Below the pieces are notes generated by a model. The model did not search any database, was not told the origin of the DNA, and worked only from the letters and a program-made list of their open reading frames with translations. Source: Neofamilia massiliensis (GTDB lineage: Bacteria; Bacillota; Clostridia; Tissierellales; Peptoniphilaceae). Taken from it: 64,000 nucleotides of DNA. The position numbers were made by a program, and so were the translations under genes. This document shows, piece by piece, positions 1-64,000 of the stretch. Where the stretch lies: positions 1 to 64,000 of the forward strand of contig NZ_CYUJ01000002.1 in NCBI RefSeq assembly GCF_001299475.1, given 5' to 3'. How positions within the stretch are numbered: the first letter of the stretch is position 1; each line of letters begins with the position of its first letter.

Positions 1-1
1 T

Positions 2-126
2 AGCAAGGTAAAGTGGTGATAAAAGAAAAAGGGAAAGACCTGTATCCATACCGAAAACAGAAGTTGAAGCCTTTTAACGCTGAAAGTACTAGTTTGGAGA
101 CGAACTGGGAGGATAGGAAGTTGCCA
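2..126 (+). rRNA. 5S ribosomal RNA
   Basis: The stretch has the 5S rRNA core: a CCTGTATCCATACCGAAAAC loop, then AGAAGTTGAAGC and a GGAGACGAACTGGGAGGAT arm. The first bases (GCAA at 3-6) can pair with TTGC at 121-124 to close helix I. It lies immediately upstream of a tRNA cluster, as at the end of many Firmicutes rRNA operons. The exact 5' end may be a base or two off because the window starts here. Confidence 0.85.
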
Positions 127-164
127 GTAAAGGCTTTTAAGAAAGACTTAAAAGCCTACATAAT

Positions 165-239
165 TCTTAGGTAGCTCAACGGTGGAGCAACCGGCTGTTA
201 ACCGGTAGGTTGTGGGTTCGAGTCCCACCCTGAGAGCCA
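165..239 (+). tRNA. tRNA-Asn (GTT)
   Basis: Full cloverleaf: acceptor TCTTAGG pairs with CCTGAGA, the T-arm is GTGGG-TTCGAGT-CCCAC, and the anticodon loop CTGTTAA gives GTT. The 3' CCA is encoded. First tRNA after the 5S gene. Confidence 0.95.
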
Positions 240-247
240 TAAAAGAG

Positions 248-336
248 GCCGGGGTGGCGGAACTGGCAGACGCACAGGACTTAAAATCCTGCGGTGGTAA
301 AACATCGTGCCGGTTCGATTCCGGCCCTCGGCACCA
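248..336 (+). tRNA. tRNA-Leu (TAA)
   Basis: Class II tRNA with a long variable arm. Acceptor GCCGGGG pairs with CCTCGGC, the anticodon loop CTTAAAA gives TAA, the T-arm is GCCGG-TTCGATT-CCGGC, and CCA is encoded. Confidence 0.95.
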
Positions 337-339
337 AAT

Positions 340-416
340 CGCGGGATGGAGCAGTTTGGAAGCTCGTCGGGCTCATAACCCGGAGGTCGTAGGTTCAAAT
401 CCTACTCCCGCATCCA
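340..416 (+). tRNA. initiator tRNA-fMet (CAT)
   Basis: It has the initiator hallmarks: an unpaired C at position 1 (CGCGGG against CCCGCA) and a GGG/CCC anticodon stem around loop CTCATAA. CCA is encoded. Confidence 0.93.
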
Positions 417-566
417 TTTAAATCAGAAGATCCTCAGGCGTAAGTCTGGGAATTTATTTGATATAGGAGTAAATTTGGTTTTACCTAATAACTAGTTGGA
501 GTTAGAACTTTGACTATTAGACTAAAAAGACTATGAGACCAAAATAAACTAATTAATAATAAATAT

Positions 567-643
567 GGCGGTGTAGCTCAGTTGGCTAGAGCATGCGGTT
601 CATACCCGCAGTGTCAGCAGTTCAAATCTGTTCACCGCTACCA
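567..643 (+). tRNA. tRNA-Met (CAT), elongator
   Basis: Acceptor GGCGGTG pairs with CACCGCT and the loop TTCATAC gives CAT. The body resembles the Bacillus elongator tRNA-Met rather than the lysidine tRNA-Ile. CCA is encoded. The 150 bp before it hold no gene. Confidence 0.9.
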
Positions 644-647
644 TAAA

Positions 648-722
648 GGCCCCATGGTCAAGCGGTTAAGACACCACCCTTTCACGGTGGTATCTCGGGT
701 TCGAATCCCGATGGGGTCACCA
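648..722 (+). tRNA. tRNA-Glu (TTC)
   Basis: Acceptor GGCCCCA pairs with TGGGGTC, the anticodon loop CTTTCAC gives TTC, the T-arm is TCGGG-TTCGAAT-CCCGA, and CCA is encoded. It starts 4 bp after the preceding tRNA, so the two are co-transcribed. Confidence 0.95.
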
Positions 723-726
723 AGAG

Positions 727-802
727 GGGAGTATAGCTCAGTTGGGAGAGCGCCTGCCTTACAAGCAGGATGTCATAGGTTCGAGTCCTATTACTCCCAC
801 CA
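727..802 (+). tRNA. tRNA-Val (TAC)
   Basis: Acceptor GGGAGTA pairs with TACTCCC, the anticodon loop CTTACAA gives TAC, and CCA is encoded. Confidence 0.95.
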
Positions 803-816
803 TAAGATTTATTAAT

Positions 817-893
817 GGCCTGGTAGTTCAGCTGGTTAGAATGCTAGCCTGTCACGCTAGAGGTCGAGGGTTCGAGTCCCTTCCAGGTCGCCA
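817..893 (+). tRNA. tRNA-Asp (GTC)
   Basis: Acceptor GGCCTGG pairs with CCAGGTC, the anticodon loop CTGTCAC gives GTC, the discriminator is G as usual for tRNA-Asp, and CCA is encoded. Confidence 0.95.
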
Positions 894-989
894 ATTTTAT
901 TAAACAAAATAATAATGGTATCGAACGAAGTTCGATTATAAAAACAGAATATATTACTTAAACAAAAATAATTTCAATTAACTACATAA

Positions 990-1065
<76 letters not shown>

Positions 1066-1070
1066 AAGAT

Positions 1071-1145
1071 GCGGAAATGGCTCAGTGGTAGAGCATCGCC
1101 TTGCCAAGGCGAGGGTCGCGAGTTCGAATCTCGTTTTCCGCTCCA
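1071..1145 (+). tRNA. tRNA-Gly (GCC)
   Basis: Acceptor GCGGAAA pairs with TTTCCGC, the anticodon loop TTGCCAA gives GCC, and CCA is encoded. It is the last gene of the cluster before a terminator. Confidence 0.95.
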
Positions 1146-1151
1146 AATAAA

Positions 1152-1184
1152 GAAAAAGACTTAAAGTATTTTAAGTCTTTTTTC
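1152..1184 (+). terminator. Terminator of the 5S/tRNA cluster
   Basis: GACTTAAA-gtat-TTTAAGTC hairpin with flanking A and T tracts and a T-run, just after tRNA-Gly. The flanking A's would also allow termination on the other strand. Confidence 0.8.
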
Positions 1185-1204
1185 TTTTTAAAAAGCCTCA
1201 CTTA

Positions 1205-1213
1205 TGATATAAT
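1205..1213 (+). promoter_or_regulatory. Extended -10 promoter for tRNA-Arg
   Basis: TGATATAAT, an extended -10, ends 23 bp before tRNA-Arg. A recognisable -35 is lacking. It places tRNA-Arg in its own transcription unit between two terminators. Confidence 0.55.
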
Positions 1214-1236
1214 ATCTTTACAAAATCTTAATATGT

Positions 1237-1313
1237 GTACCTTTAGCTCAGCTGGATAGAGCGTTTGGCTACGGACCAAAAAGTCGGGGGTTCGAATCCT
1301 CTAAGGTACGCCA
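1237..1313 (+). tRNA. tRNA-Arg (ACG)
   Basis: Acceptor GTACCTT pairs with AAGGTAC, the anticodon loop CTACGGA gives ACG (read as ICG after A34 deamination), and CCA is encoded. Terminators lie on both sides. Confidence 0.95.
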
Positions 1314-1314
1314 C

Positions 1315-1342
1315 TAATAGACCATTCATTTGGTCTATTTTT
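1315..1342 (+). terminator. Terminator after tRNA-Arg
   Basis: AATAGACCA-ttcatt-TGGTCTATT stem followed by a T-run, directly after the tRNA-Arg CCA. Confidence 0.8.
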
Positions 1343-1435
1343 TTATCTAATCTTTACATAAAACAAATGGTCCTTAAAAATAAAGTGTTATACTAGTTTT
1401 GTCAGAAAAAATAAAAAATTTTAGGAGGAAAAAAA

Positions 1436-4400
1436 TTGAACAAAAAACTTATTTCATTTTTGCTAGCTTTTATAATTTTATTTACTAGCTTACAACCAGT
1501 TATGGCCTTAAGCTCAGACAATTATAAAATAAAATGGCTAGTAGACAATAATTACGTAGAAGGAAGAGGAGAAGAGGGCTTAGAATTAGATAAAGCCATT
1601 ACCAGGGCAGAAATAACAAAAATGCTAGTAGTAATGGAAGGTCAAAGAGCAAAAGCAAAAGACTTAGAAAAAACTCCATCTAATTTTACAGATGTAAAAA
1701 TAGACCACTGGGCTAACGGCTATATAAACCTTGCCTATGACAAGGGCTATATTAAAGGCTATGAAGACCAAAGCTTTAGACCAGAAAACCAAATTACTTA
1801 CGAAGAAATAATAACCATTTTAGCCAGACTACACCCAAAATTCAAGGAAAGTTTTAGCCTAGGAGATGACTGGTCAAAAGACTTTATTAACTTTGCAAGA
1901 GAAAATGGAATTTTAAGAGACATAGATCTGGAAGGGGCCTATAAGGAAATTGCTATAAGACAAAAGGCCTTTGAATTAATATACAACCTTTATCACAGTA
2001 TAGACCAAGAAAACAAAATAGTTGTTGAAAATAAAAAACCAGCAAAGTCTACAGATAATAGCTGGTGGGATTGGGGCTTATTTTTAATTCCACCAATTAA
2101 AGAAGAAGAGACAAGACCAGTAGAGTCAACAACTTATTATGAAGTTAGATTTTATACAGACGGGAACCTTTATGCAAGAAGATCTGTAAAAGAAGGAGAC
2201 CAAGTAAATAAGCCGTCAAATCCATCTAAAACAGGATATAGTTTTATAGGATGGATAGATGACCAAGGTAGAGCCTTTGATTTTTCTACTAAAATATATA
2301 GGGATCAAAAGCTTTATGGCCAATTTATAGAAGATAAAATTGAAGAACCAAGTGAACCAAGAAATATTTCAATAGACCCAATAGGTCCAAGGACCTTTGA
2401 AGATGGATCTGAAGTTACCATCCCTCTATTTGTAAGAGATAAAAACGGCTTAAAAGTAAAGGCAGAACTAGAAGTAGAAGGCCAGCCACAAGGCCTAAAC
2501 CTAGAAGGCGAAGCCTTAAGAGGAACCCTAGCTCCACTAACTTGGGAAGAAGGCGAAAGTGAAAGAGTCTTCAATATAAAAGTTACAGCAACTTATGAAG
2601 GAGCTGAAACTAGTGAAGAATTTACCCTTACAATTACAAGAGCAGAAGAAAGCGAACCTCAAGTCACAAAACTAAAGTTTCAACTTGACTCATATGAGCT
2701 TCCGCTAGTAGATTCAAAAACAGCCATAGTATTTGTAGAGCCAACAGATATAGAAGTTACCTTTGAGTTAGAAAATAAAGAATTAGCAAAATTAGAAGAA
2801 ATAACAAGTGGCAATATTGGACGAAGGATTCTGCCACTAAAATCAGGAACAACAAAACTAGTAGCCAAGGCGGGAGATAAGATTTCTGAAGCAACTATAA
2901 TAATAAATCCAGTGAGAGTACACTTTCAAGCAAATGGTGGTGTTTTTGCAGATGGAAGTGACAAGTTAATAGTAAATTCAGACTTTGAAAAAATAAATGC
3001 ACCAGAAGAGCCAACAAGAGAAGGATATAAATTTGCAGGCTGGTATTTAGATGATAAATTCCAAAAAGAATTTGATCTAAATGTAAGTAAGGATATGCAA
3101 TTTTACAAAGATGCAAAAAAGGCCTTTACCTATGTCTATGCAAAATGGGAAGAAGCTAAGAATGATAAAATTACTGGAAAAGTTAGTTTCTTTGTAAAAA
3201 ATGAAAACCCTGATGAAAAATTAGTAAGTTCAATAAAACTAGTTGCTACAGCGGACAATAAGGAATATATATTTACAGAAAACCCTTATAACGAGCACTC
3301 TAAAAATAACCCTTTCACCTATAAGAAAGAAGGAGATAATGCTCTTCAATCAGGTCAGTATAACTTAATAATTGAGGGATTAAAAGAAAACGACAAAGTC
3401 AGTTTTAAAAATGTATCTAACAACAATAAGTCAACAATAGAAATTAATCCAAATCCAGGAAAAGGGTCTGACCAATTTTTAGTGACAATTAACTTTGATC
3501 AAAAAGGAGACAGAATTACTAGATTTATTGAAATTGAAAGAGCAGAAGATCCAGTAGAAGAAGGCCTAGTAAGTGGAAAGTATGTTTTAGTAGATGAAAA
3601 AGGCCAAGTGCCAGGAACTTTAGAAGGAACTTGGGTTACTAGGTCAACTGCAGATCCAGACCCAAGTACAATGACTTCATCTATTATGACCCTAGAAATA
3701 AGTGGAGACCAAGTAAAAATAAAGGACTCAAAGGGAAATTATTTGGCTCCAAAGGGCGGAAATAAAAATGGAATTAAGGCTGGAGACTACAGCTGGAAAC
3801 TTGTAAAAAATGAAGATGACACAATTTCCTTCCTTGGCCAAGGCGCTGACACTGTAGTATTTGCCAATAATACAGGAGACAATGGCAGTGGTTATAGGGC
3901 CTACAAGACTAGTACAGTAAATAACTATCCTGATACCTATCCAAGCAAATTTAATTTATATAAAATAGGTGGAGCTTCAGGCGAGGAAGATCCAAAACCA
4001 GATCCAGAAGAAGAAAATCCAAGTGAACCAACTACTAGCGTAGACCCACTAATAGATGAAAACTTAGACTTAAGCATAAATCCAGCTGATGTAAAATTTG
4101 AAAATGGCAAGCTAACAATTTATAATCAAGAAGAAGGAATGAACTTGGCTGTAGAGCTACCAACAGGAAAGATCTTAACAAAAAATGTTCCTTCCCATGG
4201 AAGATGGTCACCACTTCAAGGAACCTTCCCAATTTATCCAGGAGACAAAATAAAAGTCTTTAGATATGAAGGAAATGTTAGAGGTCCAGAAGTTGAAATT
4301 ACTGTAGAAGGTCAAGGAGATAAGAGACCAGCAGACCAAGTTTTAAGATATGGCAGACAACACTTCGCCTTTATACCAACAGCTAGGGACACAAGAATAG

Positions 4401-4633
4401 CCTACAGTACAGAGCCTTTCTTTACAGTAGAACTAGAAAAACCAGATGGAAGCTTTATAAATGTAGTTGCAACCACTCTAGGTCAAGCAAATTTTGACGG
4501 CCTAGTCCTAAAGGCAGGAGACACTTATAAGGTAAGGATTTTTGATAGAAATGGAAAACTAGTAGACCTAGCTGATTCAAATTTATTTATAGATCCTAGC
4601 AAAAATCAAAGTTCAATTAGAGTTTATAAATAA
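1436..4633 (+). CDS. SLH-domain surface protein with InlB B-repeats and Ig-like domains
   Basis: A secreted cell-wall protein of 1065 residues. Translation starts at TTG 1436, set by AGGAGG at 1423-1428 and followed by a signal peptide (KK, hydrophobic core, cleavage near VMA-LSS, about residue 25). Residues about 28-185 hold three SLH-like segments (for example FTDVKIDHWANGYI and GYIKGYEDQSFRPENQITYE), which in this family bind pyruvylated secondary wall polymers. Two Listeria/Bacteroides-type B-repeats follow (around residues 233-296 and 495-575, with GYSFIGWIDD and GYKFAGWYLDD). Between and after them lie Ig-like beta-rich segments. There is no LPXTG, so anchoring is through SLH. It is a single-gene unit with its own terminator. 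The ligand is unknown; adhesion or envelope structure is the reasonable inference. Confidence 0.9.
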   Translation: MNKKLISFLLAFIILFTSLQPVMALSSDNYKIKWLVDNNYVEGRGEEGLELDKAITRAEITKMLVVMEGQRAKAKDLEKTPSNFTDVKIDHWANGYINLAYDKGYIKGYEDQSFRPENQITYEEIITILARLHPKFKESFSLGDDWSKDFINFARENGILRDIDLEGAYKEIAIRQKAFELIYNLYHSIDQENKIVVENKKPAKSTDNSWWDWGLFLIPPIKEEETRPVESTTYYEVRFYTDGNLYARRSVKEGDQVNKPSNPSKTGYSFIGWIDDQGRAFDFSTKIYRDQKLYGQFIEDKIEEPSEPRNISIDPIGPRTFEDGSEVTIPLFVRDKNGLKVKAELEVEGQPQGLNLEGEALRGTLAPLTWEEGESERVFNIKVTATYEGAETSEEFTLTITRAEESEPQVTKLKFQLDSYELPLVDSKTAIVFVEPTDIEVTFELENKELAKLEEITSGNIGRRILPLKSGTTKLVAKAGDKISEATIIINPVRVHFQANGGVFADGSDKLIVNSDFEKINAPEEPTREGYKFAGWYLDDKFQKEFDLNVSKDMQFYKDAKKAFTYVYAKWEEAKNDKITGKVSFFVKNENPDEKLVSSIKLVATADNKEYIFTENPYNEHSKNNPFTYKKEGDNALQSGQYNLIIEGLKENDKVSFKNVSNNNKSTIEINPNPGKGSDQFLVTINFDQKGDRITRFIEIERAEDPVEEGLVSGKYVLVDEKGQVPGTLEGTWVTRSTADPDPSTMTSSIMTLEISGDQVKIKDSKGNYLAPKGGNKNGIKAGDYSWKLVKNEDDTISFLGQGADTVVFANNTGDNGSGYRAYKTSTVNNYPDTYPSKFNLYKIGGASGEEDPKPDPEEENPSEPTTSVDPLIDENLDLSINPADVKFENGKLTIYNQEEGMNLAVELPTGKILTKNVPSHGRWSPLQGTFPIYPGDKIKVFRYEGNVRGPEVEITVEGQGDKRPADQVLRYGRQHFAFIPTARDTRIAYSTEPFFTVELEKPDGSFINVVATTLGQANFDGLVLKAGDTYKVRIFDRNGKLVDLADSNLFIDPSKNQSSIRVYK

Positions 4634-4650
4634 TTAAATACAAGAAAAAG

Positions 4651-4683
4651 ATGGATTAGAGAAAGTTCTAGTCCATTTTTTTA
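4651..4683 (+). terminator. Terminator after the SLH protein
   Basis: ATGGATTAGA-gaaag-TTCTAGTCCAT hairpin followed by seven T's. Confidence 0.75.
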
Positions 4684-4776
4684 TAAAAGACTTATAAAAT
4701 CCTTTCAGAAAAATTTTATAAAAATTTTGTAAAAAAATCACTTTTTTTAAAATAATGGTTAAAAGTAACAACTTTG

Positions 4777-4785
4777 TGATATAAT
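4777..4785 (+). promoter_or_regulatory. Extended -10 promoter of the Tyr/Trp-repeat protein
   Basis: TGATATAAT lies 49 bp upstream of the ATG, the same extended -10 as seen before tRNA-Arg. No good -35 is visible. Confidence 0.5.
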
Positions 4786-4833
4786 TATTTTAATGAAAGC
4801 TGTTGCTTAGAAAATCATTTTAGGAGGGAGCAT

Positions 4834-6288
4834 ATGAAAAAAAGAGTTTTTGTTTATCTTTTAGCTATTTTAATGGTACTTACTGTTTTTAACGGCTTTG
4901 CTTATGCTGAAGAAGTTAATGAAGAAGAAGTTCCAGTAGTTGAAGATAACAGTGAAGAAGTAGAAGGCCTTGAGCTTTCTGATGAAAACATTGAAGATGC
5001 TGTTGAAGCTAGATATTATTATGGGAGAGAATTTTCTAATATTTCTGTTAGCAGATATTATGTAAGTGGTTATACTGATCCAAACGCAACAGTAAATCTT
5101 TACTGTTCAGCTGGAAATTATATAGCTTCTGCTCAAGCTGATAGTGATGGATATTTCTCTATCTATTATCCTAATGATCTTTATTATAATTACTATGATC
5201 TTGAAGGTGCATATTTAACTTCAACAAATGGAACTAGCAGGTCTATATATTCATCAGACCTTGACTGGGATTATTGGGATGGTAGATACTATGATTGGTA
5301 TGACTGGAGATACAGAGATTCTGATTATGGTTACTACGATTCTTATGGCAACTGGCACTACTATGACTGGTATTTAAATGATAGATATGGATGCTGGAAG
5401 GATGGATCTTGGTGCTGGTATGACAGGTACAATAATCCAGACTTTGGTTATTGGGAAAATGGCAAATGGTACTACTATGACTGGTATTACAATAGCGACT
5501 ATGGTTACTGGAAAGACGGAACTTGGTATTGGTATAACTGGTACAATGATGATGACTACGGCTACTGGAGAGATGGCAGATGGTATTGGTACGACAGATA
5601 CATCTACAATCCAGTTGCAAGTGAAGCCGCTGGCGGAACAGACTATGTAAGAGGCTACGGAGCTGGACCTTATGGGGATGTAATTGTACGTGACTATAAT
5701 GACAACTTCCTTGGTTCAACTACTGCAAACTCTGATGGAACTTTCTTTGTAGAAACAAACAGGTCCCTTGTTCCTGGCGAAACTTTAAAAGTAACAACAT
5801 CTTATAGAAATAGACTTAACGACTATACAACTATAACCGTTTCAGGTTCTTCTAGAACATTTACAAACAATAATTACACAAATGTATTTACAATAGGTTC
5901 AAAAACTTATACAAGTGTAGTTAATGGCGTAAAAGAAACTAAGACTATGGATGTTTCGCCTTATACTGAAAATGGAAAGACCATGCTCCCACTAAGGTAC
6001 ATTGCAGATTCACTAGGCTATGAAGTAACCTATGACAATAATACTAAAAATGCTGTATTTATCAAAGGTTCATCAGCTATAGTAATAAATCTTTATTCTA
6101 AAGACTTTACAGTTGATGGAAAAACCTATAGCCTATCAACTGAACCTAAGACAGTAAACGGAAGAATTATGCTTCCTGTTTCTGAAATAGCTAAGGCCCT
6201 AGAACTTGATTCTGGAAATCTTGGATCAGGCAAGGCAATAGAATGGGATAATTTAAACAAACAAGTTATAATTTCTACAAGAAGATAA
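4834..6288 (+). CDS. Secreted Tyr/Trp-rich repeat protein with C-terminal stalk domain
   Basis: A 484-residue secreted protein. ATG 4834 follows AGGAGG. The signal peptide ends near AYA-EE (residue 25). An acidic stretch is followed by an Ig-like segment with GYTDPNATVNLY (about 66-137). Then come five tandem 19-20-residue repeats of the form [Y/F]GYW-x-[D/N]G-x-WYWYDWY (anchors at residues 165, 185, 204, 223, 242), dominated by Tyr, Trp, Asp and Gly. A second Ig-like segment (about 268-337) and a copper-amine-oxidase-N-like stalk domain (about 350-484, with MLPLRYIADSLGYEV and IEWDNLNKQVII) complete it. The repeats recall choline-binding or wall-binding GxW-YY repeats but are distinct. Neither LPXTG nor SLH is present. 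Function unknown; carbohydrate or wall binding is an inference. Confidence 0.88.
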   Translation: MKKRVFVYLLAILMVLTVFNGFAYAEEVNEEEVPVVEDNSEEVEGLELSDENIEDAVEARYYYGREFSNISVSRYYVSGYTDPNATVNLYCSAGNYIASAQADSDGYFSIYYPNDLYYNYYDLEGAYLTSTNGTSRSIYSSDLDWDYWDGRYYDWYDWRYRDSDYGYYDSYGNWHYYDWYLNDRYGCWKDGSWCWYDRYNNPDFGYWENGKWYYYDWYYNSDYGYWKDGTWYWYNWYNDDDYGYWRDGRWYWYDRYIYNPVASEAAGGTDYVRGYGAGPYGDVIVRDYNDNFLGSTTANSDGTFFVETNRSLVPGETLKVTTSYRNRLNDYTTITVSGSSRTFTNNNYTNVFTIGSKTYTSVVNGVKETKTMDVSPYTENGKTMLPLRYIADSLGYEVTYDNNTKNAVFIKGSSAIVINLYSKDFTVDGKTYSLSTEPKTVNGRIMLPVSEIAKALELDSGNLGSGKAIEWDNLNKQVIISTRR

Positions 6289-6298
6289 ATTTAGACAA

Positions 6299-6343
6299 AA
6301 AAATATCCTTAAGGCATTTAAGTCCTTGAGGATATTTTTTTGC
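6299..6343. terminator. Bidirectional terminator between convergent genes
   Basis: AAATATCCTTAAGG...CCTTGAGGATATTTT hairpin with A-run on the left and T-run on the right, sited between the convergent genes that end at 6288 and 6346. Confidence 0.8.
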
Positions 6344-6345
6344 TT

Positions 6346-6939
6346 TTATTCACCAGTTCTATCAAAAATTTCTGCACCGTCAGAAATAAGTAAGATTACT
6401 GTTGTGTTGTCACTTGGATCTAAAATCTGAAGTTCGATTCCAGGCTCTAAAAATTCTGTCAAACTTAAAGAACTTTCTTTTAATTTGTACTTAAAGTTTT
6501 CCCAAAACTGATTAAAGTCTTCCTTAACTTCTTCGCTTTCTCTGTCTAAAACAAGGTTTTTATAGTCTTCCTTTAAGCTAAAAGAATAGGCCTTATTGTC
6601 TTTGTCAAGAGAAACTACTGCATAGGTTTCGTAGTCTTTTTGAAGTTTTTCTTCTTCATCAAGTAAGCGCTTGTTAAGGTCATCTTCTTGGCTTTGGTTT
6701 AGGCCAGGGCCACTTTCAAGAGCAGGATCTGCTACATTTCCAACAACTTGGTTTTCGCCGACAGTTTGGTTCTCGATTTGGACATTTGAGCCAGTTTCTG
6801 TTTCTTTATCGTTAGTTTTCTTCTTGCTGCACCTAGTAATAATTATTGTGACAAGCAAAACTAAGATTAAAAGGGCTATTAGTCTTCTCATCATATAAAC
6901 TCTTTTCATTTCAGCTCTGGATCTTCTTTTGTTAGGCAT
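6346..6939 (-). CDS. Membrane-anchored protein of unknown function
   Basis: A 197-residue protein. The start is set at ATG 6939 (MPNKRRSRAEMKR) because GGAGGT lies just upstream; a longer in-frame extension to 7008 lacks a ribosome site. A basic N-terminus precedes one membrane helix (RLIALLILVLLVTIIITRC, about residues 18-36) with a Cys at its outer edge. A low-complexity acidic/Asn linker follows, then a predicted helical/beta domain of about 110 residues starting near LLDEEEKLQKDYETYAVVSL. The topology suggests one transmembrane anchor with an extracytoplasmic domain. I do not recognise the family. It is a monocistronic unit divergent from the EF-G-like gene. Confidence 0.75.
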   Translation of the reverse strand: MPNKRRSRAEMKRVYMMRRLIALLILVLLVTIIITRCSKKKTNDKETETGSNVQIENQTVGENQVVGNVADPALESGPGLNQSQEDDLNKRLLDEEEKLQKDYETYAVVSLDKDNKAYSFSLKEDYKNLVLDRESEEVKEDFNQFWENFKYKLKESSLSLTEFLEPGIELQILDPSDNTTVILLISDGAEIFDRTGE

Positions 6940-7084
6940 AGTGATGACCTCCTTATTAAAATTTATTATACCATAGATTAGGGAAAATTTGGCCTTCCAA
7001 AAAAACATTTCAGTATTTATTCAAATAAATTTCTAAAAAGATAAAAGTTTAAAAAAATCGTTTTCATAAATCTAGAAAATATGT

Positions 7085-7090
7085 TATACT
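7085..7090 (+). promoter_or_regulatory. -10 element of the EF-G-like gene
   Basis: TATACT with TTTCAT 17 bp upstream at 7062-7067, 46 bp before the ATG. The -35 is a weak match. Confidence 0.4.
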
Positions 7091-7136
7091 TAAAGCAGTA
7101 TTAATTTTTAAATAAGAAATGAAAGGTGGAAGTAAT

Positions 7137-9197
7137 ATGAAAGTTTATACAACTGACAAAATTAGAAACGTCGCTTTAGTTGGCCATAGTGGATGTGGTA
7201 AAACCAACCTAACAGAAGCTATGCTTTATCAAACTGGAGCAACTAAGAGAATGGGAAATGTCAGTTCAAAAAACACTATGTCTGACTTCTCTAAAGAAGA
7301 GATTCAAAGACAATCATCTATAGGAACATCAGTTATACCAATAGAATGGAGAGACAAAAAATTAAATATTATCGACGCTCCAGGCTATTTAGACTTTGTT
7401 GGAGAAGTGTATGCATCTTTAAGAGCAGCTGAATCTGCAATTTTAGTAATAGATGCAACTAGCGGAGTTGAAGTAGGTACTGAACTTGTTTGGAAGTACT
7501 GTGAAGAAATCGGCCTACCAAGAATGATCTTCGTCAACAAAATAGATGGTGAAAACGTAAACTTTAGAAAGCTAATGGAATCAATTGAAGAAAACTTCGG
7601 TAAGAAAGTTGTTCCATTTGCTACACCAATTGGCGAAGGCGAAAGTTTTGAAGGTGTTACAGATATTATTTTCCAAAAGGGCTACAAGTACGAAAACGGA
7701 TCTCCTGTAGAAATCGAATTAAATCACGACCAATTAAAGGCTACTGAAAGAATTTATGAAGAAATTACAGAAATCATAGCTGAATCTGACGAAGACCTAT
7801 TAAATAAATTCTTTGAAGGAGAAACCTTTACTAGAGAAGAAATCCTAAGAGGTGTAACTCTTGCAGTAACCCAAGGTGATGCTGTTCCTCTAATAGTTGG
7901 ATCAGGAGAAAAAGCTATAGGAATTGATATCTTATTAAATATGATTTCTAACTTCCTACCAGCCCCTAACCATCCAGAAGCCCACTTAGGCTTTAGGGTA
8001 GAATCAGGAGAAGCTAGAAAAGTTGACGCAAACGAAGCATTTTCAGCAGTTGTCTTTAAGACTATAACTGACCCATTTGTTGGCAAGATTTCAATTTTTA
8101 AAGTAACTTCTGGAAAAATTACTAAGGACACAGAATTTTATAACTCAAGCAAGGACGCAGTAGAAAAAATGGGCGGACTTTTTGTCCTTAGAGGTAAAGA
8201 ACAACTTCCAGTTGACGAAATCCTAGCAGGAGATATTGGAGCAACAACAAAACTTGTAAAGACCCAAACTGGAGATACAATTTCTGACAAGAATAACAAG
8301 ATTGTCTACAAGAGATTAAAATACCCACAAGCAAATCTCTTCTATGCAATTGAACCAGTCTCTAAGGGAGACGAAGAAAAAATTTCATCTTCACTTACAA
8401 AACTTCAAGAAGAAGACCCATCTTTTGTTATAAACAGAAATTCAGAAACCAAACAGCTTACAATTGGTGGTCAAGGATCAGTTCAACTTCAAGTTATTCT
8501 TGACAAACTTAAAAATAACTTTGGCGTAGAAGTAAAAGTTGTGCCATTTATAGTTCCATACAGGGAAACAATTACTAAGACTGTAGAAGTTCAAGGTAAG
8601 CACAAGAAACAATCTGGTGGAGCAGGCCAATACGGCGATGTTTGGATTAGATTTGAACCAGCAACAGAAGAATTTATCTTTGACGAAGAAGTGTTTGGTG
8701 GATCAGTTCCTAAAAACTACTTCCCAGCAGTTGAAAAAGGTCTAGAAGAAGCTAAAGAACACGGAATCCTAGCAGGCTTCCCAGTTGTAAACTTTAAGGC
8801 AGTTTTATACGATGGATCCTACCACGATGTAGACTCAAACGAAATGTCCTTTAAACTAGCATCTCACCTTGCCTTTAAAAACGGTATGGAACAAGCAAAC
8901 CCAGTTTTACTTGAACCAATAATGAAGGTTGAAATTTCTATTCCTGATTCATATCTTGGAGATGTAATGGGAGATATAAACAAGAGAAGAGGAAGAATCC
9001 TAGGCATGGACCAACAAGCTGATGGATCTCAACTAATTTTTGCTGAAGCACCACAAGCAGAAATGTTTGAATACTCAATTGACCTAAGGGCTATGACCCA
9101 AGGTAGAGGAAACTTCTCTATGGAATTTGCTAGATATGAACAAGTTCCACACGAAGTTCAAGATGATATAATAGCAGAAGCAAAAAAAGAAGCATAG
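7137..9197 (+). CDS. fusA: Elongation factor G family GTPase (EF-G-like paralogue)
   Basis: A 686-residue translational GTPase. The start is ATG 7137, preceded by GAAAGGTGG; an upstream in-frame ATG at 7119 has no ribosome site. P-loop GHSGCGKT is at residues 16-23, DAPG at about 80-83 and NKID near 134, followed by the EF-G domains II-V (for example GGAGQYGDVWIRFEP of domain IV and GDVMGDINKRRGRI of domain V). GHSGCGKT replaces the usual AHIDAGKT, and the gene stands alone rather than in a str operon with rpsL, rpsG and tuf. Both points suggest the divergent EF-G group present as a second copy in many Firmicutes rather than the housekeeping enzyme. The family-level call is firm; the paralogue call is inferred from context. 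Confidence 0.88.
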   Translation: MKVYTTDKIRNVALVGHSGCGKTNLTEAMLYQTGATKRMGNVSSKNTMSDFSKEEIQRQSSIGTSVIPIEWRDKKLNIIDAPGYLDFVGEVYASLRAAESAILVIDATSGVEVGTELVWKYCEEIGLPRMIFVNKIDGENVNFRKLMESIEENFGKKVVPFATPIGEGESFEGVTDIIFQKGYKYENGSPVEIELNHDQLKATERIYEEITEIIAESDEDLLNKFFEGETFTREEILRGVTLAVTQGDAVPLIVGSGEKAIGIDILLNMISNFLPAPNHPEAHLGFRVESGEARKVDANEAFSAVVFKTITDPFVGKISIFKVTSGKITKDTEFYNSSKDAVEKMGGLFVLRGKEQLPVDEILAGDIGATTKLVKTQTGDTISDKNNKIVYKRLKYPQANLFYAIEPVSKGDEEKISSSLTKLQEEDPSFVINRNSETKQLTIGGQGSVQLQVILDKLKNNFGVEVKVVPFIVPYRETITKTVEVQGKHKKQSGGAGQYGDVWIRFEPATEEFIFDEEVFGGSVPKNYFPAVEKGLEEAKEHGILAGFPVVNFKAVLYDGSYHDVDSNEMSFKLASHLAFKNGMEQANPVLLEPIMKVEISIPDSYLGDVMGDINKRRGRILGMDQQADGSQLIFAEAPQAEMFEYSIDLRAMTQGRGNFSMEFARYEQVPHEVQDDIIAEAKKEA

Positions 9198-9205
9198 TAT
9201 AAAAA

Positions 9206-9243
9206 TAACCCTGGAAGGAAAAATCTTTTCAGGGTTTATTTTT
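9206..9243 (+). terminator. Terminator after the EF-G-like gene
   Basis: AACCCTGGAAGG / CTTTTCAGGGTT hairpin followed by ATTTTTT. Confidence 0.7.
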
Positions 9244-9311
9244 TATAAGTTTAAATTATTTATAAAATTTGATACAATAGAATCCAGTGTAAAAAGATTG
9301 GAGAATTTAAA

Positions 9312-9935
9312 ATGAAAAAATACAAGGACTTTATTTATTCAATTATGGCAGGCACCTTTATTGCCCTAGGAGGAGTTGTCTTTTTAATGATAGATAATAA
9401 ATACCTAGGATCATTAATGTTTGCCGTTGGACTTTTTGGAGTTTGTACTCTAGGTTATAACCTCTTTACAGGCAAAGTCGGCTATTTCTTTTATAATGAG
9501 AAAAAGTCTTATACAAAATTTCTACTAAAGGTCCTTATAGGAAACGCCCTTGGAGCAATACTAATAGCCTTCCTTTTATCCTTAAGTAGAAATGGAGAAT
9601 TTTTACAAGAAAAGGCCCTGACTTTAGTAAATACAAAATTAAACGACACTTATTTAAGTTTATTTGTCCTAGGAATAATGTGTAACATCTTCGTCGTCTT
9701 TGGAGTAGAAGAATACAAGACAAACCCCCACGACCTTGGAAAATATTTAGGCATAATTTTTGCAGTAATGGTCTTTATCCTAGCAGGCTTTGAACACTCT
9801 GTTGCAGATATTTTTTATTTCGCCATGGCAGGAGTTTGGACCCTAGATGGATTTTTGAGAATTTTAGTTATAGTTTTAGGAAATGCAGTTGGCGGCCTTT
9901 TAGTCCCAAGTGTAAGATTATTAGAAAGAGAATAG
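9312..9935 (+). CDS. Formate/nitrite transporter (FNT) family channel
   Basis: A 207-residue polytopic membrane protein with about six hydrophobic helices. FNT-family features are visible: GTFIALGGVVF in the first helix, LGYNLFTGKVGYFF where the family has its L/TG-containing motif, GNALGAILIAF, and GFEHSVADIFYFAMAG near residue 160 (the family H-S-x-A-[D/N]-[M/I] motif with the central His). Family members conduct formate, nitrite, lactate or hydrosulfide; the substrate cannot be read from the sequence. It is monocistronic: TACAAT at 9274-9279 is a plausible -10 and a shared terminator follows. Confidence 0.88.
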   Translation: MKKYKDFIYSIMAGTFIALGGVVFLMIDNKYLGSLMFAVGLFGVCTLGYNLFTGKVGYFFYNEKKSYTKFLLKVLIGNALGAILIAFLLSLSRNGEFLQEKALTLVNTKLNDTYLSLFVLGIMCNIFVVFGVEEYKTNPHDLGKYLGIIFAVMVFILAGFEHSVADIFYFAMAGVWTLDGFLRILVIVLGNAVGGLLVPSVRLLERE

Positions 9936-9978
9936 AAAGAATCAAACTTATCAGCTAAAAATCAACACAAGACCAAAA

Positions 9979-10012
9979 AAAACCAGAGACATTAAAATCT
10001 CTGGTTTTATTT
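9979..10012. terminator. Bidirectional terminator between FNT gene and feo operon
   Basis: AACCAGAGA-cattaaaa-TCTCTGGTT with an A-run before and a T-run after. It ends the rightward FNT gene and the leftward feo operon. Confidence 0.8.
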
Positions 10013-10174
10013 TTATTTACATGCACTTCCTTCCTTGTAGCTGTGACATGTCCCTGCTGATGGGCAGGATCCACAGCCGCAAGGGCTTACGCCTTTTTTC
10101 TTATTTTTTCTAATTTTCAAATATGCCAAAATGGCAACTAGGACAACTAGTCCAATTACTATATAATCTCCCAT
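10013..10174 (-). CDS. FeoB-associated Cys-rich membrane protein
   Basis: A 53-residue protein read from ATG 10174, with GAGGTG just upstream. Residues 4-19 form one membrane helix (YIVIGLVVLVAILAYL), followed by a basic stretch IRKNKKK and a Cys cluster (S-P-C-G-C-G-S-C-P-S-A-G-T-C, residues 30-43) plus a final Cys at 52. This matches the small FeoB-associated Cys-rich proteins encoded after feoB in Firmicutes. It lies 9 bp downstream of feoB in the same operon. A role in Fe(II) handling at the membrane is inferred from family and position. Confidence 0.88.
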   Translation of the reverse strand: MGDYIVIGLVVLVAILAYLKIRKNKKKGVSPCGCGSCPSAGTCHSYKEGSACK

Positions 10175-10183
10175 TTTTCACCT

Positions 10184-12301
10184 CTACTTTTTATACTTTG
10201 ACGGTTTAAAAATCAGATACAGGTAAATAACTAAAATTACTCCAGCTACTCCTGTCCAAAAATTTGGTGCTTGGCCGTCTATTAGAACTCTAGCAAACTG
10301 ATAAATCATTAGGCTCATAGTATAGGAAAATACTAAAATGTAGCCTAGGGCAAAGCGAGTCCATTTTCTATCATTCATTTCTTGTCTAATTGCTCCAACT
10401 GCAGCAAAACATGGAATTGTCAATTGGTTAAAAAACATAAAGGCAAGCATTGAAGCTGTTGTGAAATAGTCTTTTACAAAGTCAGTAAGAGCGCCAGTGT
10501 TAGTTTCAATATCTCCAAGCTTTGCTATAATTCCAAAGGTTGAAACTACAACTTCCTTGGCGACAAGGCCTAAAATTGTAGCGACTGCAGCCAGCCAATC
10601 TCCAAAACCAAGAGGGCTAAAGAACCACTGAATTTTTTTGCCAACAAAGGCTAAAATTGAGTCAGTTTCAGATGACCCAAAGGGCTCGAATTTAAAGTTT
10701 ATTGTAATATTAGTAGTTAGCCAAACAAAAATTGAGGCTAAAAGTATTATTGTTCCAGCATTAAAGACAAAGGCCTTGACCCTGGTCCAAGTTGATCTAA
10801 AGACATTATAGGCTGAAGGCAGGTGATATTCTGGTAGCTCCATTATAAAAGGTGCTTCATCTCCTTGAAATCTTTCAGTCTTTTTTAAAATCAGGCCAGT
10901 AATAATTACTGCAACAATTCCGCCGAAATACCAAACAGGTCCAAACCACCAGGCTCCGCCCCAAATTGCTGCAAACATGGCGATAATATCTGTTTTAGCT
11001 CCACATGGCATCATTGATGCAACTGTTATAGTCATCCTTCTATCGGCGTCATTTTCTATAGTTCTAGTTGCCATAATTCCAGGAACTGAACAACCTGTTC
11101 CAACTAAAATTGGAATAAAGGATTTACCTGACAGACCAAATTTTCTAAAAACTCTATCTAGGATAAAGGCAATTCTAGACATATAGCCAATATCTTCAAG
11201 GATTGCAATAAAGATAAATAATGAAGCAATAACTGGTAGGAAACCTAAAACTCCAGCAACACCAGCAAAAACTCCATCCATAACTAGGGAGTGAACCATT
11301 TCAGAAGTCCCAAGATTAGTTAGAAGTTCATCTAATTTTCCGCCAATAATTTCTCCAAAGAGGACGTCATTAGTCCAGTCAGTTACATCTCCACCGACAA
11401 CAGAAATTGCCAGATAATAAACTAGGGTCATAACTACTAAGAAAATTGGAATTGAAAATATTTTACTGGTAACTATCTTGTCTACTTTGTCAGAAAAAGT
11501 TAGGCCCTGGCGGCCTTTTTTTACAGACGAAGATGTAAGCCTAGTTACAAAATCATACCTGCCATCTGTTATAATTCCTTCAACGTCGTCATCGAAAAAT
11601 TTTTCAGCATCAGCCCTAAGCTTGTCAATTTTAGATTTCTGTTCAGGACTTAGCTTTAATTCTTCAATTACTTGTTTGTCATTTTCAAAAACTTTTACAG
11701 CCTTCCACCTTCTGGCCCTGTCTTCGTTAAGACTTGGAATTAGGTCTTCAACTTTTTGTATATAGGTTTCAAGATCTTTAGGGAAGGATTTGATTTCTGG
11801 GAAAATCTTGTTTTCTAAGGCAGCATTTTTAGAAATTTCTACTAGCAGGTCTATGTTTTCGTTTTTTAAGGCAGAAACTTCTACAACCTTACAATTTAAT
11901 TCTTTTTCAATTTTTTCTATGTCAATGTAGTCTTTGTTTTTCCTAACTAAGTCCATCATGTTAAGGGCAATAATTAGGGGAATCCCAAGTTCTGACAACT
12001 GGGTAGATAAGTACAAATTTCTTTCGATATTAGATCCGTCAACGACATTTATAATTGCATCAGGCTTGTCGTGGACTAAAAAATCTCTGGCCACAACTTC
12101 TTCTAAGGTATAAGGAGACAGGGAATAAATTCCAGGAAGGTCTGTTAGAACAACCTCGCCATCTTTTTTACATCTTCCTTCTTTCTTTTCAACTGTAACT
12201 CCAGGCCAGTTTCCAACGTATTGGTGGCTGCCTGTTAGGGCGTTGAAAAGTGTAGTTTTGCCAGAGTTTGGATTTCCAGCTAAGGCAATATTAATTGTCA
12301 T
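10184..12301 (-). CDS. feoB: Ferrous iron transport protein B
   Basis: A 705-residue Fe(II) transporter with an N-terminal cytosolic G-domain and a polytopic membrane domain. The P-loop GNPNSGKT is at residues 9-16, VTVEKKEG is the switch region, and DLPG is at 54-57. An alpha-helical GDP-dissociation-inhibitor-like region follows. The membrane part contains the Gate motifs, with GTGCSVPGIMATRTIEN around residue 400 and the second Gate near IPCFAAVGAIRQE. Its ATG overlaps the feoA stop by 4 bp. Length and organisation are typical of the family. Confidence 0.97.
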   Translation of the reverse strand: MTINIALAGNPNSGKTTLFNALTGSHQYVGNWPGVTVEKKEGRCKKDGEVVLTDLPGIYSLSPYTLEEVVARDFLVHDKPDAIINVVDGSNIERNLYLSTQLSELGIPLIIALNMMDLVRKNKDYIDIEKIEKELNCKVVEVSALKNENIDLLVEISKNAALENKIFPEIKSFPKDLETYIQKVEDLIPSLNEDRARRWKAVKVFENDKQVIEELKLSPEQKSKIDKLRADAEKFFDDDVEGIITDGRYDFVTRLTSSSVKKGRQGLTFSDKVDKIVTSKIFSIPIFLVVMTLVYYLAISVVGGDVTDWTNDVLFGEIIGGKLDELLTNLGTSEMVHSLVMDGVFAGVAGVLGFLPVIASLFIFIAILEDIGYMSRIAFILDRVFRKFGLSGKSFIPILVGTGCSVPGIMATRTIENDADRRMTITVASMMPCGAKTDIIAMFAAIWGGAWWFGPVWYFGGIVAVIITGLILKKTERFQGDEAPFIMELPEYHLPSAYNVFRSTWTRVKAFVFNAGTIILLASIFVWLTTNITINFKFEPFGSSETDSILAFVGKKIQWFFSPLGFGDWLAAVATILGLVAKEVVVSTFGIIAKLGDIETNTGALTDFVKDYFTTASMLAFMFFNQLTIPCFAAVGAIRQEMNDRKWTRFALGYILVFSYTMSLMIYQFARVLIDGQAPNFWTGVAGVILVIYLYLIFKPSKYKK

Positions 12302-12534
12302 TGGGCCTTCACCTCTTCGACTTCAATATTCATAGCATCAGCTCTACGCATACTAAGTTCGTAGTTTCTAACATTTATTTGAATTGGGTCGCCAAAGGGA
12401 GCAGACTTTCTTACAAAAACTTCAACTCTCTTTGTTAGGCCCATGTCCATAATCCTTCTCTTCAAAGGACCAGAACCGTGAATCTTTACGATTCTATAGG
12501 TTTTTCCAACCTTGCCATCTTTTAATGTATTCAT
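12298..12534 (-). CDS. feoA: Ferrous iron transport protein A
   Basis: A 78-residue SH3-fold protein with the FeoA signature: GKTYRIVKIHG, then RRIMDMGLTKRVEVFV and GDPIQINVRNYELSMRRADA. It is the first gene of the leftward feoA-feoB-Cys-rich operon and translationally coupled to feoB by a 4-bp overlap. FeoA is thought to modulate FeoB in the cytosol. Confidence 0.95.
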   Translation of the reverse strand: MNTLKDGKVGKTYRIVKIHGSGPLKRRIMDMGLTKRVEVFVRKSAPFGDPIQINVRNYELSMRRADAMNIEVEEVKAQ

Positions 12535-12597
12535 AAAAGCTCCTTTATTTAAAATATATTTGATAAATATCGACCAAAATTTTAGCCAAATACTAAA

Positions 12598-12651
12598 TGA
12601 TTATCTCTATCAATTATTTTAAATTATACAGTAGGTAAGGAAGGATTTCAA
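12598..12651 (-). promoter_or_regulatory. feoAB promoter with Fur-like palindrome
   Basis: On the minus strand, TTGAAA (12651-12646) and TATAAT (12628-12623) are separated by exactly 17 bp. Downstream of the -10 lies the 15-bp imperfect palindrome TGATAGAGATAATCA (12612-12598), which resembles a degenerate Fur 7-1-7 box. Iron repression of feo by Fur-type regulators is established in other bacteria; here it is an inference from the site. Confidence 0.6.
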
Positions 12652-12772
12652 TAATTATTATCAAAAACTTTGTGAAATTTTTGTAAAGACTTCCTTACCA
12701 ACAAAAATGTCTTGTAATAGGAACTTAATTAAAAATCCATCAGCCTCTGCTATAATAAAAACAGGTGATACT

Positions 12773-14398
12773 ATGAAAAAGAAAATTTTAATTTTACTAA
12801 TGATTTTGATGAGTCTAATGCCGACAAAAACTTTTGCCAAGGGGGAGGTCCAAGGACTAAAAAGTCCCCAAGACCTTTATATAAACAAGCAAAGGACAGA
12901 TTTAAAAGGCTACAACATTAAGGACCATAACTACTACAGGCTAAGAGACCTGGCAAGTCTATTAAAAATCCACGACCTAAACTTTTCTCTTTGGGGAGAT
13001 GATAAGAGAATAATTATAAGCTTAGACGAAACTTATGAAGACGCTAAAAACCAAGGAATAATTTTAAAGGAAGACAAGGCTCAGGCCCTAGAAAAGGAAA
13101 TGACCTTAAAGTTAATTAAAAACGGCAAGGCAGAAAACTACCAGGTCAAGGCCTATAACATTGACGGCTACAATTACTTTAAGCTTAGGGACATAGGAAA
13201 ATATCTAAACTACGATGTAGACTATGACGAGAAAAATAACTTGGCCATGATCTTTACAAATGTAATTACAGTAAAGGTTCCATCTAACAAGAAGATTGTC
13301 TTAGGAAATGAAAGATTATTAGAAGAATATTCTCATCTCATTGACGGAAAAAACCTAGGCCTAATTACCAACCAAACAGGCCTAGATTCAAAAAACGTAA
13401 GAACAGTAGACAAACTCTATAACTATGACAAGGCCAAACTTCTTGCGATTTATTCTCCAGAACACGGCCTTGATGGCAAGCACCAAGCAGGCAAGTATGT
13501 AGAATCTTATATAGATGAAGACTTAAATCTGCCAGTTTATTCTCTTTATGGAAAAACTAGAAAACCAAGTCCAGAAATGCTAGCAGGCATTGACGTACTT
13601 ATCTTCGACATTCAAGACATTGGATCTAGGACCTACACCTATATTTCAACTTTAAACTATGCTATGAAGGCAGCCAAAGAAGCAGGCATCCCTCTTTTAG
13701 TCTTAGACAGACCAAACCCTGTCGGTGGACAAATTGTAGAAGGCTTTGTCCTAAAAGAAGACTATGAGACCTTTGTAGGAGTAGACGAACTGCCAATGGC
13801 CCATGGAATGACAGTTGGAGAACTGGCAAAATTTTTTAACAGAAAGATTTCTGCCGATATTAAAGTTATTGAAATGCAAGGCTACAAGAGGTCAATGATC
13901 TGGAAGGATACAGGTCTTCCTTTTGCCCAAACTAGTCCAAACATTCCAAATTTAGAATCTGCCTTTAACTATATGGCAGCAGGAATTGGTGACGGAACTG
14001 GCCTAGGCCAAGGAGACAAGTTTACTTGGGTTGGAGCCAAGGGCTTAGACTCAAATGACTTTGCTAGGATTTTAAATTCTTATGACCTTCCAGGAATTAG
14101 ATTTGTTGGAGAAGATAAAAAGGACAAGGGTGGAGTTAGATTAGTAATTACTGATTACTACACTTATAATCCACAAAAAACTGGAACTTATATTCTAGCA
14201 ACAGCCAATCTTCTTGGAGCTATAAATATTCCAGAAGAAGTAAATGGCAAGGTCCCAATGTTTGAAAAAATCCACGGAGGAAAAATGATGGGTCAGGCCC
14301 TAAAAGACAAACTAAGGCCTCAAGAAATAGTAGACCTTTATCAAAAGGACCTAAGAGACTTTATGGTTGAAAGAGAAAAATATTTAATTTATAAATAA
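12773..14398 (+). CDS. NamZ/DUF1343-type exo-beta-N-acetylmuramidase with stalk domain
   Basis: A 541-residue secreted protein. The start is ATG 12773 (MKKKILILLMILMSLMP), with AGGTGAT before it; an upstream in-frame start at 12707 lacks a signal sequence and ribosome site. A signal peptide ends near TFA-KG. A copper-amine-oxidase-N-like pair of motifs (YYRLRDLASLL and YNYFKLRDIGKYL, about residues 45-150) precedes a DUF1343 domain with GLITNQTGLD, IYSPEHGLDGKHQAGKYV, LIFDIQDIGSRTYTYIST and LDRPNPVGG. Characterised DUF1343 enzymes (Bacillus NamZ/YbbC) release terminal MurNAc from peptidoglycan fragments. It is monocistronic and divergent from feoAB. A wall recycling role is inferred from the family. 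Confidence 0.88.
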   Translation: MKKKILILLMILMSLMPTKTFAKGEVQGLKSPQDLYINKQRTDLKGYNIKDHNYYRLRDLASLLKIHDLNFSLWGDDKRIIISLDETYEDAKNQGIILKEDKAQALEKEMTLKLIKNGKAENYQVKAYNIDGYNYFKLRDIGKYLNYDVDYDEKNNLAMIFTNVITVKVPSNKKIVLGNERLLEEYSHLIDGKNLGLITNQTGLDSKNVRTVDKLYNYDKAKLLAIYSPEHGLDGKHQAGKYVESYIDEDLNLPVYSLYGKTRKPSPEMLAGIDVLIFDIQDIGSRTYTYISTLNYAMKAAKEAGIPLLVLDRPNPVGGQIVEGFVLKEDYETFVGVDELPMAHGMTVGELAKFFNRKISADIKVIEMQGYKRSMIWKDTGLPFAQTSPNIPNLESAFNYMAAGIGDGTGLGQGDKFTWVGAKGLDSNDFARILNSYDLPGIRFVGEDKKDKGGVRLVITDYYTYNPQKTGTYILATANLLGAINIPEEVNGKVPMFEKIHGGKMMGQALKDKLRPQEIVDLYQKDLRDFMVEREKYLIYK

Positions 14399-14404
14399 AA
14401 TTCA

Positions 14405-14431
14405 AGGCAGGGGGGACCCTGTCTTTTTTTA
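14405..14431 (+). terminator. Terminator after the NamZ-like gene
   Basis: GGCAGGG-ggga-CCCTGTC hairpin followed by TTTTTTT, 8 bp after the stop. Confidence 0.75.
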
Positions 14432-14577
14432 ATTCAACTTGCTAGTGACATAAGTCTTAAAAAAACTTTTTATATTAAAGGAAAAAAATTCTACTGAAAA
14501 AGTTTTTATTATATTTAAAATTCTTTAAGACTTTTTACTAGAACTTTATTATTAGACTAACTATTTGGCCCGTTTTC

Positions 14578-14586
14578 TGTTATAAT
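14578..14586 (+). promoter_or_regulatory. Extended -10 promoter upstream of the antiporter/pheST operon
   Basis: TGTTATAAT (TATAAT at 14581-14586), 34 bp before the antiporter ATG. No leader long enough for a T-box is present between it and the first gene. Confidence 0.5.
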
Positions 14587-14620
14587 AATAAGGATATCAG
14601 TCTTAGAAAAAGGATATTTT

Positions 14621-16246
14621 ATGGATTTATTTATTGTAGGCTTAATTTTATTTTTGGCAATTTTCGCCATTAAATTTTCAAACAAATCGGGGATTCCAGC
14701 CTTACTTATTTTTATTGTATTTGGAATTACCTTTTCCTTTTTAGGTTTTGACTTTAACAACTACTATATAGCAGACAAGTTTGCGTCCCTTTCCCTAATG
14801 GTTATAATTTTCCAAGGGGGCTTTTCTACTAAGTGGAAGATGGCAAGACCAGTAGCAAGAGAAGCTATAATAATGAGCTTTGCAGGTACAATTGTAACAG
14901 CTCTTTTAACTGGACTTTTTTGCCACTATGTATTTAAGTTTTCTATGCTAGAGGCCATGCTTTTAGGATCAGTTATTGCATCAACAGACTTTGCCTCTGT
15001 TTCAAATATTTTAAGGTCGCAAAATCTAAACTTAAAGTATTCAACAGCTCCACTTTTAGAGCTAGAATCAGGATCAAACGACCCGACAGCCTATACTTTA
15101 ACTATGATTTTTCTCTCCCTACTTTTAGGAGATAATATTTCTGTGCCTATAACAATTTTGGCCCAAATTATTTTAGGTCTTTTAGTTGGCTTTGGCATTG
15201 CCTTTGCCTTTATGAAAATTGTTAGAGTCACTAAATTTGACGGCGATGGACTTTTTATAATATTTCTAGCAGCTACAGCCCTTTTTACTTTTTCTTTTGC
15301 AAATCTAATTAAGGGCAACGGCTACCTGGCAGTTTATGTCTTTGGGATTTATGTTGGCAACCAACAATTTAAAGGAAAGAGAGAGTCGGTGTTTTTCTTA
15401 GACGGCATAACAAGTCTACTGCAAATTGGCCTTTTCTTTATGCTAGGCCTACTTTCAAATGTAGACGACCTTATAGCAAATCTTCCAATGGCCTTGGCAG
15501 TTTGTCTCTTTATGTTATTTGTTGCCAGACCTCTTGCAACCTTTGGCCTTCTAGCTCCTTTTAAGGGACCGAAAAGCCAAAAGCTTATGATTTCTCTGGC
15601 AGGCATTAGAGGAGCTGCGGCAATTGCCTTTGCAATTTTAGTTATAAATTCTGGTGTAGATTTAAATATGGACATCTACCATATAGTCTTTGGAGTTTGT
15701 GTAATTTCTGCCCTTATTCAAGGCTCAGTTATGCCAACTGTTTCCAGAAAATTAGATATACTTGATCCAAATGACACAGTCTTTAAAAACTTTAACGACT
15801 ACCAAGATAAAAGCGAAATTGGCTTTATCCAAACAGTAATTAAACCTGGATCTAAGTGGATTAACCAACCAGTTTCTACCTTGAACCTAGCCTTTAACGT
15901 TATCGTTGCAAAAATTGTCAGAGACGGTAAGACCATTGTTCCTAGAGGGTCAACAGTTTTAAAAGAGCACGACTTAGTTGTAATTGGCGGTGAGGTTTAC
16001 TTTGATAAGGCATCAGACGAGTTAGTTGAGCTGACTCTGGCCAACTCTCATCCTTGGGTAGACAAGTTAGTCAAAGACATTGACCTGGCAGACGACCAGC
16101 TAATAATTATGGTCCAAACCAAGGACAATGAAATTATTGTTCCTACAGGAAACACTAGGCTTTCTGAAGGAGACACCCTAGTTACTATAAAATCCCACGA
16201 GGAAACCAGACGACTTAAAAAATTAGAAAAGATAAAAAACAAATAG
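14621..16246 (+). CDS. CPA1-type cation/proton antiporter (NhaP2/CvrA-like) with TrkA-C domain
   Basis: A 541-residue protein with about 12-13 membrane helices (residues 1 to about 385) and a cytosolic tail. Membrane motifs fit monovalent cation:proton antiporters, for example GSVIASTDFASV with the Asp in the transport core and LELESGSNDPTAYTL with the family S-N-D-P. Residues about 400-535 form one or two TrkA-C-like regulatory domains (IKPGSKWINQPVSTLNL, VPRGSTVLKEHDLVVIGG, VPTGNTRLSEGDTLVTI). K+/H+ or Na+/H+ exchange follows from the family; which ion is not shown. It is followed 29 bp later by pheS without a terminator. Confidence 0.88.
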   Translation: MDLFIVGLILFLAIFAIKFSNKSGIPALLIFIVFGITFSFLGFDFNNYYIADKFASLSLMVIIFQGGFSTKWKMARPVAREAIIMSFAGTIVTALLTGLFCHYVFKFSMLEAMLLGSVIASTDFASVSNILRSQNLNLKYSTAPLLELESGSNDPTAYTLTMIFLSLLLGDNISVPITILAQIILGLLVGFGIAFAFMKIVRVTKFDGDGLFIIFLAATALFTFSFANLIKGNGYLAVYVFGIYVGNQQFKGKRESVFFLDGITSLLQIGLFFMLGLLSNVDDLIANLPMALAVCLFMLFVARPLATFGLLAPFKGPKSQKLMISLAGIRGAAAIAFAILVINSGVDLNMDIYHIVFGVCVISALIQGSVMPTVSRKLDILDPNDTVFKNFNDYQDKSEIGFIQTVIKPGSKWINQPVSTLNLAFNVIVAKIVRDGKTIVPRGSTVLKEHDLVVIGGEVYFDKASDELVELTLANSHPWVDKLVKDIDLADDQLIIMVQTKDNEIIVPTGNTRLSEGDTLVTIKSHEETRRLKKLEKIKNK

Positions 16247-16275
16247 ATTTAGTCTAGATAAATATTGGAGGGACT

Positions 16276-17298
16276 ATGAAAGAGCTATTAAATCAGTTGA
16301 GAAGTGAATTTATTGAAAGATTAAATGCCATTGAAGATACTGAGGACCTAGAAGAACTTAGGGTCAAGTATCTAGGCAAAAAAGGCCTAATGACAGAGGC
16401 CTTAAAGGGCATGGGCAAACTTTCTAAGGAAGAAAGACCTGTTATTGGAAAATTGGCCAACGAAATTTCAGATGAAATGAAAGAGGCCCTTGTTGAGAGA
16501 AAGGAAAAATTCCAAGAAGCCCTTTTAAGAGAAAGGCTTAAGAGAGAAATTATTGACATTTCCCTAGAAAAAGAAGACATTGACCTAGGCCACGACCATC
16601 CTCTTATTAAGACCATGGACGAGCTAGAAGATCTTTTTGTGTCTATGGGCTTTAAAATTATTGCAGGACCTGAAATTGAATCAGTTGAAAATAACTTCGA
16701 CCTATTAAATTCACCTGAAGACCACCCATCAAGAGACATGAGCGACACCTTTTATATAGACGAAAAAACCCTACTTAGGACCCACACATCTCCAGTACAA
16801 ATTCGTACAATGAAGGAGTACGGGGCGCCAATAAAAATGGTTTCAGCTGGAAGGACCTTTAGGTTTGATGATGTAGACGACACCCACTCACCAATGTTCC
16901 ACCAAATGGAAGGCCTAGTTGTTGGAGAAAATATTTCCATGGCCGACCTTATTGGAACCCTAGAAATTTTTATCAAGGAATTTTTAGGAGCAGATATGAA
17001 AACCAGGTACAGGCCTCACTACTTCCCATTTACTGAACCATCAGTTGAAGTAGACGTTACCTGCCACTCTTGTCACGGCAAGGGCTGTCCTGCCTGTGGA
17101 GGAACTGGCTGGTCTATGGAGCTTTTAGGAGCTGGCATGGTCCATCCAAAAGTTTTAGAAAATTGTGGTATTGACTCTGAAAAGTACACAGGTTTTGCCT
17201 TTGGCTTTGGAGTAGACAGAATTACAATGGTAAAATATGGAATTCCAAATATTAGATTGTTATTTGAAAATGACAATAGGTTTTTAGAACAGTTTTAG
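16276..17298 (+). CDS. pheS: Phenylalanyl-tRNA synthetase alpha subunit
   Basis: A 340-residue class II synthetase subunit. The N-terminal coiled coil (about 1-85) is followed by the catalytic core with LLRTHTSPVQIRTM, the motif-2 region DVDDTHSPMFHQMEGLVVG and motif 3 FGFGVDRITMVKYGI. A CHSCHGKGCPACGGTGW segment carries four Cys, as in many bacterial PheS. ATG 16276 is preceded by GGAGGG. It is coupled to pheT 9 bp downstream; together they form the alpha2beta2 enzyme that charges tRNA-Phe. Confidence 0.97.
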   Translation: MKELLNQLRSEFIERLNAIEDTEDLEELRVKYLGKKGLMTEALKGMGKLSKEERPVIGKLANEISDEMKEALVERKEKFQEALLRERLKREIIDISLEKEDIDLGHDHPLIKTMDELEDLFVSMGFKIIAGPEIESVENNFDLLNSPEDHPSRDMSDTFYIDEKTLLRTHTSPVQIRTMKEYGAPIKMVSAGRTFRFDDVDDTHSPMFHQMEGLVVGENISMADLIGTLEIFIKEFLGADMKTRYRPHYFPFTEPSVEVDVTCHSCHGKGCPACGGTGWSMELLGAGMVHPKVLENCGIDSEKYTGFAFGFGVDRITMVKYGIPNIRLLFENDNRFLEQF

Positions 17299-17307
17299 GA
17301 GGCAAAA

Positions 17308-19698
17308 ATGTTACTGGCAATTAATTGGCTAAAAGATTATGTAGATATAGATGTAGACTCAAGAGAGCTAGCTGACAAACTTACAGACTCTGGCTCCCAT
17401 GTTGAGTCAATAGTAAATAGGGCAGAAGGACTTTCTGGCCTAGTAACAGGAAAAATTTTAGAGATAAATCCTCATCCCAATGCTGACAAATTAGTAATTT
17501 GTAAAATCGACACAGGCTTTATGGAAGAAACTATAGTAACTGGAGCCCCAAATGTAGCAGAGGGCCAAGTTGTTATAGTGGCAAAAGTTGGAGCCAAACT
17601 TCCTGGCGGCATGGAAATTAAACCAACAGACTTTAGAGGCGTGACTTCCTACGGCATGCTTTGTTCCCTAGGCGAATTGGGCTTTGAAAATTCTGTAATT
17701 CCAAAAGAATATAGGGATGGTATCTTCGTCTTTGATGAGGGAACTGAGGTTGGCCAAGATGTTATAAAACTTCTAGGCCTTGATGGCGACGTCTTAGATA
17801 TAGAAATTACACCAAACAGACCAGACTGTCTGTCAGTTGTTGGTATGGCTAGAGAAGCAAAGGCTGCTCTAAAGAAAGACTTAAAAGACCCATCAATTGA
17901 AATTAAATCAGAAGAAGGACAAATCTCAGACTATTTAAAAAACGTGACTATAGAATCAGACAAGTGCAAGAGATACTATTCTAGAGTTTTAAAAGATGTA
18001 AAAATTGGCCCATCACCCCAATGGATGCAAAACAATTTAATGGCAGCAGGAGTTAGACCAATAAACAACATGGTAGACATAACCAACTACGTAATGTTAG
18101 AACTGGGAATTCCAATGCACGCCTTTGACCTAGCAGATTTAAGGGGCAGAGAAATTATAGTTAAAGATGCCAAGGACGGAGAAGAATTTACAAGCCTAGA
18201 CGGCCAAGTTAGAAAACTAAACTCAGACGACTTAGTTATAGCTGACGGAGAGGGAACCATTGGCATAGCTGGAGTTATGGGCGGCCTTGACTCAGAAGTT
18301 AAAGAGTCAACTGAAGTTGTTGTCCTAGAAGGGGCAAACTTTTCAGGTCCATCAATTAGGCACACATCAAAAAGACTAGGCCTAAGAACAGAAGCATCTT
18401 CAAGGTTTGAAAAAGGCCTAGACCCAGAACTTGCAAGATTCGCAGTTGAAAGAGCCTGTAAACTAGCAGAAGAAATTGGCGCAGCAAAAGTTGTTGCTGG
18501 CCACTATGATGTATACGAGGACCAAGTAGAAGAAAAGTTCATAACTTTAAGAGTAGACAGGTGCCAAAAACTTTTAGGCGTCGACATCTCTAAGGAAAAG
18601 ATGATTGAATACTTAGCGGCTTTAGACCTAGAAGTAGAGGACCAAGGAGACAAGTTAGTCTGCAAGGTTCCATCTTTTAGAAATGACCTAAACATTGAAG
18701 CTGACCTAATAGAAGAAGTCGGCAGACTTTATGGCCTAAATAACATTAAGCCAACAGAAATTTATACAACAATGACCAGAGGCTCAAAACCTCACTTTAT
18801 GGAAGTTTCTTCTAAGGTAAAAGAAGCATTAAAGGCCTTTGGCTACAACGAAATCTTAACCTACTCCTTTATTTCACCAAGGACCTACGACAGGTTAATG
18901 ATTCCAGAAAAGGACCCAAGAAGAGACAATGTAAAAATTCTAAATCCCCTAGGCGAAGAATTTTCTGTAATGAGGACAACCCTACTTGGAAATATTTTAG
19001 ATGTAATTTCTAGAAATCAAAATAGAAATATTGAAGCTATGAAGGCCTACGAAATAGGAAACACCTTCTCTAAAAAATTAGACAAGGACAAGATTCCAAC
19101 AGAAGGACTAAAGTTAGTTATGGCCCTTTATGGCAAGGAAGACTTTTACTACTTTAAAGAGTCTTTAGAAAAGGCCCTAAGAGCAGTAGGAATTCATGAC
19201 TTTAGCTTTAAGAGAGAGACAGAAAACACCATTTACCACCCAGGTAGGTGTGCAAATATTTATATAGGCGAAGACTTCCTAGGAACTTTTGGAGAAATCC
19301 ACCCACAAGTTATGAAAAACTTTGAAATTAAGGGTAGAACTGTAGCTGGAGAATTTGATTTTGAGCTTATTGTTAAAAACTCTAAAGATAAAATTACCTT
19401 TAAGCCTCTGCCAAAATTCCCAACATCTGACAGGGACCTAGCAATAATTGTTGACGAAGCTGTTATGGTTTCTGAAATTAAAGACCTGGCTGTAAAAAAC
19501 GCAGGAGACTTACTAGAGTCCTTCCAAGTCTTTGATATTTACACAGGATCTCAAATTGACCCAGGCAAAAAATCAATAGCCTTTAACTTGAAATTTAGGT
19601 CCTATGAGAGAACCTTAACTGACAAAGAAGTAAATGAAAAAATGGAAAAAATTGTTCAAGCATTAGAGTCTGAACTTAATGCTACATTGAGAGATTAG
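17308..19698 (+). CDS. pheT: Phenylalanyl-tRNA synthetase beta subunit
   Basis: A 796-residue subunit of normal length. The domains in order are the N-terminal strand MLLAINWLKDYVDI, a tRNA-binding (EMAP-like) domain about 40-150 with INPHPNADKLVICKI, the B3/B4 domain with LEGANFSGPSIRHTSKRLGLRTEASSRFEKG split around residues 345-370, B5 with the TPNRPDC motif, the pseudo-catalytic core and a C-terminal FDX-ACB domain (KFPTSDRDLAIIVDE). The start has AGGAGG 8 bp upstream. Confidence 0.97.
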   Translation: MLLAINWLKDYVDIDVDSRELADKLTDSGSHVESIVNRAEGLSGLVTGKILEINPHPNADKLVICKIDTGFMEETIVTGAPNVAEGQVVIVAKVGAKLPGGMEIKPTDFRGVTSYGMLCSLGELGFENSVIPKEYRDGIFVFDEGTEVGQDVIKLLGLDGDVLDIEITPNRPDCLSVVGMAREAKAALKKDLKDPSIEIKSEEGQISDYLKNVTIESDKCKRYYSRVLKDVKIGPSPQWMQNNLMAAGVRPINNMVDITNYVMLELGIPMHAFDLADLRGREIIVKDAKDGEEFTSLDGQVRKLNSDDLVIADGEGTIGIAGVMGGLDSEVKESTEVVVLEGANFSGPSIRHTSKRLGLRTEASSRFEKGLDPELARFAVERACKLAEEIGAAKVVAGHYDVYEDQVEEKFITLRVDRCQKLLGVDISKEKMIEYLAALDLEVEDQGDKLVCKVPSFRNDLNIEADLIEEVGRLYGLNNIKPTEIYTTMTRGSKPHFMEVSSKVKEALKAFGYNEILTYSFISPRTYDRLMIPEKDPRRDNVKILNPLGEEFSVMRTTLLGNILDVISRNQNRNIEAMKAYEIGNTFSKKLDKDKIPTEGLKLVMALYGKEDFYYFKESLEKALRAVGIHDFSFKRETENTIYHPGRCANIYIGEDFLGTFGEIHPQVMKNFEIKGRTVAGEFDFELIVKNSKDKITFKPLPKFPTSDRDLAIIVDEAVMVSEIKDLAVKNAGDLLESFQVFDIYTGSQIDPGKKSIAFNLKFRSYERTLTDKEVNEKMEKIVQALESELNATLRD

Positions 19699-19703
19699 AA
19701 CTG

Positions 19704-19730
19704 AGGCAGGCTTTATAGTCTGCCTTTTTT
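19704..19730 (+). terminator. Weak terminator between pheT and zapA-like gene
   Basis: A GGCAG/CTGCC hairpin followed by TTTTTT, 6 bp after the pheT stop. The next gene starts 17 bp later, so it probably attenuates read-through rather than ending the operon. Confidence 0.6.
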
Positions 19731-19746
19731 ACAAGGAGCTGATTCC

Positions 19747-20331
19747 ATGGTTGAAAATAATAAAATTCGCGTAGAAATTGACGGCATAAACTTTACCGTA
19801 TCTGGCAACGCTGACGAAAAATATGTAAGAGGCCTAGCTGACTTTATAAACAATGCCATAGCAGAAAATGAAAAATCAAAACCTTATCTTTCTAAGTTAG
19901 AAGGAATAATACTACTTTCATTAAACTTAAAAGACCAGCTAGAAAAAGAAAAGGCCAAGTATGTGGACCTAGAAAGCTCAATGGACTCGTCTTATCAGGC
20001 GGAAAATCTGAAAAAAATATCAATCCTAGAAAGTCAAATTGAAAGTCTCAAGAAGGACCTTAGAGACAGGGACATTGATATAAAAGACTATAAGAGCCAG
20101 GCCCAAACCTTTGATAGAAGGCTGGCAGGCAAGGACAAAATCATTGAAGATTTAGAAGGAAAACTTGCAGAGCAAAAAGAAAAATACGATTCATATATTG
20201 AAGACTATGACCTGATGAAAAACAAGTTGGAAATCCAAGAATCACTAAACTACGACAGAAACAAGGAAATTATTACCCTAAAAAACAACATTAGGGCCTT
20301 AAAGGAGGAAATTTCAAGGCTTGAAAAATAA
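19747..20331 (+). CDS. zapA: ZapA-like cell division protein with long coiled coil
   Basis: A 194-residue protein. Residues 1-75 match the ZapA fold (RVEIDGINFTVSGNADEKYVRGLADFINN and the following LEGIILLSLNLKDQLEKEK). The rest, about 75-194, is a heptad-rich coiled coil (KKISILESQIESLKKDL, RALKEEISRLEK). Bacterial ZapA is usually 85-100 residues, so this copy carries an unusually long coil, as seen in some clostridia. ZapA bundles FtsZ filaments. The end overlaps the TTG start of the next gene by 11 bp. Confidence 0.8.
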   Translation: MVENNKIRVEIDGINFTVSGNADEKYVRGLADFINNAIAENEKSKPYLSKLEGIILLSLNLKDQLEKEKAKYVDLESSMDSSYQAENLKKISILESQIESLKKDLRDRDIDIKDYKSQAQTFDRRLAGKDKIIEDLEGKLAEQKEKYDSYIEDYDLMKNKLEIQESLNYDRNKEIITLKNNIRALKEEISRLEK

Positions 20332-22660
20332 AATGGAATTACTAGCGCCTGCAGGATCGATGGAGGCCTTTATAGCAGCAGTACAAAATGGAGCAGACGG
20401 AGTTTATCTAGGAGGCAAGGCTTTTTCAGCCAGGGCCTCAGCTAGCAACTTTTCTAAGGAAGACTTGGAAGAGGTAGTTTCTTATGGCCATTTTCGTGGA
20501 GTAAAAATTTATCTGACCTTAAACACCCTTCTGGACCAAGTTGAAGTTAAAGAGGCCTTAGACTATGTTTCTTTTGTCTACTCTATAGGCATTGACGGCC
20601 TAATTGTCCAAGACTTGGGACTTGCCAAGTTAGTGATAGAAAACTTTCCAGACTTTGACCTTCACGCCTCAACTCAAATGACAATAAACTCCCTTGAAGG
20701 GGCCAAACTTTTAGAAGACTTAGGCTTTAAGAGAATTGTCTTAGCTAGAGAAACTCCCCTTGAAGAAATAAAATTAATAAAAGAGAAAACCCAAGTTGAA
20801 ATTGAAGTCTTCGGCCACGGAGCCCTTTGTGTCGCCTATTCAGGCCAGTGCTATATGTCATCAATGATAGGGGGCAGGTCAGGCAACAGAGGCAGGTGCG
20901 CCCAACCTTGTCGCAAGGCCTATAAGGTCATCAGACCAGATGGAAAAATTTTAAAAGACCAAAGGACCTACCTCCTTTCGCCAAAAGACCTTTACACTTT
21001 AGAAGACGTTGGGGAACTTATGGAAATTGGTGTGGACTCTTTAAAGCTAGAAGGCAGAATGAAAAGACCAGACTATGTTGCCAGTGTGACTAAGGCCTAT
21101 CGCAAGGCCATTGACGGAAAGTCTATAAAAGGCGAGAAAGAAAAACTTAGTCAAGCCTTTAACAGGGGCTTTACTAGAGGAAGACTTTTTGACGACTTTG
21201 GCAGAGACTTTGCCGACGACTCAAGGCCAGACAACAGAGGCATTGAAGTTGGAAGAGTTTTAAGGGCCAAGAAAAATTCAGTTGACCTAGACCTTTACGA
21301 TGACTTAGACTCAGAAGACCTATTAGAATTTATGACAAAGTCTGGCAGAAAGACTTTGACCCTAGGAGACTCTTATAAAAAAGGCAAGGCCAGCCTAAGG
21401 ACTAACTTTACTGCCTTAGAAAATACAGAAGTTAGAAGAATTATAAAAGCCAAAGACGTTGAAGCAGCAAAAGCATCCTACCAAGTAGACAGCTACCAAA
21501 AGCCAATAGATTTTTATTTTCAAGGCAAAGTTGGAGAATTTCCAATCTTAAAGGCAACCTGCGAGAACTATGAGGCGAAAGTCCAAGGGGACAAGGAAAT
21601 CCAAGGAGCGAAAAACGCCCCATTAAGCCAAGAAGCTCTTATAGATCAATTAGAAAAACTTGGAGAAACAGATTTTTATTTAGGAGCAGTTTCCATAGAC
21701 ATAGACGATAATATTTTTATGCCCCTAAGCCAAATTAATAGCTTAAGAAGGGAAGTTGCTAAAAACCTTAGGGAGCAAATAGACGCAAGTTTAAAAAGAC
21801 CAGTGAGGAAAATTTCTTTAGAAGAAAAAACTTTTCAAAGACCTGATGAAGAAATAAAATTTGCCCTTGGCTTTGAAGATAAAAATACTTTTGAAAAATT
21901 AAAATCCTGGGATCAAATCGACAGGTTTTATTTGAGATTTTTAGACGAAAAAATATATAAGGCCATAAGAGATGCAGGCAAGGAAGTTTATTTTAGGCCA
22001 GGAAAAATTCTCTACCATGGGGACCTTGAAAGATTAAAAGACCAAGTAAATCAACTTCCTTTGACAGGTATTTTAGCTGACAACCTAGGTCATATTGAAG
22101 CCTTTAAGTCCCATAAAATAATTGGAGATCTTGGTTTAAATATTTTTAACTCCTACGGCCTAGACTTTTTAAAGGACTTAAAAATTGACGATTGTATTGT
22201 CTCTTCAGAATTGACCTTGGACCAAATTTCTGCTATTAGAAAACATACAGATGCAAAAATCCAAGGCCTAGCCTATGGATTTCCAAGGGTTATGACCATG
22301 GACCACTGCCCTTTTTCTCTTATAAAAAATTGTGGCAAAGATAGGAAGTGCCAGACTTGTAATTTTAGGGCAGGCTATAAAATTCGCGACCAAATTAACG
22401 TAGACTTTAGGACTAAGAGAGAATCCGACAAGTCAATAATTTATAATTCCTATCCAATTTCTATGGTAGACCAGCTTCCAGCTATGAAAAAGGCAGGCCT
22501 AGATTATTTAGTCTTAGACTTTTCCTTTGAAGAAAATCCAAATGAAATAGTCGATGCCTTTGTTCAGGCTAGAGACGGAAAGACCACAGACTTAAACGAG
22601 AAACTAAAAGACCAGTGGACCAATATAACTTATGGCCACTATTTTAGAGGAGTAGAATAA
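20321..22660 (+). CDS. U32 family peptidase / RlhA-like protein with DUF3656
   Basis: A 779-residue protein. TTG 20321 is preferred over ATG 20333 because AAAGGAGG ends about 12 bp before it; the difference is four residues. The start MELLAPAGSMEAFIAAVQNGADGVYLGG and the motif EVFGHGALCVAYSGQCYMSS are hallmarks of U32 proteins. Cys-rich segments RGRCAQPCRK and DHCPFSLIKNCGKDRKCQTC match the cysteines conserved in the RlhA/TrhP group, now known to hydroxylate RNA rather than cleave protein. The second half is DUF3656-like. Whether it acts on 23S rRNA cannot be told from the sequence. It lies in an operon between zapA and mutS2. Confidence 0.88.
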   Translation: MKNKMELLAPAGSMEAFIAAVQNGADGVYLGGKAFSARASASNFSKEDLEEVVSYGHFRGVKIYLTLNTLLDQVEVKEALDYVSFVYSIGIDGLIVQDLGLAKLVIENFPDFDLHASTQMTINSLEGAKLLEDLGFKRIVLARETPLEEIKLIKEKTQVEIEVFGHGALCVAYSGQCYMSSMIGGRSGNRGRCAQPCRKAYKVIRPDGKILKDQRTYLLSPKDLYTLEDVGELMEIGVDSLKLEGRMKRPDYVASVTKAYRKAIDGKSIKGEKEKLSQAFNRGFTRGRLFDDFGRDFADDSRPDNRGIEVGRVLRAKKNSVDLDLYDDLDSEDLLEFMTKSGRKTLTLGDSYKKGKASLRTNFTALENTEVRRIIKAKDVEAAKASYQVDSYQKPIDFYFQGKVGEFPILKATCENYEAKVQGDKEIQGAKNAPLSQEALIDQLEKLGETDFYLGAVSIDIDDNIFMPLSQINSLRREVAKNLREQIDASLKRPVRKISLEEKTFQRPDEEIKFALGFEDKNTFEKLKSWDQIDRFYLRFLDEKIYKAIRDAGKEVYFRPGKILYHGDLERLKDQVNQLPLTGILADNLGHIEAFKSHKIIGDLGLNIFNSYGLDFLKDLKIDDCIVSSELTLDQISAIRKHTDAKIQGLAYGFPRVMTMDHCPFSLIKNCGKDRKCQTCNFRAGYKIRDQINVDFRTKRESDKSIIYNSYPISMVDQLPAMKKAGLDYLVLDFSFEENPNEIVDAFVQARDGKTTDLNEKLKDQWTNITYGHYFRGVE

Positions 22661-25038
22661 TGTACGACAAATCCTTAAAGACACTAGAATATGAAAAGAT
22701 AATTGACCTTTTAGCAGAAGAAGCTGAGGCCAGTTTGACTAAAGATTTTATAAAATCCATAAAGCCTTCATCTTCCTTTGACCAAGTTGTAGACTGGATT
22801 GAAGAAACAGACGAGGCCTTTAGGCTTTTAATAAAAATGGGCAATCCACCACTTTATGGAGTAAAAGACATTCACAATGAAGTGAAAAGAGCCCAAATGG
22901 GAGGCAGCCTTAGTCCAGAGGGACTTTTAAAAATCGCCGAGACCCTAAGGTGCGCCCACGGCCTTCAGGAGTATTTTCTAGACACAGAAGAAAATGACGA
23001 AGACTCCTATCCTTTAGTCAAAGATCTTATTTACAATCTTTCATATTTTGAATATATAGAAAAAGATATTTACAAGGCCATAATTTCAGAAGACGAAATT
23101 TCTGACGACGCCTCGCCAAAACTTAGGACTATTAGAATAGAAAAAAAGAGAAAGGCTGAAGGCATAAAGTCAAAATTAAACTCAATGATAACTTCAGAGA
23201 CCAACAAGCGCTATCTTCAAGACTCAATTTATACTATGAGAGACGGCCGCTATGTTGTGCCAGTAAAGAGAGAGTTTAAGGCAGAAGTTCCAGGGATGGT
23301 CCACGACATGTCCTCGTCTGGAGCCACACTTTTTGTAGAGCCAATGGCCATAGTTGAACTCAACAACCAAATTAGAGAACTAGACCTAGATGAACAAAGA
23401 GAAATCGAGAGAATCCTAAGAGTTCTTTCAGAAAAAGTTGCTGACAAGGGTAGGGAACTTTCTAAAAATGAAGGCATCTTAAAGAAAATGGACTTTATCT
23501 TTGCCAAAGGCAAACTCGCCCTTAGACAAAATGCCTCAAAGCCACTTTTAAATGCTGAAGGAATCATAAATTTAAAAAAGGCCAGACACCCACTTTTAGA
23601 TCCTCAAAGTGTTGTGCCAATTGATATTTTTATAGGCGAAGACTTTGACACCCTAGTTGTAACTGGACCAAACACTGGAGGAAAGACAGTTTCTTTAAAG
23701 ACTGTAGGTCTTTTAACAGCCATGGCCCAAAGTGGACTCTTCATTCCAGCAGGAGAAAACTCCCAGCTGGCAGTTTTTAAAAATATTTACGCAGACATTG
23801 GAGACGAGCAGTCAATTGAACAGTCTCTGTCTACATTTTCATCCCACATGGTAAATATTGTAGACATTTTAGACCGCTTTGAAGACAACTCACTTTTATT
23901 ATTTGACGAACTTGGTGCAGGAACAGACCCAACAGAAGGATCGGTTTTAGCCATAGCAATTTTAGAAAATCTTAGAAGAAAAGACGTAAGAACTATAGCA
24001 ACAACCCACTACAACCAACTAAAGGTTTACGCAATGACAACTCCAGGAGTCCAAAATGCCTCTATGGAATTTGATATAGAAAGCCTAAGCCCAACCTTTA
24101 GACTTTTAATTGGCATTCCTGGAAAATCAAATGCCTTTGAAATTTCTAGACGTCTAGGACTTGGTGAAGAAATAATTTCATCAGCCAAGGACCTAGTTGA
24201 AGCAGAAAACATTCAATTTGAAGACATGCTTGGAGAAATTGAAAAGAATAAGGAGATTATCGAAAGAGAAAGACAAGAAGTAGAAATCTCCAGGGCTGAA
24301 ACAAAGAGACTAGAAGAAAAAGCCCAGGCCTACAAGGACAAAACTGAAGACATGAGAGAGGATCTTTTAGACCAGGCAAGGCGCGAAGCCAGAGAAATAA
24401 TTAGGCAGGCCAAAGACGAGGCTAAACTTGTAATAGACGAGATCAAAGAAATATCTAAAAACCTAGACTCAGACTCAGCCAGACGCCTAGGCCAGGCCAC
24501 AGAAATGCTAAGGCAAAGCGAGAAAAAATTAAACGAAAAAATTGGCTCAGACTTTTTAAAACTAGAAGATGAAAAAACTTCCCAGGACTTAAAGGTCGGC
24601 GACTCAGTTGCCATTCCGTCTTTGAGACAAGAAGGAGTTATCCTAACAGACGAAGATGCAGATGGAAAAGTCATGGTCCAAGTTGGCATAATGAAAATGT
24701 CTCTACCAAAGGCAACCCTTGTCCCAATTCAAGGCCAGGCCAAGTCAACTTCTGAAGAAAAGACCAAAAAAATCTATTCAGCCAAGGCCAAATATATAAA
24801 AAAAGAAATTGACCTTAGGGGCATGAATGTAGAAGACGCCATCTTTAAATTAGACAAGTACCTAGACGATGCCTATCTTTCAGGCTTAAAAACAGTAGAA
24901 GTAATTCACGGTAAAGGAACAGGAGCCTTGAGAGAAGGCTTGCAGCCGTATTTTAAAAAGCACAGGCACATAAAGAAAACCAGGTACGGCAACCTTGATG
25001 AAGGTGGAGACGGAGTAACCATAGTAGAATTAAAATAG
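22660..25038 (+). CDS. mutS2: Endonuclease MutS2
   Basis: A 792-residue protein. Its ATG shares one base with the previous stop (TAATG). It has the core clamp region, Walker A GPNTGGKT near residues 338-345, the ABC signature region with DEQSIEQSLSTFSSHM, Walker B LLFDELGAGTDPTEG and TIATTHY. A long coiled coil (about 515-640) follows. The C-terminal Smr domain carries IDLRGMNVEDA and VIHGKGTGALREGL. It lacks the mismatch-recognition domain of MutS1. Characterised MutS2 proteins suppress homologous recombination or rescue collided ribosomes. Confidence 0.95.
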   Translation: MYDKSLKTLEYEKIIDLLAEEAEASLTKDFIKSIKPSSSFDQVVDWIEETDEAFRLLIKMGNPPLYGVKDIHNEVKRAQMGGSLSPEGLLKIAETLRCAHGLQEYFLDTEENDEDSYPLVKDLIYNLSYFEYIEKDIYKAIISEDEISDDASPKLRTIRIEKKRKAEGIKSKLNSMITSETNKRYLQDSIYTMRDGRYVVPVKREFKAEVPGMVHDMSSSGATLFVEPMAIVELNNQIRELDLDEQREIERILRVLSEKVADKGRELSKNEGILKKMDFIFAKGKLALRQNASKPLLNAEGIINLKKARHPLLDPQSVVPIDIFIGEDFDTLVVTGPNTGGKTVSLKTVGLLTAMAQSGLFIPAGENSQLAVFKNIYADIGDEQSIEQSLSTFSSHMVNIVDILDRFEDNSLLLFDELGAGTDPTEGSVLAIAILENLRRKDVRTIATTHYNQLKVYAMTTPGVQNASMEFDIESLSPTFRLLIGIPGKSNAFEISRRLGLGEEIISSAKDLVEAENIQFEDMLGEIEKNKEIIERERQEVEISRAETKRLEEKAQAYKDKTEDMREDLLDQARREAREIIRQAKDEAKLVIDEIKEISKNLDSDSARRLGQATEMLRQSEKKLNEKIGSDFLKLEDEKTSQDLKVGDSVAIPSLRQEGVILTDEDADGKVMVQVGIMKMSLPKATLVPIQGQAKSTSEEKTKKIYSAKAKYIKKEIDLRGMNVEDAIFKLDKYLDDAYLSGLKTVEVIHGKGTGALREGLQPYFKKHRHIKKTRYGNLDEGGDGVTIVELK

Positions 25039-25047
25039 GAGAAGATA

Positions 25048-25875
25048 ATGATACAAATCGGACAAAGACAAAAGCTAAGGGTCCACCACTTTACCAGTGA
25101 GGGAGCTTATCTTTATGACGGCAAGGACCCAAACACTCTGGCACTTTTAGAAGAAAACTTAGACAAGTCTATAAAAAAAGAAGACACAGTCCTCGCCTTT
25201 GTATACAAGGACAAGGGCAGGCTTTGGGCCAGCAGAAAAAAACCATATTTAGAGCTGGGACAAATTGGCCTATTAAGAGTAGTAGCCAAGACAAAAATCG
25301 GAGCCTTTATGGACCTAGGTTTAGATAAAGACGTCTTACTTCCTTTTTCAGAAACTCTGGGCCAAGTTCACGAAGGCCAGTACTATTTAGTTAGACTTTA
25401 TTTAGACAAGACTAATAGACTTGCGCTAACAATGAAGATTAAAGACTATTTAGAAAAGTCAGCTCCCTATAAAAAAGACGACTTAGTAGAGGGAACAATT
25501 TATTCCATCCACAAGGACCATGGAATTTTCATAGCAGTAGACGAAAAGTACGATTCCCTTGTTCCAAAAGAAGAAGCTAAGGGTATCTACCAAGTAGGCG
25601 AAACTCTTGCAGCCAAAGTTAGATCAGTAAATGCAGACGGCAGACTAGTCCTTAGCTTTGATAATGAGGCCCACTTTCAAATTGACGAAGATGCAGAAAG
25701 ACTTTTAGACCTTTTAGAAGACAATGATGGGATTTTAGAAATTGGAGACAAGTCAAGGCCAGATGAAATAAAAAAACTTACAGGCATGTCCAAGTCAGAA
25801 TTTAAAAGGGCAGCAGGCAAACTTTACAAGGAAAGAGAAATCAAAATCTATCCAGAAAAAATTGTCTTAATTTAA
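25048..25875 (+). CDS. cvfB: S1-like RNA-binding protein CvfB
   Basis: A 275-residue protein with tandem S1-type OB folds (GLLRVVAKTKIGAFMDLGLDKDVLLP and VEGTIYSIHKDHGIFIAVDE) and a C-terminal winged helix (SRPDEIKKLTGMSKSEFKRAAGKL). This is the architecture of Staphylococcus CvfB/YitL, an RNA-binding virulence regulator. It starts 9 bp after mutS2, with AGGAGA upstream, and closes the operon. Confidence 0.88.
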   Translation: MIQIGQRQKLRVHHFTSEGAYLYDGKDPNTLALLEENLDKSIKKEDTVLAFVYKDKGRLWASRKKPYLELGQIGLLRVVAKTKIGAFMDLGLDKDVLLPFSETLGQVHEGQYYLVRLYLDKTNRLALTMKIKDYLEKSAPYKKDDLVEGTIYSIHKDHGIFIAVDEKYDSLVPKEEAKGIYQVGETLAAKVRSVNADGRLVLSFDNEAHFQIDEDAERLLDLLEDNDGILEIGDKSRPDEIKKLTGMSKSEFKRAAGKLYKEREIKIYPEKIVLI

Positions 25876-25937
25876 AATTTATAACAATTATTAATTTTAA
25901 AATTTAACTAAATTGTAACTGTTTTTAATGGGGCATT

Positions 25938-25946
25938 TGTTATTAT
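25938..25946 (+). promoter_or_regulatory. Extended -10 promoter of the L,D-transpeptidase gene
   Basis: TGTTATTAT, 34 bp before the ATG. No clear -35. Confidence 0.4.
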
Positions 25947-25980
25947 AGACTAAGACAATAAAAATTTTGGGGGGGAAAAG

Positions 25981-26841
25981 ATGATAAAAAAGTTAAGAAA
26001 AATATTAATTTTAGCCATGGCTTTTACCATCTTGATTTTTAATAAACCAGTCAAAGCAGAAAAGTTTCAAAGAGAAAACAGCTTTGTAAATGCCAAGGGA
26101 GCAGAAAGAGTTGCAGAAATTAAGAGGTTCCAAGCCAAACACAATATAGCAGTCACAGGAAAATTAGACAAGCTAACAAAAAATATGTTAAATGATCCTG
26201 ACTACCAAGAATACGACAATGTAAAAAACCCACCAACCAAGGGCAAGTGGATAGTGGTAAACAAAAGTAAGAAAATCCTAACTCTTTATAATGGAGACAA
26301 AGTGGTAAATAAATACCCAGTAGCCCTAGGAACATCAAAAACCCCAACTCCATCAGCCAAGGCAACTATAACAAATCTTACAAAAAATCCAGCTTGGGGA
26401 GGAATGGGTGGAAAATATACACCAAGGGTAGCAGATGATCCATTAAATCCCCTTGGAGAAAGATGGATGGGCCTAAAAATTCCTGGAATGACAGGCTATG
26501 GCATCCACGGAACCATTAGACCTTGGGAAATTGGTGGCTATGTATCAAATGGCTGTATTAGAATGTTTAACTACGACATTGAAACCTATGTATTTCCACT
26601 AATGAAAAAGGGAAGCCCAGTTTGGTTGGGAACAGATGCAGAACTAAAAGAATGGGGAGTTTCCCAATATGTAGACAAAATTTCCAATAACCAAACAAAA
26701 GAAAAGCCAGCTGCAGACAAGGGCCAAGCAAAAGTTGAAATTACACCAACTACACAAGGAGCCCAAACAGACGAAGAAGTAAAGAAAATAATAGAAAACT
26801 TTGTACCAAGTCCAGGATCAATAATAATTCCAGGCAGGTAA
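25981..26841 (+). CDS. L,D-transpeptidase (YkuD) with peptidoglycan-binding-like N-terminus
   Basis: A 286-residue exported enzyme. The signal peptide (residues 1-26, ending KPVKA-EK) precedes a short helical segment resembling a peptidoglycan-binding domain (EIKRFQAKHNIAVTGKLDKLTKNML, about 46-70). The YkuD catalytic domain (about 88-220) starts WIVVNKSKKILTLYNGDK and has the signature HGTI...SNGCIRM with His176 and catalytic Cys192. It forms 3-3 peptide cross-links or attaches proteins to the wall. The C-terminal 60 residues are a low-complexity tail. It is monocistronic and ended by a terminator. Confidence 0.93.
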   Translation: MIKKLRKILILAMAFTILIFNKPVKAEKFQRENSFVNAKGAERVAEIKRFQAKHNIAVTGKLDKLTKNMLNDPDYQEYDNVKNPPTKGKWIVVNKSKKILTLYNGDKVVNKYPVALGTSKTPTPSAKATITNLTKNPAWGGMGGKYTPRVADDPLNPLGERWMGLKIPGMTGYGIHGTIRPWEIGGYVSNGCIRMFNYDIETYVFPLMKKGSPVWLGTDAELKEWGVSQYVDKISNNQTKEKPAADKGQAKVEITPTTQGAQTDEEVKKIIENFVPSPGSIIIPGR

Positions 26842-26851
26842 AAGCAATTTA

Positions 26852-26885
26852 GACTCAGGAGAAAAACTTCTGAGTCTTTTTTTAT
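26852..26885 (+). terminator. Terminator after the L,D-transpeptidase gene
   Basis: AGACTCAGgAGaaaaaCTtCTGAGTCT hairpin followed by a T-run. Confidence 0.75.
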
Positions 26886-27172
26886 TTTTGAGATGTGGAA
26901 GATTGGGGATATTCGAAGCCCTAGTTCAAATCGCCACCTTGAGCCGCAAAGTGTGGGGACATTGCTTTAGCCGTGTCCCCTTTTATCGCGAAAGACTGAA
27001 GATTGATTGGCAAGAATTCGACGACCTCTTTAGCTGTGTCCCCGTTGAAATGACTTAGCAAAAAACTTAAGGGTCTGTCCCTTGTGGACTGCCCCTATTT
27101 TATCAGCAAAAACTTTTTTTAAAAGAAAAAATAAGCTATAATAAACAAAAAGCAAGAGAAAATGGAGATAAA
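26886..27172. other. Gene-free spacer with short GTGTCCCC repeats and a hairpin
   Basis: No ORF is supported here. GGGGACA (26955-26961) pairs with TGTCCCC (26974-26980), followed by TTTT. The sequence GTGTCCCC recurs at 27034-27045, and GTCTGTCCCTTGTGGACTGCCCC follows near 27072-27095. Such GGGGAC/GTCCCC clusters recall REP-like palindromic elements that accompany Y1 transposases, but no transposase is present. TATAAT at 27137-27142 is a plausible -10 for rlmD. Confidence 0.4.
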
Positions 27173-28438
27173 ATGAAAACAAGAATAACAGACCTAAGCC
27201 ACGACGGCAGAGGCATAGGCCAAGTAGACGGAAAAATAATCTTTGTCCAAGGAGCCTATCCAGGAGAAGAGGTAGAGGTTAAAATCACAAAAACTAAAAA
27301 AAATTACCTAGAAGGAAGGGCCACAGAGATTTTAAAAAAATCAGCTGACAGAATAGAATCAGTCTGCCCAGACTTCTACCACTGTAACGGCTGTCAATAT
27401 TGCGACTACACCTACCAGGCCCAGCTAGACTCAAAAGTAGCTAGACTAAAGACAAACCTAAAAAAATTTGCAGGTCTAGAAGTAGAAGATATAAAAATCC
27501 ATCCAATGGAAAATTATAAGAACTACAGAAATCACGTCCAACTAAAAGTCAAAGACGGAAAAATTGGCTATGTAGACAAGGAAAACTTTTCAGTCTTTGA
27601 AGCAAAGGCCTGCCTAGTTTGGCCAGAAAAAACTCCTGAACTTATAGAAGTTTTAAAAACTCTGCCAGACCTTGATAGAATTAATTTAATAGGCCTAAGA
27701 GAAAATTATAAAGGCGACCTAATGGTAATTTTAGTAAGTAAAGACGAGAAAAAAATAAAGATTGAAGACCAGCTTGCAGACCTAAAAGCCCTAGGAGTCA
27801 GCCACATTTACCAAAACATAAACTCAAACCCAAGATTCCACTACGGCAGAAAATCAAAAGTCCTCTACGGCGACGGCCCTTTTAAAGAAGAAATATTAAA
27901 AAACACCTTTAACCTATCTCCAACATCCTTTTTCCAAGTAAACAGGACCCAGGCAGAAGTCCTTTACAAAATCGGCATAGAAAATTTAGATCTAAAATCC
28001 ACAGACAAGGTCCTAGAACTTTACTCAGGCATAGGAACAATATCTATGGGACTTGCAAAAGAAGCAGCCTACGTTCTCGGAATAGAATACAACCCTGAGG
28101 CAGTGAAAGATGCAAAAACAAACGCAAAACTTAACGGCCTAGACAACTTAGACTTTAAATCAGGAAGAGCAGAAGACTTATTAGATAAAGTATCATCTGA
28201 CTTTAATAAAACTCTCCTAGACCCAGCCCGAGCAGGCGCCGACAAAAAAGTCCTAGAAAAAATTTTAGAAATCGCCCCAGAAAAAATCTCCTACATCTCC
28301 TGCGATCCAGCAACCTTGTGTCGTGATTTAGGAATTTTAATAAAAGACGGATCATATAAAGTCGATAAGGTGGAAATTGTGGATATGTTTCCTTTAAGTA
28401 GCCATGTGGAGACTATAGCGTTGATACAAAAGATGTAA
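27173..28438 (+). CDS. rlmD: 23S rRNA (uracil-5-)-methyltransferase RlmD/RumA family
   Basis: A 421-residue enzyme. The N-terminal TRAM domain (ITDLSHDGRGIGQVDGKIIFVQGAYPGEEV) is followed by a Cys cluster CPDFYHCNGCQYC that binds an Fe-S centre in this family, and an SAM methyltransferase domain with VLELYSGIGTISMGLA, LLDPARAGADKKVL and the catalytic SYISCDPATLCRDL. It ends SHVETIALIQKM. In streptococci the 3' end of this gene (rum) is a known integration site of conjugative elements, and here the element begins directly after it, so the last codons may derive from the element. Confidence 0.92.
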   Translation: MKTRITDLSHDGRGIGQVDGKIIFVQGAYPGEEVEVKITKTKKNYLEGRATEILKKSADRIESVCPDFYHCNGCQYCDYTYQAQLDSKVARLKTNLKKFAGLEVEDIKIHPMENYKNYRNHVQLKVKDGKIGYVDKENFSVFEAKACLVWPEKTPELIEVLKTLPDLDRINLIGLRENYKGDLMVILVSKDEKKIKIEDQLADLKALGVSHIYQNINSNPRFHYGRKSKVLYGDGPFKEEILKNTFNLSPTSFFQVNRTQAEVLYKIGIENLDLKSTDKVLELYSGIGTISMGLAKEAAYVLGIEYNPEAVKDAKTNAKLNGLDNLDFKSGRAEDLLDKVSSDFNKTLLDPARAGADKKVLEKILEIAPEKISYISCDPATLCRDLGILIKDGSYKVDKVEIVDMFPLSSHVETIALIQKM

Positions 28439-28614
28439 ATTTAGAAATCCTGCATTTTAAGCAGTTTTATAAGCATTTTGTCTTCGATAAAGATGAAGAA
28501 GGATACGTCAAAAAGACCCAAAAAAACTACATGGACGTAAGAGTAGTTTTACAACTGGTATGAGGAGACACAAAGAAAATATAATAAGAGAAAACCCATT
28601 TTACACTTTCTACA

Positions 28615-28645
28615 AGAGTAGCTTAAATAAGGCTGCTCTTTTTTA
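28615..28645 (+). terminator. Hairpin before the RepA_N gene
   Basis: AGAGTAGC-ttaaataag-GCTGCTCT followed by TTTTTTA, 22 bp before the replication gene. It could stop read-through from rlmD into the element. Confidence 0.6.
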
Positions 28646-28666
28646 TTTTAAAGAAAGGAGGTAGGG

Positions 28667-29440
28667 ATGAATTTTGATTATTTTTATAATAGGCAATCTG
28701 AAATGTATAACTTCATTAGGTTACCTATGGTATTAATGGAAGATGAGATTTTTGAGAGCATTTCTATTGAAGCTAAAGTTTTGTATTCATATATGCTTAA
28801 TCGAATGGGTATTTCATATAAAAATGGCTGGATAGATGAAGATGGAAAAGTCTTTATTTACTACACAATTGAAAGTATAAAAGATCAATTTAATTGTGCG
28901 AGTGAAAAAGCAAATAAATTAATAGCTGAGCTTGATATTAAATCAGGGATAGGACTGATTGAAAAGAAAAGACAAGGACTTGGAAAGCCTAACAGAATCT
29001 ATGTTAAAGACTTTATGAGCATATTTAATAATACGAAATTTAAAAATCAAGAAGTTCGAAAAACAAAATTCCAGAAGTTCGATAATCGAAATTCAAGAGA
29101 TTCGAATAACGAAAGTCAAGATTTTCGAAAATCGGAAGGTAACTATAACAATATTAGTAATAATGAGTTAAGAAATAATGATTTTAGTAAGGGACAAAAG
29201 CCTTATGGAATATATAAAAATATATTTTTGACTGATGAAGAATACAAGGACTTAACAAATGAGTTAGGAAGCAGAATTAGTGAGTACATTGATAGATTAT
29301 CATCTTACATGAAAGCAAATAACAGAGTTTATCAAGATCACAAGGCAACGATAATCAATTGGTATCTTAATGATCAGGCAAAAAATATTAATGACAAATC
29401 AACAAGAAAAATGAATTACGATATAGGAGAGAGTTTATGA
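28667..29440 (+). CDS. RepA N-terminal domain replication initiator
   Basis: A 257-residue protein with a RepA_N-type winged helix at residues 1-115 (YNFIRLPMVLMEDE, ISIEAKVLYSYMLNRM, YTIESIKDQFNCASEKANKL). A low-complexity Asn/Ser/Lys linker and a C-terminal helical domain (about 180-245) of the kind that binds the helicase loader follow. GAAAGGAGG precedes ATG 28667. This protein probably starts autonomous replication of the excised element. It overlaps the ATPase gene by 4 bp. Confidence 0.85.
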   Translation: MNFDYFYNRQSEMYNFIRLPMVLMEDEIFESISIEAKVLYSYMLNRMGISYKNGWIDEDGKVFIYYTIESIKDQFNCASEKANKLIAELDIKSGIGLIEKKRQGLGKPNRIYVKDFMSIFNNTKFKNQEVRKTKFQKFDNRNSRDSNNESQDFRKSEGNYNNISNNELRNNDFSKGQKPYGIYKNIFLTDEEYKDLTNELGSRISEYIDRLSSYMKANNRVYQDHKATIINWYLNDQAKNINDKSTRKMNYDIGESL

Positions 29441-30264
29441 TAAGCTTAAAAGATTTTGTATTAAGAGAAAATGATATTGAAAGGAATGGACATATTTATT
29501 GTAAGGAATGTGGTAAAAGAGTCGATGGAGAATTACTTGACATTGGATTTACAAAGTTTATTCCAAGAATTAAATGTGAATGTGAAATAAAAAGAGATAA
29601 GGAAAATGAAGAAAGAGAAATATTAACGAGAATATCATCGCTAAAAAGAGATTGTTTTTCATCGCCAAACCAACACCAATATACTTTTGAGAGATTCTTA
29701 AATGAAGAAGGTCAATCTTACAAGGTTGCCTATAATTATGCTAAAAATTTTGAGCAAATGAAGGAAGACAATGTTGGACTTTTATTTTATGGAGATGTTG
29801 GCAGTGGAAAGACTTATCTTGCTTGTTCTATTGCAAATGAATTAATTGAAAGAGAACAAGTTAAAGTTAAGATTATGAATTTATCTCAGGTTATAAATCA
29901 AATACAAAAATCTGCATTTAAGCTAGATTCAAATGAAATTATAAATAAGCTATCTAATATTCCTTTGTTAATATTAGATGATCTTGGAATTGAAAGGGAT
30001 ACATCTTATGCAAGAGAACAAGTATATAACATTATAAACTCAAGATACTTAAAGGGTAGGCCGACAATTTTTACTACAAACTTATCATTGGAAATTATTC
30101 AAAATCCAAACATTGACCTTGAGTATCAGAGAATATATTCAAGAATACTTGAAATGACAATACCAGTTAAAGTTACGGGAGAAGATTTTAGAAGAAAAAT
30201 CCATCAAGAGAAGTTAAGAAAATACAAAGAGTTACTTTTATATGGAGGTGGAATAGATGATTAA
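29437..30264 (+). CDS. DnaC/IstB-like ATPase (helicase loader)
   Basis: A 275-residue AAA+ protein. The N-terminal zinc-finger-like C-x2-C and C-x-C (HIYCKECGKR, RIKCECEIKR) is followed by Walker A FYGDVGSGKTYLA at about 118-128, Walker B LLILDDLGIERDTSYAREQ near 179 and a sensor region TIFTTNLSLE. It is coupled by ATGA overlap to the RepA_N gene, as in other elements where it loads the host helicase onto the element origin. Confidence 0.9.
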   Translation: MISLKDFVLRENDIERNGHIYCKECGKRVDGELLDIGFTKFIPRIKCECEIKRDKENEEREILTRISSLKRDCFSSPNQHQYTFERFLNEEGQSYKVAYNYAKNFEQMKEDNVGLLFYGDVGSGKTYLACSIANELIEREQVKVKIMNLSQVINQIQKSAFKLDSNEIINKLSNIPLLILDDLGIERDTSYAREQVYNIINSRYLKGRPTIFTTNLSLEIIQNPNIDLEYQRIYSRILEMTIPVKVTGEDFRRKIHQEKLRKYKELLLYGGGIDD

Positions 30265-30742
30265 TGAAGAAGTATCTAGGTCGAGTCTTAATCTTGAAGT
30301 AAGGCTTGCAAAAGCAACAAGTAAAACAATTCTTGATGCCTTAAAGAAAGTACACAAGCAAATAGAAGAACAAGGAGGCTTGAAAAATGTAATAAAAAAT
30401 AATGGAGAAGAAGTAAAGCTAAAGGATATGGTTAAAAAGGGACAGTTAGAAGAAATTAATCTAAAGGATTCTGAGTTAAAAGAACTAAAGAAAATTTTAA
30501 ATAAACACGGAGTGAAGTTTTCTGTTATGAAAGATAAGGAAACTGGTAACCACTCTGTGTTTTTTCAATCTAAGGATATAAAAGTAATGGAACATGCCTT
30601 TAAAAAAGCAGTTAAGACTTCTGAAAGAAAAGCCGATAGAAAAGATTCAATAACGAAGACTATAAATAAGTTTAAAGATATGGCTAAGGACAACATTAGT
30701 AAAGATAAAGTTAAAAATAAACATAAGGAGCAAAGCTTATGA
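30257..30742 (+). CDS. PcfB family protein (DUF3801)
   Basis: A 161-residue protein with the DUF3801 pattern: an N-terminal helix SLNLEVRLAKATSKTILDALKKV, then LKELKKILNKHGVKFSVMKDKETG and HSVFFQSKDIKVMEHAFKKAV. In Enterococcus pCF10, PcfB-type proteins cooperate with the VirD4-like coupling protein. It overlaps both neighbours by a few bases, so it belongs to one translationally coupled operon. Confidence 0.85.
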   Translation: MINEEVSRSSLNLEVRLAKATSKTILDALKKVHKQIEEQGGLKNVIKNNGEEVKLKDMVKKGQLEEINLKDSELKELKKILNKHGVKFSVMKDKETGNHSVFFQSKDIKVMEHAFKKAVKTSERKADRKDSITKTINKFKDMAKDNISKDKVKNKHKEQSL

Positions 30743-31473
30743 TAAGTAATTTAAAAACATTTGAAAATAAGAATTTTGGGAAACTCACTGTTATAGAAAA
30801 AGACGGTGAGTTTTTCTTTATAGCAAATGAAGTAGCAACTATGCTAGGATATGTCAATCCAAGAAAAGCTGTTTATGACCATGTAGATGAAGAAGATAAG
30901 GGTGTAACGAAATGGAACACCCCTGGAGGAATACAGAATATTTCAATAATTAACGAATCAGGATTGTATTCACTTATCCTCTCATCAAAACTACCACAAG
31001 CAAAAATATTCAAAGCTTGGGTAACTAGAGAAGTCTTACCAAGTATTAGAAAGAATGGAGGATATATATTAGGGCAAGAAAAGAAAACTAATGAAGATCT
31101 ACTTGCAGATGCAATTCTGGTAGCCAATAGAATTATTGCCGAAAGAGAAGAAGAGATTGAAGAATTAAGACCAAAAGCAGATTATTATGACAAATTAGTA
31201 GATTATAACCTACTTACAAACTTTAGAAATACTGCCAAGGAGTTAGGAATACCACAAAATCAGTTTATAAGTTTTTTAATGGATAAGGGATTAATTTATA
31301 GAGATAAGAAAAAGAAACTCTTACCTTATGCAGATAAGAACAAGGGATATTTTGAAGTAAAAGAATGGGTTGATCCACTAGGTACACTTGTAGGCATACA
31401 AACATTTATAACACCAAAAGGAAGACACTACCTACTAATTTTATTAGATAGCGAAGGTTTCTACGATGAATAA
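30739..31473 (+). CDS. BRO/antirepressor family protein with KilAC domain
   Basis: A 244-residue DNA-binding-type protein. The Bro-N domain covers about 1-105 (FGKLTVIEKDGEFFFIANEVATMLGY, YSLILSSKLPQAKIFKAWVTREVLPSIRKNGGY). An ANT/KilAC-like C-terminus runs from about 150 (PKADYYDKLVDYNLLTNFRNTAKELG). Such proteins are usually phage antirepressors; here it sits between pcfB and virD4 with 4-8 bp overlaps. It may control the transfer operon; that is inference. Confidence 0.85.
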   Translation: MISNLKTFENKNFGKLTVIEKDGEFFFIANEVATMLGYVNPRKAVYDHVDEEDKGVTKWNTPGGIQNISIINESGLYSLILSSKLPQAKIFKAWVTREVLPSIRKNGGYILGQEKKTNEDLLADAILVANRIIAEREEEIEELRPKADYYDKLVDYNLLTNFRNTAKELGIPQNQFISFLMDKGLIYRDKKKKLLPYADKNKGYFEVKEWVDPLGTLVGIQTFITPKGRHYLLILLDSEGFYDE

Positions 31474-33262
31474 GGTATTAGAAGCCATTCTTTCTGATAT
31501 TAAAAACTTAATTAAAATAGACAACCCAAAGAAATTTATATTATCAAACATTCCCTATTTATCCTTTTTCTACATTGGAAATATTTTTTCTAAGCACATC
31601 AATTCTTATGTAGGAGGAGATATTATTGATAGAATAATGGTGGGAATTTCTGACATAGGAACTTTATCTTATATACCAAGCCTTAATCCAAGGGACTTAT
31701 TAGTAGGTATTTCAGTTGCTGCCATTGTTAAGCTAATAGTATATAGCAAAGGTAAAAACAAAAAGAAATATAGGCAAGGCAAGGAATATGGATCTGCAAG
31801 ATGGGGAGAAAGTAAGGATATTGCTCCATACATTGACCCTAAGTTTGAAAACAATGTTCTTATAACTAATACCGAAAGACTAACAATGAACTCAAGACCT
31901 AAAAACCCTAAATATGCTAGAAATAAAAATGTATTAGTAATAGGTGGTTCTGGATCAGGTAAAACAAGATTTTATGTAAAGCCAAATCTAATGCAAATGC
32001 ACTCTTCCTATGTAGTAACAGACCCTAAAGGCACGCTTGTGTTAGAGTGTGGGAAAATGCTTTATGAAAATGGATATGACATAAAGATATTAAACACAAT
32101 AAACTTTAAAAAATCTATGAAATACAATCCATTTGCTTATTTGAGAAGTGAAAAAGATATTTTAAAGCTTGTCAAAACTATAATTGCTAACACCAAGGGA
32201 GATGGAGAAAAGGCAGGAGAAGATTTCTGGGTAAAGGCTGAAAAGTTATATTACACTGCCCTCATCGGTTATATCTATTATGAAGCACCAGAAGAAGAAA
32301 AGAACTTTAAGACACTTTTGGATATGATTGACGCAAGTGAGGTTAGAGAAGATGACGAAACCTATATGAACCCAATTGATAGGCTTTTTGAAGCTCTTGA
32401 AAAGAAAGACCCAAGTCATTTTGCAGTTAAGCAATATAAGAAATATAAGCTGGCAGCAGGAAAAACTGCTAAGTCAATTCTAATATCTTGTGGAGCAAGA
32501 CTTGCACCTTTTGATATAAGAGAGCTTAGAGAACTAATGAGCGAAGATGAATTAGAACTCGATAAAATTGGAGATAGGAAAACTGCTCTATTCGTAATAA
32601 TATCAGATACTGACGATACTTTTAACTTTGTAGTTTCAATAATGTATTCTCAATTATTTAACCTACTATGTGATAAGGCAGATGATGTGTATGGTGGAAG
32701 ACTTCCAGTTCATGTAAGATGTCTACTTGATGAGTTTGCAAATATAGGCTTAATTCCTAAATTTGAAAAATTAATAGCGACAATTCGTTCAAGAGAAATA
32801 TCAGCAAGTATAATACTGCAAGCACAATCTCAATTAAAAGCAATTTATAAAGACCATGCAGATACAATAGTTGGTAACTGTGACTCTACACTCTTTCTAG
32901 GAGGAAAAGAAAAAACAACAGTAAAAGAATTATCAGAAACCTTAGGAAAAGAAACCATAGACCTATATAACACATCAGAAACAAGATCCAACCAAAAATC
33001 TTTTGGTCTAAATTACCAAAAAACTGGTAAGGAACTTATGAGCCAAGATGAAATAACTGTAATGGATGGTGGTAAGTGTATATACCAACTAAGAGGAGTA
33101 AGACCTTTCTTATCTGATAAATTTGATATTACAAAGCATAAGAATTATAAGTTATTAGAAGATTATGATAAGAAAAACTTGTTTGATGTTGAAGAGTATC
33201 TAACAAATAGAGATAAGGTAAAGTTAAAATCAAGTTATAAGATAAATAGGTTAAACATTTGA
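31466..33262 (+). CDS. VirD4-like type IV coupling protein
   Basis: A 598-residue coupling ATPase. Hydrophobic segments lie in the first 90 residues. The cytosolic motor follows, with KEYGSARWGE, Walker A IGGSGSGKTRFYVKPN near residues 158-172, VTDPKGTL (Walker-A-linked TraG motif), LLDEFANIGLIP (Walker B) and SIILQAQSQLKAIY. It links DNA substrate to the secretion channel. This family in Firmicutes is often named PcfC or TcpA-like VirD4. Confidence 0.93.
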   Translation: MNKVLEAILSDIKNLIKIDNPKKFILSNIPYLSFFYIGNIFSKHINSYVGGDIIDRIMVGISDIGTLSYIPSLNPRDLLVGISVAAIVKLIVYSKGKNKKKYRQGKEYGSARWGESKDIAPYIDPKFENNVLITNTERLTMNSRPKNPKYARNKNVLVIGGSGSGKTRFYVKPNLMQMHSSYVVTDPKGTLVLECGKMLYENGYDIKILNTINFKKSMKYNPFAYLRSEKDILKLVKTIIANTKGDGEKAGEDFWVKAEKLYYTALIGYIYYEAPEEEKNFKTLLDMIDASEVREDDETYMNPIDRLFEALEKKDPSHFAVKQYKKYKLAAGKTAKSILISCGARLAPFDIRELRELMSEDELELDKIGDRKTALFVIISDTDDTFNFVVSIMYSQLFNLLCDKADDVYGGRLPVHVRCLLDEFANIGLIPKFEKLIATIRSREISASIILQAQSQLKAIYKDHADTIVGNCDSTLFLGGKEKTTVKELSETLGKETIDLYNTSETRSNQKSFGLNYQKTGKELMSQDEITVMDGGKCIYQLRGVRPFLSDKFDITKHKNYKLLEDYDKKNLFDVEEYLTNRDKVKLKSSYKINRLNI

Positions 33263-33280
33263 GTTTATGGAGAAAGCAAA

Positions 33281-33556
33281 ATGTGCGAAAATAGAAAATC
33301 ATCTTTAATTATATTAAATATAAATGGTGAGCAGTTTATTTTAGAAAGTGATACAGAACTCACAAGGGATAAGAAAAATTATATTGAAGCAATATGTGAG
33401 ACAATGTACGATGAAAGTAATGAATGGTATGAAGATATATATGATATGTCCCCATATGATATAGCTGAGCTATTTGAAAAAACAGTAAAAGAAGAAGTAG
33501 GAATAACTGTTACATTTAAAGCGATAGACCTTGAAGTATCGATTTTAGAAGAATAG
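33281..33556 (+). CDS. Small acidic protein of unknown function
   Basis: A 91-residue acidic protein with a short beta start (SLIILNINGEQFILESDTEL) and a helical, Tyr/Asp/Glu-rich body (EWYEDIYDMSPYDIAELFEK). ATG 33281 follows GGAGAAAG 18 bp after virD4. I do not recognise a family. Position suggests a minor conjugation or regulatory role. Confidence 0.7.
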   Translation: MCENRKSSLIILNINGEQFILESDTELTRDKKNYIEAICETMYDESNEWYEDIYDMSPYDIAELFEKTVKEEVGITVTFKAIDLEVSILEE

Positions 33557-33572
33557 AAATAAAGTGTTGATA

Positions 33573-33606
33573 GGCGATAGAAATTAAAAACTCTATCGTC
33601 TTTTTT
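33573..33606 (+). terminator. Terminator-like hairpin upstream of ssb
   Basis: GGCGATAG...CTATCGTC stem followed by TTTTTT, 16 bp after the preceding stop. Confidence 0.65.
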
Positions 33607-33629
33607 ATACTCAAAATCAGGAGGTTAAG

Positions 33630-33656
33630 ATGGTAAGGATAAGAAGTCCTACTTAA
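33630..33656 (+). CDS. Possible 8-residue leader peptide
   Basis: A mini-ORF (MVRIRSPT) with a strong AGGAGG site 5 bp before its ATG. It is flanked by two hairpin/T-run structures. The layout resembles an attenuation leader, but it may be a chance ORF. Confidence 0.3.
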   Translation: MVRIRSPT

Positions 33657-33680
33657 AAAAATTTAATATATAGGACATTT

Positions 33681-33712
33681 AGCGATTGAAATATAAGTTC
33701 AGTCGCTTTTTT
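33681..33712 (+). terminator. Second terminator-like hairpin before ssb
   Basis: AGCGATTGAA-atataag-TTCAGTCGCT followed by TTTTTT, 33 bp before the ssb ATG. Confidence 0.65.
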
Positions 33713-33745
33713 AATTGAAATTTTTAGATTAAGGAGAAGAAATTA

Positions 33746-34057
33746 ATGGATAGAGAAATGATAAATATTAATGCAAATTTAGTTAAGGAAGCTGAATTTT
33801 CAGAATTTGAAAAGGATGGAGAAAATGTTCAAGTAGCAAATTTTGCTCTTGTTAAAAATTATGGAAAGGGCAAAGAATATACAAATTGCTCAGTATATGG
33901 AGAAAAGGTAGAAATTGTAAAAGAATTTGAAAAAGGGGATCTAATCCATGTCTTTGGATATTTCAAAGAAAACAAAAAAGGAGATAAGGTCTACAAGAAT
34001 TTTATAGTTAAATCACTAAACAAAATAGAAAATAAGAAAGAAAACGAGGAGGAATAA
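33746..34057 (+). CDS. Single-stranded DNA-binding protein-like (OB fold)
   Basis: A 103-residue OB-fold protein. VQVANFALVKNYGKGKEYTNCSVYGEK and KGDLIHVFGYFKENKKGDKVYKNFIVKSL match the SSB core; the tail is Lys/Glu-rich instead of the usual DDDIPF tip. It probably coats transfer DNA. ATG 33746 has AAGGAGAAG before it. It lies directly upstream of the Maff2 gene. A second OB protein of similar type is encoded at 60659. Confidence 0.8.
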   Translation: MDREMININANLVKEAEFSEFEKDGENVQVANFALVKNYGKGKEYTNCSVYGEKVEIVKEFEKGDLIHVFGYFKENKKGDKVYKNFIVKSLNKIENKKENEEE

Positions 34058-34058
34058 T

Positions 34059-34173
34059 ATGGAATTTTTTACAGCTGGAGTTGGAGTTTTAAAGACACTT
34101 GTAACTGCAATTGGTGCAGGTTTAGGAGCATGGGGAGTTATTAACTTAATGGAAGGTTATGGTAATGATAACC
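34059..34173 (+). CDS. Maff2 family membrane protein, 5' exon
   Basis: The first 38 codons (MEFFTAGVGVLKTLV..., ending LMEGYGNDN) of a Maff2 protein, a small hydrophobic component of Tn1549-like transfer regions. ATG 34059 follows GAGGAGG. The group II intron starts after 34173. Reading on into the intron meets a stop at 34187-34189. Joined to the 3' exon, the frame gives 72 residues without interruption, one codon being split by the intron. Confidence 0.85.
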
Positions 34174-36918
34174 GTGCGACACGTTCATAAGTGAAAAGCT
34201 TATGCACTAAGTCGAAGGACTGAAAGTTCAAAACTTAGGAGAACTGGCAATCTGATAGGTAGAATGACGGGGTAACGCCCTGAAATGCCTACACTGATAC
34301 TCCGATTGGCAATGAATATTAGACTATTTCATTGTCAAAAGCTCGGTGAAGTCGGCAGAGAGTAGCCGTAAGACTGATATTAACATCAGACACGAAAGCT
34401 GTTCAGAGGTGGACGGTGCTACCTATATGTCGGGTGTCGAATACGCATGGTGAGAATGTGTATACCAAAGTACTGACGTACTTCCGAATGTAAGGGTCTA
34501 AACGTTTGAATTTGCCTAACGGCAATTCCCATCAAAGATGGGGTGTTTGTGGATGAGTAAGAATGGTTGTTATGAAAATCCATATATCGTTACAGGCGAT
34601 ATGGTGAAAACTAAACACAGGCTTAGAGGAAGAACCTAAACGTATTCAAAGATAAGATTGTCGGAACGTGGTAAGCCAAGAGCATGGAAGCAGTCTAATG
34701 CTAATGAAGTGTTGAATGGGAAAATGACTGAAAAAAACAGCATATAACTATTCTTTATCTCGGTGAAAGTGGTGGCACAGTACCTATGAAGCGAAAATAA
34801 TAAGTTCGTGGAGGGATAGCCACCAGTCACAGGAAAGTACAAGAACTGAAATTAAGACAAACACAGCTTCGAGTATGACAAAGAAAATCAAATCCGAAAG
34901 GAGATGGTGACTGTGTCCACTTCGAAACAAACACTGAAACAAAACAAAATCCGTTATACGGAATACTATGACTTGCAAAAAGTCCTTGATGATTTATATG
35001 AAGATAGCGGTAATAATAAAGTATTTTCAAATTTAATGGAGTTGATAACTTCAAGAGAAAATATTAAACTTGCCTATCGTAGTATAAAAGGGAACAAAGG
35101 AAGTCATACGGCTGGGGTAGATGGCAGAACAATAAAACATCTATCAAGGCTAAATGAAGAAGAATACATTTCTCTCATACAAAAACAGTTTCATTGGTAT
35201 AAGCCACGCCCTGTAAAGAGAGTGGAAATGCGAAAGCCTAATGGGAAAATTAGACCTTTAGGAATACCAACTATTGTAGATAGAATTGTACAACAATGTA
35301 TCTTGCAAATATTAGAGCCGATATGTGAAGCCAAGTTTCATGACAGTTCCTATGGGTTTCGACCTAACAGGAGTACGGAACACGCTATTGCAGAATGTGC
35401 AAGACTAATGCAGATACAGCACTTACACTATGTAGTCGATATTGATATACAAGGATTTTTCGATAACGTATATCATGCAAAGCTCATAAGGCAGCTTTGG
35501 AATTTAGGAATCCATGACAAAAAGTTACTTTGTATCATTAAGGAAATGCTTAAAGCAGACATAGTTATGCCCGATAAAAAGGTAATTACACCAACAAAGG
35601 GAACACCACAAGGCGGAATATTATCACCGCTACTATCTAATGTAGTCTTGAACGAATTAGATTGGTGGGTTTCATCTCAATGGCTGACAATGCCTACGCA
35701 TTATCCATATAAACAGAGAACGAACAGTCAAGGAACAGAGATAAAAAGCCATACTTACAGAGCTTTAAGAACAAGCAACCTAAAAGAAATATACATTGTA
35801 AGGTATGCTGATGATTTTAAGATATTTTGCCGTAATTACTACGATGCAAAAAGAACCTATCAGGCAGTTACAAAATGGTTGCAAGACCGATTAAAACTAA
35901 ATGTGAGTGAAGAAAAATCTAAAATAACAAATCTAAAACAAAGGTATTCGGAGTTCTTAGGATTTAAGCTTAAGGTTAAACCAAAAGGCAAAAAGTTTGT
36001 TGTACAGTCGCATATAAGTGATAAGGCACTGAAAAATGCAAAAGAAAATATTTCTAAATGTGTTGCGGATATAAAAAGACCTGCAAACAAAAAGGAACAG
36101 TACAAAGCAATAGCCAAGTATAATGCCACTGTTTCAGGCTTGCATAATTACTACCAAATAGCAACAAATGTAAGTTTGGACTTTGCTAAAATAGCCTTTC
36201 ACATTAAAAAGCAGATGAACAACAGACTTGATATTAAAACCAGTGGAACGCTAAACAAAGGATTTATCAAAGAAAAATATGGAAAAAGTAAACAAATTCG
36301 CTTCCTTAATGGACATCCGCTAATTCCAGCTGGATATATTAGGACAAAGGACGCAAAACACAAGAAAAAGGTTGTAAATAAATACACTGTAAAGGGCAGA
36401 GCTTTTATTCATAAAAATCTGCAAATTGATGTAGATACACTTGTTTGGTTGATGAGACATCCTGTACTTGATAAGAGTATAGAGTTTGCAGACAACAGAA
36501 TCTCGCTCTTTGCAGCTCAATATGGCAGATGTGAGGTAACAGGTGTAAAACTTACACCAAACGATATACATTGCCATCACAAGATACCGCTTGAACAAGG
36601 CGGTACAGACAGTTATAGCAACTTAATTCTTGTTACAGAAGCAGTTCATATACTTATCCATGCAACAAAAGAAGATACAATCCAAAAATATATAAAAGAG
36701 CTTGGCTTAACGGTCAAGCAGATCGAGAAATGTAATAAGCTTAGAAAAATGGCAGGATTGCCACTAATTTAGAAAAAAATAATTTGTTACGAAGTGTGTA
36801 AGTCTTAGTTAAAACGTGAAAATCTTTCTTGTGATGGAACGCCGTGTGCGGTGAAAGTCGCATGCACGGTGTGAAGTGGGGGAAAATCCGGAGATAACAT
36901 CAAAGGATTACCTATCAC
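34174..36918 (+). mobile_element. Group II intron 1 in the Maff2 gene
   Basis: A 2745-bp intron. The 5' end is GTGCGAC, matching the group II GUGYG consensus; the 3' end is AC. Domain V is visible at about 36838-36873 (GCCGTGTGCGGTGAAAGTCG...CACGGTGTG). A ribozyme 5' part of about 730 bp precedes the intron-encoded RT/HNH protein. Removal joins GAT-AAC-C to TA-TCT-GGT and restores the Maff2 frame exactly, which fixes both boundaries. Its maturase is intact. Confidence 0.92.
34913..36772 (+). CDS. ltrA: Group II intron reverse transcriptase/maturase with HNH domain
   Basis: About 619 residues from GTG 34913 (MSTSKQTLKQNK), which has AAAGGAG 9 bp upstream. An in-frame ATG at 34904 sits directly on the ribosome site and is less likely. 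The RT domain has the conserved RPLGIPTIVDRIVQQ, GFRPNRSTEHAI, GTPQGGILSPLLSN and YADD (about residue 298). The maturase domain X follows, then an HNH endonuclease with C-x3-GV...CHHKIPLEQGG and NLILVTEAVH. It splices intron 1 and catalyses retrohoming. Confidence 0.94.
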   Translation: MSTSKQTLKQNKIRYTEYYDLQKVLDDLYEDSGNNKVFSNLMELITSRENIKLAYRSIKGNKGSHTAGVDGRTIKHLSRLNEEEYISLIQKQFHWYKPRPVKRVEMRKPNGKIRPLGIPTIVDRIVQQCILQILEPICEAKFHDSSYGFRPNRSTEHAIAECARLMQIQHLHYVVDIDIQGFFDNVYHAKLIRQLWNLGIHDKKLLCIIKEMLKADIVMPDKKVITPTKGTPQGGILSPLLSNVVLNELDWWVSSQWLTMPTHYPYKQRTNSQGTEIKSHTYRALRTSNLKEIYIVRYADDFKIFCRNYYDAKRTYQAVTKWLQDRLKLNVSEEKSKITNLKQRYSEFLGFKLKVKPKGKKFVVQSHISDKALKNAKENISKCVADIKRPANKKEQYKAIAKYNATVSGLHNYYQIATNVSLDFAKIAFHIKKQMNNRLDIKTSGTLNKGFIKEKYGKSKQIRFLNGHPLIPAGYIRTKDAKHKKKVVNKYTVKGRAFIHKNLQIDVDTLVWLMRHPVLDKSIEFADNRISLFAAQYGRCEVTGVKLTPNDIHCHHKIPLEQGGTDSYSNLILVTEAVHILIHATKEDTIQKYIKELGLTVKQIEKCNKLRKMAGLPLI

Positions 36919-37022
36919 TATCTGGTGCTAAATCCCAAGGTATTAAGCAGCTTATGGCTGGTGGAGGAATTGTACTAATCGGTATTAAATTAATTCCACT
37001 ACTTGCAAATGTTTTAAATTAG
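36919..37022 (+). CDS. Maff2 family membrane protein, 3' exon
   Basis: The second part (SGAKSQGIKQLMAGGG..., ending LIPLLANVLN) of the Maff2 protein split by intron 1. The family's conserved GAKSQ and QLMAGGGI are present. It has no start of its own and depends on splicing. The stop is 10 bp before the trbL start. Confidence 0.85.
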
Positions 37023-37032
37023 GAGAAAGTCT

Positions 37033-37896
37033 ATGTTTGGTATCTTTGACAAGCTAACTGAATTTTTTAAGGATATGCTACTCGGAGGTATCAAAGCAAA
37101 TCTTGAGTCCATGTTCTTAGATAGAACAGACTAGGTATGAGTGAGTGCAACTGATGTTGTTAAGCAGCCAATGGGGTAGAATGTAGAAGTATAAAACTTC
37201 ATAAAAACCATTAATGAGAGTGTTATTGTTCCAATAGCAGGTCTTATTATAACAGCAGTATTATGTATTGAACTCATAAATATGGTTATGCAAAAAAATA
37301 ATATGCATGATACAGATACTTTTGAGTTTTTCAAATACATTATAAAGATGTTTATAGCAGTCTACCTTGCAAGCCATGCCTTTGAATTTTCAATGGCAGT
37401 CTTTGATGTGGCACAAAATCTTGTAAACAAAGCGGCAGGGGTAATCACTACTTCTGCCACTGTTTCAGGAGATCAGATAGTTGCAATGGTTGATACATTA
37501 AAAGAAAAAGAAATAGGTGAGCTTTTAATGATATTAGTTGAAACAAGCCTAGTGAGGATTGCAATTCAATGTATATCTTTAACTATTACCTTAATAGTAT
37601 ATGGGCGTATGTTTGAAATATATGTCTACTCATCAGTATCATCCATACCATTTGCGACTATGGGAAATAAAGAATGGGGTCAGATTGGAACAAATTATAT
37701 CAAGGGACTTTTTGCCTTGGGACTACAAGGTTTGTTTTTGATGATATGTTTAGGTATCTACACCGTTTTAATAAGAACGGTACAGGTTACAGATATCCAC
37801 GCAAGCTTGTTTAGTATATTAGGATATGCTCTATTACTTGGACTTATGATGTTTAAGAGTGGAACAGTTGCAAAAAGTATTATGAATACGCACTAG
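37033..37896 (+). pseudogene. TrbL/VirB6-like channel protein with four in-frame stop codons
   Basis: A polytopic inner-membrane T4SS component. ATG 37033 (MFGIFDKLTEFF) has AGGAGAAAG upstream. The frame is unshifted to the stop at 37896, but TAG 37132, TGA 37138, TAG 37177 and TAA 37192 interrupt it within 21 codons. Around the stops the family pattern persists (QPMG-stop-NVEV-stop-NFIKTINESVIVPIAGLI; a Trp is expected after the G). The part from ATG 37282 (204 residues, several membrane helices, FEFSMAVFDVAQNLVNKAAG) is open. Either the gene is dead or only the downstream part is made. VirB6-type proteins are needed for DNA passage, so transfer may be lost. Confidence 0.82.
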
Positions 37897-37905
37897 GAGG
37901 AATAA

Positions 37906-38196
37906 ATGTTAAAAAAGAAAAATTGTGCTTTATTGGGACTTGGGATTTTATTGGGAGGAACTTATGAAATCTTAAAAGAGAAAAAAAGAAATGAAGAGAT
38001 TAGAAACTTAAAGAAGAGAATAAACAGACTCGGAAGATGTCACAATGAATTTGTTATGTATCAAGGAGAATACAATGACAGAAATGAAGAAAAACAAGAA
38101 GAATTAGAAGAAAGAATTAGCTACCTAGAAGAAGAAACAACATCTAATTATGACCATATACTTGAACTTTCCAAAGAAGAAGTAGAGGGAGATTAA
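37906..38196 (+). CDS. Small membrane-anchored coiled-coil protein
   Basis: A 96-residue protein with a short hydrophobic N-terminus (CALLGLGILLGGTYEIL) and a charged coiled coil (KKRINRLGRCHNEF, EEKQEELEERISYLEEETT). ATG 37906 has AGGAGG. It lies between trbL and prgI, and I do not recognise a named family. Confidence 0.7.
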   Translation: MLKKKNCALLGLGILLGGTYEILKEKKRNEEIRNLKKRINRLGRCHNEFVMYQGEYNDRNEEKQEELEERISYLEEETTSNYDHILELSKEEVEGD

Positions 38197-38197
38197 A

Positions 38198-38608
38198 ATG
38201 GCGTATGTACCAATACCAAAAGATTTGGACAAGATTAAAACAAAGGTTGCCTTTAACTTAACTAAAAGACAACTTATAGGTTTTTCTGTGGCAGGACTAA
38301 TTGGCATACCAACCTATTTATTTATGAAGAAATATCTACCTAATGATGTTTCAATCATTGTAATGCTAATAGTAACCCTGCCGATCTTTTTTATAACCTT
38401 ATATGAAAAAGACACTTTAACTTTTGAAAAGTATTTTAGATTTTTCTATCTTCATAAGTTTTATCAACCAACTAAGAGAATAAGAAAGGAGGCATACCTT
38501 GAAGCAAAGAAAAAAGCAAATCAGCGACTTAAATCTAAGGGAAAAACAATTAAAAAAAGACAGAAAGGAAGTAAGAAGGCTAAAAACAAAGAAAGAACCA
38601 ACAAATAG
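38198..38608 (+). CDS. PrgI family protein (VirB3-like)
   Basis: A 136-residue protein. AYVPIPKDLDKIKTKVAFNLTKRQ and two membrane helices (LIGFSVAGLIGIPTYLF and VSIIVMLIVTLPIFFITLYE) match PrgI, the VirB3-like inner-membrane subunit encoded before virB4 in Gram-positive T4SS. The basic tail (about 100-136) is encoded in a region that overlaps virB4 by 110 bp. Confidence 0.9.
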   Translation: MAYVPIPKDLDKIKTKVAFNLTKRQLIGFSVAGLIGIPTYLFMKKYLPNDVSIIVMLIVTLPIFFITLYEKDTLTFEKYFRFFYLHKFYQPTKRIRKEAYLEAKKKANQRLKSKGKTIKKRQKGSKKAKNKERTNK

Positions 38609-40922
38609 TCTACTAAGTGTACTTTTAAAGAAAGAGAAAAAGAGATTTACTGTTGAGGATACAATTCCCTATATAAGAATGTTACCAGAGGGCATTTGCC
38701 AGTTAGATGAAAAAAATTATTCAAAGACAATTTCATTTCAAGATATAAATTACCAGTTGGCATTGGAAGAAGACAGAGATTTAATCTTTAACCAATTTGC
38801 CAACTTTTTAAATTCTTTTGATCCAAGTGTCCACATTGAACTTTCATATGTAAATCAATTAGGAAGAAATAGAGACCTACAAGATGCAATTAAAATTGCT
38901 GATAAGGGAGACTTCTATGACGATGTAAGAAAAGAGTTTAGGGAGATGTTAAAGCTTCAACTTGCAAAGGGCAATAACGGACTTAAAAAGATGAAGTATA
39001 TAACCTTTACCACAGAAGCCGATAACCTAGAGCAAGCAAGAGCAAAGTTAAATAGACTTGAAGTAGATATTTTATCTAACTTTAAATCTATGGGAGTAAG
39101 AGCAGAAAGCCTTGATGGCGAAGAAAGATTAAGACTTGTTCACGATATGTTAAATCCAGACAAAAACTTTAATTTTTCATATAAAGATTTGAAGAAGAAA
39201 GAGTCTACAAAATCACATATAACTCCCAATATATTTAATTTTGCACCAGCAAATAATTTAAAATTTGGGAAATTCATCGGAGCAGTAAGCCATTTTCAAA
39301 TACTTGCGAGTGAGTTATCAGATAGAATGTTATCTGAGTTTTTAGATATTGATGACAATATTTATGTAGCTTTTCATATAGATGTAGTTGAACAAGCAGA
39401 AGCTATTAAACTCATTAAGAGAAAAAACACAGACCTAGACAGAATGAAAATTGAAGAACAAAAGAAAGCAGTACGTGCTGGATATGATATGGATATTATT
39501 CCATCAGATATAAATACTTTTGGAGCTGATGTTAAGTCCATGTTATCTGACTTACAAAATAGAGATGAAAGGCTCTTTGTAGTTACCATAGTAATGATGA
39601 ATTTTGCTAGGACTAATCAAAAATTAGAAAACACTATTGCACAAATCTCATCGATTGCAAACAGACATAATTGTCAGGTGAAAAGATTATCTCATCAACA
39701 AGAGCAAGGACTTGTTTCTGTCTTACCTTTAGGAGTTAATCAAGTCGAAATAAAAAGATTTTTAACTTCATCATCAACGGCAGTCTTTATGCCTTTTACA
39801 ACAGAAGAATTATTTATTGATTCAGCAAATTCCTTGTATTATGGCTTAAACGCTCTTAGCCAAAACTTGATTATGGCAGATAGGAAGAAACTAAAGAACC
39901 CTAACGGACTAATATTAGGTACACCAGGTTCTGGTAAATCTTTCTCGGCAAAGAGAGAGATGGCAAATGCAATTCTTGTAACAGATGATGATGTAATTAT
40001 TTGTGATCCTGAAGGCGAGTATTCAAATCTTGTAAAACAGTTTAATGGAGAAGTTATTAAAGTTTCAGCAAAATCAAAGGACTACCTAAATCCACTAGAT
40101 ATTAATATGAACTATGGAGATGGGGACGCGCCTTTAAAGGATAAGGCAAACTTCATAATGTCCATGCTTGAACTTGTAGTAGGAGGATCTGGTCTTACTG
40201 CTGCAGAAAAATCTGTTATAGATAGGTGTTTACCAAAGATATATCAAAAATATTTTGAAGACCCAAAACCAGAAAATATGCCAATATTAGGAGATTTATA
40301 CGATATGCTCCTATCTCAAGAAGAGGGAGTTGGTAGGAAGCTCGCAACAGAAATGGAAATTTATGTTAAAGGAAGTCTTAATGTCTTTAATAATAGGTCA
40401 AATGTTGATCTAAATAGGCAATTGCTCTGCTTTGATATAAAAGAGCTAGGAACACAACTTAAAAAAATAGGTATGCTTGTAATTCAAGACCAGGTTTGGA
40501 ACAAGGTTTCCTTAAATAGAGGAAGCAAGTCCACAAGATACTATATAGACGAGTTCCACCTTTTATTAAAAGATCCACAAACTGCTTCATATTCAGTAGA
40601 AATCTGGAAAAGATTTAGAAAATGGGGTGGTATTCCAACAGGCATAACTCAAAACGTAAAAGACCTTTTAACAAGTCAGGAAATTGAAAATATCTTTGAT
40701 AATACAGACTTTGTTCTAATGTTAAATCAAGCATCTGGAGATAGAGATATTCTTGCTAAGAAATTAAAAATATCGCCTTATCAGTTAAACTATATTACTA
40801 ATTCAAACGCAGGGGAGGGACTATTATTCTTTGGAAATACTATTGTTCCCTTTATAGATAAATTCCCTAAAGACACTATGCTATATAAGCTAATGACAAC
40901 TAAACCAGAAGAAGCTAAGTAG
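38499..40922 (+). CDS. VirB4-like T4SS ATPase
   Basis: An 807-residue ATPase. TTG 38499 is supported by AAAGGAGG five bases before it, giving a 110-bp overlap with prgI. The N-terminal VirB4 domain spans about 60-440. Walker A LGTPGSGKSFSAKREM is near 476-490, Walker B-like RYYIDEFHLLL follows, and GITQNVKDLL is present downstream. It energises pilus/channel assembly and substrate transfer. It is placed as in all Tn1549-like modules. Confidence 0.94.
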   Translation: MKQRKKQISDLNLREKQLKKDRKEVRRLKTKKEPTNSLLSVLLKKEKKRFTVEDTIPYIRMLPEGICQLDEKNYSKTISFQDINYQLALEEDRDLIFNQFANFLNSFDPSVHIELSYVNQLGRNRDLQDAIKIADKGDFYDDVRKEFREMLKLQLAKGNNGLKKMKYITFTTEADNLEQARAKLNRLEVDILSNFKSMGVRAESLDGEERLRLVHDMLNPDKNFNFSYKDLKKKESTKSHITPNIFNFAPANNLKFGKFIGAVSHFQILASELSDRMLSEFLDIDDNIYVAFHIDVVEQAEAIKLIKRKNTDLDRMKIEEQKKAVRAGYDMDIIPSDINTFGADVKSMLSDLQNRDERLFVVTIVMMNFARTNQKLENTIAQISSIANRHNCQVKRLSHQQEQGLVSVLPLGVNQVEIKRFLTSSSTAVFMPFTTEELFIDSANSLYYGLNALSQNLIMADRKKLKNPNGLILGTPGSGKSFSAKREMANAILVTDDDVIICDPEGEYSNLVKQFNGEVIKVSAKSKDYLNPLDINMNYGDGDAPLKDKANFIMSMLELVVGGSGLTAAEKSVIDRCLPKIYQKYFEDPKPENMPILGDLYDMLLSQEEGVGRKLATEMEIYVKGSLNVFNNRSNVDLNRQLLCFDIKELGTQLKKIGMLVIQDQVWNKVSLNRGSKSTRYYIDEFHLLLKDPQTASYSVEIWKRFRKWGGIPTGITQNVKDLLTSQEIENIFDNTDFVLMLNQASGDRDILAKKLKISPYQLNYITNSNAGEGLLFFGNTIVPFIDKFPKDTMLYKLMTTKPEEAK

Positions 40923-40929
40923 GTGTGAT

Positions 40930-43509
40930 ATGGATAAAAAACTAAAAAAAGATTTTCAAAAGAAAATTATACGAAATAGGGACGCTCCTGAAAAGAATAT
41001 TGATAGTAAACTTGTTCATTCAGATGATTATACCAATAAGATAATTAAAACTAAGGATAGGTTCGGAGATAAAATTTCAGAAAAAGAATCTAAACTTATT
41101 CATGAGAATGTATTAGCTAAAGATCAAAAACAAGATAAACTAAAAGATTTTCAGAAGGCTAAAAACAAGGAAAGAATTAGAAAAGAAGTTTTAGATAATA
41201 AGGATACGGCTGAAGAAACAAAACAAGCTAATCTTGAAATAAGGACAGATGAAAGCTTTAAACTTGATGCAGAGTTAGATGTAGACTTCAAAAAAGTAAA
41301 TTTTGACAGTGAAAACAGTAGAAATATTAATTCTAATAAACTAACAACAGATGATATTTCAGCTAACGCTCAACCAATAAGCAATAAGAAGCCATCAAGT
41401 AAAAGACAAGTTCTTAAAAATTATGAGGATAAACTTATCCATAGTAAGGATAAATTCCAAGACAAAATCAACGATAAAGAGTCTAAGCGAATCCATACAA
41501 GCGAAGATAAACCTATCGAAGCAAAGAAAAGCAATAGAATATATAGAAAAGATAAGCTTGTTAAAGATGAAGTAAGCAAGAACGAGAGTAATACTAATAT
41601 CGATAAAAAGCAAAAGCAGAAACTTTATCAAGAAAAAAAGTTTAGAGATAAGGAAAAAATTTCTAATGAAATAGATATAGAAAAAAAGCTAAGTGAAGTT
41701 AATACAGATAAGAATTTTGATAATCCTGATCTTAAAGACAATAATCAAGAATTTATAAAAGATGAAAAGGAAACAAGCCTTAAATCTTCAGAACAAAAGA
41801 AAGTTAACAAAAAGAAGACTTACTACAAAAGAAAAAATTATGAAAGTGATAAATTCACTCGAAAGAAAATTGATGACTTAAAAAATGAATCTAAGAAAGG
41901 TACAAAGAAAGATTCTAAGAAAGCACAAGATGTTAAAGACTTTATCTCAGATAAAAAGATTGGAGAGCTTGAAAAGTCTAAAAGCAAGCTAAAGGATAAT
42001 ATCCTAAAAAACAAAACTAAAGGAAGTCTATCTTCTGGGGTTTTATTATCTGGAGCTAAGTCTTCAGAGTTAGTGAGAGATTATCTAAGTTCAGGATCTG
42101 ACAATACTGGTGTAGAATCTGGAGAAAAGGCCGCTAATGTAAGTTCTAAACTCCAGCATGGAATAAGGAAGTATAAGTTAGACAAAAAGAAAAAGTCCTT
42201 AAAAAGGCTATCTAAACTCGATAAGAAAATAAAAAAGAGAAAAAGCAAGTTGGAGTTTAAAAGTGGCTTGGAAGATCTAAAAAAGTCAGAATCATATATA
42301 AAGAAAAATAGATTTAAGAAGTTTTACCAGAGAAAACAAATGAAGAGCATGATAGCTAAAAAGCACGAAACAAGACTGGTCGATAGAGTTAAAAAAGCTA
42401 TTTTAAGTTTAGGTAAGGCTTCTAAAGAGCTAATAGTAAGAAAAAGCAAGATGGTTCTATTTCTAGTAATAGGACTAGGTCTTATGCTATCAATCATGAT
42501 TGGTGGTGGAAGTGTTGGTATGAGTGGACTAAGCAACTCAGTAAACTCAGTAATGACAACAACATACCTATCACAAGATACAGTTTTAAGTGAAGTTAAT
42601 CAAGAGTTTTCATCAATGGAGTATGACCTACAATCACAGATCGAAAGTGTAAAAGCAAGTCATCCTGGATATGACGAATATATCATAAATAAAGAAGGAG
42701 AAATTGGTCATAATACCCATGAACTTTTATCCTATATAACTTCAAGATGTGGAGAAGTAAAATCAGCATCTGAAGTAAAAGGAATTTTAAAGGAACTTTT
42801 CGATAAGATGTATAAGCTTGATTTTAAGGAAGAAATTGAAATTAGAACAAGAACAGTAGCAAGAACAAGATATGATAGTCGTGGTAATCCTTATACTAGC
42901 TATGAAAAAGAAGAGTACGAATATAAAAAGTTAATTGTAACTTTAAAGAAAAAAGAAATGGATGAAGTTGTTAGGGAAATATTTAAAGATTATCCAGACA
43001 ATGTAGTTCATTATGAAGCTCTTCTTGAAGCTAAGGGGAATATGGGAGATGTTTTTGGATCAGGTAATGGCGACTTAGGAGAAATAGTAGACAATCCAAA
43101 CTTTGGAAATCCTGGTCTTGCTTTTGATTCTGAAACTGCCAAAGCTTTATTTAATGAAGCAGAAAAACATATAGGCAAAAGATATGTGTTTGGAGCAAGT
43201 GGACCATCTAACTTTGACTGTTCAGGTTTTGTATGTTGGTCATTTACAAAGTCTGGTGTAAAGAGTATGCCAAGAACAACTGCATGGAGAATATACAAAG
43301 ACTATTGTAATCCAGTAAGTCCAAGTGAAGCTCAACCTGGAGATATTATATTTTTTCACTCAACATATAACAGTGGAACACCAATATCTCACGTAGGAAT
43401 ATACGCAGGTAATGGAATGATGATTCACGCAGGAGATCCAATTCAATACACATCAATAAATTCAAAATATTGGAAATCACACTTTTATGGTTTTGGAAGA
43501 CCAAGATAG
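40930..43509 (+). CDS. CD1108-like mobile-element protein with NlpC/P60 hydrolase domain
   Basis: An 859-residue protein. The first 480 residues are Lys/Asp/Glu/Ser-rich and cytosolic, with at least two degenerate copies of a K-L-I-H-S-x-D-x-F-x-D-K-I-x-[D/E]-K-E-S-K motif. One membrane helix (KMVLFLVIGLGLMLSIMIGGG, about 508-530) is followed by an extracellular linker and a C-terminal NlpC/P60 domain (about 735-859) with FDCSGFVCWSF (catalytic Cys), SHVGIYAGNGMMIHAGD (His) and GFGRPR. It opens peptidoglycan for the conjugation channel. It starts 7 bp after virB4. Confidence 0.9.
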   Translation: MDKKLKKDFQKKIIRNRDAPEKNIDSKLVHSDDYTNKIIKTKDRFGDKISEKESKLIHENVLAKDQKQDKLKDFQKAKNKERIRKEVLDNKDTAEETKQANLEIRTDESFKLDAELDVDFKKVNFDSENSRNINSNKLTTDDISANAQPISNKKPSSKRQVLKNYEDKLIHSKDKFQDKINDKESKRIHTSEDKPIEAKKSNRIYRKDKLVKDEVSKNESNTNIDKKQKQKLYQEKKFRDKEKISNEIDIEKKLSEVNTDKNFDNPDLKDNNQEFIKDEKETSLKSSEQKKVNKKKTYYKRKNYESDKFTRKKIDDLKNESKKGTKKDSKKAQDVKDFISDKKIGELEKSKSKLKDNILKNKTKGSLSSGVLLSGAKSSELVRDYLSSGSDNTGVESGEKAANVSSKLQHGIRKYKLDKKKKSLKRLSKLDKKIKKRKSKLEFKSGLEDLKKSESYIKKNRFKKFYQRKQMKSMIAKKHETRLVDRVKKAILSLGKASKELIVRKSKMVLFLVIGLGLMLSIMIGGGSVGMSGLSNSVNSVMTTTYLSQDTVLSEVNQEFSSMEYDLQSQIESVKASHPGYDEYIINKEGEIGHNTHELLSYITSRCGEVKSASEVKGILKELFDKMYKLDFKEEIEIRTRTVARTRYDSRGNPYTSYEKEEYEYKKLIVTLKKKEMDEVVREIFKDYPDNVVHYEALLEAKGNMGDVFGSGNGDLGEIVDNPNFGNPGLAFDSETAKALFNEAEKHIGKRYVFGASGPSNFDCSGFVCWSFTKSGVKSMPRTTAWRIYKDYCNPVSPSEAQPGDIIFFHSTYNSGTPISHVGIYAGNGMMIHAGDPIQYTSINSKYWKSHFYGFGRPR

Positions 43510-43523
43510 AAAGGAGATATTAT

Positions 43524-43763
43524 GTGAATAGAAAACTTATTAGTATTAGGAACAAAAAGAAAAAAATAGAAGAGAAATTAAACGATTTAAATGCAAAATA
43601 TAAGGAAATTTGCGATGAAGAAATACAAGTTGAAAATGAAGAAATCATTGTAACTCTTAGGAGGAACAATATTAGCTTGGAAGAATTAATGGAGAAAATT
43701 AATGATAGAAAAAGAGAAGAAAAATTAAAAGAAAAGGAGAACATTCATAATGAAGAAATTTAA
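43524..43763 (+). CDS. DUF4315 family protein
   Basis: A 79-residue coiled-coil protein. The start is GTG 43524 (MNRKLISIRNKKKKIEEKL), with AAAGGAG 7-8 bp upstream; a longer in-frame extension from 43470 lies inside the previous gene and lacks a site. The pattern KIEEKLNDLNAKYKEICDEE, then EIIVTLRRNNISLEELMEKI, fits DUF4315, which is found between the P60 protein and DUF4366 in these elements. Confidence 0.82.
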   Translation: MNRKLISIRNKKKKIEEKLNDLNAKYKEICDEEIQVENEEIIVTLRRNNISLEELMEKINDRKREEKLKEKENIHNEEI

Positions 43764-45333
43764 TACGAACAGACTAAGAGCCTTTTTTATGGCTCTTTTA
43801 TTAGTTTTAACATCAACCTCAACTACTAATGTACTAGCTAAAGCTGATGATACAGATGGCAGTAAAAAAGTGATAGAAAGTTCTATTAGTAAAATTAGTG
43901 ATTTAGAAAATCAGATCAAAGACTTAAATGATAAGAAACAAGAAGACCAATCAAAGATAGATGAATTAAAGGAAAAGTTAGAATCTTGCAAAGATAATGG
44001 GGAGAAACTAAAACAAGAAAAAGCTAAGCTAGAAGAAGAGATTAGAGATAAAGACAATAAGATAGCTCAATTGAATAAAGAAATTGAGGATCTTAAAAAC
44101 TCTAACAATGATGAACTAGTAGCAGAAATTACTCAGCTTAAAGATGAATTAAAAAGATTACAAGATGAAAATGAAAAACTAAAAGAAGATTATTCATCTA
44201 CAAAATGGGAGTTAGAAGCTGAGAAAGAGAATACCGATAAAAACGAAAATAAAATCAAAGAAATGCAAGAAAAGCTCGAGTCTTTAGAAGGAGAACTTGC
44301 AAAGAAGACTAAAGAAATTGAGGATAAAGACAATAGAATTAAGGACTTAGAAAAAGCCCTTGATGAAAAAGATACTAAGATAAAAGACCTAGAGTCTAAA
44401 AAGAAAGAGATAGAAAAGACTAAGTCAGAATGCTGTAAGAAAATTGAAGAGCTTCAAAAGGCTATTGATAGTTTAAAAGAATCTTCTGAAAAGACTAAAA
44501 AAGAATTAGAAGATAAGATTAAAGAACTAGAAGAAAAACAAAAATCTTCTGATGAAGAAATTAAAAAGCTAAAAAAAGAGTTAGATAAGAAAATTGAAGA
44601 AGCAAAGAAGTTAATCGAGGAAGCAAATAAAAAATCGAAAGAAGAACTTGAAAAGCAAGCTAAAGATGAAAAAGATAAAAATCTAAATCAAGACTTATCT
44701 AAAAAATTAGATGAACTTCTAAAACTCCAAAAAGAAAACAAAGAAAAGAAAGAAGATAAGAAATCTCAAGATAAGAAGTGGGATGAACTTTTGAAAGCTG
44801 ATGACAAGAATATCCTAAATCAATTTGATCTTAACAAGATGAAAGAGCAAGAGGAACAACATGACAAAAAACAAGTTAAAGATGAAAAAGAATTTGCAGT
44901 TTTTCAAGTAGACAAAAACTTCTATAACATTATCAACAAAGATGGTAAGACAACAGTCTATATGGATGTAAAAGCTTATGTAGATCAAGGAAGAACTATG
45001 ATTCCAGTAAGATATATTGCTTATACTCTAGGTTTTAATGTTGAGTATGACAACTCTACTCGTGAAGCTATTTTCTCAAATAAAGAGAATAATATCTTAG
45101 CTAAAAAGACATTAAGACTAAATATTGATACTGGTATTATGAAAGATTCAGATGGAAAGGTCTACAACTCAGATGTTAAGCCAGTGATTATAAATGGAAG
45201 AATTCATGCTTCAATTTCAAATATTGCTAAAGCTTTTGGAGCAAGTCATGGAGATATTAAAGATGGTAAAAACCAAACAATAGAATGGGATAATGCTAGA
45301 AAAGCAGTCTATGTATTTAAAAATGTAAAATAA
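43750..45333 (+). CDS. Secreted coiled-coil protein with copper-amine-oxidase-N-like stalk domain
   Basis: A 527-residue secreted protein. The signal peptide (1 to about 31, ending NVLA-KA) is followed by a very long Lys/Glu coiled coil (about 40-375) and a C-terminal stalk domain (about 385-527, with GRTMIPVRYIAYTLGFNVEY, VKPVIINGRI and IEWDNARKAVYVF). The same domain closes the chromosomal repeat protein at 4834. It overlaps DUF4315 by 14 bp and precedes DUF4366, so it belongs to the transfer operon. A rod-like surface protein that could aid mating-pair contact is inferred. Confidence 0.88.
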   Translation: MKKFNTNRLRAFFMALLLVLTSTSTTNVLAKADDTDGSKKVIESSISKISDLENQIKDLNDKKQEDQSKIDELKEKLESCKDNGEKLKQEKAKLEEEIRDKDNKIAQLNKEIEDLKNSNNDELVAEITQLKDELKRLQDENEKLKEDYSSTKWELEAEKENTDKNENKIKEMQEKLESLEGELAKKTKEIEDKDNRIKDLEKALDEKDTKIKDLESKKKEIEKTKSECCKKIEELQKAIDSLKESSEKTKKELEDKIKELEEKQKSSDEEIKKLKKELDKKIEEAKKLIEEANKKSKEELEKQAKDEKDKNLNQDLSKKLDELLKLQKENKEKKEDKKSQDKKWDELLKADDKNILNQFDLNKMKEQEEQHDKKQVKDEKEFAVFQVDKNFYNIINKDGKTTVYMDVKAYVDQGRTMIPVRYIAYTLGFNVEYDNSTREAIFSNKENNILAKKTLRLNIDTGIMKDSDGKVYNSDVKPVIINGRIHASISNIAKAFGASHGDIKDGKNQTIEWDNARKAVYVFKNVK

Positions 45334-45347
45334 GAAAGGATAGAAAA

Positions 45348-46211
45348 ATGAATAAGAGCATTAAACGAGGAGTAGCCATAGCGTTACTCCTTTTTACATT
45401 TACAGTACCAGCAACTACATTTGCGATGACAAATGAAGGACAAATAGAGAATCAAAAGGAATCAATCTATGAACCACAAAAAGAAGAATTTGAAAAAATA
45501 TTGAAAGATGATGTTTTTACACCGTCAAAAGAAGAAATTCCTTATCAAGATGTTCCAAGAATACCAGGAAATACAAGTGAAGCAAATAAGCCTTCAAATA
45601 ATCCTCCTAAGAAAACACCACTTGTAAAAGGTGGTAATACTAAGGCAGTAAATAATCTTGCGACTGGGGAAAATAAGGCAAGAGGTTCAGTAATTGAAAA
45701 TGTAGATAGGAATGGAAAAGATATTACACCAAGTGGAGATACAGAAAAAGATAAAGAAAATCCAGTAGATGTTAGACAATTTTTAACATTTCAAACTAAA
45801 AGTGGAAAAACTATGCACCTAATAGTGGATCACTCATCAAATCAAGATAATGTAAGATTATTAACAGAAGTAGGAGAGCAAGACCTACTTAATATGATTG
45901 AATCAGAAGATAAAAATACTATAAAGGTTGAAGAGCCTAAGAAAGAAGAAGTAAAAAAAGAAGAACCTAAAACTGTTCCAGTAAAAGAAGAAAAGAAAAG
46001 CGGGATAGGCTCATTTTTAATTGTTGCACTTGTAATTGGAGGAGTTATAGGAGCAGGATATTATTTTAAGGTAGTCAAAGCCAAGGAAGATAAAATGTTG
46101 GAAGACTTTGAAGAAGATGATGAGGATTATATTAGTGAGTCAGAAGATGAATCTGATGATGAAGAAAGTCATGAAGAATCTTTAGATGATGAAGACGATG
46201 AACTATTATAA
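45348..46211 (+). CDS. DUF4366 / CD1107 family mobile-element protein
   Basis: A 287-residue membrane protein. It has a signal peptide (ending TTFA-MT), a Pro/Lys-rich linker, the DUF4366 core RQFLTFQTKSGKTMHLIVDHSSNQDNVRLLTEVGEQDLLNMI (about residues 144-185), one membrane helix SFLIVALVIGGVIGAGYYF and a strongly acidic tail of about 40 residues. The family is confined to conjugative elements and follows DUF4315. Confidence 0.92.
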   Translation: MNKSIKRGVAIALLLFTFTVPATTFAMTNEGQIENQKESIYEPQKEEFEKILKDDVFTPSKEEIPYQDVPRIPGNTSEANKPSNNPPKKTPLVKGGNTKAVNNLATGENKARGSVIENVDRNGKDITPSGDTEKDKENPVDVRQFLTFQTKSGKTMHLIVDHSSNQDNVRLLTEVGEQDLLNMIESEDKNTIKVEEPKKEEVKKEEPKTVPVKEEKKSGIGSFLIVALVIGGVIGAGYYFKVVKAKEDKMLEDFEEDDEDYISESEDESDDEESHEESLDDEDDELL

Positions 46212-46232
46212 GGATATTAAATTTAAGTACAA

Positions 46233-46272
46233 TTGAATTTTTGTCACGGATATGATACAATATCCGTGACAA
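46233..46272 (+). promoter_or_regulatory. abiE promoter with overlapping 13-bp inverted repeat
   Basis: TTGAAT (46233-46238) and TACAAT (46256-46261) are 17 bp apart. A perfect inverted repeat, TTGTCACGGATAT (46241-46253) and ATATCCGTGACAA (46260-46272), spans the spacer and -10. AbiEi antitoxins are known to bind inverted repeats in their own promoter and repress it, so this is the likely autoregulatory operator. Confidence 0.8.
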
Positions 46273-46284
46273 AGGAGAATTGTA

Positions 46285-46896
46285 ATGAGTTCATATATGG
46301 AAATAATATCAGATAAAATAAATGATTTTGACTCACATAAAGTGTTTTTTGCAAATGACTTTTTAGATATTGCATCTAATGCTACGGTTAGACAGATATT
46401 AAAAAGATTAGCAGATGAAAGAAAAATTCAGCGTATCATTGATGGTTTCTATTACAATCCAAGATACAGTGAATTAATTGGAGAGTACGAAGCAGTATCA
46501 ATTCACGAGTTAGCACTTGCCATAGCAAGAAAATACAATTGGAATATTGCACCATATAATAGTACAGCCTTAAACTTATTAGGACTTTCTACACAAGTTC
46601 CAACTCACTATAAATATATATCTAGTGGAAGATACAAAGAATATAAAATCGGAGATACCATTTTAGAGTTTAAAAAAGTAAATCCAGGAGAAATTGCCAA
46701 TATGTCTTTGAAGACAGCGACAGTTATTCAAGCAATTAAGTCTTTAGGTAAAGAAAATATAACCAACGAAGTTATACAAAAGATAAGAGAAAACTTAAGT
46801 GAAAAAGAAAGAAAAGACTTAATGAATGAGTCAAAATCAGTTCCATCATGGATATATGAAGTGATAAGAGAAATTTCTGAGGGCAAAAATGAATAA
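46285..46896 (+). CDS. AbiEi-type antitoxin (DUF6088-like)
   Basis: A 203-residue protein. The N-terminal winged helix (KVFFANDFLDIASNATVRQILKRLADERKIQRIIDGFY, about 20-58) is followed by the AbiEi antitoxin C-terminal domain (YNWNIAPYNSTALNLLGLSTQVPTHYKYISSGRYKEYKIG). ATG 46285 follows AAGGAG. It overlaps the toxin gene by 8 bp. In type IV TA systems the antitoxin represses its operon and counteracts the nucleotidyltransferase. Confidence 0.88.
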   Translation: MSSYMEIISDKINDFDSHKVFFANDFLDIASNATVRQILKRLADERKIQRIIDGFYYNPRYSELIGEYEAVSIHELALAIARKYNWNIAPYNSTALNLLGLSTQVPTHYKYISSGRYKEYKIGDTILEFKKVNPGEIANMSLKTATVIQAIKSLGKENITNEVIQKIRENLSEKERKDLMNESKSVPSWIYEVIREISEGKNE

Positions 46897-47872
46897 GTTT
46901 TATATAGAAAACAAAGAAGACTTAAGAGTTTTAATAGTCAATACTGCAAGAAAGAAAAATATATCTGAAGCAGTCATTGAAAAAGACTATTGGGTTACTT
47001 TTATCTTAGATTATCTATTTAATGAAAATAAATGGAAAGAATATTTAACCTTTAAGGGTGGCACATCACTTTCAAAATGTTTTGGACTCATTGAAAGATT
47101 TTCTGAAGATATAGATCTAATCTTAGATTGGCGATTATTAGGATATGAAGAAAGAGAACCATGGATTGAAAGGTCAAATACCAAGCAAGATAAATTCAAT
47201 AAAGAAGTTAACGAAAATACAGAACTGTTTTTAAGAGATGAATTTTTGAAAATTTTAGAACAAGATTTAAAGAGCGTAGACTTTGAATTTTCAATAGATA
47301 AAATAGATCCACAAACAATTCTGTGTAAATATCCTAAAATCTTTGAATCTAATTATTTGACACAAAATATAAGGCTTGAAATAGGAAGCCTTGCAGCATG
47401 GACACCTGCAATCGATGTTGAAATATTACCAATAATTAGTGAAGCATATCCAAATGTATTTAAAGAAAAAACTAATATAAGAACAGTCTCAGCAGAGAGA
47501 ACCTTTTGGGAAAAGGCAACTATACTTCATCATGAAGCGAATAGACCAGAAGCTTCTCCTATGCCCCATAGGTATGCAAGACACTTTTATGACTTATATA
47601 AAATAGCAAATTCAGATTTTAAAAACAAAGCCTTAGAGGATAAAGAATTACTAAAGAAAGTGACTGAATTTAAAATGAAATTCTACCCTAGAAAGTGGGC
47701 AAGGTATGAAGATGCATTAAATGGTAGATTGAAGTTAGTTCCAAGAGAGTTTCGATTTTCTGAAATAGAAAAAGATTATAAGGCTATGGAAGAAATGATA
47801 TATGGAGAATATCCAAAATTTGATGAAATTATAAAAGTTCTTAAAGAACTAGAAAAAGAAATTAATAAGTAA
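46889..47872 (+). CDS. AbiEii/AbiGii-type nucleotidyltransferase toxin
   Basis: A 327-residue member of the nucleotidyltransferase superfamily. The signature FKGGTSLSK (residues 56-63) and SEDIDL (72-77, catalytic acidic residues) are followed by ERTFWEKATILHHEA and RHFYDLYKIA. AbiEii-like toxins add nucleotides to tRNA acceptor ends and arrest growth. Paired with the preceding antitoxin it likely stabilises the element and can give abortive phage defence. Confidence 0.92.
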   Translation: MNKFYIENKEDLRVLIVNTARKKNISEAVIEKDYWVTFILDYLFNENKWKEYLTFKGGTSLSKCFGLIERFSEDIDLILDWRLLGYEEREPWIERSNTKQDKFNKEVNENTELFLRDEFLKILEQDLKSVDFEFSIDKIDPQTILCKYPKIFESNYLTQNIRLEIGSLAAWTPAIDVEILPIISEAYPNVFKEKTNIRTVSAERTFWEKATILHHEANRPEASPMPHRYARHFYDLYKIANSDFKNKALEDKELLKKVTEFKMKFYPRKWARYEDALNGRLKLVPREFRFSEIEKDYKAMEEMIYGEYPKFDEIIKVLKELEKEINK

Positions 47873-47877
47873 TAGAA

Positions 47878-47909
47878 TTCTCCCGAAAATAATACGATAT
47901 TCGGGAGAA
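47878..47909. repeat. 10-bp inverted repeat after the AbiE toxin gene
   Basis: TTCTCCCGAA (47878-47887) and TTCGGGAGAA (47900-47909), with an AT-rich loop of 12 and no T-run. It is more like an operator or stabilising stem than a terminator. Confidence 0.5.
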
Positions 47910-47916
47910 ATACTTT

Positions 47917-47947
47917 GAGCGAGAGATAAATCTTTCGCTCTTTTTTT
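47917..47947 (+). terminator. Terminator between abiE and topB
   Basis: GAGCGAGAGA-taaa-TCTTTCGCTC followed by TTTTTTT. Confidence 0.8.
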
Positions 47948-47963
47948 ATTTATGGAGGTATTA

Positions 47964-49685
47964 ATGAAGTTAGTAATAGCAGAGAAACCAAGTGTAGCAG
48001 TTACAATTGCAAAAGTAATTGGAGCAAGAACAAGAAAAAACGGATATTATGAGGGAGGTGGATACATTGTTTCCTGGTGTGTAGGTCATTTAATTCAAAT
48101 GGCAAGTCCAGAAAGACACGACGAAAAATGGAAGAAATGGACAATAGACACTCTTCCTATAATTCCAGAAGAATATATTTATGAAGTATCTAAAAGCACT
48201 AAGAAACAATATGGAGTTTTAAAGAAACTTTTAAACGATAAGAACATCGACACAGTTATAAATGCTTGTGATGCTGGAAGAGAGGGAGAACTTATGTTTA
48301 GGCTCGTATATAAACAAGCTAAAAGTAAGAAGAAGATTCAAAGACTTAGGATATCTTCAATGGAAAACAAGGCTATTGAAGATGGATTTAGAAATCTTAA
48401 AGACGGAGAAAACTTTGAAGAATTATATAGATCAGGAAGTGCAAGAGCAATTCCGTATTGGCTGGTGGGAGTGACTCTAACTCGGCTTTATTCTTGCATT
48501 TACAAGGAAACACATTCAGTTGGTAGAGTACAAACACCAACTTTATATCTAATAGCTAAAAGGGATAGTGAAATAAACCTATTTAAGAAGCAAAAATATT
48601 ATACAGTTGACCTATCTTATGGAGAATTAAAACTTGTATCTGATAGGATTGATAAAATTGAAGTTGCAGAGCAACTTTTAAATCTACTAGAAGATGAAAT
48701 AGTTATTACAGAGGTAGAAGATAAAGAAATAAGCACAAAACCAGATAAGCCTTATGATCTCACTACCTTACAAAGAGAAGCAAATAAATATTTTGGATAT
48801 TCAGCAAAAGATACTTTAAACCTGGCACAAAGTTTGTATGAAAAGAAGCTAATCACATACCCAAGAACAGATAGTAGGTATTTAACCGATGATATGGTTA
48901 CTACTATGAAAGAATTATTGGAAGGACTTGAAGAAGATTTTAAAATCAATGAATCAAACTTTAAGTCTATTTTTAATTCATCTAAAGTTACAGACCACTA
49001 TGCAATTATTCCTACTATATCAGGTATTGGAAAAGCCAAAGATTTAACTGATAAAGAAAGTAAAATCTATAATCTAATTAAGGATAAATTACTTGCTTCA
49101 TGTTCGGATAACTTAAAGGAATCTAGTAGAAAAATCAGATATGAATATGATAAATTTAACTTCAATGCAAGTGGCAAGACTATAATCGATGAAGGTTATA
49201 CCAAGTATCTAAAGAGCTATGGAAAAGAAAAACAAAAAAATGAATTACCAGATATAAAGACTGGAGATAAAATTAAGCTAACTTCTAAAAATATATCGGA
49301 GAAATTCACCAAAGCCCCAAGTCATTATAATGAAGATACACTTTTAAAGACTATGGAGAATGCAGGAGTAGAATCTTTGGATAAAGCTATAGAAGTAGAA
49401 AGAAAAGGCTTAGGAACACCAGCTACAAGAGCAGGAATTATCGAAAATCTTATCCATAAGGATCTTATAAGAAGAGATAAGAAAAATCTACTTGTAACAG
49501 AAAAAGGCAATAGACTTGTATCGATTGTAGAGGATAAGTTTAAATCAGCAGAAACAACATCTGAATGGGAAATGAAACTTGCAAAGATTAGCTCTGGCGA
49601 AGTTGATAAAGAAGACTTTTTAAGAGAAATAGAAGATAGTATAAAGGAGCTTGTAGATAGGTACAAGAATAATCTAAATGAATAA
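47964..49685 (+). CDS. topB: DNA topoisomerase III
   Basis: A 573-residue type IA topoisomerase. ATG 47964 (MKLVIAEKPSVAVTIAKVIG) is set by GGAGGT; a longer in-frame form from 47952 starts inside the ribosome site region. It has the TOPRIM domain with NACDAGREGELMF, the active-site Tyr in KKLITYPRTDSRYLTDDM (about residue 299) and the C-terminal ATRAGIIENLIHKDLI. Plasmid/ICE TopB enzymes relieve strands during element replication and transfer. The stop overlaps the methyltransferase start by 8 bp. Confidence 0.94.
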   Translation: MKLVIAEKPSVAVTIAKVIGARTRKNGYYEGGGYIVSWCVGHLIQMASPERHDEKWKKWTIDTLPIIPEEYIYEVSKSTKKQYGVLKKLLNDKNIDTVINACDAGREGELMFRLVYKQAKSKKKIQRLRISSMENKAIEDGFRNLKDGENFEELYRSGSARAIPYWLVGVTLTRLYSCIYKETHSVGRVQTPTLYLIAKRDSEINLFKKQKYYTVDLSYGELKLVSDRIDKIEVAEQLLNLLEDEIVITEVEDKEISTKPDKPYDLTTLQREANKYFGYSAKDTLNLAQSLYEKKLITYPRTDSRYLTDDMVTTMKELLEGLEEDFKINESNFKSIFNSSKVTDHYAIIPTISGIGKAKDLTDKESKIYNLIKDKLLASCSDNLKESSRKIRYEYDKFNFNASGKTIIDEGYTKYLKSYGKEKQKNELPDIKTGDKIKLTSKNISEKFTKAPSHYNEDTLLKTMENAGVESLDKAIEVERKGLGTPATRAGIIENLIHKDLIRRDKKNLLVTEKGNRLVSIVEDKFKSAETTSEWEMKLAKISSGEVDKEDFLREIEDSIKELVDRYKNNLNE

Positions 49686-50643
49686 GGTAAAAATATTAGA
49701 GCTTTTCGGCGGCATAGGTGCTATTAGAAAGGCTTTTATTAATTTAAAGATACCTTATGAAGTTGTTGATTATGTAGAAATAGATAAGGCTTGTGTTAAA
49801 TCATATAATGAACTTTATGGAGAAGATTATAAGCCAAAATCAGTAGTAGGATATAAAGTACCTAATGAGAATATAGACTTAATAATGCATGGAAGTCCTT
49901 GCCAAGACTTTTCAAGAATTGGAAAAAAGCAGGGAGGAGTGAAAAACTCAGGCACTAGATCAAGCTTACTATTTGAAACAATTAGAATAATCAAAGAAAT
50001 GAAAGATAAACCTAAATGGATAATTTGGGAAAATGTAAAGGGAGTCCTTGATAGAAATATGAGGGACTCCTTTTTTATTTATCTAAAAGAGCTAGAAAAC
50101 CTTGGATATGAAAGCAAATATGAAATCTTAAATGCAATGGACTTTGGGATACCTCAAAAAAGAGAAAGGATATTTGTTGTTTCATGTCTTGGAGCAAATA
50201 ACTTTTCTTTTAATAAATTGGAGAGGAAAGAAACTAGACCACTAAGTGAATTTTTAGAAAAGGATGTAAGTGAACTTTACACAATGACTCAACCTTATAT
50301 GCTCAAATTTTTAAATAAAGGCATAGATAATACTTTTAGAGGGCGACTCAAAGTAATTAAAGATTTTTCTTATACTATTTCTACAAAACAAATGAGAGTA
50401 CCCAATTCTGGAATAATAGATATTGGAAATGGTCAGTATAGGTATTTAACAGAAAGAGAATGCCTAAGACTAATGGGTTTTGATGATAGTGATATTAACA
50501 AACTAGAAGAAGCACATCCAAGAAGAAAAAATTGTGCCTCAAGCAAACTATATAAGCAGGCCGGCAATTCTATTGTGGTTGATGTTTTAATGGCTATTAT
50601 AAAAGAAATTCATAGAATGGAGGTAGAAAATGCAAGTAAATGA
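49678..50643 (+). CDS. DNA (cytosine-5-)-methyltransferase
   Basis: A 321-residue C5 methyltransferase with all main motifs: [27 protein letters not shown] with catalytic Cys75, [27 protein letters not shown] and [16 protein letters not shown]. The target-recognition region is about 190-260. No restriction enzyme gene is adjacent, so it is an orphan that could protect the element from host restriction. It overlaps both topB and the helicase gene. Confidence 0.93.
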
Positions 50644-53600
50644 TTTTAAGAATATACAAGAAACTATAAAGTATGAAGTTTTGCAAGATGAAAAAGAATA
50701 TTTAAAACTCTTAAAAGCTATAGGTAATAATCAGAAATATGATTTTTCCAGCCAACTAAGTATATACAACAAAGAACCTGAAGCTAGAGCTTGTGCGACA
50801 TTTGATATGTGGAAGAAATATTTTGGCAGAGTTGTTATGAGAAGTCAAAAGGGTATTCCAATTTTAGTTGGAAGTGATGTAAATCAAAGAATTTCATATA
50901 TTTTTGATATTAGTCAGACCACATCAATGGATAGGAATATTAATGAGGTTAGCTTATGGCAGTTTGACCATGAAAACCATAACGAGGCTTTAAAAGAAAT
51001 AATAAGAGATTCTTCATTTGAGGCTAGTGATTCACTAAACGAAAACATATTTTCTTTAAGTCGAATTTATGGAGATGAATATATTAACTTGGCTCTTGCT
51101 GATTTGAGAATAGATATAGAGGATAGACTTAGTTTTGAAAAGTTTATGAGAGACTCAATATCCTATGCGGTAGCTAATAGGTTTAATACAGTCTATCCTA
51201 TGGATATGGAAAATTTAAAAAATAATTTTTCTAGGATTAATACAATTTCTTTAGAACAGATAGGTCTTGTAATATCAAGGGTTAGCGAAGATATTATAGA
51301 TAGAACAATAGAAAAATCTAAGGAAATGGATCGAGCTAGGCTGCTGACAGAAAGGGCCGGTGGCGACTATAATAGAGATATAGAAAATATAAATGAAGAT
51401 AGAGGAGGTCAAGATGATTTATATAGACGAGATGATAGGTCAACAAGTAGAGATGGACGAGTTTTCACAGATGGAAGCGACAGAGGAAATAGCAATGAAG
51501 ATCGAAGAGAAAACCTTGGACATGATGGAGAAGGATCTGGAATTTATGGAGAAATTTCCGAATCCGACATACGCAGTTCTAAGACTATCTTATCTAGTAG
51601 GGAGCGAGGACATGGAGAACTGGAAGAAACTGCAGGAAATGTACGAGGAGAAAACACTTTTGAACCATATGAAGGAAATTCAGAATCAGGCAGTGGACTT
51701 TATCAAGAGAGAAAAAGTCAAAATGATGAAAGCACAAGGATTGACAGAGAAGATGATGAGAGAGAATCCACAGGAATACCAAGGACAGATGAACAACTTG
51801 ATGGCAACAGTGAAGAGAATAGCAATCAAGGAATACGTGGAAGCTTAGAAAATGAAATAAGCCAAGAAAAGGAAGCTGATGAAGCTTCTTTTTTTGATGG
51901 CAACGACATTGAAAAAAGAAAAGACTACTGGATTGTAGAATTTAATGAAAACCACGAATTAGTTCCCGATTATAGTGGGCAGATAGTAACTAAAGACTTA
52001 ATCAATATCCTAAGACAAAAGGATATAGATGTTAAAGACCATAATCAAACTCATGGAGAAAATGAATTTGGAGAAATGACTGATGATTATATCGGATATT
52101 TCAAATTCTATTTTGACCACTATGTAGACGGAGAAGTTGTCGAGCATTATAGGATTGACCTTGGTGATGGTGAAGAAGTAAATGAGCGTGAATTTTCATA
52201 TTTAGAAGAACAAGTTGCACTAAGCGAGGAAAAATCTTTACAAGAAGAAGTTAAGGAAAATATAGAGCCTAAATTTAAGATAGGTGATCAGGTTAGATAT
52301 AAAGGTAAGGACTTTACTATTACAGATTTTGATGAACTAAGTGGAGGACTTAAAACTGTCACTATCAGAGATAATATGGAATATATGGGAGGTATGATTA
52401 GGGGTTCGGAAGTAATTCCATATAGAAACGATTCATACCTTGAAGAAATCTTTGAAAATCTAAGTCAAACATCAGAAAAACTAGCAGTAAAAGTTGGAAA
52501 AGAATTTATTTTAGAAGATGAGAATACCTTTGATGGAATTAACTTAATTGAAACTGGAACTAAAGTAGAAGTTAATGGAGAACAATATCCTTTATTTAAG
52601 GGTGAAACATTTGAAGAAAGTAGGAAAATTGATGACCTTTTAGATAGTGGAAATTATGAGATATACAAATTATCTGAACATGAAAATCAAATTGGAACAG
52701 AAGTAGAGCAAGAAAGCTTTATTGATAACTACAATCCTGAAATTGACCAAATGATGGATAGGTATGATGTCCCAAGGGAAGCAGCCGAAAACTTATTGAG
52801 GGGTAAAGAGGATTTAAAAAATCTAGGCTATGAACCTAATAAGGAAAGGCTAAGCTTTGCTAGAAATTATGACTTGAAAAATCATATCTACTCAGAATAC
52901 CTAACACCATCAGAAAAGCTAGATAAAAATATAAAAGCTATTAAAATGCTAAAAAGACTTGAAAATGAAAACAGGAGTCCAAGAGAGTATGAACAAGCCT
53001 ATCTTGCTGACTATCTAGGTTGGGGAGGTCTTGCCGATGTCTTTGATGAAGAAAAGGGAGGTCAATGGCTCGAAGCAAGAAATATTTTAAAAGAAAATCT
53101 AACAAATGAAGAGTATTTGAATGCTAAAGAGTCTACTTTAACATCCTTTTATACACATAGAGAGGTAATGGATGGAATATATAAGACTCTAACAGATATG
53201 GGTTTTAAGATTGGGAATATCCTTGAACCATCTGCAGGGGTCGGTAATTTTATTGGTAATATGCCAAGTGAAATAAAAGGCTCTAAAGTATATGGAGTAG
53301 AAAAAGATAGTCTAAGCGGAAGAATAGCAAGAGAACTTTATCCTGAAGCTAATATTCAAATTAAAGGCTTTGAAGAAACAAACTTCTCAAATAACTTTTT
53401 CGATTTAGTTATAGGAAATGTTCCCTTTGGAGATTTTAAAGTTAACGATCGTGAATATAACAGAAATAACTTTCTGATTCACGATTATTTTTTTGCAAAG
53501 TCAATAGATAAGGTTAGGAATGGAGGAATTATTGCCTTCATAACTTCATCTGGAACTATGGATAAAAAAGATGAATCTGTTAGAAAATATATTAATGCAA

Positions 53601-56600
53601 GATGTGAGTTTTTAGGAGCTATGAGGCTTCCTAATACAACATTTAAAGGACTTGCTGGTACAGAAGTTACTTCAGATATTATTTTTCTAAAGAAGAGAGA
53701 CTCAGTTATAGAAAGAGATGACGATTGGATTCATCTAGGAACTGATAAAAAGGGTTTAACTTACAATAAATATTTTGTAGATAATCCTCAAATGGTATTA
53801 GGGGATATGAAAGAAGTATCTGGAAGATTTGGAAATACAATTACTTGTGATGAAAAAGAAGACGAAAAGTTAAAAGATTTAATGGATCTTGCAAGTAAGG
53901 AAATATCTTCAAATTCAAAATATGAAGAGGTCGAACTATTGGAAGATGAAGAATTAAGTCTTCCAGCGACAGATGATGTTAAGAATTTTTCCTATACCAT
54001 TATTGATGAAGAGGTCTACCTAAGAGAAAACTCAGTCTTAATTAAGCAGAATATATCAGATAAAAATAAAGAAAAGATAAAAGATTATCTTGATGTAATG
54101 AATGCTTTGAAAGATGTAATAGAAAAACAAAAGGACGATTTTTCTGATGAAGAAATAAAAGAGTCACAAGCAAAGTTAAATGAAGTCTATGATAACTTTT
54201 CAAAGAAACATGGCTTTATTAACTCCTTATCAAACACTAGAGCCTTAAAGGAAGACTCAAACTTTCCTTTGGTATCATCAATAGAAATACTTGATGATGA
54301 GGATAATTTCAAAGCTAAGAGTGATATATTTTCAAAAAGAACAATAACAAAGGCAAAAGTAGTAGACCATGTAGATACTTCCCTTGAAGCCTTAGTCTTA
54401 TCAGTTTCACAAAAGGGATATGTAGACTTTGAATATATGGAATCTATAACAAGTAAAGATAGGAACACCTTAATTGGTGAGCTTGAGGGCGAGATATTTT
54501 TAGATATTAAGGATACAGACCTAATAAATAACAGAATGCCCTTTGAAAACTTTAACAATGATGATCCCTTTCATTTTTCATATGTATCAGCTGATGAATA
54601 TTTAAGTGGCAATATTAGAGAAAAGATTGGTTACCTCAATTCATATATCGGAGAAATTGAAAATGTAATAGATTTAGCACCTTCTGAAAAGAAAGACACA
54701 TTATTAAACGAGTTAGGCAAACTCAAATATCAAAGAGAAAAATTACAAGAAGTTATGCCTGAAGAACTCACTGCTTCTGATATAAATGTAAGGTTAGGAG
54801 CAACCTGGATACCTCAAAAAGATATAGAAGACTTTACTTTTAACCTTTTAAAAACACCAGGTTATGATAGGTGGAATATAAATGTTAGGTTCTCGCCACA
54901 CTCAAGTGAATGGAATATTGAGGGTAAAAGTGTTGACTCAACTAATGACCTTGCTAACATGACTTATGGTACAAGTAGAGTGAATGCCTATAAGCTAATT
55001 GAAAATGCCCTTAATCTAAAAGATACAAAGGTATTTGACCAAGTAATAAATGATGATGGTTCTAAGACTTCTGTATTAAACAAAAAAGAAACTATGCTTG
55101 CAAGTCAAAAGCAAGAACTGATTAAAGAAGAATTTAAGAATTGGATATTTGAAGATCCTGATAGAAGATATAGGCTAGAAAAGATTTATAATGAAAAATT
55201 CAACTCAATTAGAAATAGAGAATTTGATGGTTCTAACTTAACATTTGATGGAATGAATACAGAAATCAGACTTCGAGAGCATCAAAAAAACGCCATAGCA
55301 AGAACTCTTTATGGTGGAAATACACTACTTGCCCATGTAGTAGGAGCAGGAAAAACTTTTGAAATGGTAGCTTCTGCTATGGAATCTAAAAAGTTAGGAC
55401 TTGCAAGTAAATCATTATTTGTAGTTCCTAACCATCTAACTACTCAAATTGGTAGGGAGTTTATGCAATTATATCCGTCAGCAAACATTATGGTGGCCGA
55501 TAAAAAAGACTTTCAACCGAAAAATAGAAAAAGATTTATTGGAAGGATTGCAACAGGAGAATATGACGCAGTCATCATAGGACACTCTCAATTTGAAAAA
55601 ATACCAATGTCTAAGGAATACCAAGTTAGACATATACAAGACCAAATAGACGATATAGTTTCCTTTATTGATGAGAACAAAAGAAATAGAGGGGAAAATT
55701 TCACAGTAAAACAACTGGAAAAGACAAAGAAGAAACTCTTGGTAAGACTTGAAAAACTAACTGATGACTTTAAAAAAGATGATGTAATAACCTTTGAAGA
55801 ACTAGGAGTAGATAAGTTATTTATAGACGAAGCTCATAATTACAAAAACCTATTTTTGCATACAAAGATGAGAAATGTTGCGGGTATCGGTCAGAGTGAA
55901 GCCTTTAAGTCTTCGGATATGTATATGAAATGTAGGTATATGGATGAAATGACAGATGGAAAGGGAGTTGTATTTGCTACTGGTACACCAATATCAAATT
56001 CAATGACAGAGCTTTATACCATGCAAAGATACCTTCAATATGACGATTTAAAGGCAAGAGGATTAGAACATTTTGACGCTTGGGCTTCTACTTTTGGAGA
56101 AACAGAAAACACCTTTGAGTTATCTCCAGAAGGTACTGGATATAGGCAAAAGACAAGATTTTCAAAGTTTTATAATTTGCCAGAGTTGATGTCTATGTTT
56201 AAAGAAGTAGCAGATATAAAGACTTCAGATATGTTAAATTTGCCAGTACCAGAAGCAAATTTTGAAGTTATTAAAACAAAACCTACTGAGGAACAAAAAG
56301 AAATATTAGAAGCCATTTCAGAAAGAGCTGATGCGGTTAGAAATAACCAAGTAGAGCCAACAGAAGATAATATGCTAAAGATTACAAATGATGGCAAAAA
56401 ACTTGCCCTAGACCAAAGATTAATAAACCCACTACTTCCCGATGATCCTAATTCAAAGGTTAATGTATGCGTTAAAAATATCTTTTCGATCTGGGATAAG
56501 ACAAAAGAAAATTCATCGACCCAATTAGTATTTTCGGATATGTCCACACCAAAAGGAGATGGAGAATTTAATATCTATGATGATATTAGAAATAAGCTAG

Positions 56601-56905
56601 TGAATATGGGAATACCTAAAGAAGAAATAGCCTTTATTCACGAAGCAGATACAGACAAACAAAAAGATGAATTGTTCTCTAAGGTAAGAAGAGGAGAAGT
56701 AAGAGTATTATTAGGCTCTACTCAAAAAATGGGAGCAGGTACAAATGTACAAAATAAGCTAATAGCCTTACACGATTTAGACGTCCCTTGGAGACCGTCT
56801 GACCTAGAGCAAAGAAGTGGTAGAATTGTTCGTCAAGGTAATGAAAATGATAAAGTCAATATCTTTAGATATGTAACAGAGAATACATTTGATTCTTATT
56901 TGTGG
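50630..56905 (+). CDS. Giant methylase-helicase (SNF2-type) of conjugative elements, 5' exon
   Basis: Codons 1-2092 of a protein that would be 2547 residues after splicing. ATG 50630 follows GGAGG. An N-terminal ArdC-like domain ([24 protein letters not shown]) is followed by a disordered Asp/Glu/Ser/Arg-rich stretch (about 260-415) that overlaps a nested gene. An N6-methylase-like fold follows ([15 protein letters not shown] near 865, IGNVPFGDF near 930, with NVPF in place of NPPY), then an SNF2/DEAD helicase with Walker [11 protein letters not shown] near 1568, DEAHNY near 1733 and SGRIVRQGN near 2070. The intron is inserted after codon TGG (56903-56905). Family members are universal in Tn1549-like elements; the biochemical role is unproven. 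Confidence 0.9.
51414..51848 (+). CDS. tnpV: TnpV-like protein nested out of frame in the helicase gene
   Basis: A 144-residue ORF in a different + frame from the helicase. ATG 51414 ([17 protein letters not shown]) has a strong AGAGGAGG site 5-6 bp upstream. The C-terminal half ([19 protein letters not shown], then [20 protein letters not shown]) follows the pattern of the TnpV family of transposon proteins (H-x-E-I-x-x-Q-A ... G-[VL]-T-E ... M-N-N). The host frame across the same bases is low-complexity Asp/Arg/Glu/Ser/Gly, as expected if it is the tolerant one. The family call is from pattern memory and needs a search. Confidence 0.72.
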
Positions 56906-59247
56906 GTGCGACATGAAGTCGCTTAATTTAACTGTTTGGCAAAATGACCAAACCAACTGTTCCGTTAGTTGAGCCGAGTATCGACTGCACTTAGGTGTGG
57001 TAAGCCGATATTAAAGTAGCCCTACTTGAGGTAAAACCGTGAGGGAATACCGAAACTGCTAGCAACAAGGTGGTTAGGGAGCGAGGCTTGATAATATGGC
57101 TAACATATGTGAACTACTGATAAATGTCGTTAAGGCGAACAGGCTAAAGTTGCTGATAAGCCTGAACAAAATGGTGTGTAGTCGGATAATTCTTTCCACA
57201 GTGGGATTACACGGACAAAAAGACACAGGCTGAGAGGAAGAACCTAAACGTATTCAAAGATAAGATTGTCGAAACATGGTAAGCCTGGACTATTGACATA
57301 CGGCAATGCAAATAGGAAGAGATGCTGATAATGGTGCAGGAAAAGGAGAATGGAAAAAGCGAATGCCATCTTGTAATGAGATGGATAGGGGTTCAAAATT
57401 TGCCCTAACTTGAAAGAGTGCAGACTTCCATTTGGTTTTTAATCACAAGAGAACTTGTAGAATTTTTGAAAGGAGAAAGCAAATGAACAGTAAAATGTGT
57501 GCTACTACTAACAGAGCTAAAAACTGGGAAAGTATAGATTTTTCTCTAGCAGAAAGCTATGTTAAAAAACTACAAATGCGTATTGTGAAAGCGTGGAAAA
57601 TGAGTAAATATGGAAAGGTAAAATCTTTACAACATTTACTCACAACTTCATTTTATGCAAAAGCCTTGGCTATTAAGAGGGTAACTGAAAATCAAGGCAA
57701 GAAAACAAGTGGTGTAGATGGCGAATTATGGCTAACACCACAGGACAGGTAGAAGGCGATAGAAAAGTTAAAGTTAAGAGGATATAAACCTAAGCCTCTT
57801 AAAAGAGTGTATATACCAAAGAAAAATGGCAAGAAAAGACCTCTCAGCATTCCTACAATGACAGATAGAGCAATGCAAACCCTATATAAATTTGCACTTG
57901 AACCCATAGCAGAAACTACTGCTGACCCTAATTCTTATGGATTTAGGGCAAAAAGATGTACACAAGATGCTATCGAGCAGTGTTTTACATCACTTAATAA
58001 AAAGAAATCTGCAAAATGGGTACTTGAGGGAGATATAAAAGGTTGTTTTGATAATATAAGTCATGAATGGATATTAAATAATATCCCAATGAACAAGAAA
58101 TTATTAAAACTTTGGCTTGAGTGTGGATATATAGAAAAACAAAAACTATTTCCAACAGAAACAGGAAGTCCCCAAGGCTCTCCAATATCACCTATTATTT
58201 CCAATATGGTATTAGATGGTTTAGAAAAAGCAATCAAAGAGAAATACCATAGAAGAACAGTAAATAAGAAAACATATTTCCCAAAGGTTAACTTTGTTAG
58301 ATATGCAGATGATTTCATCGTTACAGGGGAAAGTGCAGAATTACTTGAAAATGGTGTAAAGCCAATCATTGTAAAATTCTTGGCTGAAAGAGGTTTAGAA
58401 TTATCAGAGGAAAAGACACTCATAACACACATAAATGACGGTTTTGATTTTCTTGGAGTTAATATTAGGATGTATAAAGATAAGTTGCTTACAAAACCAT
58501 CTGATAAGAACTTTAAGGCTATTGTCGATAAAATCAGACGAATCATAAAAGATAATCCGTCAATGAAACAAGAAATTTTGATTAGAAAATTAAATCCAAT
58601 CATTATAGGTTGGGTAAACTATCAGAAATATAATGTTTCATCTAAAACCTTTGAAAAACTTGATTATGAAATATATAAAAGCTTGTGGACCTGGTGCGTT
58701 CGTAGACACCCAAAGAAAGGTAGAAAATGGATAGCTAAGAAATACTTCCATACCATTGGAAATAGAACCTGGACTTTCAGTGTAGCAACTGGCGACAGAA
58801 TGGAAAATGGCGAGAAATACTATCTTCGTCTTAAATATGCTACAGACACTGATATTAAAAGATTTACCAAAATACAAGCTGAAGCAAATCCATTTGATGA
58901 AAATTGGCAAATATACTTTGAAGAAAGAGAAGAGTTAAAAATACGAAACGAACTTAAAGGACGTACAGTTATAAATAGACTGTATAAAACGCAAAATGGA
59001 ATATGCCCTGTTTGTGGAGAGAAAATAACTATTGATACAGACTTTAGAGTACATCAAACAATTCAAAATAATATTACTCTTAAAACTTTAGTACACCCTT
59101 GGTGTCATAGAAAATTGCATATAGATGATGAAGAAAACACGCTGGCTCTTTAATTAGGGCTTATAAAAACTTGAGCCGTGTGAGGGGAAACTCTCATGCA
59201 CGGTTCTTAGAGGGGAAAGGGATAGTAATATCCCCGACCTACTCGAC
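56906..59247 (+). mobile_element. Group II intron 2 in the helicase gene
   Basis: A 2342-bp intron. The 5' end is GTGCGAC and the 3' end is AC. A 34-nt domain V lies at 59173-59206 (GAGCCGTGTGAGG-ggaaac-TCTCATGCACGGTTC). Removal joins ...DSYLW to QTIENKQKFISQIM, the sequence expected in intact homologues, without loss of frame. Its encoded maturase carries a nonsense codon, so splicing may need help from another intron protein. Confidence 0.92.
57483..59153 (+). pseudogene. ltrA: Group II intron 2 reverse transcriptase/maturase with an in-frame TAG
   Basis: An RT/maturase of 556 codons starting at ATG 57483, which has GGAGAAAG upstream. A single TAG at 57750-57752 interrupts LTPQDR-stop-KAIEKLKLRGY, where a Trp (TGG) is expected, with no frameshift. 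Downstream, the RT motifs KRPLSIPTMTDRAMQ, YGFRAKRCTQDAI, GSPQGSPISPIISNMV and YADDFIV, then domain X and an HNH-like end (CPVCGEK...H...HPWCHRKLH) are intact. The protein is probably truncated to 89 residues unless the stop is suppressed. Confidence 0.9.
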
Positions 59248-60615
59248 CAGACAATAGAGAATAAGCAGAAATTCATATCCCAAATTATGACAAGCAAGAC
59301 GCCTGTGCGTGTTGCAGAAGATGTTGATGAAGCAAGCCTATCTTATTCAGAAATTAAGGCTTTAGCCACTGGAAATCCTTTAATTAAAGAAAAAATGGAT
59401 TTAGATAACGAAGTTACAAAACTAAAAATGCTGGAAGCAAACTACAAGTCTAATAAATATAAGCTTGAAGATAAGGTAAATAAAATTTATCCTCAAAGTA
59501 TTTTAAAAACTGAAATGGAAATACAAGCAGTTAAAGAAGATATTGCAAGTGTTGAGAAATTAGGAGAAGGAGATAGTAAATTTACTTCAATCAGTCTTGG
59601 TGCAGATAAAATTTTAGATAAGAAAGAAGCTGGAGAGAAGCTATTAGAAGAAATAAAAAAAGTAAAGATAAATGATAGCAAGGTCATTGGTAAATATAGA
59701 AATTTAGACTTACAAGTTTCATATAACTTTATGACTAATACTCATACCTTTAAACTCCTAGGAAAAGCAGAATATTTCGGAGAGCTTTCAAACTCTACTG
59801 ATGGTAATATAACAAGACTTGATAATGCCATTGAAAAAATGCCTTCAAGACTTGAAAGATTAAATCAAAACCTTGAAAACTATAAAGAATCTTTAGAAAA
59901 TGCCAAAGTAGAATTGCCAAAACCATTTGAAAAAGCAGATGAGTTAAGAGATAAGACACTAAGACTAGCTGAGATTAATAAACTTTTAGATATGGGAGAA
60001 GTCGAAGAATTAGAAAACCACTCACCATTATTAGAAGATTTAAAGAGGGCGATAGTCGATTATTCTAACTATGAGTTTTCAGAATCTAATAGCTATGAAG
60101 ACTTCAACAAACTATACCCTGATTTAAGCCATATAGGACTTGCCTATACAGAAACACCAGATGGTAAGCACTCTATTCAATATGAGGTGAATTTGGAAGA
60201 AAAAACATGGACTCAGTATGTAGATAATGTTGCTATTAGAACAGAATCTTTTGTAGAAGAAGATATATCTAATTCACAAGCTCTTAAAGATATGACTGAA
60301 GCCATAAAGATGTCAAGTTTTGATGATTTGGTATCAGTAGATGAAGAAGATTTAAAACAAGCCTTAGGCTTAGAAATAGATGATGACGGAAACTTCTATG
60401 ATCCACTAGCAAAAGATCTTGACAATGATGGAATACCAGATAGGTATGACAATGATTTTAAAGATAGTGATTACTTTGAATCAACTTATGATGTAGAGGA
60501 TAATCTTCACGCAAGGGAAGAAAAACCATCAATATTGGGACAAATATCAAAATTTAAATCAGAAGAAGAAAAAGATAAAAATCAAGAAAAAAGTGAAAAA
60601 GGACAAGAACGATAA
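59248..60615 (+). CDS. Giant methylase-helicase, 3' exon with DUF4316-like C-terminus
   Basis: The last 455 codons of the helicase protein, in frame with the 5' exon after intron removal. It starts QTIENKQKFISQIMTSKTPVRV, continues with coiled coil (DNEVTKLKMLEANYKSNKYKLEDK, LERLNQNLENYKESLENAK) and ends with a DUF4316-like, Ca-binding-looking DLDNDGIPDRYDNDFKDSDY and a tail SILGQISKFKSEEEKDK...KGQER. An internal ATG at 59287 could allow unspliced expression but lacks a clear ribosome site. Confidence 0.85.
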   Translation, partial: QTIENKQKFISQIMTSKTPVRVAEDVDEASLSYSEIKALATGNPLIKEKMDLDNEVTKLKMLEANYKSNKYKLEDKVNKIYPQSILKTEMEIQAVKEDIASVEKLGEGDSKFTSISLGADKILDKKEAGEKLLEEIKKVKINDSKVIGKYRNLDLQVSYNFMTNTHTFKLLGKAEYFGELSNSTDGNITRLDNAIEKMPSRLERLNQNLENYKESLENAKVELPKPFEKADELRDKTLRLAEINKLLDMGEVEELENHSPLLEDLKRAIVDYSNYEFSESNSYEDFNKLYPDLSHIGLAYTETPDGKHSIQYEVNLEEKTWTQYVDNVAIRTESFVEEDISNSQALKDMTEAIKMSSFDDLVSVDEEDLKQALGLEIDDDGNFYDPLAKDLDNDGIPDRYDNDFKDSDYFESTYDVEDNLHAREEKPSILGQISKFKSEEEKDKNQEKSEKGQER

Positions 60616-60658
60616 AGGAGGGCGAAAGGCTCTCCTTATTTAGTACAAGGAGGAAATT

Positions 60659-61315
60659 ATGGAATACAAAGATATTAGAGAAAATTTAGAAGAAATGATG
60701 AATGATAACTACAAGGATTTTATAAAAGCACTTGTGAGCATAGAAAAAGGTGTTACTGATGAAAAGGCACTTGAAGAAGTCTACGTTTTATATATGAACA
60801 ATGACACAACAGGTCTACTAAGTGATGACTTTGACTATATGATTGATGATATGAAAGAACAAGGCAAGATTATTGAAAATGTCAGTGATATTGAAGAAAA
60901 AGACGATCTTATAAATCTCGTGGGTAATATAGCTGGAAAAGTAGAAAATCTAGAAAGAGAAAATGCTAATGGAGAAAAGTTCAAGGTAAGCAACTTTTCA
61001 ATTGTTTCAAAAGATGACGATGGGAATAAAATTTATACCAATTGTTCAGCATATGGAGATAAGACAAAAGATTTAGAGAATCTAAAAAAAGGAGATTTTG
61101 TTAAAATATTTGGTCAAGTAAAAACAAGCATTGACAACAACGGAAAGGAACATAAAAATGTCCGTATTTTATCTTCTAAGCTCTTAAAAGCAAAAGAACA
61201 AGTAAAGAGTCAAGACAAGGATAAAAAGTCCATATTAGGGCAAATAAAAAGCTTTAAGACAGATGACAAAACTAAGTCAACTAAGAAAGAACATAGCAAA
61301 GGTGAAGAGAGGTAA
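60659..61315 (+). CDS. SSB-like OB-fold protein with N-terminal helical domain
   Basis: A 218-residue protein. A helical N-terminus (about 1-90) precedes an OB fold (about 95-180, GEKFKVSNFSIVSKDDDGNKIYTNCSAYG and KKGDFVKIFGQVKT) like that of the small SSB at 33746. The tail SILGQIKSFKTDDK...KGEER is nearly the same as the helicase tail. ATG 60659 has AGGAGG. It probably binds transfer or replication DNA. Confidence 0.8.
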   Translation: MEYKDIRENLEEMMNDNYKDFIKALVSIEKGVTDEKALEEVYVLYMNNDTTGLLSDDFDYMIDDMKEQGKIIENVSDIEEKDDLINLVGNIAGKVENLERENANGEKFKVSNFSIVSKDDDGNKIYTNCSAYGDKTKDLENLKKGDFVKIFGQVKTSIDNNGKEHKNVRILSSKLLKAKEQVKSQDKDKKSILGQIKSFKTDDKTKSTKKEHSKGEER

Positions 61316-61336
61316 ATATCGGCAGTTTTGATCTGA

Positions 61337-61558
61337 ACCCATCCATCCTTATTCCGGATTTTTGGGTTCAGGTCATTTGGACTAAAAGTATTTGATGAGA
61401 ATGGAAAGATTGTTTTTCCAGTTGGAAAAACAATCGATGAGTTAGCTAGAGAAGTTATCCGAGGTGATTGGGGTAATGGAGAAGAAAGGAAAAAAAGACC
61501 CACAAATGCTGGATATGATTATCATGCTGTTCAGAGAAGATTGAATCAACTATTATAA
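61337..61558 (+). pseudogene. Remnant of a CPL-7-type lysin (C-terminal wall-binding repeat only)
   Basis: An open frame without a start whose last 50 codons (GKTIDELAREVIRGDWGNGEE, then AGYDYHAVQRRLNQLL) match the CW_7 repeat of CPL-7-type lysozymes. No catalytic domain precedes it. A 12-bp inverted repeat (61330-61341/61363-61374) sits at the truncation point. It is probably what is left of an element-borne muramidase. Confidence 0.7.
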
Positions 61559-61612
61559 TTCTATAGATAATAAGAAATCTATATGATAATTAAGAAATCA
61601 AAGAAACTATTA

Positions 61613-61641
61613 TTGACATTATCGATAATAAAAGTTATACT
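61613..61641 (+). promoter_or_regulatory. Promoter of the XRE regulator with central palindrome
   Basis: TTGACA (61613-61618) and TATACT (61636-61641) with a 17-bp spacer. The spacer contains the perfect palindrome ATTATCGATAAT (61618-61629), a likely operator. It is 39 bp upstream of the ATG. Confidence 0.8.
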
Positions 61642-61679
61642 ACAGTATCATAACTTTTAATTAAAAAGAGGTATTATTT

Positions 61680-61871
61680 ATGGGTAATAACATAAAAACT
61701 ATAAGAAAACAGAAAAATATGACACAAAATGATTTAGCAAAAGCAGTTGGAGTAACTAGACAATATATAGGTGATATTGAAAATTTCAAAAAAACCCCCA
61801 CTATAAAAGTTGCTTTTGATTGTGCAAAGGTTCTAGATGTTGAAGTTAAAGACTTATTTTATTATTTATAA
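61680..61871 (+). CDS. XRE-family helix-turn-helix regulator
   Basis: A 63-residue Cro/CI-type protein: IKTIRKQKNMTQNDLAKAVGVTRQYIGDIEN is a canonical HTH, followed by PTIKVAFDCAKVLDVEVKDLF. It consists of the DNA-binding domain alone, as in many small element regulators. AAAGAGGT precedes its ATG. It probably represses its own strong promoter through the palindrome there. Confidence 0.92.
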   Translation: MGNNIKTIRKQKNMTQNDLAKAVGVTRQYIGDIENFKKTPTIKVAFDCAKVLDVEVKDLFYYL

Positions 61872-62361
61872 TTCCAATTGTTATTATATAATAAAATTAA
61901 TATTGATGTATAGAAATTTTAATGAAAATGTAATTAATGCTATCTGATATGCAAGCTTGTATAATTCACTTTCTTTACTTGAAAATAAATCGTGACCCTT
62001 GATTCGTGTATGATTCAAGGGTTTTTAACATGCAAAAAAAGATTTTTAAATTTAACTGAAAACATAGAGAAAAGCAGGGGAAAAAGATTCTTTATACTTA
62101 AATGCAACTATAGTTGCATTATGCTAAGAAGTATTATATAATAATCATAGAGGAGTGGAAGTGACTAGATAAAATCAGACGTTTGTATTGAAAGTTTTAT
62201 TTTGATATATCTATTTTTATTAGTGTAGTTGATTATATTTAAATTTAATTTATTTTAAGCTGATGTAGGAAAGGTTAATTTGATATATTCTAGTTATGAT
62301 AACGTCATTAGGGGTGATATTAATCACGAAAATATGATTTTCTTGAAGATTATATTATTGA
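61872..62361. other. Decayed gene-free stretch with terminator and a perfect 20-bp palindrome
   Basis: A hairpin CCCTTGA...TCAAGGG with T-run (61996-62026) ends a unit. The perfect palindrome AATGCAACTATAGTTGCATT (62101-62120) is followed by TATAAT-like sequence near 62134-62142 and GAGGAG with GTG 62161, but that frame stops after three codons. This looks like the promoter-operator of a lost regulator gene. No other gene is supported. Confidence 0.5.
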
Positions 62362-62556
62362 GAACAAGTATTGAAAAAGACTTGGAAAACTTTTGCTATA
62401 GATGGAAGATATTTTTTCTATGGCTTAGAAACTGGAAAAATTTTAGAATGTTTTCTAGATGAATATAAAATGCTAAAAGATTTGCCAAGCCTCAAAGATT
62501 TAAATCAGCTGGAGTCTTTATTTTCAAAGTATGAAAATGAAAAATACAGTACATAA
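62362..62556 (+). pseudogene. Fragment resembling the N-terminus of a radical SAM peptide maturase
   Basis: A 61-residue frame from TTG 62371 with no clear ribosome site. FAIDGRYFFYGLETGKILECFLDEY followed by a helical charged stretch resembles the beta-hairpin/helix recognition domain (RRE-like) at the N-terminus of SPASM maturases. It ends before any C-x3-C-x2-C. It could be a relic of a second maturase or an unrelated small protein. The similarity is judged by eye only. Confidence 0.35.
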
Positions 62557-62730
62557 GTAAGTTAGAACGATGGATTTCAATTTCATCGTTGCAAGAGACA
62601 GTATAATGAACCGAAGAATTAGACGAATGTTGTAGTAAAGTTTTTTAAAAAAGCAAGGTTTAGTATTAGCGGGATATTGAGGTCTTATCAAAAGACTTTA
62701 ATATAAATCAAACAAAAAGGAGGAACGGAA

Positions 62731-62898
62731 ATGATTAAAGCAATTAATGAAGTAGCAGAAAAAGGTTATTGGGCAGATGCGAATGCTGGAAACTCAAATA
62801 TTGATTCAAAGGATATATGTGAATTCTGTGACACTCGTGACAGTTGCACTCTGTGTGATTCAGAATGGTGTTGGCCTTTAGTTAAAGACTGGGTGTAA
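62731..62898 (+). CDS. Cys-rich RiPP precursor peptide (ranthipeptide-like)
   Basis: A 55-residue peptide with AAGGAGG before ATG 62731. The leader (MIKAINEVAEKGYWADANAG) is followed by the core CEFCDTRDSCTLCDSEWCW (residues 30-48) with five Cys and three C-x3-D spacings (C30-D34, C33-D37, C39-D43). C-x3-D/E repeats are the substrate pattern of PapB-type enzymes that join Cys sulfur to the beta carbon of Asp/Glu. A hairpin and then a radical SAM gene follow. A modified bioactive or signalling peptide is inferred; the mature structure is unknown. Confidence 0.82.
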   Translation: MIKAINEVAEKGYWADANAGNSNIDSKDICEFCDTRDSCTLCDSEWCWPLVKDWV

Positions 62899-62938
62899 AC
62901 AATAATTAGCATTATGAAACTAATTATTTGAGTAACCG

Positions 62939-62970
62939 AATATAGGAGAGAAATCCTCTCCTATATTTTT
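62939..62970 (+). terminator. Hairpin between precursor and maturase
   Basis: AATATAGGAGAG-aaatc-CTCTCCTATATT followed by TTT. A partial terminator here would give more precursor than maturase mRNA, as is common in RiPP operons. Confidence 0.75.
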
Positions 62971-63011
62971 ATGTTCTATTCTAATAAATTAAACTATATA
63001 GGAGTTATGAT

Positions 63012-64000
63012 ATGAAAACATTAAAAGTAAAAACTCATAGACTCATTAAAAATAACGGTAAAAATTATATTTTTATATCTGATACAGCATCTCTGTTTGA
63101 AATAGATGACTATGTTAAGAATATGATTAATGAGTCAGATGCATTATTTGCTTATGATAGCGATTCTGAAAAAGATCAGGAAATTATGCAAATTTTGGAT
63201 AAAGCAGGATTTTTTACTGATTCTTTTAAAGAGCCAGATTGGAAATCTAAAATTAATAAGTCACAACCTTCAGCATTAGTTTTAATGTTATCTCAGGATT
63301 GCAATCTGAGATGTAATTATTGTTATGCAGGTGATGGAGAATATTGCAACAAAGGTCTAATGAAAGAATCTACTGCTAAAATGGCGATTGATTATGCTTT
63401 TGATAACTTTACCACAGACAGAATATCAATCATTTTGTTTGGAGGAGAACCTCTTTTAAACAAAAATTTATTTAAATTTTGCGTGGAGTATTCTAAGAAA
63501 AAAGCTGAGAAGTTAGGGAAGGAAGTAGGTTTTAGTACTACTACAAATGCAACTCTTTTAAATACGGAGATCGCTAAATTTATAATCGAGAATAAATTCA
63601 GTGTAACCATCAGCATAGATGGTGATGCAAAAACACATAATCGAAATAGATTCTATGCTAATAAAGAGGGAACATATGATGATGTAGTGTATAATGTAAA
63701 AAACTATTTGGGATTTAAAAATGTAGCTGCAAGAGCGACTCTTACAAAATACAATCCAAAAATAAAAGATGTATACGAGCATCTTTATGGATTGGGATTT
63801 AGATCGATTCATATCTCCCCATCCATTGAATTTATGGATAAAGATGCTTATGATAAGTTAATTATTAGTTACTTGGAACTTATTGATACCTTTGAGAAGA
63901 AACTTAAGTCAAAAGACTATGATTATTGCTTAAGGATGTCTAATATTATGGCATTTCTTAACAGATTGAATAGAGGTGGACTTAGAAGAAAGTTTTGTGG
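63012..64000 (+). CDS. Radical SAM peptide maturase, cut by the window end
   Basis: The first 329 residues are visible. ATG 63012 has AGGAGT 7 bp upstream. An N-terminal recognition-like domain (residues 1-75, HRLIKNNGKNYIFISDTASLFEIDDY) precedes the radical SAM core with CNLRCNYC (Cys97, 101, 104), LFGGEPLLN (about 142-150), TTTNATLLN and SISIDGDAKTHNRNR. A C-terminal SPASM domain with extra Fe-S clusters would lie past the edge. The whole resembles clostridial Cys-rich-peptide maturases. It presumably installs thioether links in the upstream peptide. Confidence 0.88.
   Translation, partial: MKTLKVKTHRLIKNNGKNYIFISDTASLFEIDDYVKNMINESDALFAYDSDSEKDQEIMQILDKAGFFTDSFKEPDWKSKINKSQPSALVLMLSQDCNLRCNYCYAGDGEYCNKGLMKESTAKMAIDYAFDNFTTDRISIILFGGEPLLNKNLFKFCVEYSKKKAEKLGKEVGFSTTTNATLLNTEIAKFIIENKFSVTISIDGDAKTHNRNRFYANKEGTYDDVVYNVKNYLGFKNVAARATLTKYNPKIKDVYEHLYGLGFRSIHISPSIEFMDKDAYDKLIISYLELIDTFEKKLKSKDYDYCLRMSNIMAFLNRLNRGGLRRKFC

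Follow-up and report, generated by a model that had tools for sequence, protein, structure and literature searches.

The window analysed here, a 64,000-nucleotide stretch of DNA from Neofamilia massiliensis, encodes a secreted protein of 484 residues that carries five tandem 19-residue units, preceded by a degenerate sixth, between two Ig-like domains. In most of these units tryptophans are mirrored about a two-residue [D/N]-G turn, and together with a low-confidence structural model this arrangement suggests that the units are Trp-zipper-like β-hairpins. The gene (4834-6288; all features are on the forward strand unless stated) starts with an ATG preceded by a ribosome binding site read directly from the sequence (AGGAGG, 4822-4827) and encodes, in order, a signal peptide, a Big_6 domain, the aromatic repeats, a second Big_6 domain and a PF07833 domain. 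A sequence-only reading of this DNA had described a secreted protein with five Tyr/Trp/Asp-rich repeats of 19-20 residues, flanked by two Ig-like segments and followed by a stalk domain, and each of these points is borne out below.

The repeat region covers residues 141-259 (nucleotides 5254-5610). The row runs from unit 1 (residues 164-182, 5323-5379) to units 4 (222-240, 5497-5553) and 5 (241-259, 5554-5610); between them lie unit 2 (184-202, 5383-5439), whose Cys187 and Cys194 mirror about the D190-G191 turn, and unit 3 (203-221, 5440-5496), which contains WENGKW. The degenerate unit 0 ahead of them (141-163, 5254-5322) was aligned by eye. The majority pattern is DYGYW-x-DG-x-WYWYDWY-x-N, with one additional residue preceding unit 2. 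Three of the five units match the full motif GYW-x-[DN]G-x-WY-x-Y exactly; the departures are an additional turn residue in unit 1 and Cys at two positions in unit 2. BLOSUM62 self-similarity per residue reached 2.42 at an offset of 19 and 2.44 at an offset of 38, whereas 5000 shuffles, scored at all offsets between 5 and 44, gave 1.48 at most, so that the 19-residue period stands far above shuffled sequence. Tyr (27%), Asp (18%) and Trp (16%) dominate the region; Phe, Trp and Tyr together make up 44% of it, against a maximum of 21% for any 119-residue stretch in the window's other frames of at least 150 residues. The region includes 22 Asp in 119 residues and has a net charge of -12. Two open reading frames that overlap the repeat, at 5243-5719 on the reverse strand and 5378-5650 on the forward strand, were taken as its shadows.

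Regarding the remainder of the protein, a signal peptide was recognized by eye at residues 1-25 (4834-4908), with probable cleavage at AYA|EE, and residues 2-23 were modelled as a helix in the low-confidence AlphaFold2 model of the full protein. The first Big_6 domain (PF17936) extends approximately over residues 68-140 (5035-5253) and the second approximately over 5632-5868, their limits being drawn by eye from an alignment; the best Pfam stretch of the second lies at residues 278-323 (5665-5802). The PF07833 (Cu_amine_oxidN1, 'stalk') domain occupies residues 363-459 (5920-6210; E 5.1e-24). Both assignments exceed the Pfam cut-offs, with 84.7 bits against 24.2 for PF07833 in the whole protein and 49.4 bits against 27.6 for Big_6 over two stretches, and these two were the only Pfam families above cut-off in the 484 residues. 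NCBIfam returned three matches for the whole protein, each below its own cut-off and all outside the repeat. A sequence search of the PDB gave two weak matches to the whole protein, taken for chance (E 0.49 and 0.78), and one weak match to the stalk part alone (E 0.017), a 118-residue chain named LM2363; no match to the whole protein was found among phage records. By a division of the mature protein made by hand, the PF07833 part is its only basic section (pI 8.75 for the stalk part, 4.1 for the repeat region). Downstream of the gene, a hairpin followed by a T run (6302-6342) forms a probable two-way terminator between convergent genes; it was found by eye and is absent from the output of a simple terminator scan, and the folding energy of 6295-6345, -24.2 kcal/mol, was equalled by none of 200 shuffles. 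Directly upstream, at 1436-4633, lies a gene for a 1065-residue protein that, by eye, resembles SLH domains combined with InlB/Flg_new-type repeats; given this resemblance, the genome may also have an S-layer-type wall anchor.

The hairpin reading draws on the core W-x-[DN]-G-x-W, which is present in four of the five units, whereas shuffles of the sequence hold 0.07 copies on average and none of 5000 reached four; it should be noted that the four copies are duplication products and hence not independent. The core occurs nowhere else in the window (stop-to-stop frames of at least 100 residues, 21,973 residues), and the corresponding DNA pattern gave seven matches in the whole genome, four of them inside this gene, compared to two for a backward control. 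When [DN]G is taken as a two-residue turn, the flanking tryptophans face each other in units 2-5, and the second pair out from the turn is Tyr-Tyr in units 3-5 and Cys187-Cys194 in unit 2. These two cysteines are the sole Cys of the repeat region and are exact cross-strand partners in the hairpin register. Position pairs that mirror about any of six turns number 36 of 7021, a guide value, as the turns were picked from the same sequence. Disulfides form less commonly between cysteines that occupy hydrogen-bonded positions of this sort. In unit 5, an Arg stands opposite an Arg beside the turn.

This core recalls the tryptophan zippers. In trpzip2 (SWTWENGKWTWK), a designed hairpin solved by NMR with a type I' Asn-Gly turn, the inner core is likewise W-x-[N/D]-G-x-W with the Trp pair around a two-residue turn, and WENGKW of unit 3 is the exact trpzip2 core (PMC2705519, in excerpt). 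They differ in that trpzip2, a synthetic peptide of 12 residues, has two Trp-Trp pairs, whereas the window repeat occurs in tandem in a natural protein and the place of the second pair on that face is taken by a Gly opposite a Trp or a Tyr, the intervening pair being Tyr-Tyr. At the level of sequence, a cross-strand Trp pair flanks a two-residue turn in four of the five units. A trpzip is defined by four cross-strand Trp per hairpin (PMC10593748, in excerpt), whereas each of these units has a single Trp-Trp pair. Among the titles and abstract beginnings surveyed, a body of literature with subscription papers mostly outside its scope, neither this repeat nor a natural tandem Trp zipper was reported.

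AlphaFold2 run on the single sequence of residues 133-269 placed strands at 184-189/192-196, 202-208/211-213, 222-227/230-235 and 241-246/249-254, flanking the [DN]G of units 2-5, at a low mean pLDDT of 51; in the model of the full protein the mean was 48 and almost all of the repeat fell below 50. The sequence-only reading had suggested structure prediction as a check for a β-solenoid; the sequence points to Trp-zipper-like hairpins, which need not form a solenoid. Foldseek found no match to the repeat model, itself of low confidence, at E ≤ 0.001. The best VIA-align match, to the TCP domains of CPAP/Sas-4, had a Z of 7.4, within the stated background of 7-8, with OspA and Morn1 lower, and for that reason these matches were not taken to indicate kinship.

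The origin of the array can be approached from its relatives. The gene content was judged to fit Peptoniphilaceae. At E ≤ 1e-10, 82 of 130 genomes of the family match the protein, and most of the matches listed span PF07833 only. Of 391 genomes from the class, 19 matched, at E ≤ 1e-25, a profile of 12 aligned members (the window protein, L002 and L011-L020); seven of the 19 lie outside the family, and in these the match starts at profile position 450 or later, namely in the stalk domain. The N. massiliensis genome encodes one further protein, L002, that matches over the Ig and stalk parts (49% over residues 212-479), and most of the remaining matches involve the stalk domain. An IS3-type transposase-like frame, recognized by eye (L002 2651-3373, reverse strand), adjoins the gene of this paralogue.

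Big_6 and PF07833 are present in all 12 aligned members, and the 11 relatives, which belong to the same bacterial family, share with the window protein the linker slot between the Ig domains, aromatic in 11 of 11. Their linkers differ from that of the window protein in being 19-44 residues long, with no 19-residue period visible by eye, compared to 126 residues. In these 11 relatives, whose slots were anchored by hand and which were chosen for having an Ig domain before the stalk and with L021-L039 left out, the linker is 21-41% aromatic versus 9-17% elsewhere in each protein; the corresponding values are 41% and 13% in the window protein. Further linkers were read in L108 (37% aromatic), in L110 (32 residues, 25% versus 11% elsewhere) and in L109, whose protein ends at the contig end and whose linker is the exception with 4%; in total, 13 of 14 relatives read have an aromatic, Tyr-rich linker in the same place. 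In L025 the N-terminal part is aromatic and no slot was anchored. Since the slot is usually Tyr-rich in relatives, the window repeat would represent a lineage-specific periodic enlargement of it.

The relaxed motif [WY]-x-[DN]G-x-[WY] was counted in 11 slots chosen by hand, a set that excludes the linkers of L002, L011, L012, L013, L015 and L019 and the first-Ig-domain loops of the window protein, L002, L011, L012 and L014; in seven of the 11, the window's among them, no more than 12 of 5000 shuffles held as many copies, and the other four show no such enrichment. Seven further slots, counted without shuffles, gave one copy each in two cases and none in five. As the motif is missing from many slots, it is not a rule of the family. 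Several relatives have a second aromatic insertion within the first Ig domain. In L020, from another genus, this slot (residues 251-301) holds two 17-residue copies around GYWYDGKWYDYYDYYN, with GYWYDGKWY inside, and the first-Ig-domain insertion of L019 contains one GYWYNGKWY. Judged from these copies, the same core seems to have been expanded in parallel in L020, in a different slot.

The same comparison bears on the most serious alternative, in which the region would be a disordered, aromatic, low-complexity 'sticker' that promotes nonspecific adhesion or self-association; it would form no defined hairpins, and the period would be a by-product of duplication. Slots of relatives that are rich in Tyr, Gly and Asn and differ in both length (19-44 residues) and sequence fit this explanation, as do the low confidence of AlphaFold2 and the absence of [WY]-x-[DN]G-x-[WY] from the L109 and L110 slots. 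Yet a mere sticker accounts poorly for a unit spacing fixed at 19 residues, for Trp and Cys pairs mirrored about the turns and for the low nonsynonymous change against a saturated synonymous background (see below), and we hold it to be an unlikely explanation, albeit one to be taken seriously.

Next to the hairpin reading, membership of a known repeat family had to be weighed. No described family was found in Pfam (nothing at E ≤ 10, PF01473 and MORN included), in PHROGs or in the PDB searched with a repeat profile (nothing at E ≤ 10), in line with the suggestion in the sequence-only reading that the repeat may be novel. The same reading had noted a superficial resemblance to choline-binding repeats in a different register and with added Asp, and this description stands: what is shared in sequence is a short [DN]G-x-WYY core. 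Choline-binding repeats consist of a hairpin of about 14 residues and a linker of 6-7 residues, with the consensus TGW-b-[KQ]DNGSWYYLN-x-SG-z-M (PMC4929436, in excerpt), and the likeness would extend to aromatic units of about 20 residues built as a hairpin plus a 6-7-residue linker. In choline-binding repeats the hairpins build a solenoid whose choline site comprises up to three aromatic residues. However, they have six residues between the two Trp, whereas the window units have four, a turn region two residues shorter that implies different cross-strand partners. The window units also lack the linker Gly and Met of choline-binding repeats and are Asp-rich. Membership of PF01473 was rejected by sequence, as there is no Pfam match and the consensus is not followed.

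Divergent descent, in which a repeat of the CW_binding_1 superfamily would have lost its sequence match but would still form the solenoid and surround its ligand with aromatic residues, is improbable in our judgement. Besides the hairpin-plus-linker layout (PMC4929436, in excerpt) and the [DN]G-x-WYY core, it can draw on a model built from 24 choline-binding units of relatives, against which the best unit scored 3.6 bits, aligned over 7 residues only, and the joined units 3.9 bits, values that 18 of the 975 shuffles and 29 of the 950 column permutations with a score attained, respectively; LytA also takes ranks 10, 17 and 27 in the Foldseek list, but at E 0.52 or worse and on the low-confidence model. 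Against it stand the differences in Trp spacing and linker, the silence of Pfam at E ≤ 10, and PF01473 itself, which at E ≤ 0.001 gives nothing in the N. massiliensis genome but is positive above cut-off in 8 of 130 genomes of the family. The resemblance is best read as a faint one that reflects a shared hairpin solution; among known kinds, the choline-binding repeats come closest.

MORN repeats (PF02493) share the G-x-W-x-[DN]-G core, and the weak structural matches include MORN sheets, which are single-layer hairpin sheets (Morn1 chains, VIA-align Z 5.9 and lower, from the low-confidence model). They differ in that the MORN model has 23 positions and that the collected MORN units have G-x-G after the core. 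PF02493 was not found in the own genome, while 10 of 61 genomes were positive at E ≤ 0.01, and our own MORN model gave 2.5 bits, reached by 43 of 979 scored shuffles, with 42 of 965 permutations for the joined units (for the choline-repeat and MORN models, respectively, 25 and 21 of 1000 shuffles and 50 and 35 of 1000 permutations were unscored and are omitted from these counts). With no match to the model, MORN membership was rejected by sequence.

Regarding function, the reading that we favour, tentatively and at somewhat less than even confidence, is that the row of tandem hairpins offers an adhesive or glycan-binding surface, aromatic and acidic, on a wall-associated and perhaps dimeric protein. 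The secreted envelope protein would display five (or six) tandem β-hairpins between its two Ig-like domains, which may serve as spacers for the aromatic strip. In each 19-residue unit, about 12 residues would form a hairpin around a two-residue [D/N]-G turn, stabilised in the manner of a trpzip by cross-strand Trp-Trp at the turn, Tyr-Tyr (once Cys-Cys) and Gly opposite an aromatic residue, and about seven Asp/Asn-rich residues would connect it to the next. Aromatic and acidic side chains would be presented on both faces of the row. Aromatic residues combined with Asp and Asn side chains are typical of sugar-binding surfaces, and from such a surface we infer that glycan binding or self-association would be the most likely job. 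Multivalent adhesion could then involve glycans as the most probable ligand, through ring stacking and Asp/Asn hydrogen bonds, or alternatively like arrays on neighbouring molecules. Teichoic acid, being anionic, is a less likely ligand because of the net charge of -12 and the pI of 4.1 of the repeat region. The C-terminal PF07833 domain may provide wall retention and perhaps dimerisation. In a Paenibacillus SOD, PF07833 is the dimerising domain (PMC10432803, in excerpt), and elsewhere in the N. massiliensis genome a stalk-like domain heads L007, a protein read by eye as amidase-like.

The acidic residues also allow a different role, a metal array in which the Asp-rich linkers (DDD, NDD) would bind Ca2+ and make the stretch that separates the two Ig domains more rigid. 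The 22 Asp and the net charge of -12 would suit such an array, and the adjoining Ig domain has a weak match to the NCBIfam Ca_tandemer model (21.4 bits against a cut-off of 50); but the positions of Asp within the linkers vary between units, and Pfam is silent on the repeat, so that we regard calcium binding as very improbable.

Whether the repeat units are recent copies was judged from their DNA. The 114-nt double units are only 61-74% identical, and the pooled pS and pN over six pairs among units 2-5 are 1.04 and 0.24, where a pS near or above 1 denotes saturation and the six pairs, which share members, are not independent. Because synonymous change is saturated at such a pN, the protein pattern of the units looks old and under selection. 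Neutral, functionless growth by replication slippage, to which the tandem arrangement and the restriction of the exact motif array to the own genome and G151 (there in another slot) would lend themselves, is highly improbable given copies with just 61-74% of their DNA alike, saturated pS with a pN of 0.24 and a reading frame kept open.

A 33-base pattern for GYWx[DN]GxWYxY was found in 2 of 130 genomes of the family, three times in the own genome and twice in G151. In wider genome contigs it gave single matches in three stretches (L043, L044 and L045), rejected as further repeats since their frames, of 18, 417 and 91 codons, hold no repeat; viral contigs gave none, and a pattern-based search of genome contigs for related loci yielded 19 stretches and no confirmed relative. 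Used as a protein query, the repeat matched 1 of 398 genomes of the phylum, its own, and 2 of 61 genomes in a search against relatives, the second through L010 (E 0.0056), where the match falls in a 103-codon frame with no repeat and was rejected as a carrier. Plasmid records gave no match. Within these scans, the public part of which may omit records close to the window's genome, the repeat is lineage-restricted.

It is conceivable, if rather doubtful, that the region is a natural tandem Trp-zipper-like array grown from a Tyr-rich linker and represents a new class of glycan-binding or self-assembly repeat in one anaerobic Firmicutes lineage, with a small parallel in L020. Should the hairpin reading hold, nature would have converged on a motif that designers built for stability and strung copies of it together into a surface for binding or assembly; the case would further show how a surface-protein linker can grow into a binding domain, and would supply the design of glycan binders or materials with a compact aromatic repeat. 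Were the region merely a sticky linker, it would be an extreme case of a habit of the family.

A stalk-like part also occurs elsewhere in the window. Positions 40000-50000 belong to a conjugative element; these 10 kb match the Anaerococcus prevotii plasmid NC_013164.1 at 94.8% identity over their whole length and Aerococcus tenax CP127381.1 at 95.4% identity over 82%, with a VirB4-like ATPase and a topoisomerase 3 under the match. Within it, a 534-codon frame at 43729-45330 encodes a coiled-coil protein with a stalk-like C-terminal part (44899-45315). Frames of 534 or 790 codons with near-equal scores recur across many of the family's genomes, and there is a second copy at G000:C3:122037.
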